DNA from: Ignavibacteriales bacterium
GTDB taxonomy: Bacteria > Bacteroidota > Ignavibacteria > Ignavibacteriales > Ignavibacteriaceae
DNA: 64,000 nt
Direction: 5' to 3'
Assembly: GCA_015709675.1 (NCBI GenBank)
Contig: CP054182.1
Span: 496,001-560,000, forward strand
The notes beneath the pieces are model-generated. The model saw only the letters and a program-made list of their open reading frames with translations, ran no database searches and was not told the DNA's origin. The number at the start of each line of letters is the position of its first letter. Positions within the stretch are counted from its first letter, which is position 1. Below are positions 1 to 64,000 of this stretch, one piece after another. Made by a program: the position numbers and the translations under genes.

Positions 1-376
1 TTTTCTGATAATAGGGGGCATTCTCCGGAAGATCGTCTATATACCAGTTGTTAAACTCTTTCAGGAAGTACTTATAAAACTTTCCTCCCTTTTCGCTCAT
101 TTCGATATATAAAAGATCCGTCTCAATGCGGATAAGACCAGGGGTGCCGGAGTTGTTGGCGAAGTGCTTTCCGAAAGGCATTGAATCATTTTCAGCGGGA
201 ACCTGAGCCGTAACCGGTTTTTCCTTTTCTGCTGCTTTGGTGCCGTTGAGCGAATCAACCGTCTGTTCTTTTGACTGATCCTGAGGAGGCGGCTGCGGGG
301 GAGGGGTCTGTATATAGAGCCACACCATCAGGATAAGTCCTATAAGCAGGAACGCTAAGGTGGTTTGTCTGTCCAT
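1..376 (-). CDS. yidC: Membrane protein insertase YidC, N-terminal part (cut by window edge)
   Basis: The first 125 codons of an insertase that places proteins into the inner membrane, alone or with SecYEG. The ATG is at 376. The protein opens MDRQTTLAFLLIGLILMVW, a single N-terminal membrane anchor, followed by a Pro/Gln-rich linker (about residues 24-35) and the start of the periplasmic domain of the Gram-negative type YidC. The five-membrane-segment insertase core lies beyond the window. The place at the end of rpmH-rnpA-yidD is the classical one for yidC. The gap to yidD is 42 nt. Identity rests on the N-terminal architecture plus gene order. Confidence 0.9.
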   Translation of the reverse strand, partial: MDRQTTLAFLLIGLILMVWLYIQTPPPQPPPQDQSKEQTVDSLNGTKAAEKEKPVTAQVPAENDSMPFGKHFANNSGTPGLIRIETDLLYIEMSEKGGKFYKYFLKEFNNWYIDDLPENAPYYQK

Positions 377-418
377 AAGGGGTATTTCCGGAATTAAATC
401 TTTTTTGGTAAAACTTGG

Positions 419-631
419 TTATTTAACGGGATCATAGTAGTCACCCTTATAAAATGGATGACACCGAAGTATCCGCCTGACAGCAAGATAACTGCCCTTA
501 AGAAATCCGTATTTAGTGAGTGCATCAACTGCATACTGCGAACAGGTAGGATAAAAGCGGCATGACGGGGGCAGCAGAGGTGATATCAGTTTACGGTATA
601 TCTGTATGATAAAGATTGCTATGGACTTCAT
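419..631 (-). CDS. yidD: Membrane protein insertion efficiency factor YidD
   Basis: A 70-residue protein of the YidD family, a small membrane-associated factor that assists YidC-dependent insertion. Family hallmarks are visible: an amphipathic N-terminus ([19 protein letters not shown]), the CxxYPTCSxYA-type motif ([11 protein letters not shown]) and a closing RCHPF motif. The length is typical. The gene overlaps the end of rnpA by 4 nt, which implies translational coupling, and it precedes yidC. Confidence 0.95.
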
Positions 632-1032
632 GCAGCAGCCATTTGACTGAGTTTTTCCAGCACTGAGCGCACGGCGGGTTCTATCATCGCCAGCGTTACC
701 TCTCTGTGCGTGCGGCTGTTATATGCATAAAGTGAAAATACCACGAGCAGCGGCCGCTCATTCTGCGATAATGCTTCCGTATATATATGCTTGTTGAGCC
801 GGTATGCTTCCCTGATCAGCCGTTTTACCCTGTTTCGCCAGACAGCATTGCCTGATTTTTTAGAAACCGCGGCGGCAATCCGGACGTGCTCCCCTTCTCC
901 GGCTTCTCCTGATATATAATACGCTTTTAATACCCTGTCCTGGGAAAACAGCGTTTTCCCTTCTTTAAATATTTTTTCAAATGTGGTTTTTCCCCTGAGC
1001 CTTTCATCTTTTGAAAGGGTAAACCTTGCCAC
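628..1032 (-). CDS. rnpA: Ribonuclease P protein component
   Basis: The 134-residue basic protein subunit of RNase P, which helps the catalytic RNA mature tRNA 5' ends. The RNR signature is present in [17 protein letters not shown] at about residues 62-78. The N-terminus ([11 protein letters not shown]) is typical. The start is GTG at 1032, only 2 nt beyond the rpmH stop; the nearby ATG at 1034 is in another frame. The end overlaps yidD by 4 nt. Confidence 0.95.
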
Positions 1033-1034
1033 AT

Positions 1035-1184
1035 TTAGCGTCTTTCGTCGCTCACGGTTAACTTTTTTCTGCCTTTAGCTCTTCTTCTGGCAAGCACTTT
1101 TCTGCCGTTGGCGGTAGCCATTCTCTCACGGAAGCCGTGCTTATTCCTTCTTTTTCTTTTGCTCGGCTGATACGTTCTTTTCAT
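1035..1184 (-). CDS. rpmH: 50S ribosomal protein L34
   Basis: A 49-residue, highly basic ribosomal protein. It starts [19 protein letters not shown] and ends [10 protein letters not shown], which matches the L34 family over its whole length. It is the first gene of the rpmH-rnpA-yidD-yidC cluster and is 2 nt from rnpA. No dnaA lies upstream; the neighbour is ugd in the same orientation. Confidence 0.97.
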
Positions 1185-1544
1185 CTTACTTCCTATTATT
1201 TAAAACAGACCCCAAAAATAACATTATACCGCCAAATTTCCAACGGGAAAACCAATTCCGGGGGGCTGACATGCTGATGGCAGCCCCCTTATGATAAAAG
1301 AGCAAAAATTGCCATTATTTGATAAAATAAGGTTTTTTTTTGCTGTTTTTTGCCATTTTTAGGCAAAAAATGCTAAAAAAGGCGTGGTTTTACCCCTTTT
1401 CCAGAAATCTGGGCTGGGCTGCTGTTCCCGCCATGGACATCAAAAACAAAAGGGACAATTAGGCCACTTTTGCAGGGAGAGCTTTACTTGCGTCCTTGAA
1501 CGCTAGTAAAACCCCGGCAGCAGCCAATTGTTCATTGTAATTTG
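1185..1544. other. Intergenic region with two hairpins between ugd and rpmH
   Basis: A 360-bp region without a gene. It holds an 8-bp GC hairpin (GGGGGCTG at 1261-1268 with CAGCCCCC at 1281-1288) and an A/T-flanked 9-bp hairpin (TTTTTTGCC at 1346-1354 with GGCAAAAAA at 1362-1370). The second lies in long T and A runs, so it could terminate transcription from either side. The end next to ugd carries the ATTGTTCATTGTAA simple repeat seen at other gene ends. No DnaA-box cluster was seen. Confidence 0.5.
1346..1370. terminator. A/T-flanked hairpin, possible terminator of ugd
   Basis: A perfect 9-bp stem (TTTTTTGCC / GGCAAAAAA) with a 7-nt loop, flanked by runs of T and A on either strand. On the minus strand it lies after ugd and before rpmH. 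The GC content of the stem is low, so the call is tentative. Confidence 0.4.
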
Positions 1545-2870
1545 TTAATTAACCTTTGGTCTTCCGATGCTGTAATAGGTAAACCCGAGCTCCCTCATCT
1601 TGGAGGGCTCGTAAACATTCCTTCCGTCAAAGATCAGCTTGTTTTTCAGCCCGTCGTAAAGCTTTTTATAATCAGGGTTGCGGAACTCATTCCACTCCGT
1701 CAGTATCAGCAGGGCATCAGCATCCTTAAGCGCGTCATACTCATTCTCTGTATATATAACTGAGTCACCAAGGAAAAATTTCGCCTGCTCCATAGCAGCG
1801 GGATCGTATGCTTTAATCACCGCGCCCTCAGAGAGCAGTTTCTGAATAATCGGAATTGACGGAGCCTCGCGCATGTCATCGGTATTTGGTTTGAATGCCA
1901 GTCCCCATACAGCCAGCGTCTTACCCTGCAGAATACCGCCGAAGTGATCAAGCACTTTCTTTGGAAGAACCAGTTTCTGGGCATGGTTTACTTCATCCAC
2001 CATGGTCAGTACTCTCAGCGGTACTTCATTATCACCCGCCGTTTTAATCAGAGCGTTTACATCCTTTGGAAAACATGATCCGCCGTAACCGATTCCGGGG
2101 AAAAGAAAACGCTTGCCGATGCGGTTATCGGTACCTATTCCCTTACGGACGTTATCCACATTAGCCCCGACTTTTTCGCAGAAATTCGCCATTTCATTCA
2201 TGAAGGTAATACGCATTGCCAGGTAAGAGTTCGCCGCGTATTTTGTTACTTCAGAACTGCGGGTATCCATTTCAAGGATCGGGTTACCCTGACGTACGAA
2301 TGGTTCATAAAGCTCCCGCATTACTTTCATTGCTTTCGGAGTGTTTGCGCCAATTACGATGCGGTCCGGTTTCATGAAGTCTTCAACAGCGTATCCCTCC
2401 CGCAGGAATTCCGGATTGGAAACCACTTCAAAATTTACAGCTCCCTGTTCCTTAATAGCGTTCGTTACCAGATCTGAAGTTCCGACCGGAACGGTGCTTT
2501 TATTTACAATTACCTTAAACTCCTTATCCCCGAGCTCTTTCAGGAAACGGCCAGTATCACCCGCGGCCTGAAGGACGTACTGCAGGTCGGCAGAACCATC
2601 CTCCCCCATCGGAGTGGGAAGACAGAAGAAAACAATATCGGAATTCTGCAGGGCATACTTCAGGTCATCGGTAAAGGCAAGGCGCTTTTTTTCAATATTC
2701 CGTTCAAAGAGAAGCTCAAGTCCGGGTTCATATATCGTGACCTGACCCGCGCGGAGCTTTTTCAGTTTTTCAGGATTATTATCAACGCAGATAACATCAT
2801 TGCCCATTTCAGCAAAACAGGTTCCCGAAACAAGACCTACGTAACCGGTACCAATAACCGACAGTTTCAT
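1545..2870 (-). CDS. ugd: UDP-glucose 6-dehydrogenase
   Basis: A 441-residue NAD-dependent enzyme that oxidises UDP-glucose to UDP-glucuronate for surface polysaccharides. The N-terminal Rossmann motif GTGYVGLVSGTCFAEMG (residues 7-23) and the catalytic-cysteine motif GYGGSCFPKDV (near residue 260) are clear. The central dimerisation helix and the C-terminal UDP-binding domain (VWGLAFKPNTDDMREAPS) are complete. The length is typical. A TATATTTG box lies about 36 nt upstream of the ATG. The stop codon sits in an AT-rich simple repeat (TTTGTTAATTAA). Confidence 0.95.
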   Translation of the reverse strand: MKLSVIGTGYVGLVSGTCFAEMGNDVICVDNNPEKLKKLRAGQVTIYEPGLELLFERNIEKKRLAFTDDLKYALQNSDIVFFCLPTPMGEDGSADLQYVLQAAGDTGRFLKELGDKEFKVIVNKSTVPVGTSDLVTNAIKEQGAVNFEVVSNPEFLREGYAVEDFMKPDRIVIGANTPKAMKVMRELYEPFVRQGNPILEMDTRSSEVTKYAANSYLAMRITFMNEMANFCEKVGANVDNVRKGIGTDNRIGKRFLFPGIGYGGSCFPKDVNALIKTAGDNEVPLRVLTMVDEVNHAQKLVLPKKVLDHFGGILQGKTLAVWGLAFKPNTDDMREAPSIPIIQKLLSEGAVIKAYDPAAMEQAKFFLGDSVIYTENEYDALKDADALLILTEWNEFRNPDYKKLYDGLKNKLIFDGRNVYEPSKMRELGFTYYSIGRPKVN

Positions 2871-2905
2871 ATAACAGAACTCCAGAATTTATATAATTTA
2901 CTCAT

Positions 2906-2913
2906 CAAATATA
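2906..2913 (-). promoter_or_regulatory. TATATTTG -7-like box upstream of ugd
   Basis: The minus strand reads TATATTTG, matching the TAnnTTTG -7 element of Bacteroidota promoters. No clear TTG -33 element was found at 19-23 nt, so this rests on one half of the consensus and on position. Confidence 0.4.
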
Positions 2914-3039
2914 CGAAAGGGGGAATTGTCCGGAGAAGAGAATCGGCGCTATTGCTGATTGAGTAAGAGCGAATGATACCGGGCGGCCGGGGCAGTTAGA
3001 AGTTAAAAGAGAAAAGTTAAAAGTTTATGGTGATGTATA

Positions 3040-3130
3040 ACCCGGAACTCATTTCCGATCTGTGCTCATCCGCGGTGCTTTAGCATCCGTTTAAATCCGC
3101 GGGCGATTGGCGGGTACAAAGACAGCAAGG
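3040..3130. repeat. Dispersed intergenic repeat (GATCYGTGCTCATCCGCG type), copy 1
   Basis: The segment contains TCCGATCTGTGCTCATCCGC followed by TTAGCATCCGTTTAAATCCGC and a GGACAGC-rich tail. A close copy lies at 4090-4180 and a weaker relative at about 12566-12640. It fills most of the 2871-3206 gap, in which no gene was seen. Confidence 0.55.
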
Positions 3131-3206
3131 ACAGCTTTTAAATAAAGACTATTATTAGCCCGTCTTTAAATCCGCAATATTTTTTAAAGTCACAGGACAG
3201 AAGATC

Positions 3207-3611
3207 TTAAACGGATAAAAAATCTGCTATTTTTATGGCCCTGGATGGAAACGCACGCAATAATTGCTTGTCATAAGTTATAAGCTTTGTTTTAAGGTAT
3301 ATTGCCGTCGCAGCATACTCACAGTCATATGCAGTACATCCGGACTCTTCGGCCAATTCAAGAACATTTTCTGAGTGTGGTGAAAACTCTTTATCCTTCA
3401 TAAGATTCAGTGCAATACTCATAATAGCCTTGCTCTGCTTAAGATTAATTAGCTTTTTTCTCTGATGATTCACCAGAATGTTTCTTAATTCACTGCGCCA
3501 TAAATATGGAGCCCACCAATCAGAATCTTTTTCGTAGAGCGCCTCAGCCTGCTCTTGATAATCTGAATTTAATAAAAAGTACGCCAGAATATTTGAGTCA
3601 ACAACAATCAT
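3207..3611 (-). CDS. PIN-domain ribonuclease toxin (VapC-like)
   Basis: A 134-residue PIN domain. The four acidic residues expected of a VapC-type metal-dependent RNase are in place: D5 (IVVDSNILAY), E41 (WRSELRNIL), D96 (TAYDCEYAATA) and D114 (LITYDKQLL). Such toxins cut tRNA or other RNA when free of antitoxin; the target cannot be told from sequence. It overlaps the upstream antitoxin gene by 4 nt (ATGA), the usual toxin-second order. Confidence 0.9.
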   Translation of the reverse strand: MIVVDSNILAYFLLNSDYQEQAEALYEKDSDWWAPYLWRSELRNILVNHQRKKLINLKQSKAIMSIALNLMKDKEFSPHSENVLELAEESGCTAYDCEYAATAIYLKTKLITYDKQLLRAFPSRAIKIADFLSV

Positions 3612-3847
3612 GGACGGCCAGATTTTTTGAAATCGTCGATTTCTTTAATGTTTTTAATCTTGGGAAGAGTTGCTCTTAATAAGCGTATGCTCTCAAGGAT
3701 CTTTTTCTTATCCTGCCCTTCCGTTTTATCAGAATTCTCAAGAACATAGAGAATCTCACTATTAATACTGCGTTTGTTTTTCTTTGCTCTTTTTTTTACT
3801 TTACTATAGAGAGAGTCCGGTATGTTTTTTAAGGTTATTGTCGGCAT
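3608..3847 (-). CDS. Ribbon-helix-helix antitoxin (FitA/VapB-like)
   Basis: A 79-residue protein starting MPTITLKNIPDSLYSKVKKR, the beta-strand plus helix pattern of ribbon-helix-helix DNA-binding antitoxins. The C-terminal half, which would wrap the toxin, is charged (KKILESIRLLRATLPKIKNI). I place the start at the ATG at 3847; the frame stays open 12 codons further up to 3883, but that extension runs through a palindromic operator-like sequence. The end overlaps the PIN toxin by 4 nt. The pair is probably autoregulated through the palindrome. Confidence 0.85.
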   Translation of the reverse strand: MPTITLKNIPDSLYSKVKKRAKKNKRSINSEILYVLENSDKTEGQDKKKILESIRLLRATLPKIKNIKEIDDFKKSGRP

Positions 3848-3862
3848 AGCAATGGTTCCGTT

Positions 3863-3883
3863 TTGGTTTCTAACTGGAACCAA
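3863..3883. promoter_or_regulatory. Palindromic operator of the VapBC-like pair
   Basis: TTGGTTTC, five bases, then GGAACCAA: a 21-bp palindrome with one mismatch, 16 bp upstream of the antitoxin start. A further half-site TGGTTCC is at 3853-3859. Ribbon-helix-helix antitoxins bind such paired sites to repress their own promoter; this role is inferred. Confidence 0.55.
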
Positions 3884-4089
3884 ACTTATGAAATTCCTGC
3901 CTTAAATTCAAGGGGGCTTTTCGGTGGTAGCTAGGTTGGCTATAAATTAAAAGTTTGGGAAATGGCGGGGTCGTTCATTTCATTTTCGATCCGGTTTGCC
4001 TCAGCATCTCCTTTAAAATCTTTGGGGCATCTCTGTTTCTGCGTTAATCTGCGGGAAATTTCTTATCCGGCCTTGGCAAGGTGACAAAA

Positions 4090-4180
4090 AGTTCTTCCGA
4101 TCCGTGCTCATCCGCGCTGTTTTAGCATCCGTTAAAATCCGCGGGCCATGTGCGGGTAGAAGGACTCGAAGGACAGCAAG
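4090..4180. repeat. Dispersed intergenic repeat (GATCYGTGCTCATCCGCG type), copy 2
   Basis: It repeats the motifs of copy 1: TCCGATCCGTGCTCATCCGC, TTAGCATCCGTTAAAATCCGC, then GGACAGCAAGG. It lies in the 3884-4299 gap. An 89-codon open frame over 4013-4282 consists of this repeat and is not a gene. Confidence 0.55.
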
Positions 4181-4299
4181 GCCTTGAAGGTCAGAGTTTA
4201 ATCTTTGGGATTCAGCTCCTTTGCACGAACCGCTAAGCTGGCAATATAAATAACATGAAGCATTCCCCCATTCATACTTCATAATTCAATATTCATACT

Positions 4300-6780
4300 T
4301 CAGACGATATCTATCTTAACCGGCTTAACCTTCCAGATATCGTTTGCATAATCCATAATAGAACGGTCGCTTGAGAATTTACCCACACGCGCCACATTCA
4401 GCACGGATTTCCTGGTCCACTCATCCTTGTTCTTATAGAGCTCGCTTACTCTGTCCTGGCAGTCTATATATGCACGGTAATCAGCAAAAAGCAGATAATA
4501 GTCAATGCTCATCAGACCGTCAATCATCGGCTTAAACAGTCCGGGTTCAAGACGGTTAAAGTAGTTGTGGGCTATCATATCAATCACACGCTTCAGCTCA
4601 GGATCTTTTTCATAATATTCACGCGGATTGTAGCCATTTTTCTTCATTGCCGCTACTTCATCAGAAAGCAGACCGAAAATGAAAATGTTATCATCACCAA
4701 CTTCTTCGCGGATTTCAACATTCGCGCCGTCCATGGTGCCGATAGTCAGCGCACCGTTAAGCGCAAATTTCATGTTGCCCGTGCCTGATGCTTCAAGTCC
4801 TGCCGTGGAAATCTGTTCTGAAAGATCTGCCGCCGGAATTATTTTTTCAGCAAGCGTAACCGAATAGTTCTTCAGGAAGATTACTTTAAGCTTATCACCG
4901 ATATCCGGATCATTGTTAACAACATCACTCACGCAGTTGATCAGCTTAATCACCTGCTTTGCCTGGAAGTAAGCCGGAGCGGCTTTACCGGCAAAGATTA
5001 CCGTGCGCGGAACAATATCAAGATTCGGATTGTCTTTAATTCTGTTGTAAAGCGTTATAACATGCAGCACATTAAGGAGCTGGCGCTTATACTCGTGGAA
5101 TCTCTTTACCTGAACATCAAACATTGAGTCAGGATTGATAACCACATAATGCTCCTTCTGTATATACTCAATAAGCTGCTGCTTGTTGCTCCATTTCACG
5201 CTTCTCCAGCTTTCGAGGAACTGCTTATCCTTTGTGAGTTTTTCAAGCTTCTTCAGCTGATCAAGATGGGTAATCCATTCATCCCCGATCTTTTCGGTGA
5301 TTACCTGAGCCAGATACGGATTGGCGGTTTTAAGCCATCTTCTCGGAGTAATGCCGTTGGTAACATTCTTAAACTTCTCCGGGAAGAGAGCATAAAAATG
5401 GGCAAAGATGGTTTTCTTCAGAATTTCCGTATGCAGAGCCGCAACACCATTAATAGAATGGCTTCCCACAATTGCAAGGTTTGCCATGCGGACCCGCTTT
5501 TCATCCCCCTCTTTGATGATCGAAAGTGCCTTGATAATGTCATCATCCTGTGTATATCTCATTCTTACATCATCCAGGAAGCGCTGATTGATTTCGTAAA
5601 TAATCTGCATATGCCGCGGCAGAAGATCCTGCATGATGGCAACTGACCACTCTTCAAGAGCTTCCGGAACCACAGTATGGTTTGTGTAGGCAAATACGTT
5701 TGTGGTGATTTTCCAGGCTTCATCCCAGCCAAGCCCCTCCTGATCAAGCAGAATGCGCATAAGTTCGGGTATGGCAATTACCGGATGCGTATCATTAAGC
5801 TGAATTGCCGTCTTTTCCGCAAACTGTCTGTAATCATTATGGTTAATCTTATACTTGCGGATTATATCCTGCAGCGAAGCTGATACGAAGAAATATTGCT
5901 GCTTCAGCCGGAGAAACTTTCCCTCAACATAGGTATCATTCGGATAAAGCACCTTTGATATATTTTCCGATTCATTCTTTGCTTCAACCGCTGCAAGATA
6001 ATTACCCTGGTTAAAATCCTTAAAGTCAAATTCCTGTGTAGCCTTTGCAGCCCAGAGACGCAGGTTGTTTACGGTATTATTATTATATCCAGGAACCGGA
6101 ACATCATACCCGACCGCAAGCACATCATCGGTATTAACCCAGTTGAAATGCAGTCTGCCATTTTCATCGGTGAAAACTTTAACCTCACCAAAGAACTGAA
6201 CGCGGTAAGTAAGCTCCCGTCTTAAAATTTCCCACGGATTGCCGTAGCTAAGCCAGTTATCAGGATGCTCTACCTGATTGCCATTTTCAATGTCCTGGCG
6301 GAAGATACCGTACTCATACCGGATGCCGTATCCGAATGCCGGCAGTTCACGGGTTGCCATTGAATCAAGATAACACGCAGCGAGGCGGCCAAGACCTCCG
6401 TTGCCCAGAGCCATATCATGTTCAATTTCTATGATATCTTCAAGTTTGTTTTTATCCCGGAGCAGAATATCATGGCACTCATCATAAAAGCCCATGTTGA
6501 TAAGCGCATTGCCCATCAGACGGCCCATCAGAAACTCAAGCGAAAGATAATAAACCCGCTTGGTATCCTGCTGTTTATATATATGCTGGGTACGGAGCCA
6601 CTTTCTGATGAGACGATCGCGTATGGAAAGCGCTAATGAGTAGTAATAATCTTCTTTTGTGGCGGTAAAGCGGTCTTTAACGAGTATAAATTCGAGATGC
6701 TCTGCAAACTGGTTAGAAAGTGAGTAGCTTTCAAGCGTTTCACTGTCAGTAAAAAATATCGAGGTGTCTTCCTTCTTCAT
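4300..6780 (-). CDS. glgP: Glycogen/starch phosphorylase
   Basis: An 826-residue GT35 phosphorylase, which releases glucose-1-phosphate from alpha-1,4-glucans. N-terminal landmarks include VYYLSLEFLMGRLM and LGNGGLGRLAACYLDS. The PLP-lysine region EASGTGNMKFALNGALTIG lies near residue 670. The length matches the bacterial family. The gene follows the galE-rfbA-rfbC run on the same strand after 89 nt; glucose-1-phosphate is also the RfbA substrate, so the neighbourhood is metabolically coherent. The stop codon lies in an ATTCATACTTCA-type simple repeat. Confidence 0.96.
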   Translation of the reverse strand: MKKEDTSIFFTDSETLESYSLSNQFAEHLEFILVKDRFTATKEDYYYSLALSIRDRLIRKWLRTQHIYKQQDTKRVYYLSLEFLMGRLMGNALINMGFYDECHDILLRDKNKLEDIIEIEHDMALGNGGLGRLAACYLDSMATRELPAFGYGIRYEYGIFRQDIENGNQVEHPDNWLSYGNPWEILRRELTYRVQFFGEVKVFTDENGRLHFNWVNTDDVLAVGYDVPVPGYNNNTVNNLRLWAAKATQEFDFKDFNQGNYLAAVEAKNESENISKVLYPNDTYVEGKFLRLKQQYFFVSASLQDIIRKYKINHNDYRQFAEKTAIQLNDTHPVIAIPELMRILLDQEGLGWDEAWKITTNVFAYTNHTVVPEALEEWSVAIMQDLLPRHMQIIYEINQRFLDDVRMRYTQDDDIIKALSIIKEGDEKRVRMANLAIVGSHSINGVAALHTEILKKTIFAHFYALFPEKFKNVTNGITPRRWLKTANPYLAQVITEKIGDEWITHLDQLKKLEKLTKDKQFLESWRSVKWSNKQQLIEYIQKEHYVVINPDSMFDVQVKRFHEYKRQLLNVLHVITLYNRIKDNPNLDIVPRTVIFAGKAAPAYFQAKQVIKLINCVSDVVNNDPDIGDKLKVIFLKNYSVTLAEKIIPAADLSEQISTAGLEASGTGNMKFALNGALTIGTMDGANVEIREEVGDDNIFIFGLLSDEVAAMKKNGYNPREYYEKDPELKRVIDMIAHNYFNRLEPGLFKPMIDGLMSIDYYLLFADYRAYIDCQDRVSELYKNKDEWTRKSVLNVARVGKFSSDRSIMDYANDIWKVKPVKIDIV

Positions 6781-6869
6781 CGTAATCCTTTCTTACACTA
6801 TGGATGATGTCCTGTTCCTGTAAATACAAAGTAACGCCCCCTAATTTAGTAATCTTTGACCTTTAAAAA

Positions 6870-7418
6870 CTACCAGACAAAATCTTTTTCAATTTGCGAA
6901 AATGGCGTGGCTTCTTTATCTTTATCCGAAACCAGCGGCTCTTCAGCCTGCCAGTCTATTCCCAGATCCGGGTCAGAAAAAAGAATAGCCCTTTCATCCG
7001 GTTTACTATATCGTGCAGTGCATTTATAGTAAAAAACTGCCTCATCGCTCAGCACCGAAAAACCGTGGGCAAAACCGGGCGGTATCCAGAGCATGGTAGC
7101 GTTTTCAGCGGAAAGCTCCACCGCGGCATATTTTCCGAACGTCGGAGAACCAAAGCGGATATCCACCGCCACATCCATCACCTTTCCTTGAAGCACCTGG
7201 CAGAGTTTCCCCTGCGCATTCTGCCCCACCTGGTAATGGAGTCCGCGGACTGTCCCTTTTTTGGATTTAGATATATTATCCTGAAAAAACTGATCCGGAA
7301 TACCGGCTGCTGCAAAACGTTCTTTATGAAAACATTCAAAAAAATAGCCGCGGCTGTCGTTATATACGGTATGCTTAATAACTTTAAGACCGCTGATTTC
7401 TAAATCGGTAACCTGCAC
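6870..7418 (-). CDS. rfbC: dTDP-4-dehydrorhamnose 3,5-epimerase
   Basis: A 182-residue cupin enzyme acting on dTDP-4-keto-6-deoxyglucose in dTDP-L-rhamnose synthesis. The motifs DSRGYFFECFHKERF, KGTVRGLHYQ (catalytic His region) and IPPGFAHGFSVLSD are typical. It lies 12 nt after rfbA in the galE-rfbA-rfbC run. rfbB and rfbD are not in this window, so the pathway must be completed elsewhere. Confidence 0.95.
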   Translation of the reverse strand: MQVTDLEISGLKVIKHTVYNDSRGYFFECFHKERFAAAGIPDQFFQDNISKSKKGTVRGLHYQVGQNAQGKLCQVLQGKVMDVAVDIRFGSPTFGKYAAVELSAENATMLWIPPGFAHGFSVLSDEAVFYYKCTARYSKPDERAILFSDPDLGIDWQAEEPLVSDKDKEATPFSQIEKDFVW

Positions 7419-7430
7419 TTCTTTTCCTTC

Positions 7431-8300
7431 TTATTCCGCTTCAGCGAGAACCCGCTCAAGATAGGAGCGGTACATACTCTTGGGGGTTGATTCAATTAAT
7501 GCTGCGAATTCAGCTTTGGTAATAAATCCTTTATAGAATGCTATCTCTTCAATGCAGGCAATCTTGAGACCCTGACGTTCTTCAATAACACCAAAGAAAT
7601 TTGATGCCTGCAGAAGCGCCTCCGGAGTTCCCGTGTCAAGCCATGCAACACCGCGCCCTATCTTTTCAACACGGAGCTCACCCATCTCCAGATAGGTTCT
7701 GTTTACATCCGTAATTTCAAGCTCTCCGCGTCCTGAGGGCTTCAGATTCTTTGATATATCAATAACCCGGTTATCATACACATAAAGGCCCGGTACCGCA
7801 AAGTTTGATTTCGGCTTAAGCGGCTTTTCTTCAATGGAAAGCACTTTGCCCGACTGGTCAAACTCAACAATACCATAGCGCTCAGGATCAGTAACCCTAT
7901 ATCCGAATACTGTTGCGCCGGGTGCTGTGTTTGCAATACCACGGTAAAAAAAGTCGAGGTAGCCATAAAAGATGTTGTCACCAAGAATCAGCGATACGGA
8001 ATCTTTTCCGATAAACTTTTCTCCTATGATAAACGACTCCGCAATGCCGTTCGGTGCTGCCTGGCGGGCATATTCGATGTTAAGACCAAACTGGTTTCCA
8101 TTGCCGAACAATTTCTGATACAGCGGTATTGTTTCATCGTTTGAAATAATCAGTATATCCTTGATTCCCCCGAGCATCAGCACGGAAAGGGGATAGTAAA
8201 TCAGCGGCTTATCATAAATTATGGTAAGCTGCTTGCTGTAAACTTTGGTGATGGGATAAAGGCGTGATCCTGATCCGCCCGCGAGTATGATGCCTTTCAT
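7431..8300 (-). CDS. rfbA: Glucose-1-phosphate thymidylyltransferase
   Basis: A 289-residue nucleotidyltransferase making dTDP-glucose from dTTP and glucose-1-phosphate. The N-terminal GGSGSRLYPITKVYSKQ signature, the ILGDNIFYG motif and WLDTGTPEALLQAS near the C-terminus are all present. The length is that of the short RfbA/RmlA form. The gaps to its neighbours are 12 and 18 nt, so it is co-transcribed with galE and rfbC. Confidence 0.96.
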   Translation of the reverse strand: MKGIILAGGSGSRLYPITKVYSKQLTIIYDKPLIYYPLSVLMLGGIKDILIISNDETIPLYQKLFGNGNQFGLNIEYARQAAPNGIAESFIIGEKFIGKDSVSLILGDNIFYGYLDFFYRGIANTAPGATVFGYRVTDPERYGIVEFDQSGKVLSIEEKPLKPKSNFAVPGLYVYDNRVIDISKNLKPSGRGELEITDVNRTYLEMGELRVEKIGRGVAWLDTGTPEALLQASNFFGVIEERQGLKIACIEEIAFYKGFITKAEFAALIESTPKSMYRSYLERVLAEAE

Positions 8301-8318
8301 GTTCTTTCCTTATATATA

Positions 8319-9287
8319 TTAATAGCGTTTATTTTGCAGCCAGTTCCAGGCGTGAGTGAGAATATCTTCGATGTTATATTGGGGTTTCCAGCCGAGTTCA
8401 TTCACCGCGTTTTTGTTATCCGCAACCAGAACAGCCGGATCACCCGGTCTGCGCGGAGCGAGTTCCGCTTTAACCGCTCTGCCGGAAATTGCTTCACTGC
8501 GTGTGATAATTTCCTTTACTGAGTTCCCCGCTCCGGTTCCCAGATTGAGCACAAAATTCTTCTTTTCGTTAATCACTTTTTCAACCGCCAGTATATGCGC
8601 TGAAGCTAGATCATCAATGTGTATATAATCTCGGATGCAGGTACCGTCCGGTGTGGGATAGTCATCGCCGAAAATTTTAACGGAAGTGCCATTCTGTGCC
8701 GCCATAAGCACCAGCGGTATCAGGTGCGGTTCCGGGTCATGGCTTTCTCCCATTGAGCCGTCAGGGGCTGCTCCGGCTGCATTAAAATAGCGGAGCGCGG
8801 CATAGTTGAGCAGTCCGGCTGCTGAGCAATCCTCAAGCGCTTTTTCAATCTGTGCTTTGGTGACTGCATAGGTATTCATCGGCTTAACCGGTTCTGCTTC
8901 TGTGATGGGAACCGTGACGGGGTTGCCATAGAGTGAACAGGTTGATGAAAAGACGATATTCCGGACACCGGCCCGGGTCATGCTATCCAGAAACCGGATA
9001 GTAGCCGCGGTATTATTACAATAGTATAAGAGGGGCTGGGTATTGGACTCCCCAACATAAGCATAAGCCGCAAAATGGATGACTGCATCGGGGCGGTAGG
9101 TCGCAAAAACCTTATCCATAGCCGGATCTTCGATCGCCATCTCTACAAAATGAGCACCATCGGGAATAGCCGGCTTATTACCGCGGGAAAGATTATCCAC
9201 CACAACCACATCATACCCCTTTTTCAGCAAAAAAAACACCGTCCGCGAGCCGATATAACCGGCACCACCCGTAACCAGAATTGTCAT
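8319..9287 (-). CDS. galE: UDP-glucose 4-epimerase
   Basis: A 322-residue extended short-chain dehydrogenase that interconverts UDP-glucose and UDP-galactose. It has the NAD-binding GGAGYIGS motif (residues 7-14), the catalytic SSTCSLYG and NTYAVTKAQ (YxxxK) motifs, and the substrate-binding ALRYFNAAGA. It is the first gene of the galE-rfbA-rfbC run. Assignment as galE rather than another epimerase rests on length and on the YGNPVTVPITE and RDYIHIDDLASAH segments. Confidence 0.92.
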   Translation of the reverse strand: MTILVTGGAGYIGSRTVFFLLKKGYDVVVVDNLSRGNKPAIPDGAHFVEMAIEDPAMDKVFATYRPDAVIHFAAYAYVGESNTQPLLYYCNNTAATIRFLDSMTRAGVRNIVFSSTCSLYGNPVTVPITEAEPVKPMNTYAVTKAQIEKALEDCSAAGLLNYAALRYFNAAGAAPDGSMGESHDPEPHLIPLVLMAAQNGTSVKIFGDDYPTPDGTCIRDYIHIDDLASAHILAVEKVINEKKNFVLNLGTGAGNSVKEIITRSEAISGRAVKAELAPRRPGDPAVLVADNKNAVNELGWKPQYNIEDILTHAWNWLQNKRY

Positions 9288-9991
9288 AAAAACTCGATTA
9301 TTTTTCGATTTATACTGCTAAAATAGAGAAAAGAGGACTATTTTCAACTGTAATTGATAATGGAAAATGGGGAAAGAAGAAGGACGGATTTTGGTGGTCT
9401 CAATTCCTCTTTGCCCTTTTCACCTTTGCGGGAGTCTAATACGCATCCTATGTACGATGAATTAGCAAAAGGGAGTTGCCTCTTTAAGCTCTCACAAAAC
9501 TTTATGTTATAGTTTCCTATTAAATGGATCTTGTTCTCTTTTCACCTCTCAAAACATGAACATCAGAAAAGCAAAAAACTTTAATGTGTTATTGGACGAT
9601 AAATACTGAAAATAGGCACTGAAAAACGTGGAATGTTTAAGGAGAAGGTTTAATCTCAAATCGAGTATCCCTAAACAACCGCCACTAACAGAATATTTCC
9701 AGCACCCTTGGTTCACTTTCTGAAAGGGGACCATAAGTTGAGATGCTGGAAAAACTACCCGATGCCAAAACCCATTCCCATTAATTGTACAACATCTAAG
9801 TCTTTTGACGGTAAGCAATTGATCAATAACTTAGGTCAATTTCGGTTGGAATGTCTTTACGAAACAGACAACATATTTTGAGATAATTACTTATATTTGC
9901 GTAAAGACAATTGTTACCGTTAAAACTAACGGATAGAACAGTGAATAATTTGATCTTAATTTTAACGATTTCCTCAACACTATTAATTTAA
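9288..9991. other. AT-rich intergenic region upstream of the restriction-modification genes
   Basis: About 700 bp without a supported gene. It marks the left side of an AT-richer block. An 89-codon frame on the minus strand (9549-9818) has no recognisable family or start context. The right end holds the promoter-like and palindromic elements at 9852-9932. Confidence 0.5.
9852..9932 (+). promoter_or_regulatory. Promoter and inverted repeats of the restriction-modification operon
   Basis: A TATATTTG box lies at 9892-9899. It is bracketed by a perfect 10-bp inverted repeat, TGTCTTTACG at 9852-9861 and CGTAAAGACA at 9900-9909. A second palindrome, CCGTTA-AAAC-TAACGG, follows at 9917-9932. The methyltransferase ATG is 82 nt further on. 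The arrangement suggests a repressor or controller site around the promoter, but no controller gene is adjacent. Confidence 0.5.
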
Positions 9992-10013
9992 TTTGGATTA
10001 CAATATTAGGACA

Positions 10014-10997
10014 ATGAAAGTAAAAGAGCCATTATTTGACTATATTAGCCCAGGCACTAATTATCAAATTAAAAAGGGCGACTGCTTGACGGTTCTTCAA
10101 AAAGTTGAAGACGGTAAATTTGATCTAATTTTAACCTCACCGCCTTACAACGTTGGCAAGTCATACGAGACTAAGACGAGCATTGAAAAATATTTAGAAA
10201 CACAGGAAGAAATCATTGCAGAACTTATTCGGACTCTTTCCGACAAAGGGAATATTTGCTGGCAAGTAGGAAACTATGTTAACAAAGGAGAAATCTTCCC
10301 CCTTGATATTTTTTATTACCAAATTTTCAAAAAACATGGATTAAAACTTCGCAATCGTATCATCTGGCATTTCGGACATGGACTGCACGCCAGTAACCGA
10401 TTTAGTGGACGTTATGAAACATTATTATGGTTCAGCAAGACAGACAACTATATTTTTAATCTTGACGATGTAAGAGTTCCATCAAAGTATCCAGGTAAAC
10501 TACATTTTAAAGGACCAAAAAAAGGACTACCTTCAGGTAATCCACTGGGAAAAAATCCAAGCGATGTTTGGGAAATTATTCAACAGGACTGGGAAAAAGG
10601 TATGTGGAACATTCCAAATGTAAAATCTAATCATCCTGAAAAAACAAATCACCCTTGCCAATTTCCAATAGAGCTTGTTGAGCGTTGTGTTCTTGCTTTA
10701 ACGGATGAAAACAGTTGGGTTCTCGACCCATTCTCTGGTGTAGGTTCGACAGTTCTCGGAGCAATAAAAAATAATCGAAATGCATTGGGAATAGAAAAGG
10801 AAGAAGAGTATTGCAATATTGCTAAGCAGAGAATTAAAGATTACAATGAGGGTAATCTAAAGATCAGACCTATTAATAAACCAATCCATAAGCCCACAGG
10901 AAATGATAAAATTTCTCAAATCCCCAAAGAATGGTTGGAGTTTGAACAGCTTAAAAGCAATGCGAAATCAAACCGCTTAAATGGAAAACTCTTATGA
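10014..10997 (+). CDS. Type II DNA methyltransferase, beta class (N4-cytosine or N6-adenine)
   Basis: A 327-residue SAM-dependent DNA methyltransferase. The catalytic motif IV TSPPY (residues 41-45) comes before the SAM-binding motif DPFSGVGST (238-246), which defines the beta order. SPPY is most frequent in N4-cytosine enzymes. I start at ATG 10014; an in-frame TTG at 9993 is possible. Its end overlaps the BglII-like nuclease by 4 nt (ATGA), so it protects the host against that partner. Codon use is clearly AT-richer than in the flanking metabolic genes, a sign of transfer. Confidence 0.9.
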   Translation: MKVKEPLFDYISPGTNYQIKKGDCLTVLQKVEDGKFDLILTSPPYNVGKSYETKTSIEKYLETQEEIIAELIRTLSDKGNICWQVGNYVNKGEIFPLDIFYYQIFKKHGLKLRNRIIWHFGHGLHASNRFSGRYETLLWFSKTDNYIFNLDDVRVPSKYPGKLHFKGPKKGLPSGNPLGKNPSDVWEIIQQDWEKGMWNIPNVKSNHPEKTNHPCQFPIELVERCVLALTDENSWVLDPFSGVGSTVLGAIKNNRNALGIEKEEEYCNIAKQRIKDYNEGNLKIRPINKPIHKPTGNDKISQIPKEWLEFEQLKSNAKSNRLNGKLL

Positions 10998-11608
10998 AAA
11001 TAGCACAAAAATATTCACATTTAAACGGTGAGGAATATCTAATTGTTCATCACAAGAAACTGTACAAAGAAATTATCGAAACTATTGAGTGTATTGATGC
11101 TTCAAAGTTTATGTCCAAAGAGAGCAAAGAGAAAACTATGAGCGGAAGAATGCTTTATAGTCCCATCGAACTGAATAAAGCATTCAATGCTATATTCAAT
11201 AAACTTGGATGGAATGAAAGTCGCTATCAATATTACATAACGACAGACCAAAAATTATTGCCCGAATTGATTCTCTTACCTTATGAGGAACAGAAAAGAT
11301 TTCTTATTTCAAAAGGTATTAAGTCTCCAATATCTTCTTACAAGCAAACAGATTTTGTAAAGAATCAAATTGCAGTAGAGGTTCAATTTGGCAAATATGC
11401 TTTTGTTGCATTTGACTTATTCGTGAAGCATTTACTTTTTTATTCTGGCGGTGTAATTAATCTTGGTATTGAAGTTTTGCCAACTAAGAAAATGCAAGCA
11501 CAAATGAGTAGTGGTGTTGCCTACTATGAAGGTGAAGTTTATAATGTTTTGCGACACGGAAGAAATAATCCGCCCGTTCCTTTACTCATTCTAGGAATAG
11601 AACCATAA
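10994..11608 (+). CDS. BglII-like type II restriction endonuclease
   Basis: A 204-residue protein resembling the BglII/BstYI endonuclease family. The active-site stretch TDFVKNQIAVEVQFGKYAF gives D120, E129 and Q131. The D-9-E-1-Q spacing is that of the BglII catalytic residues D84, E93 and Q95, and VEVQF is shared. It is translationally coupled to the methyltransferase. The recognition site is not deducible; AGATCT, GGATCC or RGATCY are reasonable guesses from the family. Confidence 0.8.
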   Translation: MKIAQKYSHLNGEEYLIVHHKKLYKEIIETIECIDASKFMSKESKEKTMSGRMLYSPIELNKAFNAIFNKLGWNESRYQYYITTDQKLLPELILLPYEEQKRFLISKGIKSPISSYKQTDFVKNQIAVEVQFGKYAFVAFDLFVKHLLFYSGGVINLGIEVLPTKKMQAQMSSGVAYYEGEVYNVLRHGRNNPPVPLLILGIEP

Positions 11609-11948
11609 CTAACAGATAGAAGTCTTGCCTTAAATATTTATTTGGCAAAATGGAGAACAACATGATTCTGTGACCGTTCAGTGGTTCATTAAATTTCTTT
11701 TTAATACTCATTAGCGCTTCAATATCATTCGCTGTTCATAGCAAAGACTACTAGTACCAATTGTATCCAACCACTCAATCTTACATTATGTAAAGTCCTC
11801 GGACTGTTCGCCAATGAACTTGATTTGCGAACAACCAAAATTTTGCACGACCACCATATATGGATTTTCAGATGCCGGCATAATAGTTGGCTGCTTCAAA
11901 CAAAAGTGAGAAATATACTTTGAATCAAAAAACAATACGGAATTAAAT
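11609..11948. other. AT-rich gap after the nuclease gene, no feature seen
   Basis: About 340 bp. The minus strand has short broken open stretches (for example one reading IEWLDTIGTSSLCYEQ) that might be relics of a small gene, but no intact frame, terminator or repeat is convincing. Confidence 0.35.
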
Positions 11949-12314
11949 ATGATAACAACTCCCGAACATGATGAGAAAATGGCAAAAATGACTTTTGTTA
12001 CGGTGTATCCGCACTATGTTACAAAGGTTGATAGAAAAGGCAGAACAAAGAAAGAATTATTTAAAGTAATTGAATGGCTCACCGGTCTTTATAACAAAAT
12101 ACTTCAAAAACTGATTGATGAAAAGGTGCTTTTTGAAACATTCTTTGACCATGCAAAACAAAACCCAAATGCCCAACTTATTAAGGGCGTTATATGCGGC
12201 TATCGGGTGGAGGAAATAACAAATCCGTTGACACAAAAAGTTCGATATTTAGATAAGCTGGTGGACGAACTGGCTAAATGGAAAAAGATGGAAAAGGTAC
12301 TGAGGACTTATTAG
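11949..12314 (+). CDS. DUF2200 family protein
   Basis: A 121-residue soluble protein. The pattern MTFVTVYPHYVTKVDRKGRT, then VIEWLTG, FFDHAPQ-like FFDHAKQNPNAQLIKGVICG, VEEITNPL and RYLDKLVDELAKWKKMEK covers the whole DUF2200 family, whose function is not known to me. It follows the restriction-modification pair in the same direction after 340 bp and shares its AT-rich composition, so it probably arrived with it; a functional link is not shown. Confidence 0.8.
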   Translation: MITTPEHDEKMAKMTFVTVYPHYVTKVDRKGRTKKELFKVIEWLTGLYNKILQKLIDEKVLFETFFDHAKQNPNAQLIKGVICGYRVEEITNPLTQKVRYLDKLVDELAKWKKMEKVLRTY

Positions 12315-12565
12315 AACAAATAAGGAACAAAAGAAACTTAATCTCACCAAAAGGTCTCACTCCAAATAGGCCAAGTGCCACTTTTCGACTAAAATCACAT
12401 AAAATTACTTCTCAAAACCTTATCTATGGCTGGTCTTGGACTATTGGGGTAATAAACTAAGGACGGAAAAGCCAATAGTGGCAACAAGCACTTCCTCCGA
12501 TATTCTTGGCGCATTTGCGCGAACTTATACTCCGCCCATGGACACGGATGATACAGATGCTTCGC

Positions 12566-12640
12566 AACGCGGATTTTCACTGATCAGAAAACTCTGCGCT
12601 CATCTGCGCAATTTGCGGGAAATTTCCTCCGGTGAGAAGG
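12566..12640. repeat. Dispersed intergenic repeat relic (GCTCATCTGCGCAATTTGCGG type)
   Basis: It has CGCGGATTTTCACTGATCAG and CTCTGCGCTCATCTGCGCAA, related in wording to the repeats at 3040 and 4090, and marks the right side of the AT-rich block. The rest of 12315-12790 holds only short meaningless frames plus ATTGTTCATTGTA and TTACTAATTACTAATT simple repeats. Confidence 0.4.
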
Positions 12641-12790
12641 ACTAAAATAGCCGTATAGCCAGAGCCCAATTGCCCTTTGCCCGATAAATATTCAAAAGCA
12701 ACGGCACACAATTGCGCCCACTTGTACATTGTTCATTGTAAATTGTACATTCCCCTCTCCCCATTACTAATTACTAATTCCTCATTACTA

Positions 12791-12833
12791 ATTAAAAAAA
12801 TGCCCCTCCAAAGATAATCTCTCTGAAGGGGCA
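12791..12833 (-). terminator. Rho-independent terminator of the kamA operon
   Basis: The stem TGCCCCT (12801-12807) pairs with AGGGGCA (12827-12833). On the minus strand the hairpin is followed by TTTTTTTAAT. It lies 21 nt after the kamA stop. Confidence 0.8.
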
Positions 12834-12854
12834 AATATTTCTAAGAAAGCTGAT

Positions 12855-14030
12855 CTACACCGCTATATCTTCTATCTTCGGTGTTACGATCTTCCTTACC
12901 GAGGCGCGGGTTTTTTTGCGCGGGGGTTCCGGTTTGGGAAGCTCCTGCGGTATCTCGCCGCCGGTTTTGCGCACCGACTTGCTGTTCTTGTCCTTTACGT
13001 TCCGGTAGGTATATACCTTCTTCTTATAGTTGCGGAGGACAACCTTCTCTTCATCATGATGCAGCACATAGTTCGGCAGAACGGGAATCTTTCCGCCGCC
13101 GCCGGGAGCATCAATTACAAAGTGAGGTATTGCCAGTCCTGAGGTCCAGCCGCGCAGGTGTTCGATGATATCCAGACCCGTCTCAAGTGAGGTACGGAAA
13201 TGGTTTGCGCCTTTGGTCTCGTCTGCCATATACATATAGTAGGGGCGGACTCTCATCTTCAGCAGTTTCTGCATCAGTTCTTTTACCACTGCCGGATCAT
13301 CATTCACACCCTTCATCAGAACCATCTGATTTCCTACCGGGCATCCCGCATCCGCAAGCATGGTGCATGCCTTCATGCTTTCGGGGGTTATCTCCCATGG
13401 ATGGTTAAAGTGGGTGTTTACATATACCGGATGATATTTCTTAATCATCTCAACAAGCTTTGGGGTGATGCGCTGAGGAAGCACGCATGGCATCTTGGTT
13501 CCAAGACGGATAATTTCGATATGGGGAATCTGACGGAGGCGCGCCAGTATTTTTTCCAGCATCACATCAGTAAGCATAAGCGGGTCACCGCCGGAAAGGA
13601 TCACATCACGGATCTCTGTATGCTGCTCAAGATATCTGAATGCAGCTTCCAGTCCTTTCATGGAAATCTTTTCCGAATCACCGACTTTTCTTTTGCGGGT
13701 GCAGAATCTGCAGTAGAGGCCGCACTGGCTTGTTGTCAGAAATAACGCGCGGTCAGGATAGCGATGGGTGATATTAGGAACCGGACTCATTGCATCCTCC
13801 ATCAGAGGATCTTCCGGACCGTCTATATCATCAAGCTCCTGAACATCAGGCACGCACTGAAGCCAGATCGGGTCACCCGGATATCTGATTAAACTCAGAT
13901 AGTAGGGGTTTATCCGCACCTGGAAAAAATCATTTAACCGCTCGGCAACATTCCGATCTATATTGAACTTCTCCACAAGCTGGTCAACAGTATGAACACT
14001 GTCTCTCAGCATCTGTTGCCACATCTCCAT
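12855..14030 (-). CDS. kamA: Lysine 2,3-aminomutase (KamA family radical SAM enzyme)
   Basis: A 391-residue radical SAM, PLP-dependent aminomutase. The [4Fe-4S] cysteines are C103, C107 and C110 (CGLYCRFCTRKRKVG). The PLP lysine is K314 in DAPGGGGKIPVLPNY. D270 (MADETKGANHFRT) and D307 lie 37 residues apart and D307 is 7 before the lysine; this is the spacing of D293, D330 and K337 of the clostridial enzyme, where the two Asp bind the lysine side-chain ammonium. It therefore probably makes beta-lysine, not beta-glutamate. The tail (about 345-391) is basic and Pro-rich. It is the last gene of an operon with a GNAT enzyme and two ATP-grasp ligases. Confidence 0.88.
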   Translation of the reverse strand: MEMWQQMLRDSVHTVDQLVEKFNIDRNVAERLNDFFQVRINPYYLSLIRYPGDPIWLQCVPDVQELDDIDGPEDPLMEDAMSPVPNITHRYPDRALFLTTSQCGLYCRFCTRKRKVGDSEKISMKGLEAAFRYLEQHTEIRDVILSGGDPLMLTDVMLEKILARLRQIPHIEIIRLGTKMPCVLPQRITPKLVEMIKKYHPVYVNTHFNHPWEITPESMKACTMLADAGCPVGNQMVLMKGVNDDPAVVKELMQKLLKMRVRPYYMYMADETKGANHFRTSLETGLDIIEHLRGWTSGLAIPHFVIDAPGGGGKIPVLPNYVLHHDEEKVVLRNYKKKVYTYRNVKDKNSKSVRKTGGEIPQELPKPEPPRKKTRASVRKIVTPKIEDIAV

Positions 14031-14039
14031 AAATTCTCC

Positions 14040-14519
14040 TTAAGAATTTAACATAAAATATTTTCCGAACACCAGTAATGAGTCGTCCACTGCGTAGAAA
14101 TGTTTTATTTCTGCTAACAAAGAATACTCATTCTTTTCATAAAAAGCACGCGTCCTGCCGTAATTTTCTTTTGAAGAAGTTTCAGCAAGAATCAGGCGCC
14201 CGCTCTGATCTTTAACAAACTCTTCAGCATGCTGAAGCAGTTCCTTTCCGAAGCCCTTACCCTTAACAGCAGCATCAACCACAATCCAGTAAAGATCAAA
14301 CACGGCATCAGTCATCGGGCGTCTGCCTGTGCAGTAATAGCCCATTACCTGACGATCATGCTCCTTCACAAAGATGTGATAGTCCTGCTGACCGGGAATG
14401 TTGATTGTTATATCAATCAGTTCCATTGCCACGCTGACCTCCTCAGCAGTAAACTGCCCGGTGGCGTCTAATATCTCTTTCAGCCGTTCTCTGTCAGACG
14501 GCTTCAGTGTACGTATCAA
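14040..14519 (-). CDS. GNAT family N-acetyltransferase
   Basis: About 159 residues of GNAT fold. The acetyl-CoA loop reads VDAAVKGKGFGKELLQHAEE, and ENYGRTRAFYEKNEY is the usual distal helix. No ATG start is present. I prefer the TTG at 14519, preceded by AGAAGGA; a TTG at 14540 is also in frame. Its start overlaps the end of the ATP-grasp gene and it lies 9 nt before kamA. The acceptor may be beta-lysine or a ligase product, by analogy with the AblA/AblB pair that makes N-acetyl-beta-lysine, although this protein is not recognisably AblB. Confidence 0.82.
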   Translation of the reverse strand: MIRTLKPSDRERLKEILDATGQFTAEEVSVAMELIDITINIPGQQDYHIFVKEHDRQVMGYYCTGRRPMTDAVFDLYWIVVDAAVKGKGFGKELLQHAEEFVKDQSGRLILAETSSKENYGRTRAFYEKNEYSLLAEIKHFYAVDDSLLVFGKYFMLNS

Positions 14520-15558
14520 TGTTCCTTCTTTTGAGTGCAAGTGATATCAGCGTATGCAGCATTTTGGGATAATCAAGTCCGGAGGTTCTTGCGGCGCGGA
14601 AGAATCCTGAATCGGATGATATATCCGGATTCGGGTTCACTTCGATGACATAGGGCGTTCCCTCTTTGGAAAGCCGGATATCAACGCGTGCATAGTCCCT
14701 GCATTCAAGCGCTTTAAATGACTGCATTGCTGTTTCGGTGACTTTTTTCAGCGCGCGCTGCGAAAGTTTCGCCGGGCAGACACCCTGCGTTCCTTTGTAG
14801 TACACGCTCTCAGCCATCCATTTGCCTTCGTACGTAACAATCTTCGGAAGATCTGGCGGGAGCTTCTTAAAACTGATCTCAGATACCGGCAGCGCCTTAT
14901 CACCCAGTATTGCCACGTTCAGTTCTCTGCCGTCAATATATTCCTCTACAAGAATATCCTGCTGATAGGTCTTGCGGAGGAAGTTTAACTGCCTGCGCAG
15001 AGCTGCAAAATCATGAACCACTGAGTTTTCGGAAATGCCGATGCTTGCATCCTCTTTAAGAAGCTTCGTTATGACCGGAAAACGTAATGTAAAACTTTTT
15101 TCAGTGACACGCTGACCAGGTTTAATAACCATGAATTCAGGTGTCTTTATGTTATGTGCTGAAAGAATTTTCTTCGTGAAAGATTTATCAAGGCAGTTGC
15201 CCAGCGTCTGCGGTGCATTTCCTGTATAGGGAATGCCCAGCAGAGGGTAAAGCCCTGCATGATATGCCTCAAACGAAGCAATTCCTTCTATGGATTCAAC
15301 AAAATTTAAGATAACATCCGGCGATGCTTTGCGGATTGCCCTGATATTTTCATGAACATCCCGTCCAATCGCAAGCAGTTCAATGCGCGAATAGTATTTC
15401 TTAAGGGATGACTGAATCAGATGCATTTCTCTCAGCAGCGAGGTCTCAGAAAGATCTTCTCCTGCCACGGCTCCGCCTGCAAGCGGCTTTCCGCTGTAAA
15501 CTTCATATACTGAAGCGGGACTGTTATAACAGACCAGCAATTTAATCGCTTTGCTCAT
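14494..15558 (-). CDS. ATP-grasp ligase, D-Ala-D-Ala ligase-like (second of pair)
   Basis: A 354-residue ATP-grasp protein. It keeps the Ddl-like order: NFVESIEG, YTGN, LDKSFTKKIL, ILVEEYIDGRELNVAILG and RVDIRLSKEGTPYVIEVNPNP. The glycine loop after the first ATP-binding lysines is EDASIGIS instead of GSSxG, and EVNPNPDI replaces the NTxPGM of true Ddl. The substrate is therefore likely different from D-alanine. It overlaps the upstream ligase by 4 nt and the GNAT gene by 26 nt or more. Confidence 0.82.
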   Translation of the reverse strand: MSKAIKLLVCYNSPASVYEVYSGKPLAGGAVAGEDLSETSLLREMHLIQSSLKKYYSRIELLAIGRDVHENIRAIRKASPDVILNFVESIEGIASFEAYHAGLYPLLGIPYTGNAPQTLGNCLDKSFTKKILSAHNIKTPEFMVIKPGQRVTEKSFTLRFPVITKLLKEDASIGISENSVVHDFAALRRQLNFLRKTYQQDILVEEYIDGRELNVAILGDKALPVSEISFKKLPPDLPKIVTYEGKWMAESVYYKGTQGVCPAKLSQRALKKVTETAMQSFKALECRDYARVDIRLSKEGTPYVIEVNPNPDISSDSGFFRAARTSGLDYPKMLHTLISLALKRRNIDTYTEAV

Positions 15559-16607
15559 GCAATGCCATATCTTTCAGCACCGAGCCATGCAACACGGTTA
15601 ATCAGTGCACTGTAATTCATTCCGGCAGAGCGCGCTGCCTTAGGAAAGCATGAATTGTCCTCGGGATTCGGAAGAATGCCCGGAAGTGGATTGATTTCAA
15701 TAATATTTGGCGTGCCTTCTGCATCAAGGCGGACATCAATGCGCGACCAGTCACGGCAGCGAAGCACCTTATATGCTTTTTTGCAGATGGTTTCAATTCT
15801 GTTTTTTAAATCATCATCAAGATGGGCCGGACAACTGAAGATATCAAGCGGATTTTCCTTTGTATCAAAGATCCACTTGGCTTCAAAGGAATAAACGGGC
15901 GCCAGATGAGAGGGGAGTTCCTGAAAATTTATTTCAACTATCGGAAGTACTTCCACGTTATCGCCATTGCCCATCAGAGCTACGGTAAACTCCCGGCCGC
16001 TCAGATATTGCTCAACCAAAGCCGGCTGATGATACTCATTGATGATTTTTGCAGCTGCTTTGGTCAGCTCTTCTGCATTATGCACCAGCGATGCATTAAA
16101 TATTCCTTTACTGGAACCTTCTCCGTTGGGTTTCACGAATAAGGGGAATGAAAATTTTGAGGCATCAAGTTCATCAAGAGATGAAATCACCTGAAAATCT
16201 GCCGTGGGAATGCTGTGATACTTGAGAATTTCTTTTGTGCGGGCTTTATCTAAACAGATAGAGAGAGTAAGAGGATCTGATCCCGTGTAAGGAATCCGCA
16301 GCATATCAAGGATTGCAGGGATTTGTGCCTCGCGGCTAATGCCATGCATTCCCTCTGCAATATTAAAGACCAGATCGGGTTGTAACATCTTCAGTTTTTC
16401 AAATGCTTCAGTATTTGCCTCAATCATGTGAACCTGGTGATATTCCGCAAGAGCATCACGCACTGCGTTTATCGTTTCCCAGGTATCCCATTCCGCGTAC
16501 TCATCAATCGAACTCTTATCATCCGGCACTGATTCAGAAGTAAGAGGAGATTCATTTTCATCGGCTGGTGCTTCCGGCTTTACATTAAAGACCAGAGCCA
16601 GTTTCAA
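15555..16607 (-). CDS. ATP-grasp ligase, D-Ala-D-Ala ligase-like (first of pair)
   Basis: A 350-residue ATP-grasp protein, first gene of the operon. Motifs: FNIAEGMHGISREAQIPA, IPYTGSDPLTLSICLDKART, FVKPNGEGSSKGIF, LVEQYLSGREFTVALMG and RIDVRLDAEGTPNIIEINPLP. The ATP-binding and Mg-binding residues look intact, but NPLPGI replaces the NTxPGM of Ddl. An acidic, low-complexity insert (about residues 12-38) follows the first strand. The two ligases are distant paralogs; one could join an amino acid to beta-lysine and the other extend it. This is inference from context. Confidence 0.82.
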   Translation of the reverse strand: MKLALVFNVKPEAPADENESPLTSESVPDDKSSIDEYAEWDTWETINAVRDALAEYHQVHMIEANTEAFEKLKMLQPDLVFNIAEGMHGISREAQIPAILDMLRIPYTGSDPLTLSICLDKARTKEILKYHSIPTADFQVISSLDELDASKFSFPLFVKPNGEGSSKGIFNASLVHNAEELTKAAAKIINEYHQPALVEQYLSGREFTVALMGNGDNVEVLPIVEINFQELPSHLAPVYSFEAKWIFDTKENPLDIFSCPAHLDDDLKNRIETICKKAYKVLRCRDWSRIDVRLDAEGTPNIIEINPLPGILPNPEDNSCFPKAARSAGMNYSALINRVAWLGAERYGIA

Positions 16608-16684
16608 TTTCCTGCTGAATGAAAATGTTATAAAAAAATCTCCGTTGGTTGTTACTTCTTAAAGAAAAAACTTTTTTTTCTGCC

Positions 16685-16714
16685 CAAATATAATTAATAA
16701 AAACAAAAATACAA
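16685..16714 (-). promoter_or_regulatory. Promoter of the ATP-grasp/GNAT/kamA operon
   Basis: The minus strand has TTG (16714-16712), a 19-nt spacer, then TATATTTG (16692-16685). This matches the Bacteroidota TTTG-N19-TAnnTTTG promoter with the preferred spacing. The first ATG is about 78 nt downstream. Confidence 0.65.
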
Positions 16715-16919
16715 TTTTCAAGAAAAATTATGAATTGATAATTGAGAAATGAAAGTTGAGAACTGAAAGGTTCCTCATTGAAATGATGAGGGATGAACTT
16801 ACCGATTCTCCGGAGAGAACATGCTCTCGCAAAGAATTACATCGAAGTTTGAATTTTCCCGGATGTATTCTCAACCCCTAACCATCCATGATTCCAAAAA
16901 TATTTTCCCCCGCTTCGAA

Positions 16920-17160
16920 CAGACTGATGAAATTCCGTCTCAAAAGAAAATTCTGCCGGTTGAAGACAGATTGTGATTTGTCTCAACAAGAATTGATGAA
17001 TTCGTACAGACTGATAACAATCCGTCTCAAAAGAAAATCCTGCCGATGGAAGACAGATTGTGATTTATCTCAACAAGAATTGATGAATTTGTACAGACTG
17101 ATAACAATCCGTCTCACATGAAAATGCTGCTCAATGAAGACTGATTGTCATCTGTCTCTG
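16920..17160. repeat. 87-bp tandem repeat, about 2.8 copies
   Basis: CAGACTGAT begins units at 16920, 17007 and 17094, a period of exactly 87 bp. Each unit contains palindrome-like CCGTCTC and GACAGATTGTGATTTGTCTC motifs related to the GACAGAT...ATCTGTC family at 21757-22110. The period is a multiple of 3, so a frame stays open through it, but the peptide is not a plausible protein. Confidence 0.75.
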
Positions 17161-17196
17161 CATTCACATTACTAATTACTAACTGCTAATTACTAA

Positions 17197-19539
17197 TTAA
17201 GCAATGTGTGCATAACGCAGTGATTCAGAATAATGCGCGCGGAGGTGCGATTTTATTGGGTGAAACTGATGCTGCTGCAGATGCGGATCATGCGCAATAA
17301 TTTCAAATGCATCACGCTGTGCGCTGATGAGTATCTCTGTGTCTTCGGTTAACACTGCATATTTCAATTCCGGATACCCGCTCTGTCTGATGCCGAATAT
17401 ATCTCCCGGCCCGCGGAGCTTCATATCAATATCCGCAATCTTAAATCCGTCCGTATGCTGAACCATTGCTTCAAGGCGGATTGCCGATTTAAATTTTTCC
17501 ATCATCCAGGCAGGCATCCGGTCAAGCTGTCCGCGGAACCGTGAAGCTGATGCAGCAGTCTCATCCTTGGTGACCAGAATGCAGTACCCCTGCTTCTCGC
17601 TCCTGCCAACTCTTCCCCTTAGCTGATGAAGCTGAGAAAGTCCGAACCGGTGCGCTTCGTTGATGATGATGATATTAGCATCCGGAATATCAATCCCCAC
17701 CTCAATGACCGTTGTGGCAAAAAGAATGTCAAACTCTTTGTCCGCAAATTTTTTCATAATGGATTCCTTTTCGCTCCACTTCATCCTGCCATGGACAAGT
17801 CCGGTCCGGCAATCCTGCAGATACGTTGCTGAAAGTTCTGCATAATTTTCCTCCGCGGCTTTCAGATCAAGTTTTTCTGATTCTTCCACCAGCGGATAAA
17901 CAATAAATGTCTGATACCCGTCTTTAATTTTCTCTTTCGCGAATTCAAGTATTGCCGGAAGCCTGGATTCACCCCTCAATGAAGTTGTAATCGGGATTCT
18001 GTTCGCCGGCATTTCATCTATAACAGAGTTATCAAGGTCTCCGTACACGGTTAATGATAAAGTTCTTGGTATTGGTGTGGCGGACATCACAAGGACATCA
18101 GGATTTAATCCTTTATTCATGAGTCTTGCCCTCTGCACCACTCCGAAACGGTGCTGTTCATCAACTACAACCAGTCCCAGTTTGTTAAAGAGTACTTCCT
18201 CTTCAAATAATGCATGAGTTCCGATAACAATCTGCGATGATCCCGTTGCAATTGCATTCAGATGTTCAGTGCGGACAGATTTTTTTTGTCCCCCAATTAA
18301 CAATGACACATTAACCATTCTTTCAGGAAATGTTTCGCAATATCTTTTTATGAGTTTGCTGATATTCAGGTAATGCTGATTGGCAAGAATTTCAGTCGGC
18401 GCCATCATTACTGCCTGATATCCGTTTTCAACAGCAAGAAGCATGGCGATAAGGGCAACAATGGTCTTTCCGCTGCCAACATCCCCCTGAAGCAGACGGT
18501 TCATAGGTTTTGGTGTAAGCATATCCCGGAAGATTTCACGCGAAACTTTTTTTTGTGCCTGTGTCAGTTCAAAAGGAAGCGTGGTCATAAATTCCCTGAT
18601 CATTTCAGTCTTATTTTCAAACTGAATGCCCGGCAGTTCTTCCTTCACGTTCCTTTTTCTCATGGCAATCAGGATTTCCAGATAAAAGAGCTCCTCATAT
18701 TTCAGCCGCCGATGGCATTCCTCTATTTCATCCATGGAAGCCGGATAATGCACCTTTCGCACAAGTTCGTTCAGAGGCAAAAATTTATATTTCCTGATAA
18801 TTGAGTCCGGAAGCGTTTCGGGAATATATACAGCATACTGGTCAACCGCTGCCATTGCCATTCGCCTCAGACTCATATCTCCGATGTTTTTCTCCTTCAG
18901 CTCTTTGGGAAGCCGGTAAACGGGGAGTATTTTTCCTGTATTGTAAAACTGCTGAGTTTCATCTTCAGTAATCTTATCATAATCAGGATGAGGGAACTGC
19001 AGATTCCCAAATTTTGAAAACGCCGGCTTTCCTGATATGGCAAACGTTTCCCCGATAACAAACTTATTAATATGGTAACGGGCTCCCTGAAACCAAACTC
19101 CCTCAAAAAATCCCCCTTTATCCCGGAAGTTAACAATCAGAATTTCTCTTCCTCCGAATCGTTTGCTCTCTTTATTATACACCGTCCCGATGATGGTAAC
19201 TTCAGAGTCATTCCCCTCACGGATAAACTGGGCTAACTGGCTGCTGTTTACAATAGTTGACCGGTCAAGATATCGTGCCGGAAAATAAAAAAGCATATCG
19301 CGGATCGTCTTAATCCCGATCTTTGCAAACGGAACCGCTCTTTTGGGACCGATGCCCGGAAGATATTGTATGGATGAATCTAAATTCGCGAAGGACATAA
19401 TTCTGAACTTTTCATGATGCAATTTAAGAATTCCCTTATGCAAAACCGGAACGGCAGCTGCCGGGTTATTTCTTTCTTTAATCATCCTGGCTAATGTTGT
19501 TTCCTTTCCGTCTGTCATTTCTTTTGAAGAGTTTATCAT
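17197..19539 (-). CDS. recG: ATP-dependent DNA helicase RecG
   Basis: A helicase that remodels stalled forks and branched DNA. The wedge/OB domain starts at LDSSIQYLPGIGPKRA. Helicase motifs are complete: Walker A RLLQGDVGSGKTIVALIA, DEQHRFGVVQR (DExH box), VMSATPIPRTLSLTVYGD and QLRGRVGRS. The ORF gives 780 residues, longer than usual (near 700). The ATG at 19539 has GGAAGG in front; an internal ATG at 19398 would give 733 residues and begin just before the conserved domain. The 47-residue extension is unrecognised. The stop codon lies in a TTACTAATTA simple repeat. Confidence 0.95.
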   Translation of the reverse strand: MINSSKEMTDGKETTLARMIKERNNPAAAVPVLHKGILKLHHEKFRIMSFANLDSSIQYLPGIGPKRAVPFAKIGIKTIRDMLFYFPARYLDRSTIVNSSQLAQFIREGNDSEVTIIGTVYNKESKRFGGREILIVNFRDKGGFFEGVWFQGARYHINKFVIGETFAISGKPAFSKFGNLQFPHPDYDKITEDETQQFYNTGKILPVYRLPKELKEKNIGDMSLRRMAMAAVDQYAVYIPETLPDSIIRKYKFLPLNELVRKVHYPASMDEIEECHRRLKYEELFYLEILIAMRKRNVKEELPGIQFENKTEMIREFMTTLPFELTQAQKKVSREIFRDMLTPKPMNRLLQGDVGSGKTIVALIAMLLAVENGYQAVMMAPTEILANQHYLNISKLIKRYCETFPERMVNVSLLIGGQKKSVRTEHLNAIATGSSQIVIGTHALFEEEVLFNKLGLVVVDEQHRFGVVQRARLMNKGLNPDVLVMSATPIPRTLSLTVYGDLDNSVIDEMPANRIPITTSLRGESRLPAILEFAKEKIKDGYQTFIVYPLVEESEKLDLKAAEENYAELSATYLQDCRTGLVHGRMKWSEKESIMKKFADKEFDILFATTVIEVGIDIPDANIIIINEAHRFGLSQLHQLRGRVGRSEKQGYCILVTKDETAASASRFRGQLDRMPAWMMEKFKSAIRLEAMVQHTDGFKIADIDMKLRGPGDIFGIRQSGYPELKYAVLTEDTEILISAQRDAFEIIAHDPHLQQHQFHPIKSHLRAHYSESLRYAHIA

Positions 19540-19598
19540 CTTCCTTCCGGGTTCCTCAGCTGCACTCGTTAGATTGCATGCTTAACTAAAGAGGACTG

Positions 19599-20468
19599 AT
19601 GAAAAGACTTTCACTTTTTCCGCTATTTCTGCTTCTGGGATTATTAACTACAGGATGCGGTATCATCTGGACTTCTCCTGCTTATTACACCCCGTCAGCA
19701 GAGGTTGAACTCCTCGCGCCCATTATGAGCAGGGAGGGATATGACTCTGTGCACGCTTATTTTACCCGCCCCTATATCGTATATATTGAGGGGGAGCGTT
19801 CCGCGCTTGTGTTCGGAGCGTCTCACACAAAAGACCCTGACGACCCCCAGTTTGCAAAAATTGACTCACTCTGGCATGCATTTAATCCTGATGCCGCTCT
19901 GGTTGAAGGAAGACTCGGTTTTTTACTCAAAGGACTGATGGACCCTGTTGTTAACCATGGGGAAGGGGGTTACGTATATAATCTTGCCAGGCAAAAAGGA
20001 ATTGAAGTCTATTCATGGGATCCTGCAATTGACCAGGATGTAAAGAATACCCTGCGTTATTACACACCCCGGCAGACTGCCCTCTTTTATGTTCTTCGCC
20101 CGTATTTTTCCAATATCAGATTCGGTAAGCCGGATGACCCCGATGCTTTTGTTGAGGAGTTCAGAGCAAAGCGGACAAAAATTCCCGGACTTGAAGGATC
20201 ACTTAACAGCATTGCGGAAATTGATTCGATATGGGCCGCAGATTTTAAGGGACTTCCTGACTGGCGCGAGACCTCAGATGCTTACGGGCTTCCTCTCTAT
20301 CTTGGCTCTATTGCCGCGCTTTCAAATAACTACCGTGATGAGCATTTTGTAAAAACCATTGCCGATCTCACAAAAAAAGGTAAACGGGTATTTGCCGTTG
20401 CCGGATCAAGCCATGCGGTAAAAATCGAAAAAAGTCTGAAGGAAACCCTATCATCAAAACAGCCATAA
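19599..20468 (+). CDS. TraB/GumN (TIKI)-like lipoprotein
   Basis: A 289-residue envelope protein. Residues 1-20 form a lipoprotein-type signal ending LLTTGC (Cys20). The mature part has VFGASHTKDPDDPQF near the N-terminus, DAALVEGRLGF, and VFAVAGSSHAV near the C-terminus. These are the paired GxxH / E / GxxH elements of the TraB/GumN/TIKI fold, of which some members are metal-dependent proteases. AAGAGGACTG precedes the ATG. It is divergent from recG, 59 bp away, and is followed by a strong terminator. The family call is moderate; the substrate is unknown. Confidence 0.7.
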   Translation: MKRLSLFPLFLLLGLLTTGCGIIWTSPAYYTPSAEVELLAPIMSREGYDSVHAYFTRPYIVYIEGERSALVFGASHTKDPDDPQFAKIDSLWHAFNPDAALVEGRLGFLLKGLMDPVVNHGEGGYVYNLARQKGIEVYSWDPAIDQDVKNTLRYYTPRQTALFYVLRPYFSNIRFGKPDDPDAFVEEFRAKRTKIPGLEGSLNSIAEIDSIWAADFKGLPDWRETSDAYGLPLYLGSIAALSNNYRDEHFVKTIADLTKKGKRVFAVAGSSHAVKIEKSLKETLSSKQP

Positions 20469-20507
20469 ATCATACGCGCTTTTTATTCTCCTGAAAAGTT
20501 TTCTCCC

Positions 20508-20545
20508 GCTTCCTCCGGATGCTGATTCCGGAGGAAGCCGGCTTT
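20508..20545 (+). terminator. Terminator after the TraB-like gene
   Basis: A perfect 12-bp stem, GCTTCCTCCGGA (20508-20519) with TCCGGAGGAAGC (20527-20538), a 7-nt loop, then CGGCTTTTA. It lies 40 nt after the stop codon. The T run is short. Confidence 0.7.
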
Positions 20546-20585
20546 TACCACACCAGACCACTCCGGAAGGCACCCCCTTTTTTCG

Positions 20586-20593
20586 TATATTTG
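20586..20593 (+). promoter_or_regulatory. TATATTTG -7-like box upstream of prfA
   Basis: TATATTTG lies 24 nt before the prfA ATG. No TTG was found at the usual -33 distance. Confidence 0.45.
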
Positions 20594-20617
20594 CATCAGT
20601 AAATTTATTATGAGTGC

Positions 20618-21697
20618 ATGGATTTATTTAGCAAGATATCGAAGATTAAAGAGAAGTACGACCGCATAACCGAGCAGCTCTCCGATCCTCAGAACCTTAA
20701 CAACAATGAAAAACTGATTCAGCTAAGCCGGGAGCGGAGTGATCTCACTCCCCTGATTGAATCGTTTGCCCGTTATACGAAAGTATTAAATGACATCACC
20801 GGCAATAAAGAACTGATTGACTCCGGAGATAAAGATTTTGCGGAAATTGCACAGGCAGAGCTGGCCTCCCTGAATGAGCAAAAAGAAAAACTTGAAGAAG
20901 AACTGAAAATCCTCCTTCTCCCTAAAGATCCCAACGACAGCAACGATGTAATCATGGAAATCCGTGCAGGCACCGGCGGTGATGAAGCCGCTTTGTTTGC
21001 CGGTGATCTTTTCAGAATGTATTCCCGTTACTTTGAAACCCGCGGATGGAGAACTGAAATAATTGACGTGAGCGATACCGGCATTGGAGGTTATAAAGAA
21101 ATTGTCATGTCGGTAACCGGAGAAAATGTTTACGCCGACCTGAAGTTTGAAAGCGGCGTTCATCGTGTGCAGAGAGTTCCGGCCACTGAAGCAAACGGAA
21201 GAGTACACACTTCTGCTGCATCAGTAGCAGTACTGCCCGAAGTTGAAGAAGTGCAGGTGGATATAAATCCCGCCGATCTTAAAATTGATGTGTACCGGAG
21301 CGGCGGTGCGGGAGGGCAGAACGTAAATAAAGTTGAAACTGCAATCCGCATTACTCATTTGCCAACCGGATTGGTTGTACAGTGCCAGGATGAACGCTCA
21401 CAGTTAAAGAACCGCCAGAAAGCAATGAAGGTATTGCGCGCTCGTCTTTATGAAGCAAAGATGAAAGAGCAGAACAGTGAAATAGCCGCGCAGAGAAAAC
21501 TTATGGTGCGCAGCGGCGACAGAAGCGATAAGATAAGAACGTATAACTTTCCCCAGAACAGAATCACCGATCACCGGATAGGGCTTACCTTATATAACTT
21601 AGCCGGAGTAATCAACGGCGACTTAAACGAACTCATCGAGCAGCTTAAAATTGCCGACCGCGCAGAGCGGCTGAGGATGGATTTAGAACTGGCATAG
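20618..21697 (+). CDS. prfA: Peptide chain release factor 1
   Basis: A 359-residue class I release factor reading UAA and UAG. The codon-recognition PAT motif occurs in [14 protein letters not shown], which separates RF1 from RF2 (SPF). The catalytic GGQ is at residues 232-234 ([12 protein letters not shown]). The C-terminal signature [15 protein letters not shown] is present and the length is standard. The gene stands alone between a terminator and a repeat array. Confidence 0.97.
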
Positions 21698-21756
21698 TCC
21701 GGCGCTGGTTCGTTCCTTAAGAACTGCAAGGACAAAATAAGCTGATGCATATATCT

Positions 21757-22115
21757 TTCGTACCGACAGATGACAATCTGTCGTGCAGTAAAGTCCCAAA
21801 TTTCTTTCAACTATCGAGTTGCGCCGGATAATCATCCGGCGGTACGAATCCTTAGATTCAATTCGTTTAATATCAATCTTTACTAAACATCCTTTGTTCC
21901 GACAGATCACAATCTGTCGTACAGTAAAGCCCCCACTTTCTTTGAATAACCGGGTACTCAGGATAATCATCCTGTGGTACGAATCATTAGGGTCAATTCA
22001 TTTAATATCAGTATTTATTAAACATCCTTCGTACCGACAGATGACAATCTTCCGTGCAGTAAAGTCCCAAATTTCTTTCAACAACCGAGTTGCGCAGGAT
22101 AATCATTCGGCCTAA
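21757..22115. repeat. Approx. 135-bp tandem repeat with paired palindromes, three copies
   Basis: GACAGAT...AATCTGTC palindromes begin at 21765, 21901 and 22036 (periods 136 and 135). In each unit this palindrome is followed by a second one of the type GGATAATCATCC, the two flanked by GTACGAAT or GTACCGAC. Copy 3 has lost part of its first palindrome (AATCTTCCG). No gene lies in 21698-22215. Confidence 0.8.
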
Positions 22116-22163
22116 CGAATTATTTAAAATGAGTTAACTTCTTATTCCCCCTCTTTAAAACAA

Positions 22164-22199
22164 AAAACCGCTTCCCCTTTGAAAAGAGGAAGCGGTTTT
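22164..22199 (-). terminator. Terminator after rseP (bidirectional in form)
   Basis: A 12-bp stem AAAACCGCTTCC (22164-22175) / GGAAGCGGTTTT (22188-22199). On the minus strand it is followed by TTGTTTTAAAG. It lies 17 nt after the rseP stop. Confidence 0.8.
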
Positions 22200-22215
22200 A
22201 ATTTTTAATTATGTA

Positions 22216-23577
22216 TTAAAGACTAAGAATATCATTATATAAAATAAACGCCATCAGTACCAGAAGCAGCACAAAGCCGGCATTCTGGATAACAATCTTC
22301 GTCTTAAGCGGAATCTCACGCTTCATTGCACCTTCAATCAGAATCATCACCAGATGACCGCCGTCAAGTGCAGGGAAGGGGAGGATGTTCAGCAGTGCAA
22401 GACTTAAGCTGAGCAGCCCGAGGAACATGAGAAAACTCTGCAGGCCGCTATCCGCTGAGCGCGCCGCAAACTGCGCAATCTTAATCGGTCCGCCGAATGC
22501 ACGCTTAAACTCAACATCTCCGGTTATCACACGCTTCAGCATGATGAAGGTGAGCGCCGACATATTGCCCATATCACGGAAGCCCAGCCCCACCGATTCA
22601 AAAAATCCGTAGGTGATATTCTCTGTTTCACCGAGGTATATATATCCGCCCAGAATGACGCCTATCTTGCCGTCACTGCCGGGATTGATGGTAAAGCCAA
22701 GTGTGTCCTTTTCACCGCGGAGCACCTTGAGGGTAATATCGCGGTCAGCAGCATTGGAGATCATCCCTATGGTCTGCTGAACAGTATATATGGAAGTATC
22801 GTTAATACTTAAGAGGATATCTCCGGTCTTAATGCCTCCCTTGTCAGCTTCCGCGTCTTTCAGCAGGTCGCTCACAACCGGCTTCAGATTCTCCGTAAGG
22901 AGAAAAGGCCCCTGCGACTCATCCTTCGGAACCTGGTTGCGCGGAACGGTAATCACTGTTTTTTCAGCATTGCGCTCAACATCAAACTTCAGATCAAGAC
23001 CCATACCTGCAACAAACACTTCATTGCGAATATCTTCCCAGTATTTCATTTCTTTGCCGTTAATGGCAAGAATTTTATCTCCTGCCTGAAAGCCGAGTGA
23101 ATCGGCCAGACTCTGTTCAGCTACATAGCCGACTGTGGTGGTCTTGCTGAACGTTTTTCCTTCAAAATAATTATTGCCCCAGAATACTGCCAGGGCAAGA
23201 AGCAGATTCATCAGCACACCGCCGGTGATAACAAATACTTTTGCAAGTGTTGACTTTGACCTGAACTCATGCGGCTGCGGCGGTTTTGAAGCAAAATCGG
23301 TATCCATGCTCTCATCAACCATGCCTGCTATCTTCACATATCCGCCAAGGGGGAGAAGATTAATCTTATAGTCAGTATGTCCCTGTAAATCGGTATCCTT
23401 TGGGAGCTCACCAAAAGTGAAGCCGGTTACCTTGTTCCATCCGAACAGGCGGTAGCCGAATCCGATAGCAAATGCATCCGTCTGTATTCCGCAGAGACGG
23501 GCAGCAGCAAAGTGCCCGAACTCATGGATAAAAACCAGAATGCCAACAGTGATGATAAAATAAAGTAGTGCGTCCAT
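22216..23577 (-). CDS. rseP: RIP metalloprotease RseP (site-2 protease)
   Basis: A 453-residue inner-membrane zinc protease cutting transmembrane substrates, in many bacteria an anti-sigma factor. HEFGH is at residues 18-22 in the first membrane segment, and FPALDGGHLV near the C-terminus supplies the third zinc ligand. PDZ segments lie between (VAEQSLADSLGFQAGDKILAINGKE, and GIKTGDILLSINDT). It follows dxr by 19 nt, the common dxr-rseP pairing, and ends at a terminator. Confidence 0.95.
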   Translation of the reverse strand: MDALLYFIITVGILVFIHEFGHFAAARLCGIQTDAFAIGFGYRLFGWNKVTGFTFGELPKDTDLQGHTDYKINLLPLGGYVKIAGMVDESMDTDFASKPPQPHEFRSKSTLAKVFVITGGVLMNLLLALAVFWGNNYFEGKTFSKTTTVGYVAEQSLADSLGFQAGDKILAINGKEMKYWEDIRNEVFVAGMGLDLKFDVERNAEKTVITVPRNQVPKDESQGPFLLTENLKPVVSDLLKDAEADKGGIKTGDILLSINDTSIYTVQQTIGMISNAADRDITLKVLRGEKDTLGFTINPGSDGKIGVILGGYIYLGETENITYGFFESVGLGFRDMGNMSALTFIMLKRVITGDVEFKRAFGGPIKIAQFAARSADSGLQSFLMFLGLLSLSLALLNILPFPALDGGHLVMILIEGAMKREIPLKTKIVIQNAGFVLLLVLMAFILYNDILSL

Positions 23578-23596
23578 GCAGTATATATATCTATTA

Positions 23597-24739
23597 TTAA
23601 ACTAATGAAGCCGCGTAGCTGCGGGTTGTCTGATCACAATAAATAAGCGTTTCAAGATCCGGGCGGCTGGTGTTTTGAATGCTGTCCAGCGACCGGCTGA
23701 TAATCTCCGGTATCTGCTGAAAGCCAATTTCGCCATTAAGGAATCTTGCCACTGCCACTTCATTAGATGCATTCAGGATGCAGGAAGTTGTGCCTCCGGT
23801 ATCAAGTACATCAAACGCAAGTTTAAGGCAGCGGAATTTCTGATAATCAGGTTCAAAAAATGTCAGATTTCGTATTGAGGGCAGATGTGTGGTTACATAC
23901 TTTGCCGGAAGCCGTTCCGGATAGGTCAGGGCAAGCTGAATCGGAATCTTCATATCCGGCGTGCTTAACTGTGCCTTAATTGATCCGTCAACAAATTCAA
24001 CCATTGAATGAATCACCGACTGCGGATGAATCACCACTTCAATCTTTTCTTTCGGAAAATTAAAAAGCCAGTGCGCCTCAATCACTTCAAGACCCTTATT
24101 CATCATAGAAGCTGAATCAATCGTGATCTTTGATCCCATCTTCCATGTGGGGTGGTTAAGCGCCTGAGCAACCGTTACGGATGCAAGTTCGTCTGCTGAA
24201 AGATTCAGGAACGGTCCGCCGGATGCAGTGAGTATTAGTTTTTCAACTTCCTGAATATTCTCGCCAATAAGGCACTGGAAGATTGCGCTGTGTTCTGAGT
24301 CCACAGGCAGCAGTTCAGCATGATACTTCAGGCAAAGGTCTTTAACCAGTTCACCGGCAACAACAAGTGTCTCTTTATTAGCAAGAGCGATTCGCTTACC
24401 GCGTTTGATTGCCTCGATAGTCGGCTGAAGTCCGGCAAAGCCCACCATAGCACCGGTAAAAATATCATAGTCGGCCGTGCGTGCGGCTTCATTCAGCCCC
24501 TCATCCCCTTCAAGGACGGTCAGGCCGTATATATTGTCACCCCTCAGTTCTTTTGCTTTTGCGGGATCACGGACAACTGCAACTTTAGGACGGAATTCCG
24601 CAATCTGTTTCCTCAGCAGATCAATGCCGGTATTAACGCAGAGCACCTCCACGCTGAAGCGGTCAGGGTACTGCCTCACAACATCAAGCGTTGCTGTACC
24701 TATTGAGCCGGTTGATCCAAAAAGGGCTATCTTTTTCAA
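23597..24739 (-). CDS. dxr: 1-deoxy-D-xylulose-5-phosphate reductoisomerase
   Basis: A 380-residue NADPH-dependent enzyme of the MEP isoprenoid pathway. The N-terminal GSTGSIGTATLDVVRQYP binds NADPH; PVDSEHSAIFQCL and TASGGPF form the metal and substrate site; HPTWKMGSKITIDSASMMNKG is strongly conserved. The length is normal. It is 9 nt from a small membrane-protein gene upstream and 19 nt from rseP downstream. Confidence 0.97.
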   Translation of the reverse strand: MKKIALFGSTGSIGTATLDVVRQYPDRFSVEVLCVNTGIDLLRKQIAEFRPKVAVVRDPAKAKELRGDNIYGLTVLEGDEGLNEAARTADYDIFTGAMVGFAGLQPTIEAIKRGKRIALANKETLVVAGELVKDLCLKYHAELLPVDSEHSAIFQCLIGENIQEVEKLILTASGGPFLNLSADELASVTVAQALNHPTWKMGSKITIDSASMMNKGLEVIEAHWLFNFPKEKIEVVIHPQSVIHSMVEFVDGSIKAQLSTPDMKIPIQLALTYPERLPAKYVTTHLPSIRNLTFFEPDYQKFRCLKLAFDVLDTGGTTSCILNASNEVAVARFLNGEIGFQQIPEIISRSLDSIQNTSRPDLETLIYCDQTTRSYAASLV

Positions 24740-24748
24740 TGAAATATC

Positions 24749-25234
24749 TTACTGCCCCATCAGGCGGCGTGAGTAAGCAAAAAGGAAGTTCAGCACAATC
24801 ATAACGCCGGATATATATGACCACTTTACCAGCTTTGCCACCTGGCTCAGCACCTCATCTGATACTGAAGCGGCATTTGCTTCAAGGCCGGCCTTAATTT
24901 TTTTACTGGCGGGAATCACAACCGCAAATACAATAACCAGCAGGAATACCATCAGGAACTGCTTTGAGGTGAGCCAGTGGTTTCCGTCAAACTGGAAAAA
25001 CGAGTAATAACCGAAGGTCAGCACCATGATGATTCCGGTAATCAGAACACCGTTACCGCCTATGTTACCGGCAAAGCCGATGAACTTAACCAGGGAGCGG
25101 ATCAGTCCCGGAGCAGCCGGAGTTTTGGCTGATGCCTTAATCTCCTTATTCAGGATCATGGCAGCCGGAATGACGCTCAGCCAGAGCGCGGCAGAAATAA
25201 CATGAAGTGCTATCCAAAGGGTATTTTGAAGCAT
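24749..25234 (-). CDS. Small integral membrane protein, four predicted segments, family not recognised
   Basis: A 161-residue hydrophobic protein with four likely membrane helices (about residues 5-28, 47-70, 88-108 and 135-152) and a conserved-looking first helix LHVISAALWLSVIPAAM. It resembles small CopD- or DUF2269-like membrane proteins in pattern only. It begins the run with dxr and rseP (9-nt gap). A TATTTTTG box lies at 25251-25258 on the minus strand. Confidence 0.7.
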   Translation of the reverse strand: MLQNTLWIALHVISAALWLSVIPAAMILNKEIKASAKTPAAPGLIRSLVKFIGFAGNIGGNGVLITGIIMVLTFGYYSFFQFDGNHWLTSKQFLMVFLLVIVFAVVIPASKKIKAGLEANAASVSDEVLSQVAKLVKWSYISGVMIVLNFLFAYSRRLMGQ

Positions 25235-25411
25235 GAAATCCTCAGAAAATCAAAAATAGTTGGTAAAAATACGAAAAAAAGCCCCCACGGTAAGTAACAA
25301 TTCTTTCCCCCGGGAGGTTCAGTCTTAATTGAGAATTGATAGTGGAGAATGGAGAATTTGAGGGTTTTTAAGAGCAAATCTTCTTCACCACGGGTTCTGA
25401 AGGAAAGAGAA

Positions 25412-25446
25412 TTTGGTTCATATTGTCTATATTATTGCTATATTTG
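25412..25446 (+). promoter_or_regulatory. Promoter of the AbiE-like pair
   Basis: TTTG at 25412-25415, a 23-nt spacer, then TATATTTG at 25439-25446. The expected start of transcription is only a few bases before the ATG at 25455, so the message would be leaderless or nearly so if that ATG is used. Confidence 0.55.
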
Positions 25447-25454
25447 CAGACATA

Positions 25455-26060
25455 ATGAACCAGGTTATGCAAAAAATACTTACACTATTCAATAACAATC
25501 ATGGCTATGCAAAGATGCAGGAATTGAAAGATGCCGGCATCCACACCCGCGATGTGGCCTCAGCGCTTCAAAGCGGAGTTATTGAAAAGTTCGCACCTGG
25601 AAAATATAAACTCATAAACTATCCCTGGGATGAATTCAGCAGTTTTACCGATATCGCCTTTGTCAGGACTGATGCGGTGGTGTGTCTTCAATCAGCTGCG
25701 GAATATCATGGGCTGACCACCTATAATCCTTCAGTGGTTGCGGTTGCGGTACCGAAGGGGAGCCGCGGAATTTCTCTAAGTCATCCTCCCGTGAGTGTTC
25801 ATTTTTTTTCTCCGGATCAATACAAAACAGAAATTCTTACTGTTAAAGCTGCCGGTGGTGAGTTTTCAGTTTATTCAATGGAAAAAACTGTTGTTGATCT
25901 TTTTAGGTTTCGAAATAAGGCTGGTATGGATCTGGTACTTGAAGTCCTGAAAAGTTATCTTAGCAGAAAAGACCGGAACATAAATCTGCTGCTGCACTAT
26001 GCCAGAAAATTCCGTGTTTACTCAATACTTAACGCTTCTGTGAAAGCCATGGTTGTATGA
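25455..26060 (+). CDS. AbiEi-type antitoxin (winged-helix)
   Basis: About 201 residues. The N-terminal part (KILTLFNNNHGYAKMQELKDAGIHTRDVASALQSGVIEKFAPGKYKL) is the winged-helix of AbiEi-type antitoxins, followed by the C-terminal domain ending FSVYSMEKTVVDLFRFR. In characterised AbiE systems this protein represses the promoter and prevents toxin action. A promoter lies immediately upstream and overlaps any longer frame, so I start at ATG 25455; ATG 25467 is also possible. It overlaps the toxin gene by 4 nt. Confidence 0.82.
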   Translation: MNQVMQKILTLFNNNHGYAKMQELKDAGIHTRDVASALQSGVIEKFAPGKYKLINYPWDEFSSFTDIAFVRTDAVVCLQSAAEYHGLTTYNPSVVAVAVPKGSRGISLSHPPVSVHFFSPDQYKTEILTVKAAGGEFSVYSMEKTVVDLFRFRNKAGMDLVLEVLKSYLSRKDRNINLLLHYARKFRVYSILNASVKAMVV

Positions 26061-26980
26061 GTAACCGTGAATTAAACAATCTGCATGTTTCGGTGAGGCA
26101 AAGACTTTATACGGTTGCAAAGAAAAGAGGTGAGGATTTTAACTCACTCTTACGTAGATATTTTCAGGAACGATTTCTTTACAGAGTGTCGGTTTCAAAT
26201 TATGCGAAATTTTTTATCCTTAAGGGTGCCCAGCTTATTATAGCCCATCAGATTGATCCTCTGAGAACAACAAAAGATATTGACTTTCTGGGAATCAACT
26301 TTCCCACCCGGAGGGAGGACATCTCCACCGCTATCAGAGAAATCGCAACCATTAGCTACCCGGACGGAGTTGTTTATTCACTTGATGAGCAGCGAACAGA
26401 AGATATTCTTGAGGGAAAAGCATATAAGGGGGTTCGTTTTCATCTGATTTGCCGCCTCGGCACAGCAAAAAGCAACATTCAAATTGATATCGGTTTTGGA
26501 GATGTAATAACCCCACATCCTGATATTCTTGATTTTCCTGTTGTATTGCCCTATGATAATCCGCGGCTATTCGTATATACACTTGAATCTGCAATCGCGG
26601 AAAAATTTGAAACAATTGTGGTTTTGGGGCTTGCAACCAGCCGTATTAAAGACTATTTTGATCTCTACTATCTTGCGAAAAACAAGCATTTCTCCATGAG
26701 CCGGCTTAAATCAGCCGTGGCAGAAACTTTTCAGAACAGGAACACACCTCTCACCGCCGCAACAGCGATTCTAACTCCGGAAATTGCTTCGGATGAAGAA
26801 CTAATAAAATTGTGGAACTCGTATCTTAAGCGAAACCCACACATATCTTATCTGCCCTTTAGCGAAGCACATCATATCATTTCAAAATTTCTCTTCGGAA
26901 TATTAGAGAATGCCGGCCAGCAAAAAGTAGAGCTGTTCTGGAATCCTGATGTGTTAGAGTGGCTTCCGGATATTGAATGA
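26057..26980 (+). CDS. AbiEii/AbiGii-family nucleotidyltransferase toxin
   Basis: A 307-residue protein of the nucleotidyltransferase fold. YAKFFILKGAQLIIAH and RTTKDIDFLG carry the conserved KGG-like and DxD metal-binding elements; IQIDIGFGD is the third acidic strand; YTLESAIAEKFETIVVLG and SRIKDYFDLYYL are the usual C-terminal motifs. Related toxins (MenT, AbiEii) transfer nucleotides to tRNA or other targets and act in phage defence. It is translationally coupled to AbiEi. Confidence 0.9.
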   Translation: MSNRELNNLHVSVRQRLYTVAKKRGEDFNSLLRRYFQERFLYRVSVSNYAKFFILKGAQLIIAHQIDPLRTTKDIDFLGINFPTRREDISTAIREIATISYPDGVVYSLDEQRTEDILEGKAYKGVRFHLICRLGTAKSNIQIDIGFGDVITPHPDILDFPVVLPYDNPRLFVYTLESAIAEKFETIVVLGLATSRIKDYFDLYYLAKNKHFSMSRLKSAVAETFQNRNTPLTAATAILTPEIASDEELIKLWNSYLKRNPHISYLPFSEAHHIISKFLFGILENAGQQKVELFWNPDVLEWLPDIE

Positions 26981-27604
26981 AATTCCTTAGAGATATTTTT
27001 CCCTGCTAAAACCAAAAAACCACTAAAAATTTCCTCAAGATCTGGGGTAGCTCTTAGCGGCTTTGCGCGAGGTGACCGTTTATAAGGACAAGAAGGATAC
27101 CAAGGACAGGAAAGACAACCGCTATTGGGATGGTTTCATTAACATCGAAAATTTTAATCCGGTTTTCAATAGCCCGGGATTAATCCCGGGGCTATTGAAG
27201 CATAACCACCTCTAAACGACACGTTGTTTTCTGCGATAATCTGCGGGAGACCTTTGCCCCAACGAGCAATTCAAAGGACATTAAGGACAATAAGTGAAAT
27301 CAGCGTATTTTTTAAACATTTTGGAGGTGTGTTTATTGATTTGCCATTCTTTCCCGAAATTCTTACTTTTCTAATGGTATAATTTTATGTTCTATCCGGC
27401 TTCTGTTATTTGAGAATCAGAGTCTCAGGATGATAAATACACACTTTAAAATAACCCCCTCTCGGAAGGGATTTTTCCGGAGTCTCAGAACTTCTTCTGA
27501 TATTTATGCCTCTGCCTCATATTTTATTCATCAACTTCAAAACCTGCGTTCAGCTCTCCGCTACTTTATTGGGGAACTAAATACGCACAGGAGGAGAAAT
27601 TACC
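26981..27604. other. Repeat-rich intergenic region before the vWA protein
   Basis: It has repeat relics GGACAAGAAGGATACCAAGG and GCGATAATCTGCGGGAGACC, one TCAATAGC palindrome (27165-27199), and a stretch with no recognised feature up to the RBS of the next gene. No intact gene was seen. Confidence 0.5.
27165..27199. repeat. TCAATAGC...GCTATTGA palindrome, copy 1
   Basis: A 35-nt near-perfect palindrome with arms TTCAATAGCCCGGGATT and AATCCCGGGGCTATTGAA (one C missing from the left arm). Same family as 29742-29777, 59017-59050 and 59609-59642. Confidence 0.85.
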
Positions 27605-29683
27605 ATGAAAAGCTCATGCCTAACCTTGCTTGTATTTTTTCTTTTAACTTTAGCAGCGTACCCTGGCGGTGCGGCTATCATCAATGGTCCGAATAAAATC
27701 GTCCTGCATCTAGATTCAACAAAGACACAGGCAACTGTAGAAAGCCAGATTTCTACAACTATCACCACTCAATACTTCACCAATCAGCACCCGAATGCTC
27801 AGGTCACCTATGCTTTCCCGCTTAATGAAAATGCAAGTGCCGTGCGGCTAAGATGGTATATTAACGGTGACTGGCATACTGCTTCTGTAGCAGGGACTCC
27901 GCAGGATACCACACTTCCCGGGGGCGGCACACCTCATCCGGACATTGTTAATTATCTTGGGAAAACCCCGCTCTTCTTCTCAATACCTCAGCCGGTTTCG
28001 CACGACTCCACACTCATTGTTGAACTTACCTATGTTGAGCTTCTTCCTTATAAATATGGAAAGGTGACCTATGACTTTCCGGGGAACTATCAGTATATAC
28101 AACCAGGAATGCTGCCGCTGCAGGAACTGCTCTTTAATCTTTCATCACCGCGTACTATAGACAGTATCTGGATGATAAGCGCCCATCCTGTTCAAAACAT
28201 AACCAATAGCGGCAACAGCGCATCAGTTTCCATAAGAATGCATGAACAGCCGGCAGAACATAATTTCGCCATCGGTTATGCCCTGAATTCCTTACAACTC
28301 GGACTTTTCGGCTACAGTTCATTTCAGCCGGATACTCTTGTTCCTGATTCACTCGGCCGCGGATTCTTTACTTTTATAGCAGAACCGCCGCAGAGCAGTA
28401 CTGCTGCATCCATTAACAAAGTATTTACTTTGATTATTGACAGATCAGGGAGTATGTATGGAAGCAAAATGGTTCAGGCAAAAAATGCTGCCAGCTTTAT
28501 TGTGTCAAATCTGAACGAGGGGGATATGTTTAATCTGATAGATTTTGATAACATTATCACTTCTTTCAGACCGGCACATATTCCTTTCACCCCTACTAAC
28601 CGGGATGCAGCACTGTCTTATATATCAACCCTTTCTGATCGCGGAATGACTAATATTTCAGGGGCATTCTCCGTGGCTGTCCCCCAGTTTGCTTCTGCAA
28701 ATGACAGCACAGCAAATATTATTATCTTTTTTACCGACGGAGAGGCAACCGTAGGCATTACGAATACAGAGCAGCTTGTTAGTCATATTGACCAGCTTAT
28801 TCAGTCAACAGAGACAAATATATTTCTCTTTTCATTCGGAATCGGATCGTCCGTGAACAATCAGCTCCTCACCCTTATTTCAAGCCATAACAACGGCATT
28901 GCCGAGTTCCTTGGCAATGATGAGCTGTATTCACGAATCACCGACTTCTATCTCACCATCCGGAATCCTGTTATGCTTAACAGTCAGGTTAATTTTAATC
29001 CTCCGGTTATCAGTCAGGTCTTTCCCGAATATCTTCCTAATCTCTACAAAGGAAAACAGATGATACTCGCCGGAAGATACAGCCAGCCGGCTTCGGTTCA
29101 GGTTACCTTAAGCGGAGAGGCATTTGGTCAGCCTGTTAGTTATCAGTACACACTTCCGTTAGCTGAAATTTATAATGAGCAATATCAGTTTCTGCCTAAA
29201 ATCTGGGCAAAGAGAAAGATTGAAACTCTGCTGATACACTACTACTCATTTAATCCTTCATCTCCTGAAGCGCTGGCCCTTAAAAATGAAATCATTGCAA
29301 TAAGCAAAGCGTACGGAGTGATTACTATCTTCACCAGTTTCAGCGGAGGCGGCGGAACGGGAGTTGAGTCAGATGAAAATAAATCCATCAACGGACCTGC
29401 TTCATTTGAACTGCTCGGTAATTATCCGAATCCATTCAACAGCAGAACCGTTATCAGCATAAGAATTCACGCCGCATATTCCGGACCTGTGAGCGTCAGG
29501 ATATATAACAGTCTTGGACAGCTTGTCAGAATCCTTTACCTTAACGCAGAAGGAGTGGGAGTATATTCCTTGCCTTGGGATGGCATGGGTGAGGGAGGAA
29601 TGACACTCTCCTCTGGTGTTTATTTTTATGGAATTGAAATTGAAAATATGGTTTTGGTCGGCAAGATGAATATGATAAAATAA
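27605..29683 (+). CDS. VIT- and vWA-domain secreted protein with T9SS sorting domain
   Basis: A 692-residue exported protein. A signal peptide (residues 1-24, ending AAYPGGA) is followed by a VIT domain (about 25-150, ISTTITTQYFTNQHPNAQVTYAFPL). A vWA domain comes next (about 270-460), with the metal-ion site DRSGSMYGSK and a downstream FFTDGEAT. The C-terminal 85 residues begin ELLGNYPNPFNSRTV and end in a T9SS type A sorting domain. Related VIT-vWA proteins bind extracellular ligands; here export through T9SS to the surface is expected. A good RBS (AGGAGGAG) precedes the ATG. It appears to be transcribed alone. Confidence 0.9.
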   Translation: MKSSCLTLLVFFLLTLAAYPGGAAIINGPNKIVLHLDSTKTQATVESQISTTITTQYFTNQHPNAQVTYAFPLNENASAVRLRWYINGDWHTASVAGTPQDTTLPGGGTPHPDIVNYLGKTPLFFSIPQPVSHDSTLIVELTYVELLPYKYGKVTYDFPGNYQYIQPGMLPLQELLFNLSSPRTIDSIWMISAHPVQNITNSGNSASVSIRMHEQPAEHNFAIGYALNSLQLGLFGYSSFQPDTLVPDSLGRGFFTFIAEPPQSSTAASINKVFTLIIDRSGSMYGSKMVQAKNAASFIVSNLNEGDMFNLIDFDNIITSFRPAHIPFTPTNRDAALSYISTLSDRGMTNISGAFSVAVPQFASANDSTANIIIFFTDGEATVGITNTEQLVSHIDQLIQSTETNIFLFSFGIGSSVNNQLLTLISSHNNGIAEFLGNDELYSRITDFYLTIRNPVMLNSQVNFNPPVISQVFPEYLPNLYKGKQMILAGRYSQPASVQVTLSGEAFGQPVSYQYTLPLAEIYNEQYQFLPKIWAKRKIETLLIHYYSFNPSSPEALALKNEIIAISKAYGVITIFTSFSGGGGTGVESDENKSINGPASFELLGNYPNPFNSRTVISIRIHAAYSGPVSVRIYNSLGQLVRILYLNAEGVGVYSLPWDGMGEGGMTLSSGVYFYGIEIENMVLVGKMNMIK

Positions 29684-29710
29684 TTCAAGGTGAATTGATA
29701 TTAATAGGTT

Positions 29711-29777
29711 TTCAATAGCCCCGGGAAAAGAATATCAGGATTTCAATAGCCCCGGGATTAATCCCGGGGCTATTGAA
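29711..29777. repeat. TCAATAGC...GCTATTGA palindrome, half copy plus perfect full copy 2
   Basis: A left half (TTCAATAGCCCCGGG) at 29711-29725 precedes a full copy at 29742-29777. The full copy is a perfect 36-bp palindrome, arms TTCAATAGCCCCGGGATT. It lies between convergent genes, where it could end transcription from both. Confidence 0.9.
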
Positions 29778-29829
29778 GTTGCGATAATCTGCGATCCGCG
29801 GCGGACAGCGAATGACTCTTAACCCGGGT

Positions 29830-30432
29830 TCAGAAATTGTTCATTGTACATTGTACATTAACTTCCGCCATTAATTCTCTTGTCTCTCCCCCGTCCCCGC
29901 TGCTGAGGTAGTAGCATTCAAGAGTAAAGGGCAATGTTTCGGGACGGGTAATAGAAAGCGCTTTGCCTAGAATTTCGGCTGGTATTTTCATAGACTCTTC
30001 GGAATAATGAAGCTGCGATTCAAAATACCAGTAATTGCTGCCGTCTCTGCCTTTCCCATGAAAAAGCTTTATGCGGTAATCTAAAAGCTTCTGTTCATGG
30101 TTCAGGAACGCTGCCACAAGATCACCCGCAATAAGATGAAGATACCGCGACAGAAAATCCCACTGATATTGCTCCGGAAAATGCGGTGTATGTTTTTTCA
30201 GAATCAGCCGCCAGATTTCAAGGGCTTCTTGATTCCTCGTTAACCCGAAAAGCGCCATGGTTTTTATATATAGCAGCGTCACCGTCGCGGGAGCGAAAGC
30301 ATGATCAAGGGTAAGACCGGCATCGGCGCAAACCAATGCATCGGCAAACCGGTTTTGTTTAATGGTCTCCTCCGCCAGTTTTCGCAGTTTCGGCTGGCGC
30401 ATGGTGTCTGTTATATATCGCAGAAGAGACAT
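29830..30432 (-). CDS. TPR-like hypothetical protein
   Basis: A 200-residue soluble protein, not recognised. Residues 15-90 look like TPR-type helical pairs (LAEETIKQNRFADALVCADAGLTL, YIKTMALFGLTRNQEALEIWR). The C-terminal ten residues (VNVQCTMNNF) are encoded by the ATTGTTCATTGTACATTGTA simple repeat, so the end of the gene has been replaced or extended by repeat DNA. It lies 10 nt after the larger TPR gene and is probably co-translated. Confidence 0.65.
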   Translation of the reverse strand: MSLLRYITDTMRQPKLRKLAEETIKQNRFADALVCADAGLTLDHAFAPATVTLLYIKTMALFGLTRNQEALEIWRLILKKHTPHFPEQYQWDFLSRYLHLIAGDLVAAFLNHEQKLLDYRIKLFHGKGRDGSNYWYFESQLHYSEESMKIPAEILGKALSITRPETLPFTLECYYLSSGDGGETRELMAEVNVQCTMNNF

Positions 30433-30442
30433 CGCGGTATGT

Positions 30443-32146
30443 TTAGTTAATCTTTTCTCCCGGTTTGACCGTTGTTAAAGCTTTATTCCAGTCAGCGTCA
30501 ACGGATTTAGCAATACAGCGTTCTGATGCTTTGCGGTCATTAAACCAGGTCATCCATACCATTGCTAAGTTTTTTAAGTCCTCTGCATTTACTGCCAATT
30601 TCTCCCCTTTTCTAAGCGCTTTTTTTGCCTCTTCTTTCCTGTCCATCTCCATCCACGCACCGGCAATATTCAGAAGAGCATCAGCATCATCTGCCAGTTC
30701 ATAAGCCGTGCGCAAATGGCTTTCAGCATATTTCGTTTTATGGTTTTGCGAAAGGAGGATTCCCAGATTCATATGGTCAATGTAATGCTCACATAATTCA
30801 GAAGCCTTTCGCAGTAATTCACCTGCTTCCCGCTCTTTTGACGGATCAGCCTCAAGCGCCCAGCGGGCAAGGGAGATAAAGTCTTCTGCTTCTTCAGCGC
30901 GTTCTTTTGCAGTATGATAAAAGATATCAAGATCATCAGCCAGGGTATTATAACTTATCAGCACCATGGCAATATCAATCAGGTCAAACGAGGGCATATC
31001 TGTTTTAACAAGTTCCTGAACGACACGGTTATATTCCGGCACATCACCCGAGAGATACTTTACATTACGCAGATACAGAGCTATATAAATATTGTTGTCC
31101 GATAAATACGGGGGATATTTTTTAGCGAGTCCGGCAGCAAATTCTCTTTCTTTTCCTGTCCGGGCTGCGTACCAGCTGAAGCTTACTGCCCAGTCCAGAT
31201 TGTCTGCTTTTTCCTTCGCAGCGGAAAGCAGCTTATCCGCCGCGGATATATTTCCAAGGATAAACTCAGCATATATTGCCGCGGTCAGCACACTGATGGG
31301 CTGGGATAATTGTTTTACTCCTTTTTTCCACAGATCAGCCGCATAGTTCGTATCAAAATACATCGAAAGAAAAAGAAGATCATTAAGAAAAACTTCCTGA
31401 TCCCCCGCGGAAGCAAAACATGCCTGAAGAATCTCAGCATTTTCCGTTTTTTTGCCAAGTATATATTTCTGCACCGCGGCACTTTCGGTATGATTTCTTC
31501 CGGCCCCTTCAGTTTGTGCGAGAAATTTAAAGAGTCTCTCCGCGGATTTTTTATCTCCGAGTATCAGAGCCGAGATTTTTACCATCTCGAGCAGTTCATC
31601 ATAACTGAACGACTCATCAGCATCGGCAATAAGGTTTCCCATATACTTATCAGCAAAATCCTTATCCCCAATGCGCATGGAAATCAGTTTTACCACAGCA
31701 ATGTGATGCTGAACTGTATAAGTTTCCATTTTCTCAAGATTTCGCTCAAAATCTTCCCCGTCATGCAATACATCCCGTTCAAGAAGTTCAAACAGAGAAT
31801 TATCTCCTGTGAAAGGATCTTTTCTGAGGTGCGGGGCAGCTTTTATTGCTTCATACACCGACATGCTGACCGACTGCCTTCCAAGCATCATCATGTCATC
31901 AATGCAGACCCGGCAGTATATTTTTCCGTCAAAGAAATCAACATCACTGACCAGATAGTTATCAATGAAAATATCCCTGTCAATCCCCTCATCAAGCCGG
32001 ATGTATTTTCCGTTTGTGCGGTCATGAAGGCAGATACCTTCCGCTACAGTTTTTTCACGAAGAAAATCCCGGAAAAGTTCGGTCACGGGGTACCATTTGA
32101 AAGGGAGTCCGCTGTTCAGTGTATTCAGATTATGGAAGTTGCTCAT
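30443..32146 (-). CDS. Large TPR/alpha-solenoid protein, function unknown
   Basis: A 567-residue protein without signal peptide. Residues 1-130 form an unrecognised N-terminal domain (FKWYPVTELFRDFLREKTVAEG, GIDRDIFIDNYLVSDVDFFDGK). The rest is helical repeats, clearest near the C-terminus (YIDHMNLGILLSQNHKTKYAESHL, ALLNIAGAWMEMDRKEEAKK). I start at ATG 32146: the only upstream in-frame start is a TTG at 32176, which overlaps a promoter box. It pairs with the small TPR-like gene downstream. A role as a scaffold is possible but unproven. Confidence 0.75.
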   Translation of the reverse strand: MSNFHNLNTLNSGLPFKWYPVTELFRDFLREKTVAEGICLHDRTNGKYIRLDEGIDRDIFIDNYLVSDVDFFDGKIYCRVCIDDMMMLGRQSVSMSVYEAIKAAPHLRKDPFTGDNSLFELLERDVLHDGEDFERNLEKMETYTVQHHIAVVKLISMRIGDKDFADKYMGNLIADADESFSYDELLEMVKISALILGDKKSAERLFKFLAQTEGAGRNHTESAAVQKYILGKKTENAEILQACFASAGDQEVFLNDLLFLSMYFDTNYAADLWKKGVKQLSQPISVLTAAIYAEFILGNISAADKLLSAAKEKADNLDWAVSFSWYAARTGKEREFAAGLAKKYPPYLSDNNIYIALYLRNVKYLSGDVPEYNRVVQELVKTDMPSFDLIDIAMVLISYNTLADDLDIFYHTAKERAEEAEDFISLARWALEADPSKEREAGELLRKASELCEHYIDHMNLGILLSQNHKTKYAESHLRTAYELADDADALLNIAGAWMEMDRKEEAKKALRKGEKLAVNAEDLKNLAMVWMTWFNDRKASERCIAKSVDADWNKALTTVKPGEKIN

Positions 32147-32173
32147 ACGATGTAAGATGGTGAATTGATAAGT

Positions 32174-32181
32174 CAAATATA
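32174..32181 (-). promoter_or_regulatory. TATATTTG -7-like box of the TPR pair
   Basis: The minus strand reads TATATTTG 27 nt before the ATG at 32146. It overlaps the possible upstream TTG start and so supports the shorter protein. No -33 TTG is evident. Confidence 0.45.
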
Positions 32182-32269
32182 CTAACTCCGGACCGGATGC
32201 GGGTACGGGAAAATGTTGTCCGCGGGGTGTTTTTCCTTCGCCAATCGTTCACCACCGCTCCCCCTTAGC

Positions 32270-32277
32270 TATATTTG
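32270..32277 (+). promoter_or_regulatory. TATATTTG -7-like box of the 32311 gene
   Basis: TATATTTG lies 33 nt before the ATG of the small membrane protein. It is divergent from the similar box at 32174-32181, with about 90 bp between them. No clear -33 element. Confidence 0.4.
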
Positions 32278-32310
32278 TAATCAAAAACACCGGATTTTTA
32301 GCCAAATACC

Positions 32311-32847
32311 ATGAATCTGCGCGATTTCAGTCTCTCCAATAAGGTGAGGATTCTCCTCTACCTGGCCGTGCTGCCTCTCCCCTGGCTTACGGAGGCAGTA
32401 CTGCAGTTTCCCCTCTACTCTGCTTCGGGGGAAAACGGCGGGCAGTATGTTGTGGCAATCGAGGGAATGCGTTCAGCCCTGAACCACGAGCCGGTCTGTT
32501 CATGGGAAAACTGCGGGGGGAGAGAAAAAGGGGGCTCAGGCATGCTTTTAACAGCCAAATCTCTCATAGAAGTTCTTTTCCCCGTATCAATCGGTTTTCT
32601 GTTTTTTGCGGGGATCTCCCTGATAAAAGGAATCTCCATAAAATACCTTAAGGCCGTTAAGGGGATAATGCTTGCAATGCTGCTCACCGGCTACGGTCTG
32701 GCGCTGTACGGCATAAACCAGCTCCCTGAAAATCTCACCGGGATAACACTGACCGGCGGCGTCCGGACGGCTGATGCAGTGGTGATATATATAACGCTTA
32801 TTCTTCTTGTCAGAATCATTTTCTTTAAGAAGCAGAGCGGAGACTGA
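32311..32847 (+). CDS. Hypothetical membrane protein, four likely segments
   Basis: A 178-residue protein, family not recognised. Hydrophobic stretches at about residues 13-33, 83-106, 115-135 and 151-170 suggest membrane helices. A hydrophilic loop (35-78) contains CSWENCGG with two cysteines. The stop codon is followed directly by an AT-rich simple repeat (ATTTTAATGAATAATGAAG). It is followed, same strand, by a lipoprotein gene 111 nt away. Confidence 0.65.
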   Translation: MNLRDFSLSNKVRILLYLAVLPLPWLTEAVLQFPLYSASGENGGQYVVAIEGMRSALNHEPVCSWENCGGREKGGSGMLLTAKSLIEVLFPVSIGFLFFAGISLIKGISIKYLKAVKGIMLAMLLTGYGLALYGINQLPENLTGITLTGGVRTADAVVIYITLILLVRIIFFKKQSGD

Positions 32848-32958
32848 ATTTTAATGAATAATGAAGAATTAAGAATGGCTGAGATTCGAAGGGGATTTTT
32901 AGGGGTTTTGCCGGGCAGATAATTTTTCATAAGTTTCGGGAAACAATTCAGGTGAGCC

Positions 32959-33720
32959 ATGTCCCTTCTGCGTATTCTCAGGGTCCGGGCAGCTGGCTTA
33001 ATAGCAGCTGCTGTAATTCTTCCTCTTTTATCATCCTGCAATGATGATACGGTTATTCCTCCGTCAAAACCAGAAGTTCCTGTGCTGGTATCCATCTCAG
33101 GTACTGTTACCGATTCTCTTGCGGGGAATGTCCTTGATAAAACTGAAGTCATTGTTAACGGAACAGATTTTTCAGCAGTGACCTCCTCAGACGGTAGTTT
33201 TTCTCTTACCGGTATCCCAAAGCAGAGCAGTTACTCCCTTTCATTCAGAACAACCGGGTATGTATTAAAGCAGGTAACCATAAGCACTAAGGATACTGCT
33301 GTAAAAGATCTTCAGGTTAAAATGCACAGAAGAACTTTTAATTACGGCCTGCTTGATTTTTCTGAAATGCCCGATTTTAACGGGGTTGATCCCGATTTAT
33401 ATTACACCCAGGTTTTCTTTCATAAGAGACATTCTTTTGAATTTGGCGGTCCATATTGGGATTCGACAGAGGTCACCCGTTTTATTGATTCGGTAATGAT
33501 CGCTGTTCTGCGCAGCGGTGCGAATCTTCATGCCCTTTGGTTTCAGTCATATATGTCGCAATGTTCACACCCTGCCATTAGTTATACCGTCACCATATCG
33601 CTTTTAATGAAGAGTAAGTCTTATTTGCCGTCATCCCTGGGGTTTGAACATTATAAACCAGGGTGGTCTGTTTGTCCTCAGAAGCCGATGCAGTATCGGA
33701 TATATAGCAAATTTAATTAG
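32959..33720 (+). CDS. Lipoprotein with carboxypeptidase-regulatory-like domain
   Basis: A 253-residue exported protein. The signal ends at the lipobox LLSSC (about residue 27). Residues 44-120 form a carboxypeptidase regulatory-like beta-sandwich (ISGTVTDSLAGNVLDKTEVI, SSDGSFSLTGIP, YSLSFRTTGYVLKQVTI), common in Bacteroidota surface lipoproteins. The C-terminal half (120-253) has no recognised family and contains scattered aromatic residues and four cysteines. Function unknown. Confidence 0.75.
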   Translation: MSLLRILRVRAAGLIAAAVILPLLSSCNDDTVIPPSKPEVPVLVSISGTVTDSLAGNVLDKTEVIVNGTDFSAVTSSDGSFSLTGIPKQSSYSLSFRTTGYVLKQVTISTKDTAVKDLQVKMHRRTFNYGLLDFSEMPDFNGVDPDLYYTQVFFHKRHSFEFGGPYWDSTEVTRFIDSVMIAVLRSGANLHALWFQSYMSQCSHPAISYTVTISLLMKSKSYLPSSLGFEHYKPGWSVCPQKPMQYRIYSKFN

Positions 33721-33730
33721 GGGGCTGCTG

Positions 33731-33990
33731 TAGGGACAGGTCGCGACCTGTCCTAATGCCTGCTAGGTGTGGTATTGCCGTGGACGCGATAGGACAACTC
33801 ACGAGTTGTCCCTACGAAACCCAAAATCCATTTTCCCAAAAAAACAAAAACCCTGGCTGCATATATACAACCAGAGTCGATTGTAATCTGTCTGTACGAA
33901 AACAATTTGTTTTACGTAGGGACAGGTCGCGACCTGTCCTTACGAAGTCAATTTGCGAATCTGTAGAGACGATGCATGCATCGTCTCTAC
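33731..33990. repeat. Cluster of GTAGRGAC-type palindromes
   Basis: Four palindromes lie in 260 bp: TAGGGACAGGTCGCGACCTG type at 33731-33755; TAGGACAACTC/GAGTTGTCC at 33790-33814; a second GACAGGTCGCGACCTGTC copy at 33915-33944; and a perfect 28-bp palindrome GTAGAGACGATGCA plus its complement at 33963-33990. All share outer TAGRGAC/GTCYCTA arms with the RAYT-linked family at 62656-63572, with different inner sequences. Confidence 0.85.
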
Positions 33991-34014
33991 GAAAAACCAT
34001 TTACCCATAAAACA

Positions 34015-34046
34015 AAAAACCCCGGCTGTATATACAACCGGGGTTC
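34015..34046 (-). terminator. Terminator of the pyruvate dehydrogenase E2 gene
   Basis: AACCCCGG (34018-34025) pairs with CCGGGGTT (34038-34045), extended by TGTA/TACA after one mismatch. On the minus strand it is followed by TTTTGTTTTATG. A degenerate copy of the same terminator and its flank lies at about 33845-33877 (CTGG...CCAG arms). Confidence 0.8.
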
Positions 34047-34066
34047 TCTGCAAACAATTACTGCTT

Positions 34067-35713
34067 TTATCCCTCAACCAATAATTTCATTGGCTGTTCC
34101 AGCGCTTCAATCATCCAGCGGAGGAAACGGATTGCATCCGCGCCGTCAATCAGACGGTGATCGTACGAAAGGGAAAGCGGCAGCATCAGACGCGGGACAA
34201 ACTCACCGTTCTTATATACCGGCTCATATGCTCCGCGGGAGACACCAAGGATCGCCACTTCCGGTGTGTTAACAATCGGAGTGAAATAGGTTCCGCCGAT
34301 TCCGCCTAGATTGGATATGGTAAAGCACGCGCCGGAAAGATCATCCGGGCTTACCTTGCGCTGTTTTGCTTTATCGGCAATCACAGCCAGATCCTGCGCG
34401 ATTTCGGTGATGTTCTTCGTATCAGCATCGCGGATAACCGGAACAATCAGTCCGCGGTCGGTATCAACAGCAACGCCGATGTTGAAGTACTTCTTATAGA
34501 TAATCTCTTTCTTCTCCATATCAACCGATGCGTTGAACTGCGGGAAGTTTTTCATTGCTGACGCGGCTATTTTAATAAGGATTGCAGTAACGGTCAGCTT
34601 TGCGCCTTTAGCTTCAACTTTTGGTGAAAGGGCTTTTCTTACCGCCTCAAGATCGGTGATATCGGCTTTATCAAACTGTGTTACATGCGGTACCGATGCC
34701 CATGCATAACTGAGATGCTCTGCTGTCTTTGCGCGGACGTTGCTCATTGCAACGCGCTCAACCTGGCCGAACTTTGTAAAATCAGGAAGCGCTTCTGCTT
34801 TAATGCCGAAGAATCCTCCTGAAGAAGCACCGCCGCCTGCAGCACGCTCCGTGTTAATCTTCTTCATGTATGTTTTAATATCATCAATGGAGATTCTTCC
34901 GCCAGGACCGCTTCCCGGTACCAGATTGATATCAACGCCGATTTCACGTGCGAATCTTCTTGATGACGGAGCGGCAGGTGCAGGATTAGAAGATATAGCT
35001 GACTGCATATCAACAAGCACGCTCTTTGCTGATCCTGTTTCCTTCGGAGCCGGCGCTTCAGCCGGTTTAACAGGCTCCTGTTTAACTGCAGGAGCAGATA
35101 CAGCAGCGGGTGCACTTTTAACCGGAGCCGGTACTGATGCAGTGCCTCCTTCTGCCTTAAATACCACCTGCCCAACGGAAACTTTATCCCCTTCCTTTAT
35201 ATATACGTCCAGAACTTTGCCCGCCACGGTGGAAGGCACTTCAATAGTCGCTTTATCAGTTTCAATTTCAAGAACAGGATCATCAATCTTCACTTCCTGT
35301 CCGGGGGCTACAAGCACTTTGAGCACTGATGCCGAGGCAATATTCTCGCCAAGATCAGGCACGGTGAACTCTTTTGAGCCGGGCACAGATGCTTTCGGCT
35401 CTTCAACTCTGAATTCAGGCGCCGGAGCTTTTACCGGTTCAGGTGCTGCGGGAGCGGGGGTTGCGGCAGATGCGCTTCCCTCTTCAACGGTAAAAGCAGC
35501 ATCGCCGACTTTTACCTTTGATCCCTCTTTGATCATCACTTTGGTTACTTTACCCGCAACGGTGCTGGGTATTTCAATCGTAGCTTTATCTGTTTCAATC
35601 TCAATGACCGGCTGATCAACTTCAACCACATCGCCTTCTTTAATCAGGACTTTAAGGACATCGGCGCTGGCAATGTTTTCGCCCAAATCCGGTATGATAA
35701 AATCTTTTGTCAT
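34067..35713 (-). CDS. aceF: Pyruvate dehydrogenase E2, dihydrolipoamide acetyltransferase
   Basis: A 548-residue E2 core subunit of pyruvate dehydrogenase. It has two N-terminal lipoyl domains (each with the ETDKATIE lysine motif, about residues 5-80 and 118-192). A Pro/Ala-rich linker, an E1/E3-binding domain (SSRRFAREIGVDINLVPGSG) and the acyltransferase domain with SYDHRLIDGADAIRF near the C-terminus follow. I start at ATG 35713 rather than the TTG two codons earlier. It lies 145 bp after the E1 gene, with a GTAGAGAC palindrome between. No E3 gene is nearby. Confidence 0.95.
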   Translation of the reverse strand: MTKDFIIPDLGENIASADVLKVLIKEGDVVEVDQPVIEIETDKATIEIPSTVAGKVTKVMIKEGSKVKVGDAAFTVEEGSASAATPAPAAPEPVKAPAPEFRVEEPKASVPGSKEFTVPDLGENIASASVLKVLVAPGQEVKIDDPVLEIETDKATIEVPSTVAGKVLDVYIKEGDKVSVGQVVFKAEGGTASVPAPVKSAPAAVSAPAVKQEPVKPAEAPAPKETGSAKSVLVDMQSAISSNPAPAAPSSRRFAREIGVDINLVPGSGPGGRISIDDIKTYMKKINTERAAGGGASSGGFFGIKAEALPDFTKFGQVERVAMSNVRAKTAEHLSYAWASVPHVTQFDKADITDLEAVRKALSPKVEAKGAKLTVTAILIKIAASAMKNFPQFNASVDMEKKEIIYKKYFNIGVAVDTDRGLIVPVIRDADTKNITEIAQDLAVIADKAKQRKVSPDDLSGACFTISNLGGIGGTYFTPIVNTPEVAILGVSRGAYEPVYKNGEFVPRLMLPLSLSYDHRLIDGADAIRFLRWMIEALEQPMKLLVEG

Positions 35714-35758
35714 GGTCAATATTTACATTAATATATATAAAATTTTCATTATTCCCTG

Positions 35759-35833
35759 CAGAGACGATGTCTCGACAGGTATGGGTAGAGACGATGCATC
35801 CCGATTGCATCGGGACAAGTGCATCGTCTCTAC
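35759..35833. repeat. GTAGAGAC palindrome with a nested palindrome in its centre
   Basis: Arms GTAGAGACGATGCA (35785-35798) and TGCATCGTCTCTAC (35820-35833) are those of the perfect palindrome at 33963-33990. Here they are separated by 21 nt holding a second palindrome, TCCCGA-TTGCA-TCGGGA. A broken copy (GCAGAGACGATG) precedes at 35759. It sits between the E1 and E2 genes. Confidence 0.85.
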
Positions 35834-35858
35834 GGTAAATCGTTTTTACAACTGATGA

Positions 35859-38534
35859 CTACGCAATATGCGGATTCAGCTTATCCGGATTGATATCCAG
35901 ATCTTTCATCGCTTTTTTAACATCCGCCATTTTGAAGCGGCCTTCTTTTGCGAGAGCATAAAGCGCGCCAAGAACGACATATCTTCTGTCAACTTCAAAG
36001 AAATCACGCAGTTCTTTTCTGCCTTCGCTTCTTCCGAATCCGTCCGTGCCGAGCGAAACAAGCTCTTTCGGCAGCCACTTGGAGACTGAATCCGGCAGTG
36101 CCTTCATATAGTCGGAGGATGCCACAAACACGCCGTCATCTTTGGTGAAGAGTGATGATATATACGGCACCTTCGGCTTATCGGAAGGATGCAGCAGATT
36201 CCAGCGTTCGGTCTCAAGTGCGTCACGGCGGAGCTCCTTGTAGCTTGTTACGCTGTATACATCAGCAGCCACTTTATATTCTTTTTCAAGAATTTCAGCG
36301 GCTTTAATTACTTCGTTCAGGATGGTTCCGCTTCCGAACAGATTTGCTTTCAGCTTCTTATCCTTCATGGTTGATGTCTTAAAGCGGTACATTCCTTTCA
36401 GAATACCCTCTTTCACTCCCTCAGGCATTTCCGGCTGAGGATAGTTTTCATTCATCACCGTGATATAATAGAAAATGTTTTCCTGCTCTTCATACATCCG
36501 GCGGATACCGTCGCGGATAATAACAGCAAGTTCATACGCAAACGCGGGATCATAGGTAACCAGATTCGGCACAGGATACGCAAGCAGATGCGTCTGGCCG
36601 TCCTGATGCTGCAGGCCTTCGCCGTTGAGCGTGGTTCTTCCCGCAGTACCGCCAACAAGGAATCCCTTGGTGCGCATATCAGCGGCAGCCCATATCAGAT
36701 CGCCTATTCTCTGGAATCCGAACATGGAGTAATATATAAAGAACGGAATAGTGTTCACGCCGTGGGTCGCGTAAGCAGTACCGGCGGCAATGAATGAAGA
36801 CATTGAACCGGCTTCGGTAATGCCTTCTTCAAAAATCTGTCCGTTGCGCGCTTCTTTGTAGTAGAGAAGCGAATCTTTATCAACCGGTTCATAGAGCTGA
36901 CCCACGTGGCTGTATATACCAACCTGTCTGAAGAGCGCTTCCATACCAAAGGTACGGGCTTCATCGGGAACGATCGGCACAATAAGCTTTCCTATTTCCT
37001 TGTCACGCAGCAGTTTGGTAAGTATGCGCACGAAGACCATCGTGGTTGATACATCTCTGCCTTCTGAACTAGTGTAAAACTCTTTGAATACTTCTTCAGG
37101 AGGAGTTTTGATCGGGCGGACAACCACTCTTCTCTCAGGAACTGACCCTCCGAGCTGTGCACGTTTTTCTTTAAGATATTTTATTTCAGCAGAATCTTCA
37201 TCCGGCCTGTAGAACGGTACTTTTTCAATTTCAGCATCGGAGACAGGAATACCAAAACGCGTTCTGAATTCCTTAAGCTCATCTTCATTCAGCTTTTTCT
37301 GCTGATGAGTTATGTTCTTTCCTTCACCGCTTTCACCAAGTCCGTAACCCTTAATGGTTTTTGCGAGGATAACTGTGGGCTGACCCTTATGTTCAACAGC
37401 GGCTTTCATAGCAGCATAGACTTTTTCAGGATCATGGCCTCCGCGCTTCATCTTTCGGAGCTGTTCATCGCTCAGATGTTCTGCCATTTCAAGCAGTTCG
37501 GGATCAACACCGAAGAAATCCTGACGGAAATAAGCGCCGGACTCAACCGAGTACTTCTGATACTGGCCGTCAACAATTTCGCTCATTCTTCTGACGAGCT
37601 TTCCTTTGCTGTCACGGGCAAGAACCGGATCCCAGTCGCTTCCCCACACCACTTTAATCACGTTCCATCCTGCACCGCGGAAAGCTGCTTCCAGCTCCTG
37701 AATAATTTTTCCGTTACCGCGAACCGGTCCGTCAAGGCGCTGCAGGTTACAGTTGATCACAAAGATCAGGTTGTCAAGTTTTTCACGGGAAGCAAGAGTA
37801 ATAGCTCCCAGGGTTTCAGGCTCATCTGTTTCACCGTCACCGAGGAATGCCCAAACACGGCTGCTTCCGGTTTTCTTAAGGCCGCGGTCTTCCAGATAAC
37901 GGTTAAAGCGCGCCTGATAAATTGCCATGATTGGTCCAAGACCCATGGATACCGTCGGGAATTCCCAGAAATTCGGCATCAGCCAGGGGTGCGGATATGA
38001 GGAAAGCCCTTTTCCATCTTTTAATTCTCTTCTGAAGTTATTCAGCTCTTCCAGACCGATTCTGCCTTCGAGGAATGCGCGGGCATAGATACCGGGAGAA
38101 GCGTGTCCCTGGAAGTAAATCTGATCGCCATCCATATCTTCACCTTTACCGCGGAAGAAGTGGTTGAACGCAACTTCATAAATGGTTGCCGCGGATGCAT
38201 AGGTGGAGATGTGACCGCCGGGGGCTGCTTCATCCTTATTTGCTTTTACCACCATTGCCATAGCGTTCCAGCGGAGGATGGATTTTATCCTTCTTTCAAT
38301 TTCACGGTCGCCGGGGTACGGGGGTTGCTTTTCGCGGGGAATGGTATTAATATAAGGGGTATTTGCGGTAAATGGGATTTCAACTCCGGCTTTCTGGGCG
38401 CGGATCTGGAGCTGCTGCAGGATTTCTATTACTCTGCGGGGGCCGCCGTTTTTGAGTACATAGTCTAATGAATACAGCCACTCTTCATTTTCTAATTCTT
38501 CAATTTGTCTTTGCGTCAGATTCTCTTCCGCCAT
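35859..38534 (-). CDS. aceE: Pyruvate dehydrogenase E1, homodimeric type
   Basis: An 891-residue thiamine-diphosphate enzyme decarboxylating pyruvate and passing the acetyl group to E2 lipoyl. The ThDP motif GDGETDEPETLGAITLA...NCNLQRLDGPVRGN lies at about residues 230-275. The N-terminal GGHISTYASAATIYEVAFNHF and the C-terminal LGTDGFGRSEGRKELRDFFEVD are typical of AceE, and the length matches. It begins the aceE-aceF run. Confidence 0.96.
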   Translation of the reverse strand: MAEENLTQRQIEELENEEWLYSLDYVLKNGGPRRVIEILQQLQIRAQKAGVEIPFTANTPYINTIPREKQPPYPGDREIERRIKSILRWNAMAMVVKANKDEAAPGGHISTYASAATIYEVAFNHFFRGKGEDMDGDQIYFQGHASPGIYARAFLEGRIGLEELNNFRRELKDGKGLSSYPHPWLMPNFWEFPTVSMGLGPIMAIYQARFNRYLEDRGLKKTGSSRVWAFLGDGETDEPETLGAITLASREKLDNLIFVINCNLQRLDGPVRGNGKIIQELEAAFRGAGWNVIKVVWGSDWDPVLARDSKGKLVRRMSEIVDGQYQKYSVESGAYFRQDFFGVDPELLEMAEHLSDEQLRKMKRGGHDPEKVYAAMKAAVEHKGQPTVILAKTIKGYGLGESGEGKNITHQQKKLNEDELKEFRTRFGIPVSDAEIEKVPFYRPDEDSAEIKYLKEKRAQLGGSVPERRVVVRPIKTPPEEVFKEFYTSSEGRDVSTTMVFVRILTKLLRDKEIGKLIVPIVPDEARTFGMEALFRQVGIYSHVGQLYEPVDKDSLLYYKEARNGQIFEEGITEAGSMSSFIAAGTAYATHGVNTIPFFIYYSMFGFQRIGDLIWAAADMRTKGFLVGGTAGRTTLNGEGLQHQDGQTHLLAYPVPNLVTYDPAFAYELAVIIRDGIRRMYEEQENIFYYITVMNENYPQPEMPEGVKEGILKGMYRFKTSTMKDKKLKANLFGSGTILNEVIKAAEILEKEYKVAADVYSVTSYKELRRDALETERWNLLHPSDKPKVPYISSLFTKDDGVFVASSDYMKALPDSVSKWLPKELVSLGTDGFGRSEGRKELRDFFEVDRRYVVLGALYALAKEGRFKMADVKKAMKDLDINPDKLNPHIA

Positions 38535-38634
38535 AGAATTTCCTTACTTCTAAATATATTCGCTAAATATCATACACAACTAAGAAACAATTAACCCGTT
38601 TTTACTGATTGTCCGGGGTTTAGAGGACATTTTT

Positions 38635-38695
38635 GAGGAAAATTACAAATTTTCAGCATGCAAATCTACTTAAATTGAGGAAAATTAACAATTTT
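38635..38695. repeat. Direct repeat GAGGAAAATTA(A)CAAATTTT
   Basis: GAGGAAAATTACAAATTTT at 38635-38652 is repeated as GAGGAAAATTAACAATTTT at 38677-38695, 42 bp apart. It lies 100-160 bp upstream of aceE, on the far side from HigBA, and may be a pair of regulator sites. The rest of 38535-38873 holds no gene. Confidence 0.5.
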
Positions 38696-38817
38696 AGCGG
38701 TAAAACAGGCGGGTTGGGGGTGGATGTAACGAATAAGACCCGCGGGGGACTCTTCGTTGCGGCAGGTGTTAAAGAAAAATTTCACTTAGTTAAAAGATAC
38801 AAACATTCATACAATAT

Positions 38818-38851
38818 AAGTTTCCACATAAGGAAACTTTTCGTATTTTTG
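38818..38851 (+). promoter_or_regulatory. Operator palindrome and -7 box of the HigBA-like pair
   Basis: AAGTTTCC (38818-38825), 6 nt, GGAAACTT (38832-38839) form a perfect 8-bp-arm palindrome. TATTTTTG (38844-38851) follows at once, and the toxin ATG is 22 nt further. An XRE antitoxin bound to the palindrome would block this promoter. Confidence 0.55.
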
Positions 38852-38873
38852 GCCATCCAATTGTTGCAATTGA

Positions 38874-39215
38874 ATGAGATATTTTCAGACGATATTTTTA
38901 AAAGAAGCTGATATTTTTCTGGGTAGTCTTGATCCCAAAGCGGTCAGAAAAATTCTTTTTAACGTTGACCTTGCGGAGCAGACAAATGATCCGAGGCTAT
39001 TCAAAAAACTTCGAAATGATATTTGGGAATTCAGAACGAATTTTATTGGTAACCAAATCCGGCTCCTGGCATTTTGGGATAAAGCAGGTCCAAAAGAAAC
39101 TCTTGTTATTGCAACACATGAGTTTATTAAAAAGACAGATAAAACTCCGGATAGAGAAATTGAAAGGGCTGTCAGGTTGAGAAATAATTACTTTAAACAG
39201 AAAACCGGTGAATAA
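38874..39215 (+). CDS. HigB/Gp49-like toxin of the RelE/ParE superfamily
   Basis: A 113-residue protein matching the Gp49/HigB pattern: RLFKKLRNDIWEFRTNFIGNQIRLLAFWDK, then a FIKKTDKTPDREIERAVRLRNNYF tail. Such toxins cut mRNA at the ribosome. The toxin-first order and the XRE antitoxin 3 nt downstream are the HigBA arrangement. The active-site residues were not verified individually. Confidence 0.85.
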   Translation: MRYFQTIFLKEADIFLGSLDPKAVRKILFNVDLAEQTNDPRLFKKLRNDIWEFRTNFIGNQIRLLAFWDKAGPKETLVIATHEFIKKTDKTPDREIERAVRLRNNYFKQKTGE

Positions 39216-39218
39216 AAC

Positions 39219-39545
39219 ATGAAAACGAACAAAACGAAAACCTTTTCTCTTAATGAGATGAAAGACAAATATATCGGCAAGACCGGTTCAAAAGAACGGG
39301 AGTTATATGAGTATGAACTTCGGCTTGAACTCCTTGGTAAAATGATTAAAGCCGCAAGAGTGGAACGGAATCTGACACAGGAAGAACTTGGAAATCTTGT
39401 GGGCGTTCAAAAAGCACAGATCTCAAAAATTGAGAACAGTACCAACAGTGCCAGAATAGATACTATTATTAAAGTTTTTCAGGCACTCAAAGCAGAAATA
39501 CATTTCAATGTAAAACTTGAAAATAACTTTGTGAAGCTTCCCTGA
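39219..39545 (+). CDS. XRE-family antitoxin (HigA-like)
   Basis: A 108-residue DNA-binding protein. The helix-turn-helix lies at about residues 43-95 (LGKMIKAARVERNLTQEELGNLVGVQKAQISKIEN). The N-terminal 40 residues are charged and probably contact the toxin. It follows the toxin after 3 nt and should repress through the palindrome at 38818-38839. Confidence 0.88.
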   Translation: MKTNKTKTFSLNEMKDKYIGKTGSKERELYEYELRLELLGKMIKAARVERNLTQEELGNLVGVQKAQISKIENSTNSARIDTIIKVFQALKAEIHFNVKLENNFVKLP

Positions 39546-39633
39546 CAAGGGCTGCTTCATACCAGAGCCCGCTTATATCGTACAGCAGCTTACCGGTATT
39601 TTAATTCTGAGGCACTCGCCTCATTGGGACAGA

Positions 39634-42003
39634 TTATTCCGGCTGCCCGTGCGGTATGGTAACGATAAAGGTTGATCCTCCTCCGGGGGTGCTTTCGGCT
39701 CTGATTTCCCCTCCTGTGAGCATTAACATTCGCTGCGCTATGGAAAGACCAAGTCCGGTTCCCTCAAACATACGGCTGTAGCCCTCGCTCACCTGCCTGA
39801 AATCCAGAAATATGGTTTCCAGATGCTCATCCGGTATTCCGATGCCGGTATCCCTGATATATATTGCTGCTTTCTCCCCTGCAATTCGTTTTGCTTCAAG
39901 TGTAACTCCCCCCGTCCGGGTGAACTTAATTGCGTTATCAGCCAGATTACTCAGCGCCTGCATCAGCAGTTCTTCATCAGAATAAACCGTAAGCATATCA
40001 TGGTCGGAAATCAGGGTAAAGCTGAGCCCTTTTTCCTCCGCTTCCGGACGGTATTTAGCTGCTATTGATTGAATCAGACGCTGAAGTGATATCTGCTTTT
40101 TCCGTGTTTTCATCTCACCGGATTCAAGAAGGGCAAGACTCATTATCGCGTTCAGCGTTGCCATAAGGCGGTTGCCTGACTTCAGAATACTGGCAGTTAT
40201 CCTTTTCTGTTCCTCTGACAGCGCTTCCTCATGCATAATCTGCGCAAAGCCAAGTATGCCGTTCATAGGAGTGCGCAGCTCATGACTCATATTTTTCAGG
40301 AATGCTGATTTAAGCTGGCTGCTCTGTTCAGCATGCGCTTTTGCCCTCAGTAATTCCTGCTCCTGTTCCACCTTCTCCGTAATATCCTCCACGATGGACA
40401 TTCCGGCAATCACCGTGCCGTCTGAATCGCGGAGAGGCGTGGTGCGCAGCCTCATGATAAACCTGACACGGCTGATAACCGATATATACTCCCCCTCAAA
40501 TTCCCCCGCCACTCCCTGCAGTGTCTCTGTAAGTATTCTGAGAACTTCATTATGCCGGAGGGAGAGAATCGAAAATCCTGAAATAGTTTCCTGATTAATC
40601 TTAAGGATTTCACAAAACTTGTTGTTAGCCGAGATCACCTTCATGTTCCTGTCAAACTGAAGAATCCCCACAGGAGAGCTGTCAAACAGTCCCCGGTAAC
40701 GGATTTCACTCTCTTCGATCATGGCTCTTGACTTTCTCCGTTCCGTTACATCACGGAAGTTCAGAATAATGCTTCGTACCACCGGATCTTTCAGGCGGTT
40801 GCTGAATGAGCACTCAATCCATATATATTCACCCGCCGCGGTCTTAATGCGGAACTCCTCATCCCTGACCTCTTCGCTGTTCTGAACCCTCTGAAGTATT
40901 CCGTCAACGCGGGCTGAATCCTCCGGAGCAGTTATATCAAGAAACGGAAAAGTAATGCAAGCGTATTCCTGAAATCCGGTTATCCTTACAAAAGCGGATG
41001 AATTAAAAATGATCCTCATGCCTGAGTCAAGCAGCATAATTACATCACTGCTGTTTTCAATAAGTTTCCTGAGCCACTCTTCACTTGCCTTAACGGCATC
41101 TTCCTTCTGTTTTCGTGCGGTTATATCCGCTGCCCTGATAAGAGTAAAGCTAACATCATCTGAATAAACATCTCTGACCACAATGGAAGCCCAGAATTCA
41201 TCTCCCCCTGCTTTTGGCAGTTTGATCTCAACCACCACCGGAGACCGTTCTGCGGTCCTTCCTCTCATGGATTCGAAAAGTTCCCCGGGGATATATTGTA
41301 TGATCTGCATTGCGTTCAGTTCCGCAAGAGATTTTACGCCGAAGATATTCAGCGCAAAACGGTTGCAGTTTTCAATCCTTCCGGTTATGGGAGAATAGAT
41401 GAGCAGTGCGTCGGTTGATTCATCAAAAAGCGCCCGCATCGTTTTGTTTCTGAACCGGAGTGCTGAAAATATTTTCCGCAGATTGTTAAGCACCAGTTCA
41501 AATATGAGGAAAAGCAGCAGCATGTTCCAAACGAAAATATCCCCGCGGACACCGGAGGCTCCGGAATAGGCGAACCAGAACATGGTCGCCGCAGCCATCA
41601 CTCCCATATATATACGGCGGAGCAGCGGCTCATGATAGCCCAGCACAACGGCCGAAATAATTGTAATATGTCCGGCTGCATACTCCAGGGAAAAATCATT
41701 CATGGTTGTCACCCGCAGCGACCAGAAACTGACCACATAAAACATCCCTTGCATAGCATGGCTGAAATATCGGCTGATGGGCGGCGAGGCTTTATATATG
41801 GCGATCAGAATTAACCCGAGCCCTGAAAGAACCATTCTCTCCCACAGGTTATCCTGTACGGCTTCGTTTGCGGCCTTATAAAGATATCCGAAAAGAGGCA
41901 GCCCCAGTATTCCTGCAAATAGAAGTGAAAGATAGACCCTTGAATAGCCCGTGGTCAGACTTTCTTCTTCACCGAACAAATTTTTAAGTTCTGATGTCTT
42001 CAT
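39634..42003 (-). CDS. Membrane-bound PAS sensor histidine kinase
   Basis: A 789-residue kinase. The N-terminus has about six membrane segments (residues 25-175). Three PAS domains follow (about 190-300, 315-435, 440-560; for example RKLIENSSDVIMLLDSGMRIIF and LFDSSPVGILQFDRNMKVI). HisKA has the phospho-acceptor H574 in NMSHELRTPMNGILG, and the HATPase domain ends with GTGLGLSIAQRM. There is no receiver domain. It is a colinear paralog of the kinase at 43770-46577, with the His at the same position. No response regulator gene is adjacent; the signal is unknown. Confidence 0.92.
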   Translation of the reverse strand: MKTSELKNLFGEEESLTTGYSRVYLSLLFAGILGLPLFGYLYKAANEAVQDNLWERMVLSGLGLILIAIYKASPPISRYFSHAMQGMFYVVSFWSLRVTTMNDFSLEYAAGHITIISAVVLGYHEPLLRRIYMGVMAAATMFWFAYSGASGVRGDIFVWNMLLLFLIFELVLNNLRKIFSALRFRNKTMRALFDESTDALLIYSPITGRIENCNRFALNIFGVKSLAELNAMQIIQYIPGELFESMRGRTAERSPVVVEIKLPKAGGDEFWASIVVRDVYSDDVSFTLIRAADITARKQKEDAVKASEEWLRKLIENSSDVIMLLDSGMRIIFNSSAFVRITGFQEYACITFPFLDITAPEDSARVDGILQRVQNSEEVRDEEFRIKTAAGEYIWIECSFSNRLKDPVVRSIILNFRDVTERRKSRAMIEESEIRYRGLFDSSPVGILQFDRNMKVISANNKFCEILKINQETISGFSILSLRHNEVLRILTETLQGVAGEFEGEYISVISRVRFIMRLRTTPLRDSDGTVIAGMSIVEDITEKVEQEQELLRAKAHAEQSSQLKSAFLKNMSHELRTPMNGILGFAQIMHEEALSEEQKRITASILKSGNRLMATLNAIMSLALLESGEMKTRKKQISLQRLIQSIAAKYRPEAEEKGLSFTLISDHDMLTVYSDEELLMQALSNLADNAIKFTRTGGVTLEAKRIAGEKAAIYIRDTGIGIPDEHLETIFLDFRQVSEGYSRMFEGTGLGLSIAQRMLMLTGGEIRAESTPGGGSTFIVTIPHGQPE

Positions 42004-42373
42004 ACCGGATATGGAAAATTGGTTAAATGTGTTAATTATTCATCTCTTAACTTAATTTACATAATCTCTGAAATATAAAAAGTGATGAACTGAATACTGC
42101 TCCGGACCAAAGTGACTTATAAAGCTTTATTCTGTTTTCTGCTCAAACGGTGAAGTTTTGTAGCTTCAAAGCAAAACAGCTGAAATCAGGGTGAAATCGA
42201 TGTTTTTTGCGCGTAATAGAGAGAGAAGAGAGTCCCCACGAAGAAGAAAGAATGTTTTAGAGCACAGGCGAACTCTTCATAAAAAAGACTCTGAAGCAAC
42301 ACGCCGCGGCGTATCGCGACAGACCTCAAATACCCTTAAAACTGAATTTCTTGCAGTGAATAAAATGATTCGT

Positions 42374-42449
42374 ACCGCCGGATAACAATCCGGTGCAGCC
42401 GGGATTTTGAGATGGTTTTGCGCGACAGATTATCATCTGTCGGTACGAA
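42374..42449. repeat. GACAGAT...ATCTGTC and CCGGAT...ATCCGG palindromes
   Basis: CCGGATAACAATCCGG-type (about 42378-42393) and GACAGATTATCATCTGTC (42424-42441), flanked by GTACC and GGTAC. These are the two palindromes of the tandem array at 21757-22115 in the other order. Part of the 1.77-kb gene-free region 42004-43769. Confidence 0.75.
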
Positions 42450-42760
42450 ATTTTGATCCCTCCCGGCCGATGTCAATTAATACCGCACAAATTTCTCTCT
42501 AATTACTTCCCAGATCTCTTATCTTTACAAGGCTTCTCGCTTCCGATTAAATCGCCGGTTGTTCATAACAGGTTCCTGCTCATGCTGAACGGCCTATGGT
42601 AAATACATTGCTGATTTTGTGTTTTGATAAATTTTTTTACAAATCAGGCATATATGTAAAATAGTACCGCATAAATACTGCTGTCGTACAAATTACGTTT
42701 ATCGGAAGAGATGTTGTTTTGGGGCAAAATAAATAAACAATGTAGATTGCTCAATTCCGG

Positions 42761-42877
42761 AAGCCCCCTCTTTCCAATGCAGATACAACTAAACACTAAA
42801 ATTACTCTCTGCAGAAACTTTAACGAAGTTAAATCCGGGATTGTCAGGAGAGAGGGGGTTGGGGGTGAGTCAAAAAA
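42761..42877 (+). repeat. MITE-like element, copy A
   Basis: About 117 bp. It opens AAGCCCCCTCTTTCCAAT and closes GTCAGGAGAGAGGGGGTTGG GGGTGAGT, so its ends are complementary (CCCCCTCT / AGAGGGGG). Copy B is in inverted orientation at 43166-43283. No coding capacity. Confidence 0.65.
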
Positions 42878-43165
42878 GCCCAATCAACGTACCAACCCTA
42901 TGAACCTAACACAGTATCACAACATCTTGCCTGAAGGTAAAAACGAATTCTTCAATCGAGTTTAATAATCACACCCGGTATCTGTTAAATTCTCTGATTA
43001 CATTATTACTGCTTTTCATGGCGGACAACAGTAAATACTCCATCTGGGAACATTAGTCACGTTATAGATGAGTAATTATAAAAATTACAAAATCTAAATG
43101 GCTTTCAAGACTTTTGCTGATCTGATATTTTTATCTGCATCCTGTTCTAGTGAGCATGTTCGCGA

Positions 43166-43283
43166 TAAAAAAACTCACCCCCCAACCCCCTCTCTTCTGA
43201 CAGACTGAATTTAACTGTATCCGGATTTTTCAGAGCGCTGTTATTGTGTTTATTGAGCTTTGTATTGAAAAGAGGGGGCTTTG
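43166..43283 (-). repeat. MITE-like element, copy B (inverted)
   Basis: Read on the minus strand it matches copy A in both ends and much of the interior (AGCCCCCTCTTTTCAAT at one end, CAGAAGAGAGGGGGTTGG and GGGGTGAG at the other). The two copies are 289 bp apart in opposite orientation between the two kinase genes. Confidence 0.65.
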
Positions 43284-43415
43284 CTCTATAACTTTCTTCT
43301 GTGAGATTGTTTGTATATATGAGCGTCGTTTTTCCTAATTAGATAACCCTTTTTAATATGTAATCGCAGATTTATTGATTTTGGTCAAATTATAACTGAA
43401 GTCATCAATAACACA

Positions 43416-43765
43416 GTTCTCTTGCGACACGCCGCGGCGTGGCTGGACAACTTGGTTGAGATTTTGATTTTCTGTTTTGATATGGGATTGTATTGGGAAT
43501 TTCGCGGACTCATCTGGAACACGGCTCTCTTGCGACACGCCGCGGCGTGTCGGTACAACTTGTTTGAGTTTTCGATTTTCTGTTTAAGAAGATTTGCTTT
43601 CGGAATTACCCGGATTCATCAAGAGCACGACCCCGTAGCGACACGCCGCGGCGTGTCGGTACAACTTAGTTGAGATTTTGATTTTCTGTTTTGAAAGGGG
43701 ATAACATCGGGAATTGCGCGGACTCATCTGAAACACGGCTCTGTTGCAAAACGCCGTGGCGGCAT
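43416..43765. repeat. Approx. 107-bp tandem repeat with GACACGCCG/CGGCGTGTC palindrome, 3.3 copies
   Basis: Palindromes begin at 43424, 43532 and 43638, with a degraded one at 43746 (periods 108, 106, 108). The core GACACGCCGCGGCGTGTC is a perfect 18-bp palindrome followed by GGTACAACTTRKTTGAG. A single related palindrome is at 42299-42316. The array ends just at the stop of the second kinase gene. Confidence 0.85.
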
Positions 43766-43769
43766 AAGA

Positions 43770-46577
43770 TTAATTATGTTTTTTCTTTTCTTCTCTGCTT
43801 TTGCTTGCGGCGGCAACTATTTCGAGAAGCTGATCTTTTTTAAAGGGTTTGCTCAGGAAAAAATCAAAGCCGCCGGTAAGCAGAACTTCTCTTTCATGTT
43901 CACCCACATATCCGGTAATTGCAATAATCGGCACTGTTTCATACTCCGGCAGTCTGCGTATCTCTTCTTTTACATCAATGCCATTCATTCCCATGCCGAG
44001 ATGGATATCCATCAGAACAAGTTCGTAGTTTCTTTTTCTGACTAATTTTACTGCTTCACTGCCGGTCTTTGCTGTATCAATCAGGTACTGATTCCTGAGA
44101 GCCCTGTTTACAATCTCGGCATTGATCATGTTATCTTCTACCAGAAGTATCTTCAGCTTCCCGGAATTATCCTCACCGGCTTCCTGCTTCTCATCATGAT
44201 CATTTGCTTCTTCCACGCTTAATAACGGAAGTTTAATGATGAATGTGGTCCCCTGTCCGACCACGCTCTCCGCTTCAATCTCACAGTCAATAAGAGCAAG
44301 CATTCTCTGCACTATGGAAAGTCCGAGCCCTGTACCCTCAAAGTGACGGCTGTAACCCTCGCTCACCTGCCTGAAATCCTGGAAAATCAGTTCCAGATGT
44401 TCCTGCGGAATTCCCATGCCGGTATCCTTGATATATATTGCTGCTCTGGAGGCAGAAACAACTTCGAGACTAATTTCAACACCGCCTGATTTGGTGAACT
44501 TGATGGCATTATCCAGCAGATGGCTGATTGCCTGGCTCAGAAGTTTTTCATCGGCAAGTACGTCCAGTATATCCGATCCCGCACTCATCGAAAGGGAAAG
44601 CCCCTGATCAAGCGCAATGTCATAGTATTTATCCGTAACCATGCGGACTATATCCTGCAGCACAATGCGCTTTTTATTGACCACTACTTCTCCTGACTCC
44701 AGCAGCGCAAGATCAAGTATGGAGTTCAGCGTGGTCATCAGCCGCACGCCCGACTTAATAATACTCTCCGACATCTCTTTCTGTTCGGGTGATGATGCTT
44801 CCTCGCGGATAATCTGCGCAAAACCGAGTATTCCGTTCATCGGGGTACGCAGTTCATGGCTCATATTGGTGAGGAATGCTGACTTCAGCCGGCTGATCTG
44901 CTCAGCGTGTGCTTTTGCTTTTACCAGATCCTGCTCCGCCTGCACTTTCTGGGTAATATCTTCCACAATTGCTATTCCTGCCGCCACGCTTCCGTTTGCC
45001 TCGCGCAGCGGTGTGGTCTGCAGTTTCATAAAAAAACGCGCGCCTGAGTTTACCGATGTATATAATCCCTCATACTCTCCTTCAATGCCTTTCAGGGTGT
45101 TTGATATAACCGTCAGGACTTTCTGGTCTTCAAGGGTATGAAGCGAAAGACTGGTTATTTTTTGCGGAGGTATTTTCGTTATTTCACAGAATTTTTTATT
45201 TGCCGAAATAACGGTCAGATTCTTATCATAAAGCAGTATGCCAACAGGTGAACTGTCAAAGAGACTGCGGTACCGGGTTTCACTTTCGGCAATCATCGCC
45301 GTAGCAAGGCGTCTTTCGGTAATATCACGGAAATTGAGAATAATGCTTTTTACGACGGGATCTTTCAGACGGTTGGTAAAAGAGCACTCAATCCATATAT
45401 ACCCGCCCGAGGCTGTGATCAGACGGAACTCCTCATCTTTCACTACTTCATAATCCATCACACGGTCAAGCATTTCCTTCACGCGGAGGGCGTCTTCCGG
45501 GACGATAAGATCGGTGAAGGGAGACGTGGTAAACTCGTTTTCACTAAACCCGGTAAAGCGGGCAAAAGCGGCAGAGTTAAAAATAACTCGGGCGCCTGAG
45601 TCCAGCAGAGTTATCACATCACTGCTGTTCTCAATCAGTTTTCTCAGCCATTCTTCACTTGCTTTAACCGCATCCTCTTTTTGCTTCCTGGCGGTAATAT
45701 CTACTATACGGATAAGCGAAAAGCTGATCGTATCAGAGTATATATTCCTCACTGCTACAGAGGCCCAGAACATTTCACCGCCGGATTTTGGTATTCTGCA
45801 TTCCGCATGCAGCATCCCTTTCTCCGTGGTAAGTCCGGGAGAAAAAGATAACAGTTCCTGCGGTATCTGGCTCAGCAGATTAAGCGCCTCAAGTTCAGCG
45901 GGTGATCTGACTCCGAAAAGAGAAAGCGCCTGTTCATTGCAGTTTTCTATCTTTCCGGTTTTCATGGAAAGAATAATCAGCGCATCGGTGGATTCATGAT
46001 AAAGGGTTCCCATCACCTTATTGCGGAACCGGAGGGCGGTAAACATGGACCGGAGATTGTTAAACACCAGATCAAATATCACGAACATAACAACCATATT
46101 CGAAACCAGAATATCTCCGCTGGTGGCGGGGTCCGGGGTAAAAATCATCCAGAGTGCTGTCAGTCCGGTCATAACCGCCATATATATCCTTCTGGCAGTC
46201 GGTTTATAATAACCAAGCACCACAGCGGAAATTACCACCAGATGACCTGTTACATAATCCATGCTGAAATTATTATTTGCCGTTACCCTGAGAGACCAGA
46301 TGCTTACAAGGTAAAACATGAACTGCAGGAAAGGATCAAAATAGCGGCTGATATGAGGAGGAGATTTATAGATTGCAATGGCAATAAGGCCGAGCCCGGC
46401 AAGCGCGAACCGTTCCCACAGATTATCCGCTGCTCCCGGATTGGTGTTTTTTAACAGATAGCCGAATACCGGCAATGCGATCATGGCGCCAAACAGCAGA
46501 TACAGATAAATCCGGGAGTAACCGGTATTTAGCTCCGGTTCGTCCTTAAAAAGGTTCTTCAGTTCTGCGGAAGACAT
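43770..46577 (-). CDS. Hybrid PAS sensor histidine kinase with receiver domain
   Basis: A 935-residue hybrid kinase, colinear with the kinase at 39634-42003: same membrane N-terminus (NTGYSRIYLYLLFGAM, DNLWERFALAGLGLIAIAIYK), three PAS domains, and HisKA with H574 in NMSHELRTPMNGILGFAQII. The HATPase is followed by an extra C-terminal receiver domain (about 805-930) with phospho-acceptor D857 in LVLMDIHLGMGMNG and the K of FLSKPF. It probably phosphorylates itself in relay and passes the phosphate to an unlinked partner. Confidence 0.93.
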   Translation of the reverse strand: MSSAELKNLFKDEPELNTGYSRIYLYLLFGAMIALPVFGYLLKNTNPGAADNLWERFALAGLGLIAIAIYKSPPHISRYFDPFLQFMFYLVSIWSLRVTANNNFSMDYVTGHLVVISAVVLGYYKPTARRIYMAVMTGLTALWMIFTPDPATSGDILVSNMVVMFVIFDLVFNNLRSMFTALRFRNKVMGTLYHESTDALIILSMKTGKIENCNEQALSLFGVRSPAELEALNLLSQIPQELLSFSPGLTTEKGMLHAECRIPKSGGEMFWASVAVRNIYSDTISFSLIRIVDITARKQKEDAVKASEEWLRKLIENSSDVITLLDSGARVIFNSAAFARFTGFSENEFTTSPFTDLIVPEDALRVKEMLDRVMDYEVVKDEEFRLITASGGYIWIECSFTNRLKDPVVKSIILNFRDITERRLATAMIAESETRYRSLFDSSPVGILLYDKNLTVISANKKFCEITKIPPQKITSLSLHTLEDQKVLTVISNTLKGIEGEYEGLYTSVNSGARFFMKLQTTPLREANGSVAAGIAIVEDITQKVQAEQDLVKAKAHAEQISRLKSAFLTNMSHELRTPMNGILGFAQIIREEASSPEQKEMSESIIKSGVRLMTTLNSILDLALLESGEVVVNKKRIVLQDIVRMVTDKYYDIALDQGLSLSMSAGSDILDVLADEKLLSQAISHLLDNAIKFTKSGGVEISLEVVSASRAAIYIKDTGMGIPQEHLELIFQDFRQVSEGYSRHFEGTGLGLSIVQRMLALIDCEIEAESVVGQGTTFIIKLPLLSVEEANDHDEKQEAGEDNSGKLKILLVEDNMINAEIVNRALRNQYLIDTAKTGSEAVKLVRKRNYELVLMDIHLGMGMNGIDVKEEIRRLPEYETVPIIAITGYVGEHEREVLLTGGFDFFLSKPFKKDQLLEIVAAASKSREEKKKHN

Positions 46578-46650
46578 GGAAATACAAATTTGTTACAGCT
46601 TTGATCTTGTTAAAATACATCAAATCATGAAATTTACGCAATTATAGAAA

Positions 46651-46711
46651 TTAAAAAGGGGATGAAATTTTCAAAATATCACTGGCAGTGATATTTTTTG
46701 AATTCATCCCC
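46651..46711 (-). terminator. Long hairpin terminator after the PorV-like gene
   Basis: GGGGATGAA (46658-46666) pairs with TTCATCCCC (46703-46711), and the inner AATATCACTG/CAGTGATATT (46675-46684, 46686-46695) pairs perfectly. Together they make an about 54-nt imperfect palindrome. On the minus strand it is followed by TTTTTAATTTC. It lies 43 nt after the PorV-like stop. Confidence 0.8.
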
Positions 46712-46753
46712 GAAATTCGGGTTTTACCGAAAGAATTCTTTACCTGCCGGTTA

Positions 46754-47749
46754 TCAGAATTCCATATTCAGCGAGATACGCTGAATATCAGGCAGAAGAT
46801 CAAATACCGAATAAGCGTAGTCAAACCTGAGCAGCGCTTCACCAAGGAAGAAAGAGAACCCTGCTCCTAGCGCAACCTGCTCATCATCATAATTATACTT
46901 GTACCCAGCCCTCAGGTACAGGCGGTCATAAAAGCTGAATTCAGTGCCGGCCTGCAGCCGTTCGCTGTTGTCATTAGGATGCGTTGCGTCAATACCGCCC
47001 CGGATTTTCATAAAGTCTGCCTGATACAAATCCATCGCTAAACCAACCCTGAAGTGAAGCGGCAGAGCGTAGGGATCAGTCTTGAGTGATGCCGGAGCCA
47101 GACGGCTCAGCGGATAATTCTCATCACGGCTGAAGACCACGTTCAGATCAGGTCCGTCAAAACGGAGATCGGGGCCGAAGTTGGTCATCGCCATTGCAAT
47201 GGTCAGATTGTTGAAGTCAAGCCGGTACTGTGTTCCTATATCAAACGCGATGCCGTCAGCCACTTCATTCCATATACGCTGGTATATATACTTCACGCTC
47301 ACCCCCGCGCTGAATCGGTCCGTGAGGAAGCGGGAATAGGTGATACCCATAGCCAGATCCTGCGCGTCATAAAAGCGGCCGGTTCCGTTTGGTTCTTTTT
47401 CCGTGGTGATTTCCACCTTGCCGGAGGAAACCGAGACCAGACTGACTCCGAGCACACCGCTTTCACCAAGCGAATATCCAAGCCCCGCGCCGTTGATATC
47501 AAACATATCAAACATCTTCAGATAGGAAAAATGTATATCATATCCCTTAACTGAAGCCAGCCCCGCCGGATTATAAAACATGGAAGAAGCATCCTTCACC
47601 AGACCGGCAGCCACGCCCCCCATGCCCGCGGTTGCGGCGCTCAGAGGTATCTCAAGAAACTGTGCGCCTGAAGCACCCAGATTTGAATACTGCGGCAGAA
47701 TCGCCGTCTGAAAGAGAACAATAAATACTACAATAAACTTTTTCATCAT
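46754..47749 (-). CDS. PorV/PorQ-family outer-membrane protein
   Basis: A 331-residue beta-barrel protein of the PorV/PorQ (UPF0164) type. A signal peptide (1-20) is followed by the conserved ASGAQFLEIPLSAATAGMGG and DASSMFYNPAGLAS. The closing strands end with F (ISLNMEF), as in outer-membrane barrels. Family members act in or beside T9SS, shuttling or attaching cargo. It is 7 nt after the large secreted protein gene and ends the run at a long hairpin terminator. Confidence 0.88.
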   Translation of the reverse strand: MMKKFIVVFIVLFQTAILPQYSNLGASGAQFLEIPLSAATAGMGGVAAGLVKDASSMFYNPAGLASVKGYDIHFSYLKMFDMFDINGAGLGYSLGESGVLGVSLVSVSSGKVEITTEKEPNGTGRFYDAQDLAMGITYSRFLTDRFSAGVSVKYIYQRIWNEVADGIAFDIGTQYRLDFNNLTIAMAMTNFGPDLRFDGPDLNVVFSRDENYPLSRLAPASLKTDPYALPLHFRVGLAMDLYQADFMKIRGGIDATHPNDNSERLQAGTEFSFYDRLYLRAGYKYNYDDEQVALGAGFSFFLGEALLRFDYAYSVFDLLPDIQRISLNMEF

Positions 47750-47756
47750 CCTCTCC

Positions 47757-50528
47757 TTACTTTATCACTGCAAAACGGTGAATATATTCCCCCGCGTCAG
47801 ACTTGACCATGTAGATATACATGCCCGGGGCTATTTCGCGGCCTCCTTCGGCGCGCAGATCCCACGTTGCCGTGCCAGAAGGACCGTAATGATATATTGT
47901 CTTCACCAGATCAGCGTCAAGCGTAAAGATATATATAGTTGCCTCCGGGGGCAGATTAATGAACTGAATCTGCCTAAGCGGTTCCCGCCGCAGTTCGCCG
48001 AATTCAGGCTCAAAGAGCGATGAAACAATATACGGATTCGGAACTACTTTGATATTGCTCATGGCTGCTGCCGCGGTCTCTTTGCTGTAAGAGGAACCGG
48101 TGAGCGTTATCTGATACCGGTCACGCAGGTTCGGCAGCACGGGGCGCAGCACATCCACAGAGAATGCGTTCCCGACAGCGGGGGCTGTTGTGCTTCTGAA
48201 ATCAACTCTGCCTCGTATGCCGTCAAACGAGAATACCGCCAGGTTTTCAAGCGTATCCACTCTCAGTACGGGTGTTGCATCGGCGGCATTTACCGAATCA
48301 ACATATATTGAAACAAACGGATTTCCCGATGGAGTATATCCGCTTCCGGTTACACGAACCAGATACTGTACGGTCTTCAGAAGTGTTTCATCTTCCACAC
48401 TGAATGCCATGTCAATTTTATCGGTGCCTCCCACGCGGGAAACATCACGGATAATATCCGGTTTTGATACGCTGAAGACAAGACCGTCAGTGGTGGACTG
48501 CGGACGGTCAAAAATCAGCGGCCGCGGGGGCGCTACGGTATCAACGCCGTTTTTAATCGCGTGAACAGAAAAGTTAATCTGTATATAGTCCCCTGCCTTT
48601 GGCTTCAGTTCAGCCGGAGCATTCGGATCCGGCTCAATAAGACGCAGGCGCATTCCCTGCCCGGCTATGGTAAAGGTGGCATTAGGGCCTGCTATATAAC
48701 TCTGATTTTCGCGGAGGAAGTCTCCGGTATTCAGATCAATCAGATTAAACACAGTGGGTGACTTGAATTCAATACCCAGTCTTGCGGGAGTATTCCGTGC
48801 CGAATCAGTAACCTCTATACGGGCAATGGTATTCAGCTTTCCGCGGATGGTTGTCTGCTGAAATGAAAAACCCACTTCATAGACGTTGTCCTTAAGCTGA
48901 TCATCATCACGGGGGGTTACTCTCACTTCATAGTTGGATATACCGTTTCCGGTATGGGTTACATTATTAACGCTTACCGGTGTTCTGCCCGCGGCATTGG
49001 TAGCCGGTATCAGAGCAATGGTATTTACGCTGGTAAGATTTTTGCCAAGCGGACTTTCGAGCGACTCAATAAGTGAATCGCCTCTGTCATACGCGGTCAC
49101 CGTGTACCAGTATTCAAATCCGTTGTTAACGGTGGTGTCGCGGTAGCTGTACTGCAGCCCGCGGTCAAGTCCCCGCTGATTCAGCATATCGTAATCTGCA
49201 AGCAGGTCCCAGTTGACTCCTTTATCCAGACTGCGGTATATACGGTATCCTTCAAAATCATACTCTCCGGAGAAGTTGTCGCGTGATTTCTCCGCGGCGT
49301 TATCCCAGTAGAGAAAATTCTGTTTGTCGGAAGCATAACCCGCCAGTTTTGGAGTAGCCGGCGGTTTGCTTATTTCAAAATCGAACGCCAGAATTTTTTC
49401 CGCCTGAGTGAGCGTTGCCATTGCGTCCTGATACGTATCTCCCGCAATAATAGCCGTTACAAAGACTAATGAGTCTCCCGGATTCAGCGTATAAGGGCCG
49501 GAGGAAATCGTGGCAACCAGGTCCAGACCTCCCACCGGAATGGTGGCTGTATCGTCAAACCGGAGAGAGCTCTGCGACCCGAGATGGAAATATTTGCTTC
49601 CGAGTGATGAATTATACAGGCCCGGCGTGCTTGCCATAATGCCGTATTGTACTGAATCTATATCACGGTCATCGTCATACAAATTATAGTGCATATCGGT
49701 AACACCCGCCATAACGCCGTTGATGAGCGGTGTTTTCAGAAAGGCTACGCCAAAGTAACCAGACTCACCCCCCGGCCATTCTGAAGAAAATCCTTTTGCG
49801 TCATAGTAGTACACAAAATTCTTTTCGCGGTTATAGCCGAGTTTATCATCAAGATATTCGGGGGTTCCGCCGGAAACGTTTCCGACATCTATATCGGTAT
49901 ATAACCCGAAATAAACACTGTCCAGAAACTTTGTGCCTTCATTTTTCACAACAAAGGTATAGAATATCAGATTCTGCGCGAACTTGACTCCGTACGTATA
50001 TCCGGTCTGCCCGACTGATACGCCAAGGACTTCCATCGTATTTTTTGCGTCATCATATTTGCAGTAGCTGTCCTGATCAGATTTTATGACCGGGTTGCCG
50101 TCCGCATCCTTAAACGGCCAGCCGTTCACCGGATGCCATGTAGCCGGCGCATCGCTGAAGGCAATCTTCGCGAGCTCGGTGTTGTTATAACCCGCAACTG
50201 CTTCCCATTCTTCGTTGGTGGTATATCTTCCCTGAATCACGTTTCCGGGAACTCCCACCATCGGGTTGATGCGATATATATAATGCTTTCCGCTGTTGAT
50301 CGGATATTCACCCGACGGTCCCTGTGAAAGACGGCGGGGGTAAAGCTTTCCGCGGTTTTCAAAAAAGAGCCCGATATTGCTGGCGTTATGTGAGCCGCCC
50401 GCGCGGTCAATTATTCCAAATAGTTTTTCGAACGCGTCTTCACGGTAATCTCTGTCTTTTTCCCGCTCCTGAGCAAGAGCCAGAAGAGGAAGCATCAGGA
50501 AAACCAGTATGAATTTCTTATACGTCAT
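47757..50528 (-). CDS. Large secreted protein with fibronectin-like segment and C-terminal sorting-like domain
   Basis: A 923-residue exported protein. A signal peptide (1-19) ends LLALAQ. Residues about 150-390 contain a beta-rich domain (VGQTGYTYGVKFAQNLIFYTFVVKN, LGLYTDIDVG-like). A fibronectin-III-like stretch with FEGYRIYRSLDKGVNW (about 440-520) follows. The end, from about residue 840 (IKVVPNPYIVSS, YIFTLDADLVKTI, PGMYIYMVKSDAGEYIHRFAVIK), resembles a T9SS type A sorting domain. It lies between a TonB receptor and PorV, with gaps of 19 and 7 nt, and may be the surface partner of the receptor. Ligand unknown. Confidence 0.75.
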   Translation of the reverse strand: MTYKKFILVFLMLPLLALAQEREKDRDYREDAFEKLFGIIDRAGGSHNASNIGLFFENRGKLYPRRLSQGPSGEYPINSGKHYIYRINPMVGVPGNVIQGRYTTNEEWEAVAGYNNTELAKIAFSDAPATWHPVNGWPFKDADGNPVIKSDQDSYCKYDDAKNTMEVLGVSVGQTGYTYGVKFAQNLIFYTFVVKNEGTKFLDSVYFGLYTDIDVGNVSGGTPEYLDDKLGYNREKNFVYYYDAKGFSSEWPGGESGYFGVAFLKTPLINGVMAGVTDMHYNLYDDDRDIDSVQYGIMASTPGLYNSSLGSKYFHLGSQSSLRFDDTATIPVGGLDLVATISSGPYTLNPGDSLVFVTAIIAGDTYQDAMATLTQAEKILAFDFEISKPPATPKLAGYASDKQNFLYWDNAAEKSRDNFSGEYDFEGYRIYRSLDKGVNWDLLADYDMLNQRGLDRGLQYSYRDTTVNNGFEYWYTVTAYDRGDSLIESLESPLGKNLTSVNTIALIPATNAAGRTPVSVNNVTHTGNGISNYEVRVTPRDDDQLKDNVYEVGFSFQQTTIRGKLNTIARIEVTDSARNTPARLGIEFKSPTVFNLIDLNTGDFLRENQSYIAGPNATFTIAGQGMRLRLIEPDPNAPAELKPKAGDYIQINFSVHAIKNGVDTVAPPRPLIFDRPQSTTDGLVFSVSKPDIIRDVSRVGGTDKIDMAFSVEDETLLKTVQYLVRVTGSGYTPSGNPFVSIYVDSVNAADATPVLRVDTLENLAVFSFDGIRGRVDFRSTTAPAVGNAFSVDVLRPVLPNLRDRYQITLTGSSYSKETAAAAMSNIKVVPNPYIVSSLFEPEFGELRREPLRQIQFINLPPEATIYIFTLDADLVKTIYHYGPSGTATWDLRAEGGREIAPGMYIYMVKSDAGEYIHRFAVIK

Positions 50529-50547
50529 TGCTTATCTCTGCTCCTTG

Positions 50548-53013
50548 CTAAAATTTAACTGATGCGCCAAGACGGATGCTTCTGGGCGGTCCGAAATAGG
50601 CGGGGTTTTTCATATATTCATCTGAGGCATTTCCCTCATTGGTGAAATCGGGTTCGCCGGTATCACTGTAAACAAACAGAATATTTCTTCTGTCCGTAAG
50701 GTTCAGCACCTCCGCAAAGATCCGGAGCCGTACTTCATCATAAAGCTTTATTTCTTTGCCGATCATCAGATCCATTTCATACGTGGCCGGCTGACGCAGC
50801 GAGTTTCGGGTTACAAATCCGATATCGCGGCCGCCCGGTGTATACGGATATCCTGATGATGCCTTAAAGATGATGCTGTAATCGGTTTCTTCCAGCCATT
50901 TGCTTCCGAAGAGAACCGGTCCTTCATCCTTGCCAAGCTGGAAAGCCAGAGAAGCATTCAGCACATGCGGCTTGTCAAAATCAAGATAGTACAGCTGGGT
51001 TGATTCCGAAGTGCCGGGATACTGTTCAGTCTCTGAAGATGCGCTTCCTTTTGCCACTGAATAGGTATAGGTAAGACCGCCGGAGAGATTTTTGTCCGGA
51101 CGTATATCCAGATTCACTTCAAAACCTTTTATGTTGGCATAATCTTCATTCACATAAAGTGTATATCCTACATATCTTCCGTCAACAAAGGGGAAATAAT
51201 AACGGGTGCCGATCAGTCCGGTTACATCTTTATAATAGGCAGTTGCGTGAAGCGCTGTCTGCTCGTTAAACTGATGGGAGATACCCACTTCATAAGCAAT
51301 GGTTCTCTGCGCATCAAGATTTGCCTGCCCCAGCAGCGGTTCGCGCACGTTCATGTCGTACTGATTGTTTTCAAACAGATACTGGAAATCCGGATTCTGG
51401 AAAAAATGACCATAGGCAAAATGCAGTTTTGTCCGGTCGGTAATCGGATGCGCTATACCCACTCTCGGACTGAGCTGATAACGCGGTTTGGCTGTTATGA
51501 TCGTAAGCGGATCAAGCGGATTTTCGCGGTACGTAACGTTTGCGTTTACATAATCAAACCGGAGCCCCAGATTGATAATCAGATACGGCAGTTCAATTTT
51601 ATCCTGTATATATGCCGCGGCTTCAAACGGTGAGGTGTTGTAATCATTTTTATAGGGATAGTTCCGCTTGGGGTCATATACGTAGAAGAGGCGGAGTTTA
51701 TGCTGCTGAAACTGGATACCCGCTTTCATTTCATTGTTCTGGCCTATCTGCCAGAGAGCGTCGGCTTTGATATCAACCGTAGCGGTGCGGCTGTCGGTAA
51801 CTTCTTCAGGATCGGAGATGGCATAAAACTCAAATCCGTTGCCGATATCCTCAAAATAAACGCGCTGATTAATTGAAAGATAATTGGCCGTGTCTTTATT
51901 TATTCCTGAATAGTAACCCTGGTTGAAGTACGATACACGCAGGTCATAAAAGAAATTATTCGCTACCGTATGAGTCAGCGTAAAGGTATTCTGCCAGCTG
52001 TCCGTCTTGCGGCGCAGATACTGGTCTGGTATATATTTATATGAGTGGCTGTAACTCTGGCGCTCTCCCTGATTGCCCCGGGCGGAGAGGGAAAGTTTCA
52101 TGTTAGGTAATTCGCTGCTGGAGATTTTAAGAAACCCGGTATGCGCGCGGTTATAGCCGAACGGAAGATAACTTCCGCGTTTATCCTGCTCCGCGGAAAG
52201 AAAGAAGCGTGAACGGCTGCTCCAGAGCGGACCTTCAAAACTTCCGTTCAAACGGAGCTCACGAAGCCTGCTGTAGCGCTCAACACCAAATTCACTTGAT
52301 CGGAGCTCTATCTTTCCCTGATACTTTTCTGAACCGTCACGCGTTACGATATTAACCACTCCGCTGAGTGCATTTCCGTATTCGGCGTTAAAGGTACCGC
52401 TTAACAGTGACATTTCCTGAATTGCATCGTTATTGATTGATGCAGCAAGACCGCCTAACAGAGGGTCTTTCACATACATGCCGTCAATCAGATAGGCAAC
52501 TTCATTTGACCTTCCGCCGCGTATGTGGAGATTGCTTCCGTCCCCAACAACGCCCGCCTGAAGGGAAAGAAGTTCGGTAAATGAGGCAACGGGGAGATTT
52601 TCTATCTTCTCTCTGGTTATCGTGCTGATGGTGCTGGTCAGGTCCTTCTGAATCAGCGGCGCTTTAGCCGTGACAACTACTTCATCAACCGTAATGGACT
52701 CCGTACTCAGCTCCACATTCAGCGTGGTGGTCTGGTCAACCTGTATTTTAACGTTTTCCACCGTTATGGTTTTATAACCAAGAAAGCTCACGCGCACGGT
52801 ATATATACCCGGCGGGATATTCAGCAGGGTGTATTCACCCTTGAAATCCGCTGCTGCTCCGAGCGAATGCTTTTCGATAAGCACATTTGCTCCGGGGAGC
52901 GGTTCTCCTGTCTGCCGGTCGGTTATCTTACCGGAAAGCTTTCCGGTAACACCCGCAAGAGCGGGAAGGGTGACTATGATCAGTAAGACGAATATCTTTT
53001 TTATCATCTGCAT
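50548..53013 (-). CDS. TonB-dependent receptor with carboxypeptidase-regulatory-like N-terminal domain
   Basis: An 821-residue outer-membrane receptor. Signal peptide (MQMIKKIFVLLIIVTLPALAG), a regulatory-like domain (KLSGKITDRQTGEPLPGANV), the plug (VVVTAKAPLIQKDLTSTIST... VSGVVNIVTRDGSEKYQG) and a 22-strand-type barrel ending in IRLGASVKF. I choose ATG 53013, with AGGA 8 nt before; the longer frame to 53088 runs into the RpiR gene. It is 16 nt after the RpiR regulator and 19 nt before the large secreted protein, so the four genes to 46754 form one run. It imports a ligand too large for porins. Confidence 0.9.
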   Translation of the reverse strand: MQMIKKIFVLLIIVTLPALAGVTGKLSGKITDRQTGEPLPGANVLIEKHSLGAAADFKGEYTLLNIPPGIYTVRVSFLGYKTITVENVKIQVDQTTTLNVELSTESITVDEVVVTAKAPLIQKDLTSTISTITREKIENLPVASFTELLSLQAGVVGDGSNLHIRGGRSNEVAYLIDGMYVKDPLLGGLAASINNDAIQEMSLLSGTFNAEYGNALSGVVNIVTRDGSEKYQGKIELRSSEFGVERYSRLRELRLNGSFEGPLWSSRSRFFLSAEQDKRGSYLPFGYNRAHTGFLKISSSELPNMKLSLSARGNQGERQSYSHSYKYIPDQYLRRKTDSWQNTFTLTHTVANNFFYDLRVSYFNQGYYSGINKDTANYLSINQRVYFEDIGNGFEFYAISDPEEVTDSRTATVDIKADALWQIGQNNEMKAGIQFQQHKLRLFYVYDPKRNYPYKNDYNTSPFEAAAYIQDKIELPYLIINLGLRFDYVNANVTYRENPLDPLTIITAKPRYQLSPRVGIAHPITDRTKLHFAYGHFFQNPDFQYLFENNQYDMNVREPLLGQANLDAQRTIAYEVGISHQFNEQTALHATAYYKDVTGLIGTRYYFPFVDGRYVGYTLYVNEDYANIKGFEVNLDIRPDKNLSGGLTYTYSVAKGSASSETEQYPGTSESTQLYYLDFDKPHVLNASLAFQLGKDEGPVLFGSKWLEETDYSIIFKASSGYPYTPGGRDIGFVTRNSLRQPATYEMDLMIGKEIKLYDEVRLRIFAEVLNLTDRRNILFVYSDTGEPDFTNEGNASDEYMKNPAYFGPPRSIRLGASVKF

Positions 53014-53029
53014 TTGATTGATTCCTGTT

Positions 53030-53887
53030 TCATTCAAGAACGAGGTCAAGTGTTTTAGAAAATTTATCGAGCTTTTCCAGTATCTCATTGCTTTTCCGCT
53101 TGTTCTTCAGGGCGCACTCAGTTGCTATGGCATTAATCAGCACTGAAATGGCCGAGAAGGAATTGGTATAAAGCATATTCTCTGAATTAACGGTCAGAAC
53201 CGTATCAGTATAAAAAGTAAAAGGAGCAGAGTGTTTGTCGGTGATCGCAGTAAATCCGATACCCTGTTCTCTGGCGCACTTTGCTGTTTCAATGGTCTCT
53301 TTCGAATACGGCGGAAAGGAGATAAGAATCATGTAGTCTTCCGCGCCTTTATACACAAGTGACTCAGGAAAACTGTTCCAGGTATGGTTCATCACCGAGG
53401 CATCCACCCCAACCTGTGTAAGCTGATAGGCCAGAATTTCTGCCAGCAGATATGAGATTCCCAGTCCGCCGGTATATACCCGCTTTGCTTTCAGAATACG
53501 GCTTGTGGTGCGGTTAAAGTGGTCACGGTCAATACGGGTGAGCGTATCACCGATATTTTTAATGTCAAGATTCGCAACCGCCGTAAGGGTATCATCCTTA
53601 AGATTTGCCGCGTCAAAAAGAGGAAAGATGGATTTGTTTTTAATCTTGTGCTGAAGCGAAAGAGAAATTTTTTCCCGCATTTCAATATAGCCGTCCATCC
53701 CGATTCTCTGCGCAAAGCGGGTTATGGAAGCAACACTGGAACTGGTCAGACGTGAAAGCTCATTCACATTGTGAAAGGGTATCTTGTCAAAATTTTCCAG
53801 GATATAGTCGGCTATCTTTTTCTGGCTTTTGGGAAGGTCATTGTAGCCTGCCGTAATCAGCTCTTTTACTGAAACTTCTGCGTTCAT
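53030..53887 (-). CDS. RpiR/MurR-family transcriptional regulator
   Basis: A 285-residue regulator. The N-terminal HTH (residues about 1-80; SQKKIADYILENFDKIPFHN, LTSSSVASITRFAQRIG) is followed by a SIS domain (about 120-260; RVYTGGLGISYLLAEILAYQLTQVG, DYMILISFPPYSKET). RpiR proteins usually sense phosphosugars. It heads the run RpiR-TonB receptor-secreted protein-PorV and probably controls it and perhaps the neighbouring peptidase genes. Confidence 0.92.
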   Translation of the reverse strand: MNAEVSVKELITAGYNDLPKSQKKIADYILENFDKIPFHNVNELSRLTSSSVASITRFAQRIGMDGYIEMREKISLSLQHKIKNKSIFPLFDAANLKDDTLTAVANLDIKNIGDTLTRIDRDHFNRTTSRILKAKRVYTGGLGISYLLAEILAYQLTQVGVDASVMNHTWNSFPESLVYKGAEDYMILISFPPYSKETIETAKCAREQGIGFTAITDKHSAPFTFYTDTVLTVNSENMLYTNSFSAISVLINAIATECALKNKRKSNEILEKLDKFSKTLDLVLE

Positions 53888-53958
53888 ACGTTTAACAGAT
53901 TATCAGGCCGCATGCCGCCCGGTTACTGCACACCGGACGGCAAGGGTCTGATAAAAAA

Positions 53959-55053
53959 TTATTTCAGCAGGGACATTTTTTTAACGGCAACATTCTGTCC
54001 GGATACCAGGCGGTATACATACATGCCGGAAGAAAGTTTTGAAGCATCAAATTCTGCTTCATGATATCCTTTTTCCATCTGGCCGTTCACCAGAACCGCA
54101 ACTTCGTTTCCGAGTACATCATAGATACGGAGTGAGGTTTCAGCGCTTTCTTCAAGATAGAAGGAAATTCTGGTTGAAGGGTTAAACGGATTCGGATAGT
54201 TCTGCTGCAGAGCAAAGGTATTGGCCGCGGTCATTTCTTCTTTCACACCGACAAGCGCGTTATATGCTGCAACTGCATCGCTCATCTGCTCAAGCATATC
54301 AGCTTTGGTCTGTCCGAATGCTATGGCAATATACATATTAAGAGTTGCGCCAGCAGGGAACGGAACTGCTGCCGCGCCTGCAACTGCTACTCCGCCGTCA
54401 CCGCCGGTTACAACTGAATCTGTAAAGGTGCCGGTTGTCATATAATCGTAAAACAGGGTATCTGTATAGAAGGCATCATACCAGTCAAAAAGTTTTACTG
54501 AGGTAAGCGGATGTGAAAGTGATTTGAATCCGACATAGGAAGCGCCTTTGTATGAATAGAAAAGACTGTTGGCAGCATCATAAACAAGGGTTTCGTTTCC
54601 GTATGTGCCTTCATTGATCGGAATCATTTCAAATCCGGGAATAGCATCAAATGCCTCAGTGCCGTTATTGGTTACCGCAAATTTGGAAATGGTATATGCG
54701 GCATCTGTCCAGCCATAAGCGCTGACAACGGCAGAAACAACAGGAGGCCTGTTTGAATAAGAATTATCAATCCCGACATTGATTTCATGATTTCCCCAGG
54801 TTGCCGGAGTTACTGTTGCGGGAGCAGCAATGCCCTCTGCATCTTCCTGATAGTCAAAAACTTCAGTGCGGCTTTTTGCAAGCAGGAAAGAAAGGCGGTC
54901 AACCTGTCTTACTGATACATCCGGCGCGCTTACCCGCACACGGCCATATGTACCGAGAACAACATGCAATGCGCCTGTTGCAAATTCCTGTGCCTGAATT
55001 CCTGCCGGAAGCGCGAGCAGGACAGCTAAGGTAAAGAGGTAGAATTTCTTCAT
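53959..55053 (-). CDS. Secreted protein with T9SS type A sorting domain
   Basis: A 364-residue exported protein. The signal peptide ends at about residue 21 (PAGIQAQ). Residues 22-270 have no recognised family; they are rich in beta-type sequence and aromatic residues. The C-terminal 75 residues begin LQQNYPNPFNPSTRISFYL and end SGMYVYRLVSGQNVAVKKM, a textbook T9SS type A domain. It lies 71 nt before RpiR and 80 nt after the cyanophycinase, all on one strand. Confidence 0.85.
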   Translation of the reverse strand: MKKFYLFTLAVLLALPAGIQAQEFATGALHVVLGTYGRVRVSAPDVSVRQVDRLSFLLAKSRTEVFDYQEDAEGIAAPATVTPATWGNHEINVGIDNSYSNRPPVVSAVVSAYGWTDAAYTISKFAVTNNGTEAFDAIPGFEMIPINEGTYGNETLVYDAANSLFYSYKGASYVGFKSLSHPLTSVKLFDWYDAFYTDTLFYDYMTTGTFTDSVVTGGDGGVAVAGAAAVPFPAGATLNMYIAIAFGQTKADMLEQMSDAVAAYNALVGVKEEMTAANTFALQQNYPNPFNPSTRISFYLEESAETSLRIYDVLGNEVAVLVNGQMEKGYHEAEFDASKLSSGMYVYRLVSGQNVAVKKMSLLK

Positions 55054-55133
55054 GGAGATATTCCTTTTTTTATATGGTTGATGTTAGTTTGTTTTCAATC
55101 TTATATATCCGGCTGTTATTCTCAGCCGCTGAT

Positions 55134-55982
55134 TTATTTTATTCTCTGTTTTTTGCTGATGCTGTATTTGTCACCGTTTATCAGCAGGTCAATTACCATG
55201 CCTTCAGCAGCAAAGTTGCCGTGCTTGTCTGTACGGATATTTTTTGCCTTTGTTGCATTCATTACCATTACCTGGCTTTCACCCAGAACTTCAAACTTGT
55301 CACCGCCGGTTACCACTATTGCGGTAGCTTCGTCTATTGCAATGCCAAGCAGTTTCGGGTTTTCATACATGAGGGACATCAGGCGGTTATGGCGTTTCCG
55401 TTTTATAAAATGCTGGTCAACAATCACATTCTCAAGAAAGCCGAATCCTTCTTTGGTATCCACATTACCTTTTTCGATCGTGATAAACGCGCTGCTGGAG
55501 TCCTTGTTTTTCTTTTCATCTCCGGTGAGCATAATTTTGCTCATGACGGCTGCTCCCGCGCTTGTTCCGGAGATTACTCCCCCCTGCCTGTAAATTTCTT
55601 TTATCCTTGCGAGAAATTTTGTTCCGAGCAGATCACGTGTTAATACACTCTGATCACCGCCTGAAAAAAAGATACCGGTTACTCCGTCGAGTTTTGCAAG
55701 ATTTTCGGGGGTATCCAGTTCTGCCTGTTTTCCGTATATATATGATATATTTTCATAACCGAGCCTGTTCAGCCCCTTTTTCTGGTATTCCGCGGTTTCA
55801 ACCGGCTCACCGCTTGCGTTCGGGATGATGACCAGTTTCGCTTTTTTTCCCCCGGCCAGCTGCATGATTTTTTCCATGACATAATCAGGCCGGTCGCCGC
55901 CGCCGATGATGACAAGACTTCCTTTGGTCTGTGAGGAAACCAGTGAAGCAAAAAGCAGAACAAATGCAATGAAATAGTTCAT
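55134..55982 (-). CDS. Cyanophycinase (peptidase S51 family), exported
   Basis: A 282-residue serine peptidase. A signal peptide (about 1-18) precedes the domain. SLVIIGGGDRP, FFSGGDQSVL and the nucleophile motif GVISGTSAGAAVMS (Ser141) are as in cyanophycinase, and the following ENVIVDQHFIKRKRHNRL carries the conserved Gln-His. These enzymes cut cyanophycin to beta-Asp-Arg dipeptides outside or in the periplasm. It lies between a PepT-like peptidase and a T9SS cargo gene. Confidence 0.9.
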   Translation of the reverse strand: MNYFIAFVLLFASLVSSQTKGSLVIIGGGDRPDYVMEKIMQLAGGKKAKLVIIPNASGEPVETAEYQKKGLNRLGYENISYIYGKQAELDTPENLAKLDGVTGIFFSGGDQSVLTRDLLGTKFLARIKEIYRQGGVISGTSAGAAVMSKIMLTGDEKKNKDSSSAFITIEKGNVDTKEGFGFLENVIVDQHFIKRKRHNRLMSLMYENPKLLGIAIDEATAIVVTGGDKFEVLGESQVMVMNATKAKNIRTDKHGNFAAEGMVIDLLINGDKYSISKKQRIK

Positions 55983-56087
55983 ATCAAAAACTGCAGAAAG
56001 ATTGTTACGAAAAAAATTTTCCTGAATCCTCTTCCGCCGTTCACGGAAAGGGATAAAACAGAAACTCTACCCTAAAGAGGGTTTACG

Positions 56088-57179
56088 TTACGGCTGCACC
56101 AGCAGCGCCAGAGCAATACCGGTTGCTTTCATCAGGTCGGCCTCCATGATATACTCATCATCAGCGTGCGGGTTCTTCGCTCCGATACCGATATTCACCG
56201 AGGGAATGCCGTTCGCGTTAAGGGAGTTGGCATCGCTTCCGCCGAGTGATATAACCGGTTCCGGCTTCATGCCGGCCGCGCTTATTGCTGCTTCAATTGC
56301 CGGAATAGTATATACATTGCGGTCAACCGTATACGGAGTGAAATCCCACTCATCAGCAAAGATGAGCGAGCCGCCTGAGTTCAGGGTTTCTGTTTCAAAG
56401 ACATCTTTCAGCCGTGCAACTTCCTCTTCAACGCGTTTGGTGTCAAAGGAGCGGACTTCACCGTGAAGCACAACGCGGTCGGGAACCACATTCACTGCGC
56501 TTCCGCCTTTAATAATGCCGAAGTTCATGGTTGTCTGCTCATCAAGCCGCCCCTGTTTAATCTGCGCAAGCGCTCTGGCGGCAATGGCAATAGCGTTTAT
56601 TCCCTTCTCCGGTTCTATACCTGAGTGAGAAGCACGGCCGACAATCTCAATACGGATCATTTTTGCTCCGCAGGCGGAATAAATATATCTGCCGGGAAGG
56701 TTTGAGGAATCAAACACAAATCCGCCGGCAATAGCCGGATCAAGATTCAGATTTTTTGAGCCGCCGAGTGTGGTTTCTTCGCATACAGTAAAAGCGAGCG
56801 TGAAGCCGGGTGCATCGGGCTGATGTTTTATGATTTGTTCAGCGGAGGCAAGAAGAATGGCACATCCGGCGCGGTTATCCGCTCCGAGTATGGTTCCTCC
56901 TGATCCGTGGATTTTTCCGTTAGTAATTTGCGGGACAAGATCCCGTGTGGGTCTTGCTGTATCCATGTGTGAAAGAAGCACTTTCCTCCCCCCGTCCTTG
57001 TAGCGGGCTATCAGATTGCCGGTATTACTGCCGGTAATTGATGCGGTATCATCCTCGGTTACGCTCATACCCAGCGGTTCAAGAACCGAGCGGATATAGT
57101 CTGCCACCGGTTTTTCGTTGCAGGATAGGGCATCTATCCTGATGAGATCGAGAAATAACTCTACTGTCCGGGGTTCCAC
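56088..57179 (-). CDS. M20-family metallopeptidase, PepT-like
   Basis: A 363-residue cytoplasmic di-zinc peptidase. Zinc and catalytic residues fit the M20 pattern: H71 and D73 (LLSHMDTARP), D101 (ILGADNRAGCAILL), E134-E135 (TVCEETTLGG), D157 (FVFDSS) and a late His (KNPHADDEY). The dimerisation domain lies between about residues 175 and 285. It probably cleaves short peptides. It is divergent from the YfcC transporter and upstream of cyanophycinase on the same strand. Confidence 0.88.
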   Translation of the reverse strand: MEPRTVELFLDLIRIDALSCNEKPVADYIRSVLEPLGMSVTEDDTASITGSNTGNLIARYKDGGRKVLLSHMDTARPTRDLVPQITNGKIHGSGGTILGADNRAGCAILLASAEQIIKHQPDAPGFTLAFTVCEETTLGGSKNLNLDPAIAGGFVFDSSNLPGRYIYSACGAKMIRIEIVGRASHSGIEPEKGINAIAIAARALAQIKQGRLDEQTTMNFGIIKGGSAVNVVPDRVVLHGEVRSFDTKRVEEEVARLKDVFETETLNSGGSLIFADEWDFTPYTVDRNVYTIPAIEAAISAAGMKPEPVISLGGSDANSLNANGIPSVNIGIGAKNPHADDEYIMEADLMKATGIALALLVQP

Positions 57180-57249
57180 TGTGTAACCTTCTTTACCGTT
57201 TTAGGTGAAAGTGAAAATTCTTTACCTTAAAATTGTAAATTTTATTACC

Positions 57250-57278
57250 TTTGTCAAGAAAAATCGTTACTATTTTTA
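57250..57278 (+). promoter_or_regulatory. Possible promoter of yfcC-like gene
   Basis: TTTG at 57250-57253, a 17-nt spacer, then TATTTTTA at 57271-57278, one base from the TAnnTTTG form. The spacing is shorter than usual. If used, it gives an about 200-nt leader containing the hairpins at 57376-57439. Confidence 0.3.
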
Positions 57279-57375
57279 CACTTTTTCCCGCTTCCCTTTT
57301 CCGGACTCACGAGCAGCAGAGCGGGAGGGGGCAGAGAATTTCCGGTTTTTCCCTATGTTGCGCCTCAGAATTCCC

Positions 57376-57439
57376 GTTCCGCCTGCCCTGAAGCAGGAGA
57401 GCCGGAGGCGGAACACTCCCCCGCCGGGGTCCCCCCGGC
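57376..57439 (+). other. GC-rich double hairpin in the yfcC leader
   Basis: GTTCCGCCT (57376-57384) pairs with AGGCGGAAC (57406-57414), and GCCGGGG (57423-57429) with CCCCGGC (57433-57439). They lie 52-116 nt before the transporter ATG. The region is much GC-richer than its flanks. It may be a regulatory leader or a palindromic repeat; it matches no riboswitch that I recognise. Confidence 0.5.
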
Positions 57440-57491
57440 AGGCAGTATATATCAGTTATATATTATCAACTAACGAAAGCATGATTGCCCT

Positions 57492-58901
57492 ATGAGCAGT
57501 ACCAAAGCGTTCAGACTGAAGGTGCCCAACACCTATCTCCTCATTTTCCTTCTGCTGGTTTTTATCGCGGCGCTTACGTGGATTATTCCCGGCGGCGAAT
57601 ATGAACGGCAGGAAGTCAACGGCAGAATGGTGGTTGTTCAGAATTCGTTTAAGTTCGTTGATAATGAACCCCAGGGTCTGGTCGCTCTGTTTACTTCGCC
57701 CCTCAAGGGATTTGTTGAAGCAGCCATGATTATCGGCTTCATTCTGATAGTCGGCGGTGCGTTTAACGTCCTTGCCGCCACAAACGCCATCACTGCTTTT
57801 ATAACAAAACTTGCCAAAGCTCATAAACACTCAAAAACGCTGCAGACATTTTTTATTCCCGTACTGCTGCTTATGTTCTCTCTCGGGGGGGCAACCTTTG
57901 GTATGAATGAGGAAATTATTCCGTTTGTGCTGATTACCGTTCCCATCTGTCTTGCGCTCGGATACGATTCCATTACCGGAGTGGCAATTCCCCTGGTCGG
58001 CGCGCATATTGGATTTGCAAGCGCGTTTCTGAATCCTTTTAACGTAGGTATTGCACAGGGCATCGCTGATGTTCCTCTCTTTTCAGGCATCGGCTACCGG
58101 GTTATCTGCTGGGCAATTTCAACTGCAGTGGCCATCTTTTTTCTGCTCTATTATGTAAAGAAACTTTCAAAGAATCCTGAAACCAGCCCGATGTACGCGG
58201 AAGATACCGAACTTCGCAAGAGCGGTCACATTGACAATATATACGAAAACCAGATTGAGCTGACCGGAAAACATAAGCTGGTTCTCGCCACCTTTGTTCT
58301 CTCACTCGTTATGCTTGTTGTCGGCGTGGTTAAGTTTAACTGGTATATAGAAGAGATTGCCGCAATGTTCTTTGTGATGGGAATAGCGACCGGCATCATT
58401 GGCGGACTGAATAGCGACAATCTCATTAAAGCTTTTATTGACGGCGCAAAAGATTTAGTCGGCACTGCACTGATTGTAGCTCTCGCCCGCGCAACACTGG
58501 TCATCTCACGCGACGGTCAGATTATTGACACCGTACTATACGGACTGGCTCCGTTTATCGAATCATCCTCCCCGATTTTTGCGTCACAGAAGATGTTCAT
58601 CGTACAGGCGATAATCAACTTCTTTGTCCATTCCGGAAGCGGACAGGCAGCGCTCACCATGCCTATTATGGCGCCGCTTGCAGACCTGGCCGGAGTTTCC
58701 CGCCAGACAGCGATTCTTGCATTTCAGTTTGGTGAGTATACAAACATCATCATCCCAACCTCTGCGGTAACCATGGGTGCATTAGCAATGGCAAAAGTAC
58801 CCTGGCAGAAATGGGCAAAATGGGTACTGCCCCTGCAGATAATTTTAATGATTCTTGGTCTTCTGCTTCTCATTCCGCCAAATCTGATGGGATGGAGTTA
58901 A
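57492..58901 (+). CDS. YfcC-family (ArcD/DcuC-like) transporter
   Basis: A 469-residue membrane transporter with about 12 segments. The start KVPNTYLLIFLLLVFIAALTWIIPGGEYER is characteristic of YfcC proteins, and GGATFGMNEEIIPFVLITVP, VGAHIGFASAFLNPFNVGIAQG and FFVHSGSGQAALTMPIMAPL are conserved family stretches. The family carries basic amino acids, C4-dicarboxylates or dipeptides. The gene is divergent from the PepT-like gene, so uptake of short peptides or of Arg and Asp is a reasonable guess. The stop codon lies in a TTAATTAGTAATTAG repeat. Confidence 0.88.
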   Translation: MSSTKAFRLKVPNTYLLIFLLLVFIAALTWIIPGGEYERQEVNGRMVVVQNSFKFVDNEPQGLVALFTSPLKGFVEAAMIIGFILIVGGAFNVLAATNAITAFITKLAKAHKHSKTLQTFFIPVLLLMFSLGGATFGMNEEIIPFVLITVPICLALGYDSITGVAIPLVGAHIGFASAFLNPFNVGIAQGIADVPLFSGIGYRVICWAISTAVAIFFLLYYVKKLSKNPETSPMYAEDTELRKSGHIDNIYENQIELTGKHKLVLATFVLSLVMLVVGVVKFNWYIEEIAAMFFVMGIATGIIGGLNSDNLIKAFIDGAKDLVGTALIVALARATLVISRDGQIIDTVLYGLAPFIESSSPIFASQKMFIVQAIINFFVHSGSGQAALTMPIMAPLADLAGVSRQTAILAFQFGEYTNIIIPTSAVTMGALAMAKVPWQKWAKWVLPLQIILMILGLLLLIPPNLMGWS

Positions 58902-59016
58902 TTAGTAATTAGCAGTTAGTAATTAGTAATGTTAATGTACAATGTATAATTTACAATGTACAATTGATGGCGATATATAGAAGTTTTCTACAATAGTTTT
59001 AATGGATTTAATGGCT

Positions 59017-59050
59017 TCAATAGCTCCGGGCTTAAGCCCGGAGCTATTGA
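59017..59050. repeat. TCAATAGC...GCTATTGA palindrome, copy 3
   Basis: A perfect 34-bp palindrome with arms TCAATAGCTCCGGGCTT. It lies 24 bp before the 52-bp tandem array. An identical copy lies 150-300 bp after the array at 59609. Confidence 0.9.
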
Positions 59051-59073
59051 TAAACATCTGACAACAAATCCAA

Positions 59074-59311
59074 AACCGCGTAGCGGTGACATATTAATAA
59101 CATCACAACCAAACCAGAATCCCTAAACCGCGTAGCGGTGACATATTAATAACACAACATCCAAAGCCCAATCCCAAAACCGCGTAGCGGTGACATATTA
59201 ATAACACCACAACCAAACCCGAATTCCCAAACCGCGTAGCGGTGACATATTAATAATAACACACAACCAAACCCTAATCCCCAAACCGCGTAGCGGTGGC
59301 CCGTTAATAAA
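59074..59311. repeat. 52-bp tandem repeat array (AACCGCGTAGCGGTGACAT), CRISPR-like in look
   Basis: AACCGCGTAGCGGTGACATA starts at 59074, 59126, 59178, 59230 and 59284 (periods 52, 52, 52, 54). The 28-nt repeat has a CCGC-GTA-GCGG hairpin and ends TTAATAAC. The 24-nt intervals are alike (CACAACCAAACC, AATCCC), so the whole 52-bp unit was duplicated. The fifth copy differs after GCGGTG. No cas gene is present. Confidence 0.85.
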
Positions 59312-59336
59312 ACAGAACATAAAATAAATATCCCTG

Positions 59337-59550
59337 AACCCGCAGCGCGGGTGACCCGTTTTTTTATCTCCTATTGCTACATGGGTCATACGCTCCGCGC
59401 ATTCAAGAGTTCTGTTCTTTAGGGCTTTCTATTATTGGGTCATACGCTCCGCGCATTTCTTTGAACCCGCAGTACAGATGACCAGTCATCAGTCATCGAA
59501 CTTTTCTAAAAAGATACAAACCGACCAGCGGTGACATATTAATAACACCA
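59337..59550. repeat. Degenerate and inverted copies of the 52-bp unit
   Basis: GAACCCGCAGCGCGGGTGACC at 59336; two copies of GGGTCATACGCTCCGCGCAT at 59383 and 59437 (54 bp apart), whose complement (ATGCGCGGAGCGTATGACCC) resembles the repeat; and ACCAGCGGTGACATATTAAT at about 59525. Together with 59074-59311 they form one decayed array. Confidence 0.6.
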
Positions 59551-59608
59551 CAACCCATTCAACACCCGCCAGTACAATTGATTCAGATATATAAAAGCCT
59601 TACTGGCT

Positions 59609-59642
59609 TCAATAGCTCCGGGCTTAAGCCCGGAGCTATTGA
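59609..59642. repeat. TCAATAGC...GCTATTGA palindrome, copy 4
   Basis: A perfect 34-bp palindrome identical in sequence to 59017-59050, on the other side of the tandem array. Between it and uvrA lie only AATTCATAATTCATACTTCA-type simple repeats. Confidence 0.9.
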
Positions 59643-59839
59643 TAAAGCTATAAAAATTTGACCCCAAAGAGGGTTGTAACTTTTAGCACCGCAGTCACTT
59701 CATATCAATTAAACTCACTCCTTCGCAGACCGCACGAATTCATAATTCATACTTCACAACTCATAATTTTTCTCGATTCTTCATTTTTAATTCTTAATTA
59801 TATTGATTATACTATCAGGTTTGATAAATCTCTGTATTC

Positions 59840-62620
59840 ATGGCAGCCAAGAGTTCTAAAGAAAAAGTAATAATCATAAAAGGTGCCCGTCAGCATAACC
59901 TGAAGAATGTTGACCTCACCATCCCCCGTAATCAACTGATTGTGTTCACCGGAGTCAGTGGCAGCGGTAAATCATCGCTGGTCTTTGACACCATCTACGC
60001 CGAAGGACAGCGCCGGTATGTGGAATCCCTTTCCTCCTACGCCCGGCAATTTCTGGAGCGGATTGACAAGCCGGATGTTGACCTCATCCAGGGTATTTCC
60101 CCCGCGGTGGCGATAGAACAAAAGACCGGTTCCCGCAACAGCCGCTCAACCGTCGGTACCACCACCGAAGTGTATGACTATCTCCGCCTGCTCTACGCCC
60201 GGATAGGCAGAACGTACTGCTTCTCCTGCGCAAAAGAGGTAAAAAAGGCGTCAACCGGTGAAATCTGCGACTGGATTGAGTCACAGACCGAGGGCACGAA
60301 GTTCTACCTTACCTTTCCCCTTCATTCCCACGAGGGACGCAGTATGGCCGAGGAGATTGACCTCCTCAGAAAACGGGGCTTCTTCCGCATACTATATAAG
60401 AATGAACTGCTTGACCTGAACGAAAAACAGAAGCTGCCCGATGATAAAGCCGGCATAAGAATTCTGACCGAGCGCTTCAAATCTGCCGCAAGCGGCGTGA
60501 GGGAGAAGCTCGCCGATTCAATCGAGATCACCTTCAAAGAGGGGGAAAACCGGCTGATTATCATCAACAGTGAAACAGGGGAAGAGCATGAGTTTAACAA
60601 GTTTTATGAATGTTGCGGCATCAGGTATGAAGAACCGGAACCGAGATTCTTCTCATTCAACAATCCTTTCGGCGCATGTCCGGTTTGCCAGGGATTCAGC
60701 AAAGTAATGGGGATTGACTACGACCTGGTTATCCCTAATAAAAACATGACCCTGATGGAAGGCGCTATTGCACCGTTCCGTTCTCCCAAGTTCAGCCTGC
60801 ATCAGCGGAATATGGTTGCTGAAGCGCCGAAGTATAAACTTCCGCTCAATGTTCCTTTCAAATCACTGACTGATGATCAGGTTGAACTGGTTAAACGCGG
60901 CTTCGGAAAATTCCATGGCATCAACGGATTTTTCTCCGATCTTGAAAAGGATACCTACAAGATGCACATCCGTATTCTGCTCGCGCGGTACCGCGGATAT
61001 ACCACATGCTACGTCTGCAAGGGGGCGCGTCTCCGTAAAGAAGCCCTGCAGGTAAAGGTCGGCGGCAGGAATATATACGAACTCGGGCTACTCCCCATAG
61101 CGCAGACACATGAGTTCTTCAAAACGCTTTCACTCAACGAGTATGAACTTGCCATTGCTGACCGCATCATGAAAGAGCTTGATAAACGGCTTTCATTCCT
61201 TACCGATGTCGGACTCGGCTATCTTACCCTTGACCGACTCAGTTCAACTCTTTCCGGAGGGGAAACACAACGGATAAACCTTGCAACCGCGCTTGGTTCT
61301 GCATTAACGGGAACGCTCTATGTCCTTGATGAACCGAGCATCGGCCTTCATCCGCGGGATAATGCAAAGCTGATTAAAATTCTTAAAAACCTGCGCGATA
61401 TAGGCAACTCCGTTCTGGTTGTTGAACACGATCCCGAAATGATGCGCGAAGCAGATATACTGGTTGATATGGGTCCTAAAGCCGGACAGCACGGGGGTGA
61501 GATTATTGCATGCGGGCCGTATAGTGAACTGGTTAAAAAGTCAAAAAACTCGCTTACCATTCAGTATTTAAGCGGTGTCAAAAAAATTCCCGTTCCGCAA
61601 AAAAGGAGAACTCTTGAAACTCAGGTTATTCGTTTGGTGAACGCAACTCAGAACAACCTGAAAAATGTTACCGTTGAAATACCGCTGAAAAAGTTTGTCG
61701 TGGTAACCGGAGTCTCCGGCTCCGGAAAGAGCACGCTGGTGCATGATGTCATCTACGGGGGGCTTGCAAAGCAGCTCGGTCTTATTCCGGAGCATATCGG
61801 CAGCTTTGATGAGATAACCGGCAGCCAGTATATACAGGGAATCGAAATTGTTGATCAGTCTCCCATTGGAAAATCTCCCCGCTCTAATCCGGCAAGTTAT
61901 ATCAAAGTATTTGAACTGATTCGCGAACTGTTTGCCGGCACGCATCAGGCTAAGGCAAAGGGATATAAACCGGGATTCTTTTCATTCAACATCCCGGGCG
62001 GACGGTGTGATACCTGCGAAGGTGACGGTTTTATCAAGGTAGAGATGCAATTCCTTGCCGACCTGTATCTGGAGTGTGAAGACTGCAAAGGCACCCGTTA
62101 TAAAAAAGAAGTGCGTGATATTACCTACAAAGGAAAAAATCTTGTTGACGTGCTGAACATGACGGCGGATGAGGCAATCGAATTTTTTGAGGGACACTCC
62201 AAAATCGTCCGGCTTATCCGGCTGCTTTCTGATGTGGGACTCGGATATATAAAGCTCGGGCAGCCCTCCAATACCCTCTCTGGCGGAGAGGCACAGCGTA
62301 TCAAACTTGCACTGCATCTTGCCGCACAGCGGGAAGGGCAGCATACCTTCTTCATCTTTGACGAACCCACGACGGGGCTTCATTTTGATGATATATCCAA
62401 GCTGCTTAACTGTTTTAACATGCTGCTGGATAACGGCAACTCCGTTCTGATTATCGAACATAACCTGGATGTGATCAAATGCGCGGATTACATAATTGAC
62501 ATGGGTCCGGAGGCAGGTGACAAGGGAGGCGAAGTAGTAGCCACCGGAACCCCGGAAGAAATCGCGCAAATCCCCGCCAGCCACACAGGTTTTTACCTGA
62601 AGGATTATTTGGGAATGTAA
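59840..62620 (+). CDS. uvrA: Excinuclease ABC subunit A
   Basis: A 926-residue damage-recognition ATPase of nucleotide excision repair. Two ABC modules are complete: Walker A GVSGSGKSS (K44) and GVSGSGKSTLV (about residue 620), signatures LSGGETQRI and LSGGEAQRI, and Walker B VLDEPSIGLH and FDEPTTGLH. Zinc fingers show FGACPVCQG and CDTCEGDG with ECEDCKGTRY. The size is normal. No clear RBS or promoter was found upstream, where repeat DNA lies. Confidence 0.97.
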   Translation: MAAKSSKEKVIIIKGARQHNLKNVDLTIPRNQLIVFTGVSGSGKSSLVFDTIYAEGQRRYVESLSSYARQFLERIDKPDVDLIQGISPAVAIEQKTGSRNSRSTVGTTTEVYDYLRLLYARIGRTYCFSCAKEVKKASTGEICDWIESQTEGTKFYLTFPLHSHEGRSMAEEIDLLRKRGFFRILYKNELLDLNEKQKLPDDKAGIRILTERFKSAASGVREKLADSIEITFKEGENRLIIINSETGEEHEFNKFYECCGIRYEEPEPRFFSFNNPFGACPVCQGFSKVMGIDYDLVIPNKNMTLMEGAIAPFRSPKFSLHQRNMVAEAPKYKLPLNVPFKSLTDDQVELVKRGFGKFHGINGFFSDLEKDTYKMHIRILLARYRGYTTCYVCKGARLRKEALQVKVGGRNIYELGLLPIAQTHEFFKTLSLNEYELAIADRIMKELDKRLSFLTDVGLGYLTLDRLSSTLSGGETQRINLATALGSALTGTLYVLDEPSIGLHPRDNAKLIKILKNLRDIGNSVLVVEHDPEMMREADILVDMGPKAGQHGGEIIACGPYSELVKKSKNSLTIQYLSGVKKIPVPQKRRTLETQVIRLVNATQNNLKNVTVEIPLKKFVVVTGVSGSGKSTLVHDVIYGGLAKQLGLIPEHIGSFDEITGSQYIQGIEIVDQSPIGKSPRSNPASYIKVFELIRELFAGTHQAKAKGYKPGFFSFNIPGGRCDTCEGDGFIKVEMQFLADLYLECEDCKGTRYKKEVRDITYKGKNLVDVLNMTADEAIEFFEGHSKIVRLIRLLSDVGLGYIKLGQPSNTLSGGEAQRIKLALHLAAQREGQHTFFIFDEPTTGLHFDDISKLLNCFNMLLDNGNSVLIIEHNLDVIKCADYIIDMGPEAGDKGGEVVATGTPEEIAQIPASHTGFYLKDYLGM

Positions 62621-62655
62621 CCATTTTAACAACAATTAAAACAAACAACGACATC

Positions 62656-62719
62656 GTAGAGACAGGGCATGCCCTGTCTCTACCGCATGCCCTGTCTCTA
62701 CCACACACCCCGTCTCTAT
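62656..62719. repeat. GTAGAGAC palindrome plus half units after the RAYT gene
   Basis: A perfect 28-bp palindrome with arms GTAGAGACAGGGCA and TGCCCTGTCTCTAC (62656-62683). One 18-bp half unit and one decayed half unit follow. The decayed unit overlaps the last codons of the RAYT frame. Confidence 0.9.
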
Positions 62720-63414
62720 TCGGATTTGTAGAATTTATCTTCCTGCCAGCGGAGAGGATTATTTTGTATATAATCGGAGATGGTTTGAAAGGATTTTTCA
62801 TCACGGATGATGTGATCATAAAAACGGGTTTGCCATTCAAATGTAAATGCCAAACGGCGGGCGTGTCTGGTAACAGCCGATTTGTAAGATCCGACAATAG
62901 ATGATATGGAATTATTTCCAATATGTTAAAATCGTTGTTGACCAATGGTTTGAATTGGTTTTCCGCCGGATTGGATTTTGTTGGATGATTCGTTGGATGA
63001 TTGTAGAGACAGGGCATGCCCTGTCTCTACCGCATGCCCTGTCTCTACCGCATGCCCTGTCTCTACCGCATGCCCTGTCTCTACCACATGCCCTGTCTCT
63101 ACGGTTCCCGCATTACCAACCCCAATATCGTTATTGTTGGTGTTTTTGGTAATAATCAATATGCCGTGTATATGATTGGGCATTACGACAAACGCGCCTA
63201 AATCTGCGTTTCGCGCGTGTTGTGGTATTTGATGCCATAGTATATCCGCAATTACTCCCGTGTGGGATAATTGCATTGCCCCATCAACAATTTCACCAAA
63301 ATAATGTTTCCTGTTTTGTGTGCAGATGGTTATAAAATACGCACCCGCCCACCGGTAATCCCATTGTTGTAACCGGGTTGATGGTATCCGGTATTTGTTT
63401 TTGTATTTGTTCAT
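62716..63414 (-). pseudogene. REP-associated tyrosine transposase (RAYT, Y1/HUH family), interrupted by a stop codon
   Basis: From ATG 63414 the frame reads YRWAGAYFITICTQNRKHYFGEI and then VVMPNHIHGILII, the HUH motif (HIH) of RAYT proteins, which nick and move REP palindromes as single strands. A segment of VETGHA repeats follows, encoded by the palindromic repeat at 63003-63102. A TAA at 62926-62928 stops the frame. The same frame continues behind it with GSYKSAVTRHARRLAFTFEW, DEKSFQTISDYIQNNPLRWQE and ends at TAG 62716; this is the rest of a RAYT C-terminus. The gene is probably inactive unless the stop is read through or is a sequencing error. Confidence 0.85.
63003..63102. repeat. GTAGAGAC repeat inside the RAYT frame, 18-bp units
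   Basis: A perfect 28-bp palindrome (63003-63030) is followed by four 18-bp half units (CGCATGCCCTGTCTCTAC, the last with CACATG). The unit length is a multiple of 3 and on the minus strand encodes VETGHA again and again, leaving the frame open. Confidence 0.92.
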
Positions 63415-63444
63415 TTTATGGTTGTAATTGTTGTGGTTATTGTG

Positions 63445-63572
63445 GTAGAGACAGGGCATGCCCTGTCTCAACGCATGCCCTGTCTCAACGCATGCCCCGT
63501 CTCAACGCATGCCCTGTCTCTACGCATGCCCTGTCTCTACGCATGCCCTGTCTCTACGCATGCCCTGTCTCT
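63445..63572. repeat. GTAGAGAC repeat upstream of the RAYT gene, 17-bp units
   Basis: GTAGAGACAGGGCATGCCC opens the array. Then ACGCATGCCCTGTCTCA and ACGCATGCCCTGTCTCT units of 17 bp follow, seven in all with variants. It lies 30 bp upstream of the RAYT start. Unit length differs by one base from the 18-bp units inside the gene. Confidence 0.9.
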
Positions 63573-63597
63573 GTGGATATCCCCACCATAAAAATCG

Positions 63598-64000
63598 TTA
63601 TCGTTTTAATATCCAATCTCTCATTATTTGCAATGCCTCCTCTGAAAATGTTTCCTCAATTACTGCGTACTCAGACGGTGCGCCGGTTTTGGCTGTCTGG
63701 AATAAATGATTCAGCCCTTTGAATTCCATCACTTTGAAATTTTTATTTCCTGCTTTTGTTAACGCGGCTTCTATTGCTGAAAGATTTTCCTTTGGCGGCA
63801 CCTGCAAATCCAATTCACCGTTCAGCGCCAGAACCGGTTTAGTTATCTTTGCAAAATCATCAGCAGGGTTATAAACCAGGAAAAAACGGAACCAGTCCGT
63901 CCTCAATATCCGTATCTGCTGCTCAATCATCTGTTCGCTGAATTCTGGCTTTTTTCTTTCCTCTTCGCTTAATGTTGCCAGATATTCATCAAATACTTTG
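63598..64000 (-). CDS. Alpha/beta hydrolase, C-terminal part (cut by window edge)
   Basis: The last 133 residues of a hydrolase whose start lies beyond the window. The segment FFLVYNPADDFAKITKPVLALNGELDLQVPP contains the acidic residue position after the strand (GELD), and FKGLNHLFQTAKTG carries the catalytic His. This is the usual end of an alpha/beta hydrolase of the dienelactone hydrolase or peptidase S9-like type. The nucleophile is not in view, so the substrate cannot be guessed. Confidence 0.82.
   Translation of the reverse strand, partial: KVFDEYLATLSEEERKKPEFSEQMIEQQIRILRTDWFRFFLVYNPADDFAKITKPVLALNGELDLQVPPKENLSAIEAALTKAGNKNFKVMEFKGLNHLFQTAKTGAPSEYAVIEETFSEEALQIMRDWILKR

Follow-up and report, generated by a model that had tools for sequence, protein, structure and literature searches.

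A conserved four-gene set of Ignavibacteria-type bacteria that may make an acetylated beta-lysine conjugate

On the minus strand of the window (the whole 64,000-nucleotide stretch of DNA that was analysed), four neighbouring genes occupy positions 12855-16607. Their products are two ATP-grasp ligases (LigA and LigB), a GNAT acetyltransferase and a KamA-family radical SAM aminomutase. The reading that best fits this set, to which we give about an even chance, is a pathway in which KamA, LigA, LigB and the GNAT would together produce a peptide or amide that includes beta-lysine and carries an acetyl group. Part of this explanation is that the four genes are best read as one dedicated pathway, inherited mostly vertically. 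The features of the locus are as follows.

16714-16685, minus strand: promoter, TTG-N19-TATATTTG, called from a motif match and its recurrence near LigA starts
16607-15555, minus strand: LigA, first gene, 350 aa, TTG start, Ddl-like ATP-grasp ligase
15558-14494, minus strand: LigB, 354 aa, second and divergent Ddl-like ATP-grasp ligase, overlapping LigA by 4 nt
14519-14040, minus strand: GNAT acetyltransferase, 159 aa, TTG start within the end of ligB, overlap of 26 nt
14030-12855, minus strand: KamA-family radical SAM aminomutase of the lysine 2,3-aminomutase type, 391 aa, 9-nt gap after the GNAT gene
12791-12833, minus strand: strong intrinsic terminator, 14-bp stem (12833-12801) followed by a T-run, -24.6 kcal/mol, z -6.7

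The four genes form a conserved unit

The original prediction was of a unit of overlapping or 9-nt-spaced genes lying between a promoter and a terminator. The spacings found, -4, -26 and +9, are each the modal value among the loci of the same family (L024-L045); the ORF lister gives the GNAT 166 aa, with a start 21 nt farther upstream. The promoter motif TTG-N19-TATATTTG has a single match in the window and is by itself weak evidence, since chance alone would give 1.07 matches in 64 kb. The promoter call is supported by recurrence of the site across related loci: 20 of the 22 same-family loci (L024-L045) have a TTG-N18-21-TAnnTTTG site close to where LigA begins, against a background rate of 1.3% of mononucleotide shuffles. 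Among class-level loci the site is present at 6 of 18, and in the order's other families at none of the 13 loci scanned.

In related genomes the four genes lie side by side, with order and strand identical in 54 of 57 homologous loci and the remaining three cut by contig ends, so that on this count the prediction stands. All four genes are present in 52 of 296 genomes drawn from the phylum, and the counts for the individual genes are almost the same (LigA 53, LigB 54, GNAT 54, KamA clade 52); the one LigA-bearing genome outside the 52 has its operon interrupted by a contig end. In nine of the 52, all from sister lineages, the genes are dispersed rather than clustered, and thus the four go together even when unlinked. 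Seven of the nine dispersed KamA proteins were placed in a tree, where they group with the operon KamA in a single clade (98/91). Kept order, promoter, terminator and these matching phylogenetic profiles together bear out the proposed unit. The second ligase is possibly not a single strict orthologue throughout, because outside the order it is closer to the paralogue LigC than to LigB in 8 of the 20 class-level loci.

The gene recG is found at 46 of the 57 operon loci, on the same strand and upstream in 45 of them, an adjacency that we read as an ancestral position with no functional meaning.

Relatives on plasmids and in viruses

A contig scan beyond the phylum with a single query sequence returned just three loci. 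A KamA-family gene lies near an ATP-grasp gene in a Kitasatospora cluster with blsG and on plasmids of Thioflavicoccus, Rhizobium and Mesorhizobium; the rhizobial ligases form a separate clade of their own in the ligase tree. An ATP-grasp neighbour is not listed at four of the six plasmid places opened via a KamA match, nor is KamA at six of the eight places opened via a ligase match. The viral scans gave two loci matching LigB (25% identity), none matching the GNAT and seven matching KamA. Within these seven there was no match to the operon ligases or the operon GNAT at E 1e-3; one of them, L184, has a different GNAT gene beside KamA.

The aminomutase and the acetyltransferase

KamA scores 299.3 bits against TIGR00238 (cut-off 199.2) and matches the clostridial lysine 2,3-aminomutase 2a5h at E 7.5e-118. 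It keeps both lysine-binding aspartates at the clostridial spacing, as had been predicted: D270 and D307 align gap-free to positions 293 and 330 of 2a5h, 37 residues apart in both. Its CxxxCxxC motif, CTR arginine, D270, D307 and GGGK lysine are the same as in AblA. It therefore carries the whole lysine 2,3-aminomutase feature set, that is, CxxxCxxC, the carboxylate arginine, two substrate aspartates 37 apart and the PLP lysine, which we take to have their usual roles. Judged by these residues, the active site is of the lysine type.

The GNAT matches PF13508 and PF00583, and a structure model (pLDDT 71) confirms the GNAT fold. The closest solved structure, both by sequence (E 3.8e-25) and by fold (31% identity), is 2r7h, the product of DDE_3044 of Desulfovibrio desulfuricans, described as a ‘putative D-alanine N-acetyltransferase’; to our knowledge its function has never been tested. 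The family is broad, with four of the five distant plasmid relatives opened adjoining unrelated genes. Since the window genome carries further GNATs, the acetylation could be done by a different one of these.

A lysine-type KamA beside a GNAT recalls the established route to N-epsilon-acetyl-beta-lysine, which, according to PMC12776343, uses AblA and then AblB. None of 59 genomes, the window genome included, has an AblB above the TIGR03827 cut-off (four weak matches lie below it), a profile that exceeded its cut-off in 3 of 14 control genomes. That the enzyme known to acetylate beta-lysine, AblB, is lacking argues against the standard AblAB pathway and in favour of the reading preferred here. 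It also means that the operon GNAT could stand in for AblB in a variant of the osmolyte route, with KamA serving as AblA and the ligases acting separately or extending the solute. We regard such a variant as unlikely, since KamA falls short of the cut-off of the AblA equivalog TIGR03820 (458 bits, cut-off 525.4), the GNAT has no TIGR03827 match, and the shared profile of both ligases with KamA and GNAT, scattered-gene genomes included, would be left unexplained.

The same shortfall against AblA could instead mean that KamA acts on another amino acid, giving a product without beta-lysine, and the residues beside D270 also differ (MADET or QAD in the KamA clade, QCDLS in AblA). This is improbable, because the scores lie far below the cut-offs for glutamate 2,3-aminomutase (TIGR04368, 429 bits against 650) and arginine 2,3-aminomutase (TIGR04468, 344.8 bits against 600), and all 18 KamA-clade members compared keep both lysine-binding aspartates and IDxPxGGGK.

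The ligases are not canonical Ddl enzymes

Both ligases match the Ddl ATP-grasp domain PF07478 (LigA, E 3e-40; LigB, E 1.6e-32) and have Ddl as their closest solved structures by sequence; a structure model of LigB, built from four sequences, had a pLDDT of 38 and was discarded. They were predicted to be Ddl-like but to lack NTxPGM, one of them also lacking GSSxG, and the motifs are as described: LigA has GSSKG, with NPLPGIL where NTxPGMT is expected, and LigB has EDASIG and NPNPDIS. Among the LigA and LigB sequences included in the tree, the equivalents of the DdlB catalytic residues K215, R255 and N272 are conserved, as is that of E270 save for an Asp in three sister-lineage LigB proteins; the equivalent of Y216 is W.

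Scores against TIGR01205 are 170.3 bits for LigA and 138.1 bits for LigB, both below the cut-off of 245.65. In the ligase tree, four Ddl rows separate from the 34 others at 100/100 and LigA and LigB form their own clades outside Ddl, again in keeping with the original prediction. A true Ddl with a better PF07478 match (179.8 bits) is encoded elsewhere in the window genome, at C1:3390747. Scores, tree and separate Ddl exclude LigA and LigB as canonical Ddl.

These results also bear on a role in the cell wall, in which the ligases would serve peptidoglycan synthesis as alternative D-Ala-D-Ala (or D-Ala-X) ligases, with KamA feeding beta-lysine to the wall. The Ddl structures are the nearest solved relatives, and in five of eight dispersed loci the GNAT gene adjoins a glutamate-racemase-like gene (PF01177; MurI by eye). 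However, such a gene is found in just 1 of the 57 operon loci, and with neither ligase reaching the Ddl cut-off or falling within the Ddl clade, and a true Ddl encoded separately, a wall role has only a slim chance, slightly below that of a different KamA substrate.

EF-P as a target

ATP-grasp enzymes can act on proteins as modifiers, and the original prediction allowed that the set might modify a cell component. No EpmA (TIGR00462) was above cut-off in 41 genomes, the matches below it having the length of lysyl-tRNA synthetase, and 21 of the 23 EF-P proteins read have a PGKG tip. However, the sole EF-P of the window genome has the tip PGNW, without a modifiable lysine, as does that of the operon-bearing G007, and the operon-less G003, G009 and G024 share the PGKGGAF tip of operon-bearing genomes. 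For the window genome these tips make EF-P beta-lysylation unlikely, and it is further disfavoured by the lack of EpmA, and a scheme in which the ligases replace EpmA to put beta-lysine on EF-P or another protein is the least probable of those weighed here, KamA itself scoring 231.5 bits against an EpmB cut-off of 369.3. The earlier interpretation thus holds for the gene unit, the lysine-type KamA and the non-Ddl ligases; of the cell components that might be modified, EF-P is an unlikely one.

A proposed pathway to an acetylated beta-lysine conjugate

In the preferred reading, KamA would convert L-lysine to beta-lysine, as its conserved active-site residues suggest. LigA and LigB, as ATP-grasp carboxylate-amine ligases, would activate carboxylates as acyl phosphates and form amide bonds in succession, and would so build a di- or tripeptide (or an amide) with beta-lysine as one component. 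One amine would be acetylated by the GNAT. The use of beta-lysine by a ligase, the sequence of the reactions and the site of acetylation are our suggestions; ligase substrates are not readable from sequence, and their assignment is putative.

Conservation of the set across many families of a class makes a secondary metabolite seem a less likely product than a solute or another small core metabolite. More tentatively, and at somewhat less than even chances, the set may define a so far undescribed family of acetylated peptides of beta-lysine whose synthesis needs neither ribosome nor NRPS and which act as core metabolites, whether solute, cofactor-like or envelope compounds, in much of the class and its sister lineages. 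The set had been said to match no named pathway, and the open-access literature searched yielded no joint description of two ligases, a GNAT and KamA; work by Iyer et al. 2009 on amidoligases, which lies outside that literature, may be relevant.

If the proposal is right, many families of this little-studied Ignavibacteria-type class carry a conserved pathway to an amino-acid conjugate, the uses of beta-lysine widen beyond osmolyte, EF-P and antibiotics, and ligases of the LigA/LigB type should no longer be annotated as peptidoglycan Ddl. With only four small enzymes, the pathway is open to direct testing.

Comparison with known systems

The blasticidin-type cluster of Kitasatospora is similar in that blsG, for an arginine 2,3-aminomutase, lies one gene from an ATP-dependent carboxylate-amine ligase. 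It differs in its surrounding nucleoside antibiotic genes and in BlsG, which lacks the second aspartate (IDAPGGGG motif), and a second such ligase and a GNAT are not listed in the 9 kb shown; neither BlsG nor BlsI is named in the main text of PMC5572114. Like the EpmA/EpmB system, in which a KamA-family enzyme makes beta-lysine, the operon has such an enzyme with that putative role, but there is neither an EpmA above cut-off nor an EpmB-like KamA, and lysine is missing from the EF-P tip in the window genome. The AblA-AblB pair likewise joins a lysine-type KamA enzyme to a GNAT acetyltransferase, whereas here KamA is below the AblA cut-off, the GNAT is not AblB and two ATP-grasp ligases are added. 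Those ligases have the ATP-grasp domain and catalytic residues in common with Ddl, their nearest relative of solved structure by sequence, but stand apart from it in their separate clades, altered substrate-loop motifs and sub-cut-off scores, in a genome that has its true Ddl elsewhere.

Organization of the operon

The four genes form a closely spaced run on the minus strand, as originally predicted; the reading frames were confirmed, with overlaps of 4 and 26 nt and a gap of 9 nt.

Features of the operon
16714-16685, minus strand: promoter-like site, TTG-N19-TATATTTG; about one such match is expected by chance in 64 kb
16607-15555, minus strand: LigA, Ddl-like ATP-grasp ligase and first gene after the promoter; Ddl C-terminal domain PF07478
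15558-14494, minus strand: LigB, second ligase, overlapping LigA by 4 nt; PF07478
14519-14040, minus strand: GNAT acetyltransferase, overlapping LigB by 26 nt; matches GNAT domains
14030-12855, minus strand: KamA, 9 nt after GNAT; radical SAM and lysine aminomutase domains
Directly after KamA, minus strand: terminator, 14-bp stem and T-run; -24.6 kcal/mol, z -6.7

The genes had been proposed to lie between a promoter and a terminator. The folding energy bears out the terminator; the promoter motif alone is at about chance frequency and draws its support from recurrence. A promoter-like site occurs near the LigA start in 20 of 22 same-family loci (versus 1.3% of mononucleotide shuffles), in none of 13 scanned loci from other families of the order, and in six of 18 class-level loci, one of these inside the frame; it is thus mainly a family-level feature. 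Upstream of it, between recG and LigA, are three tandem 87-nt copies (16914-17174; 100, 91 and 69% identity). Just beyond the other end of the operon (9993-11608, plus strand), a DNA methyltransferase gene (PF01555) overlaps that of a BglII-like restriction endonuclease (PF09195), and this is a type II restriction-modification pair.

Conservation and co-inheritance

Of 59 genomes, 54 gave a LigB match with an E-value no higher than 1e-20, the matches in G027, G034 and G037 being weak or paralogous. Among 57 operon loci fetched (37 from the order and 20 from the wider class), the order LigA-LigB-GNAT-KamA on a single strand is kept in 54, and the remaining three loci are truncated by contig ends, so the four genes are indeed neighbours in related genomes. 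In 45 of these 57 loci recG is found upstream in the same orientation, so the position of the operon is mostly inherited rather than recently acquired. The linkage of the genes and their enzyme classes are well supported.

In one sample of 296 genomes from the phylum, searched with a profile of each protein, LigA (E 1e-90) was found in 53, LigB (E 1e-60) in 54, GNAT (E 1e-20) in 54 and the KamA clade in 52, the clade being defined by scores over 500 bits, with one gene divided between two contigs also counted, a line set after seeing the gap down to 468 bits. The four sets have 52 genomes in common (the LigA set compared by eye). Outside these, in G045 LigA is present and LigB is cut by the contig end, G027 lacks LigA and has a LigB-profile match that scores like the paralogue LigC, and G135 and G315 have weak GNAT matches. 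Another 50 genomes have a KamA-family match (E 1e-30) outside the clade and lack the other three genes. At least 11 families of the class (f1-f5, f8, f10, f13-f16) have members with all four genes, and in at least five more (f6, f7, f9, f11, f12) the listed genomes are without the complete set. Within the order, G009, G027, G037 and G049 all lack LigA, GNAT and clade KamA.

In nine of the 52 genomes (families f37, f49 and f22) the genes are dispersed, lying on separate contigs or tens of kilobases from one another. Neighbourhoods of eight KamA, eight GNAT and 14 ligase loci were read in these lineages, and each ligase locus holds a single ligase. Seven of the nine dispersed KamA were placed in a tree, where they form one clade with operon KamA (98/91), with long branches outside it. 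The sharing of the set even when scattered, and its joint loss, are what most strongly support a single pathway for the four genes, although the genomes, through common ancestry, are not fully independent. In all eight dispersed KamA loci (L221, L223, L225, L227, L229, L231, L233, L235) ybeY adjoins KamA, with no obvious meaning.

Substrates and possible roles

None of the four genes is assigned to an NCBIfam equivalog (for each ligase, among the 25 families listed), and neither ligase reaches a Ddl cut-off among those matches. A 38-sequence ATP-grasp tree separates the four Ddl rows from the rest (100/100), with LigA forming one clade (99/99) and LigB with LigC another (99/94), so the ligases lie outside the Ddl clade, in keeping with the suspicion that they join other amino acids. 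LigC branches within LigB and, by BLAST, is the nearer match to the second ligase in eight of 20 outer loci. Equivalents of DdlB K215, R255 and N272 are retained in the tree-set ligases, as is that of E270, apart from three sister-lineage LigB that have aspartate there; tryptophan takes the place of Y216, and the G276 position is an aspartate in LigB and LigC (asparagine in one LigC). These residues point to LigA and LigB being working carboxylate-amine ligases with substrates other than those of Ddl. In the window's own genome, LigC, a third paralogue of the ATP-grasp ligases (L061:6375-8373, near 1503300 of contig C1), is divergent from a C39-like peptidase gene, a pair that recurs in L062, L063, L140, L142 and L143.

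There is one hint of a peptidoglycan role: a racemase gene (PF01177, judged by eye to be MurI) directly adjoins GNAT in five of eight dispersed loci (L220, L224, L226, L232, L234). Against this stand the position of the ligases outside the Ddl clade and a separate PF07478 gene in the same genome that is a better Ddl match. The closest solved relative of GNAT is 2r7h, an entry titled putative D-alanine N-acetyltransferase.

Of the NCBIfam cut-offs, KamA reaches that of the general KamA model (TIGR00238) alone, falling below those of AblA, EpmB, arginine mutase and glutamate mutase. Its D270 and D307 fall opposite residues 293 and 330 in a gap-free alignment with the clostridial enzyme (2a5h), upholding the view that both lysine-binding aspartates are kept at clostridial spacing. 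All of the KamA compared, 11 from operons and seven dispersed, have the cysteines of the iron-sulphur cluster, the arginine of the CTR motif, the two aspartates and the final lysine. With these active-site residues kept, lysine is the likely substrate. Several other KamA outside the operon clade also keep both aspartates, whereas the second aspartate motif is missing from BlsG, an arginine enzyme, and from a Rhizobium KamA.

Beta-lysylation of EF-P by the set is unlikely. EpmA exceeds its cut-off in none of 41 genomes, which would leave room for such a role, but the single EF-P of the window genome (L172, C1:3948700-3949700) has PGNW rather than PGKG, the same being true of the EF-P of operon-bearing G007 (L150), and a PGKGGAF tip is found in 21 of 23 EF-P read, including those of operon-less G003, G009 and G024. 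Both equivalog tests go against the standard AblAB osmolyte route, KamA falling short of AblA and AblB exceeding its cut-off in 0 of 59 genomes. The most likely product would be a peptide or amide that carries beta-lysine and an acetyl group, a reading to which we give about an even chance.

Comparison with known systems

Of the open-access papers found to mention both aminomutases and ATP-grasp enzymes, none by its title concerns this gene set; as the search covered open-access literature, the novelty of the operon is provisional. Within the data searched, KamA with two Ddl-like ligases and an operon-type GNAT was seen solely in the window's phylum. KamA-family genes of 50-54% identity lie on seven viral contigs (L182-L188), one of 332 kb, none with operon-ligase matches; in L184 a different GNAT gene is beside KamA. 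Weighing against the precedents that follow, the gene tables of plasmid places, which are incomplete, list no ligase neighbour in four of six opened via a KamA match and no KamA in six of eight opened via a ligase match. A KamA-family gene near an ATP-grasp/carboxylate-amine ligase gene, as in the operon, is found in a Kitasatospora cluster with blsE, blsF and blsG, on Rhizobium and Mesorhizobium plasmids, and on a Thioflavicoccus plasmid with diaminopropionate genes alongside.
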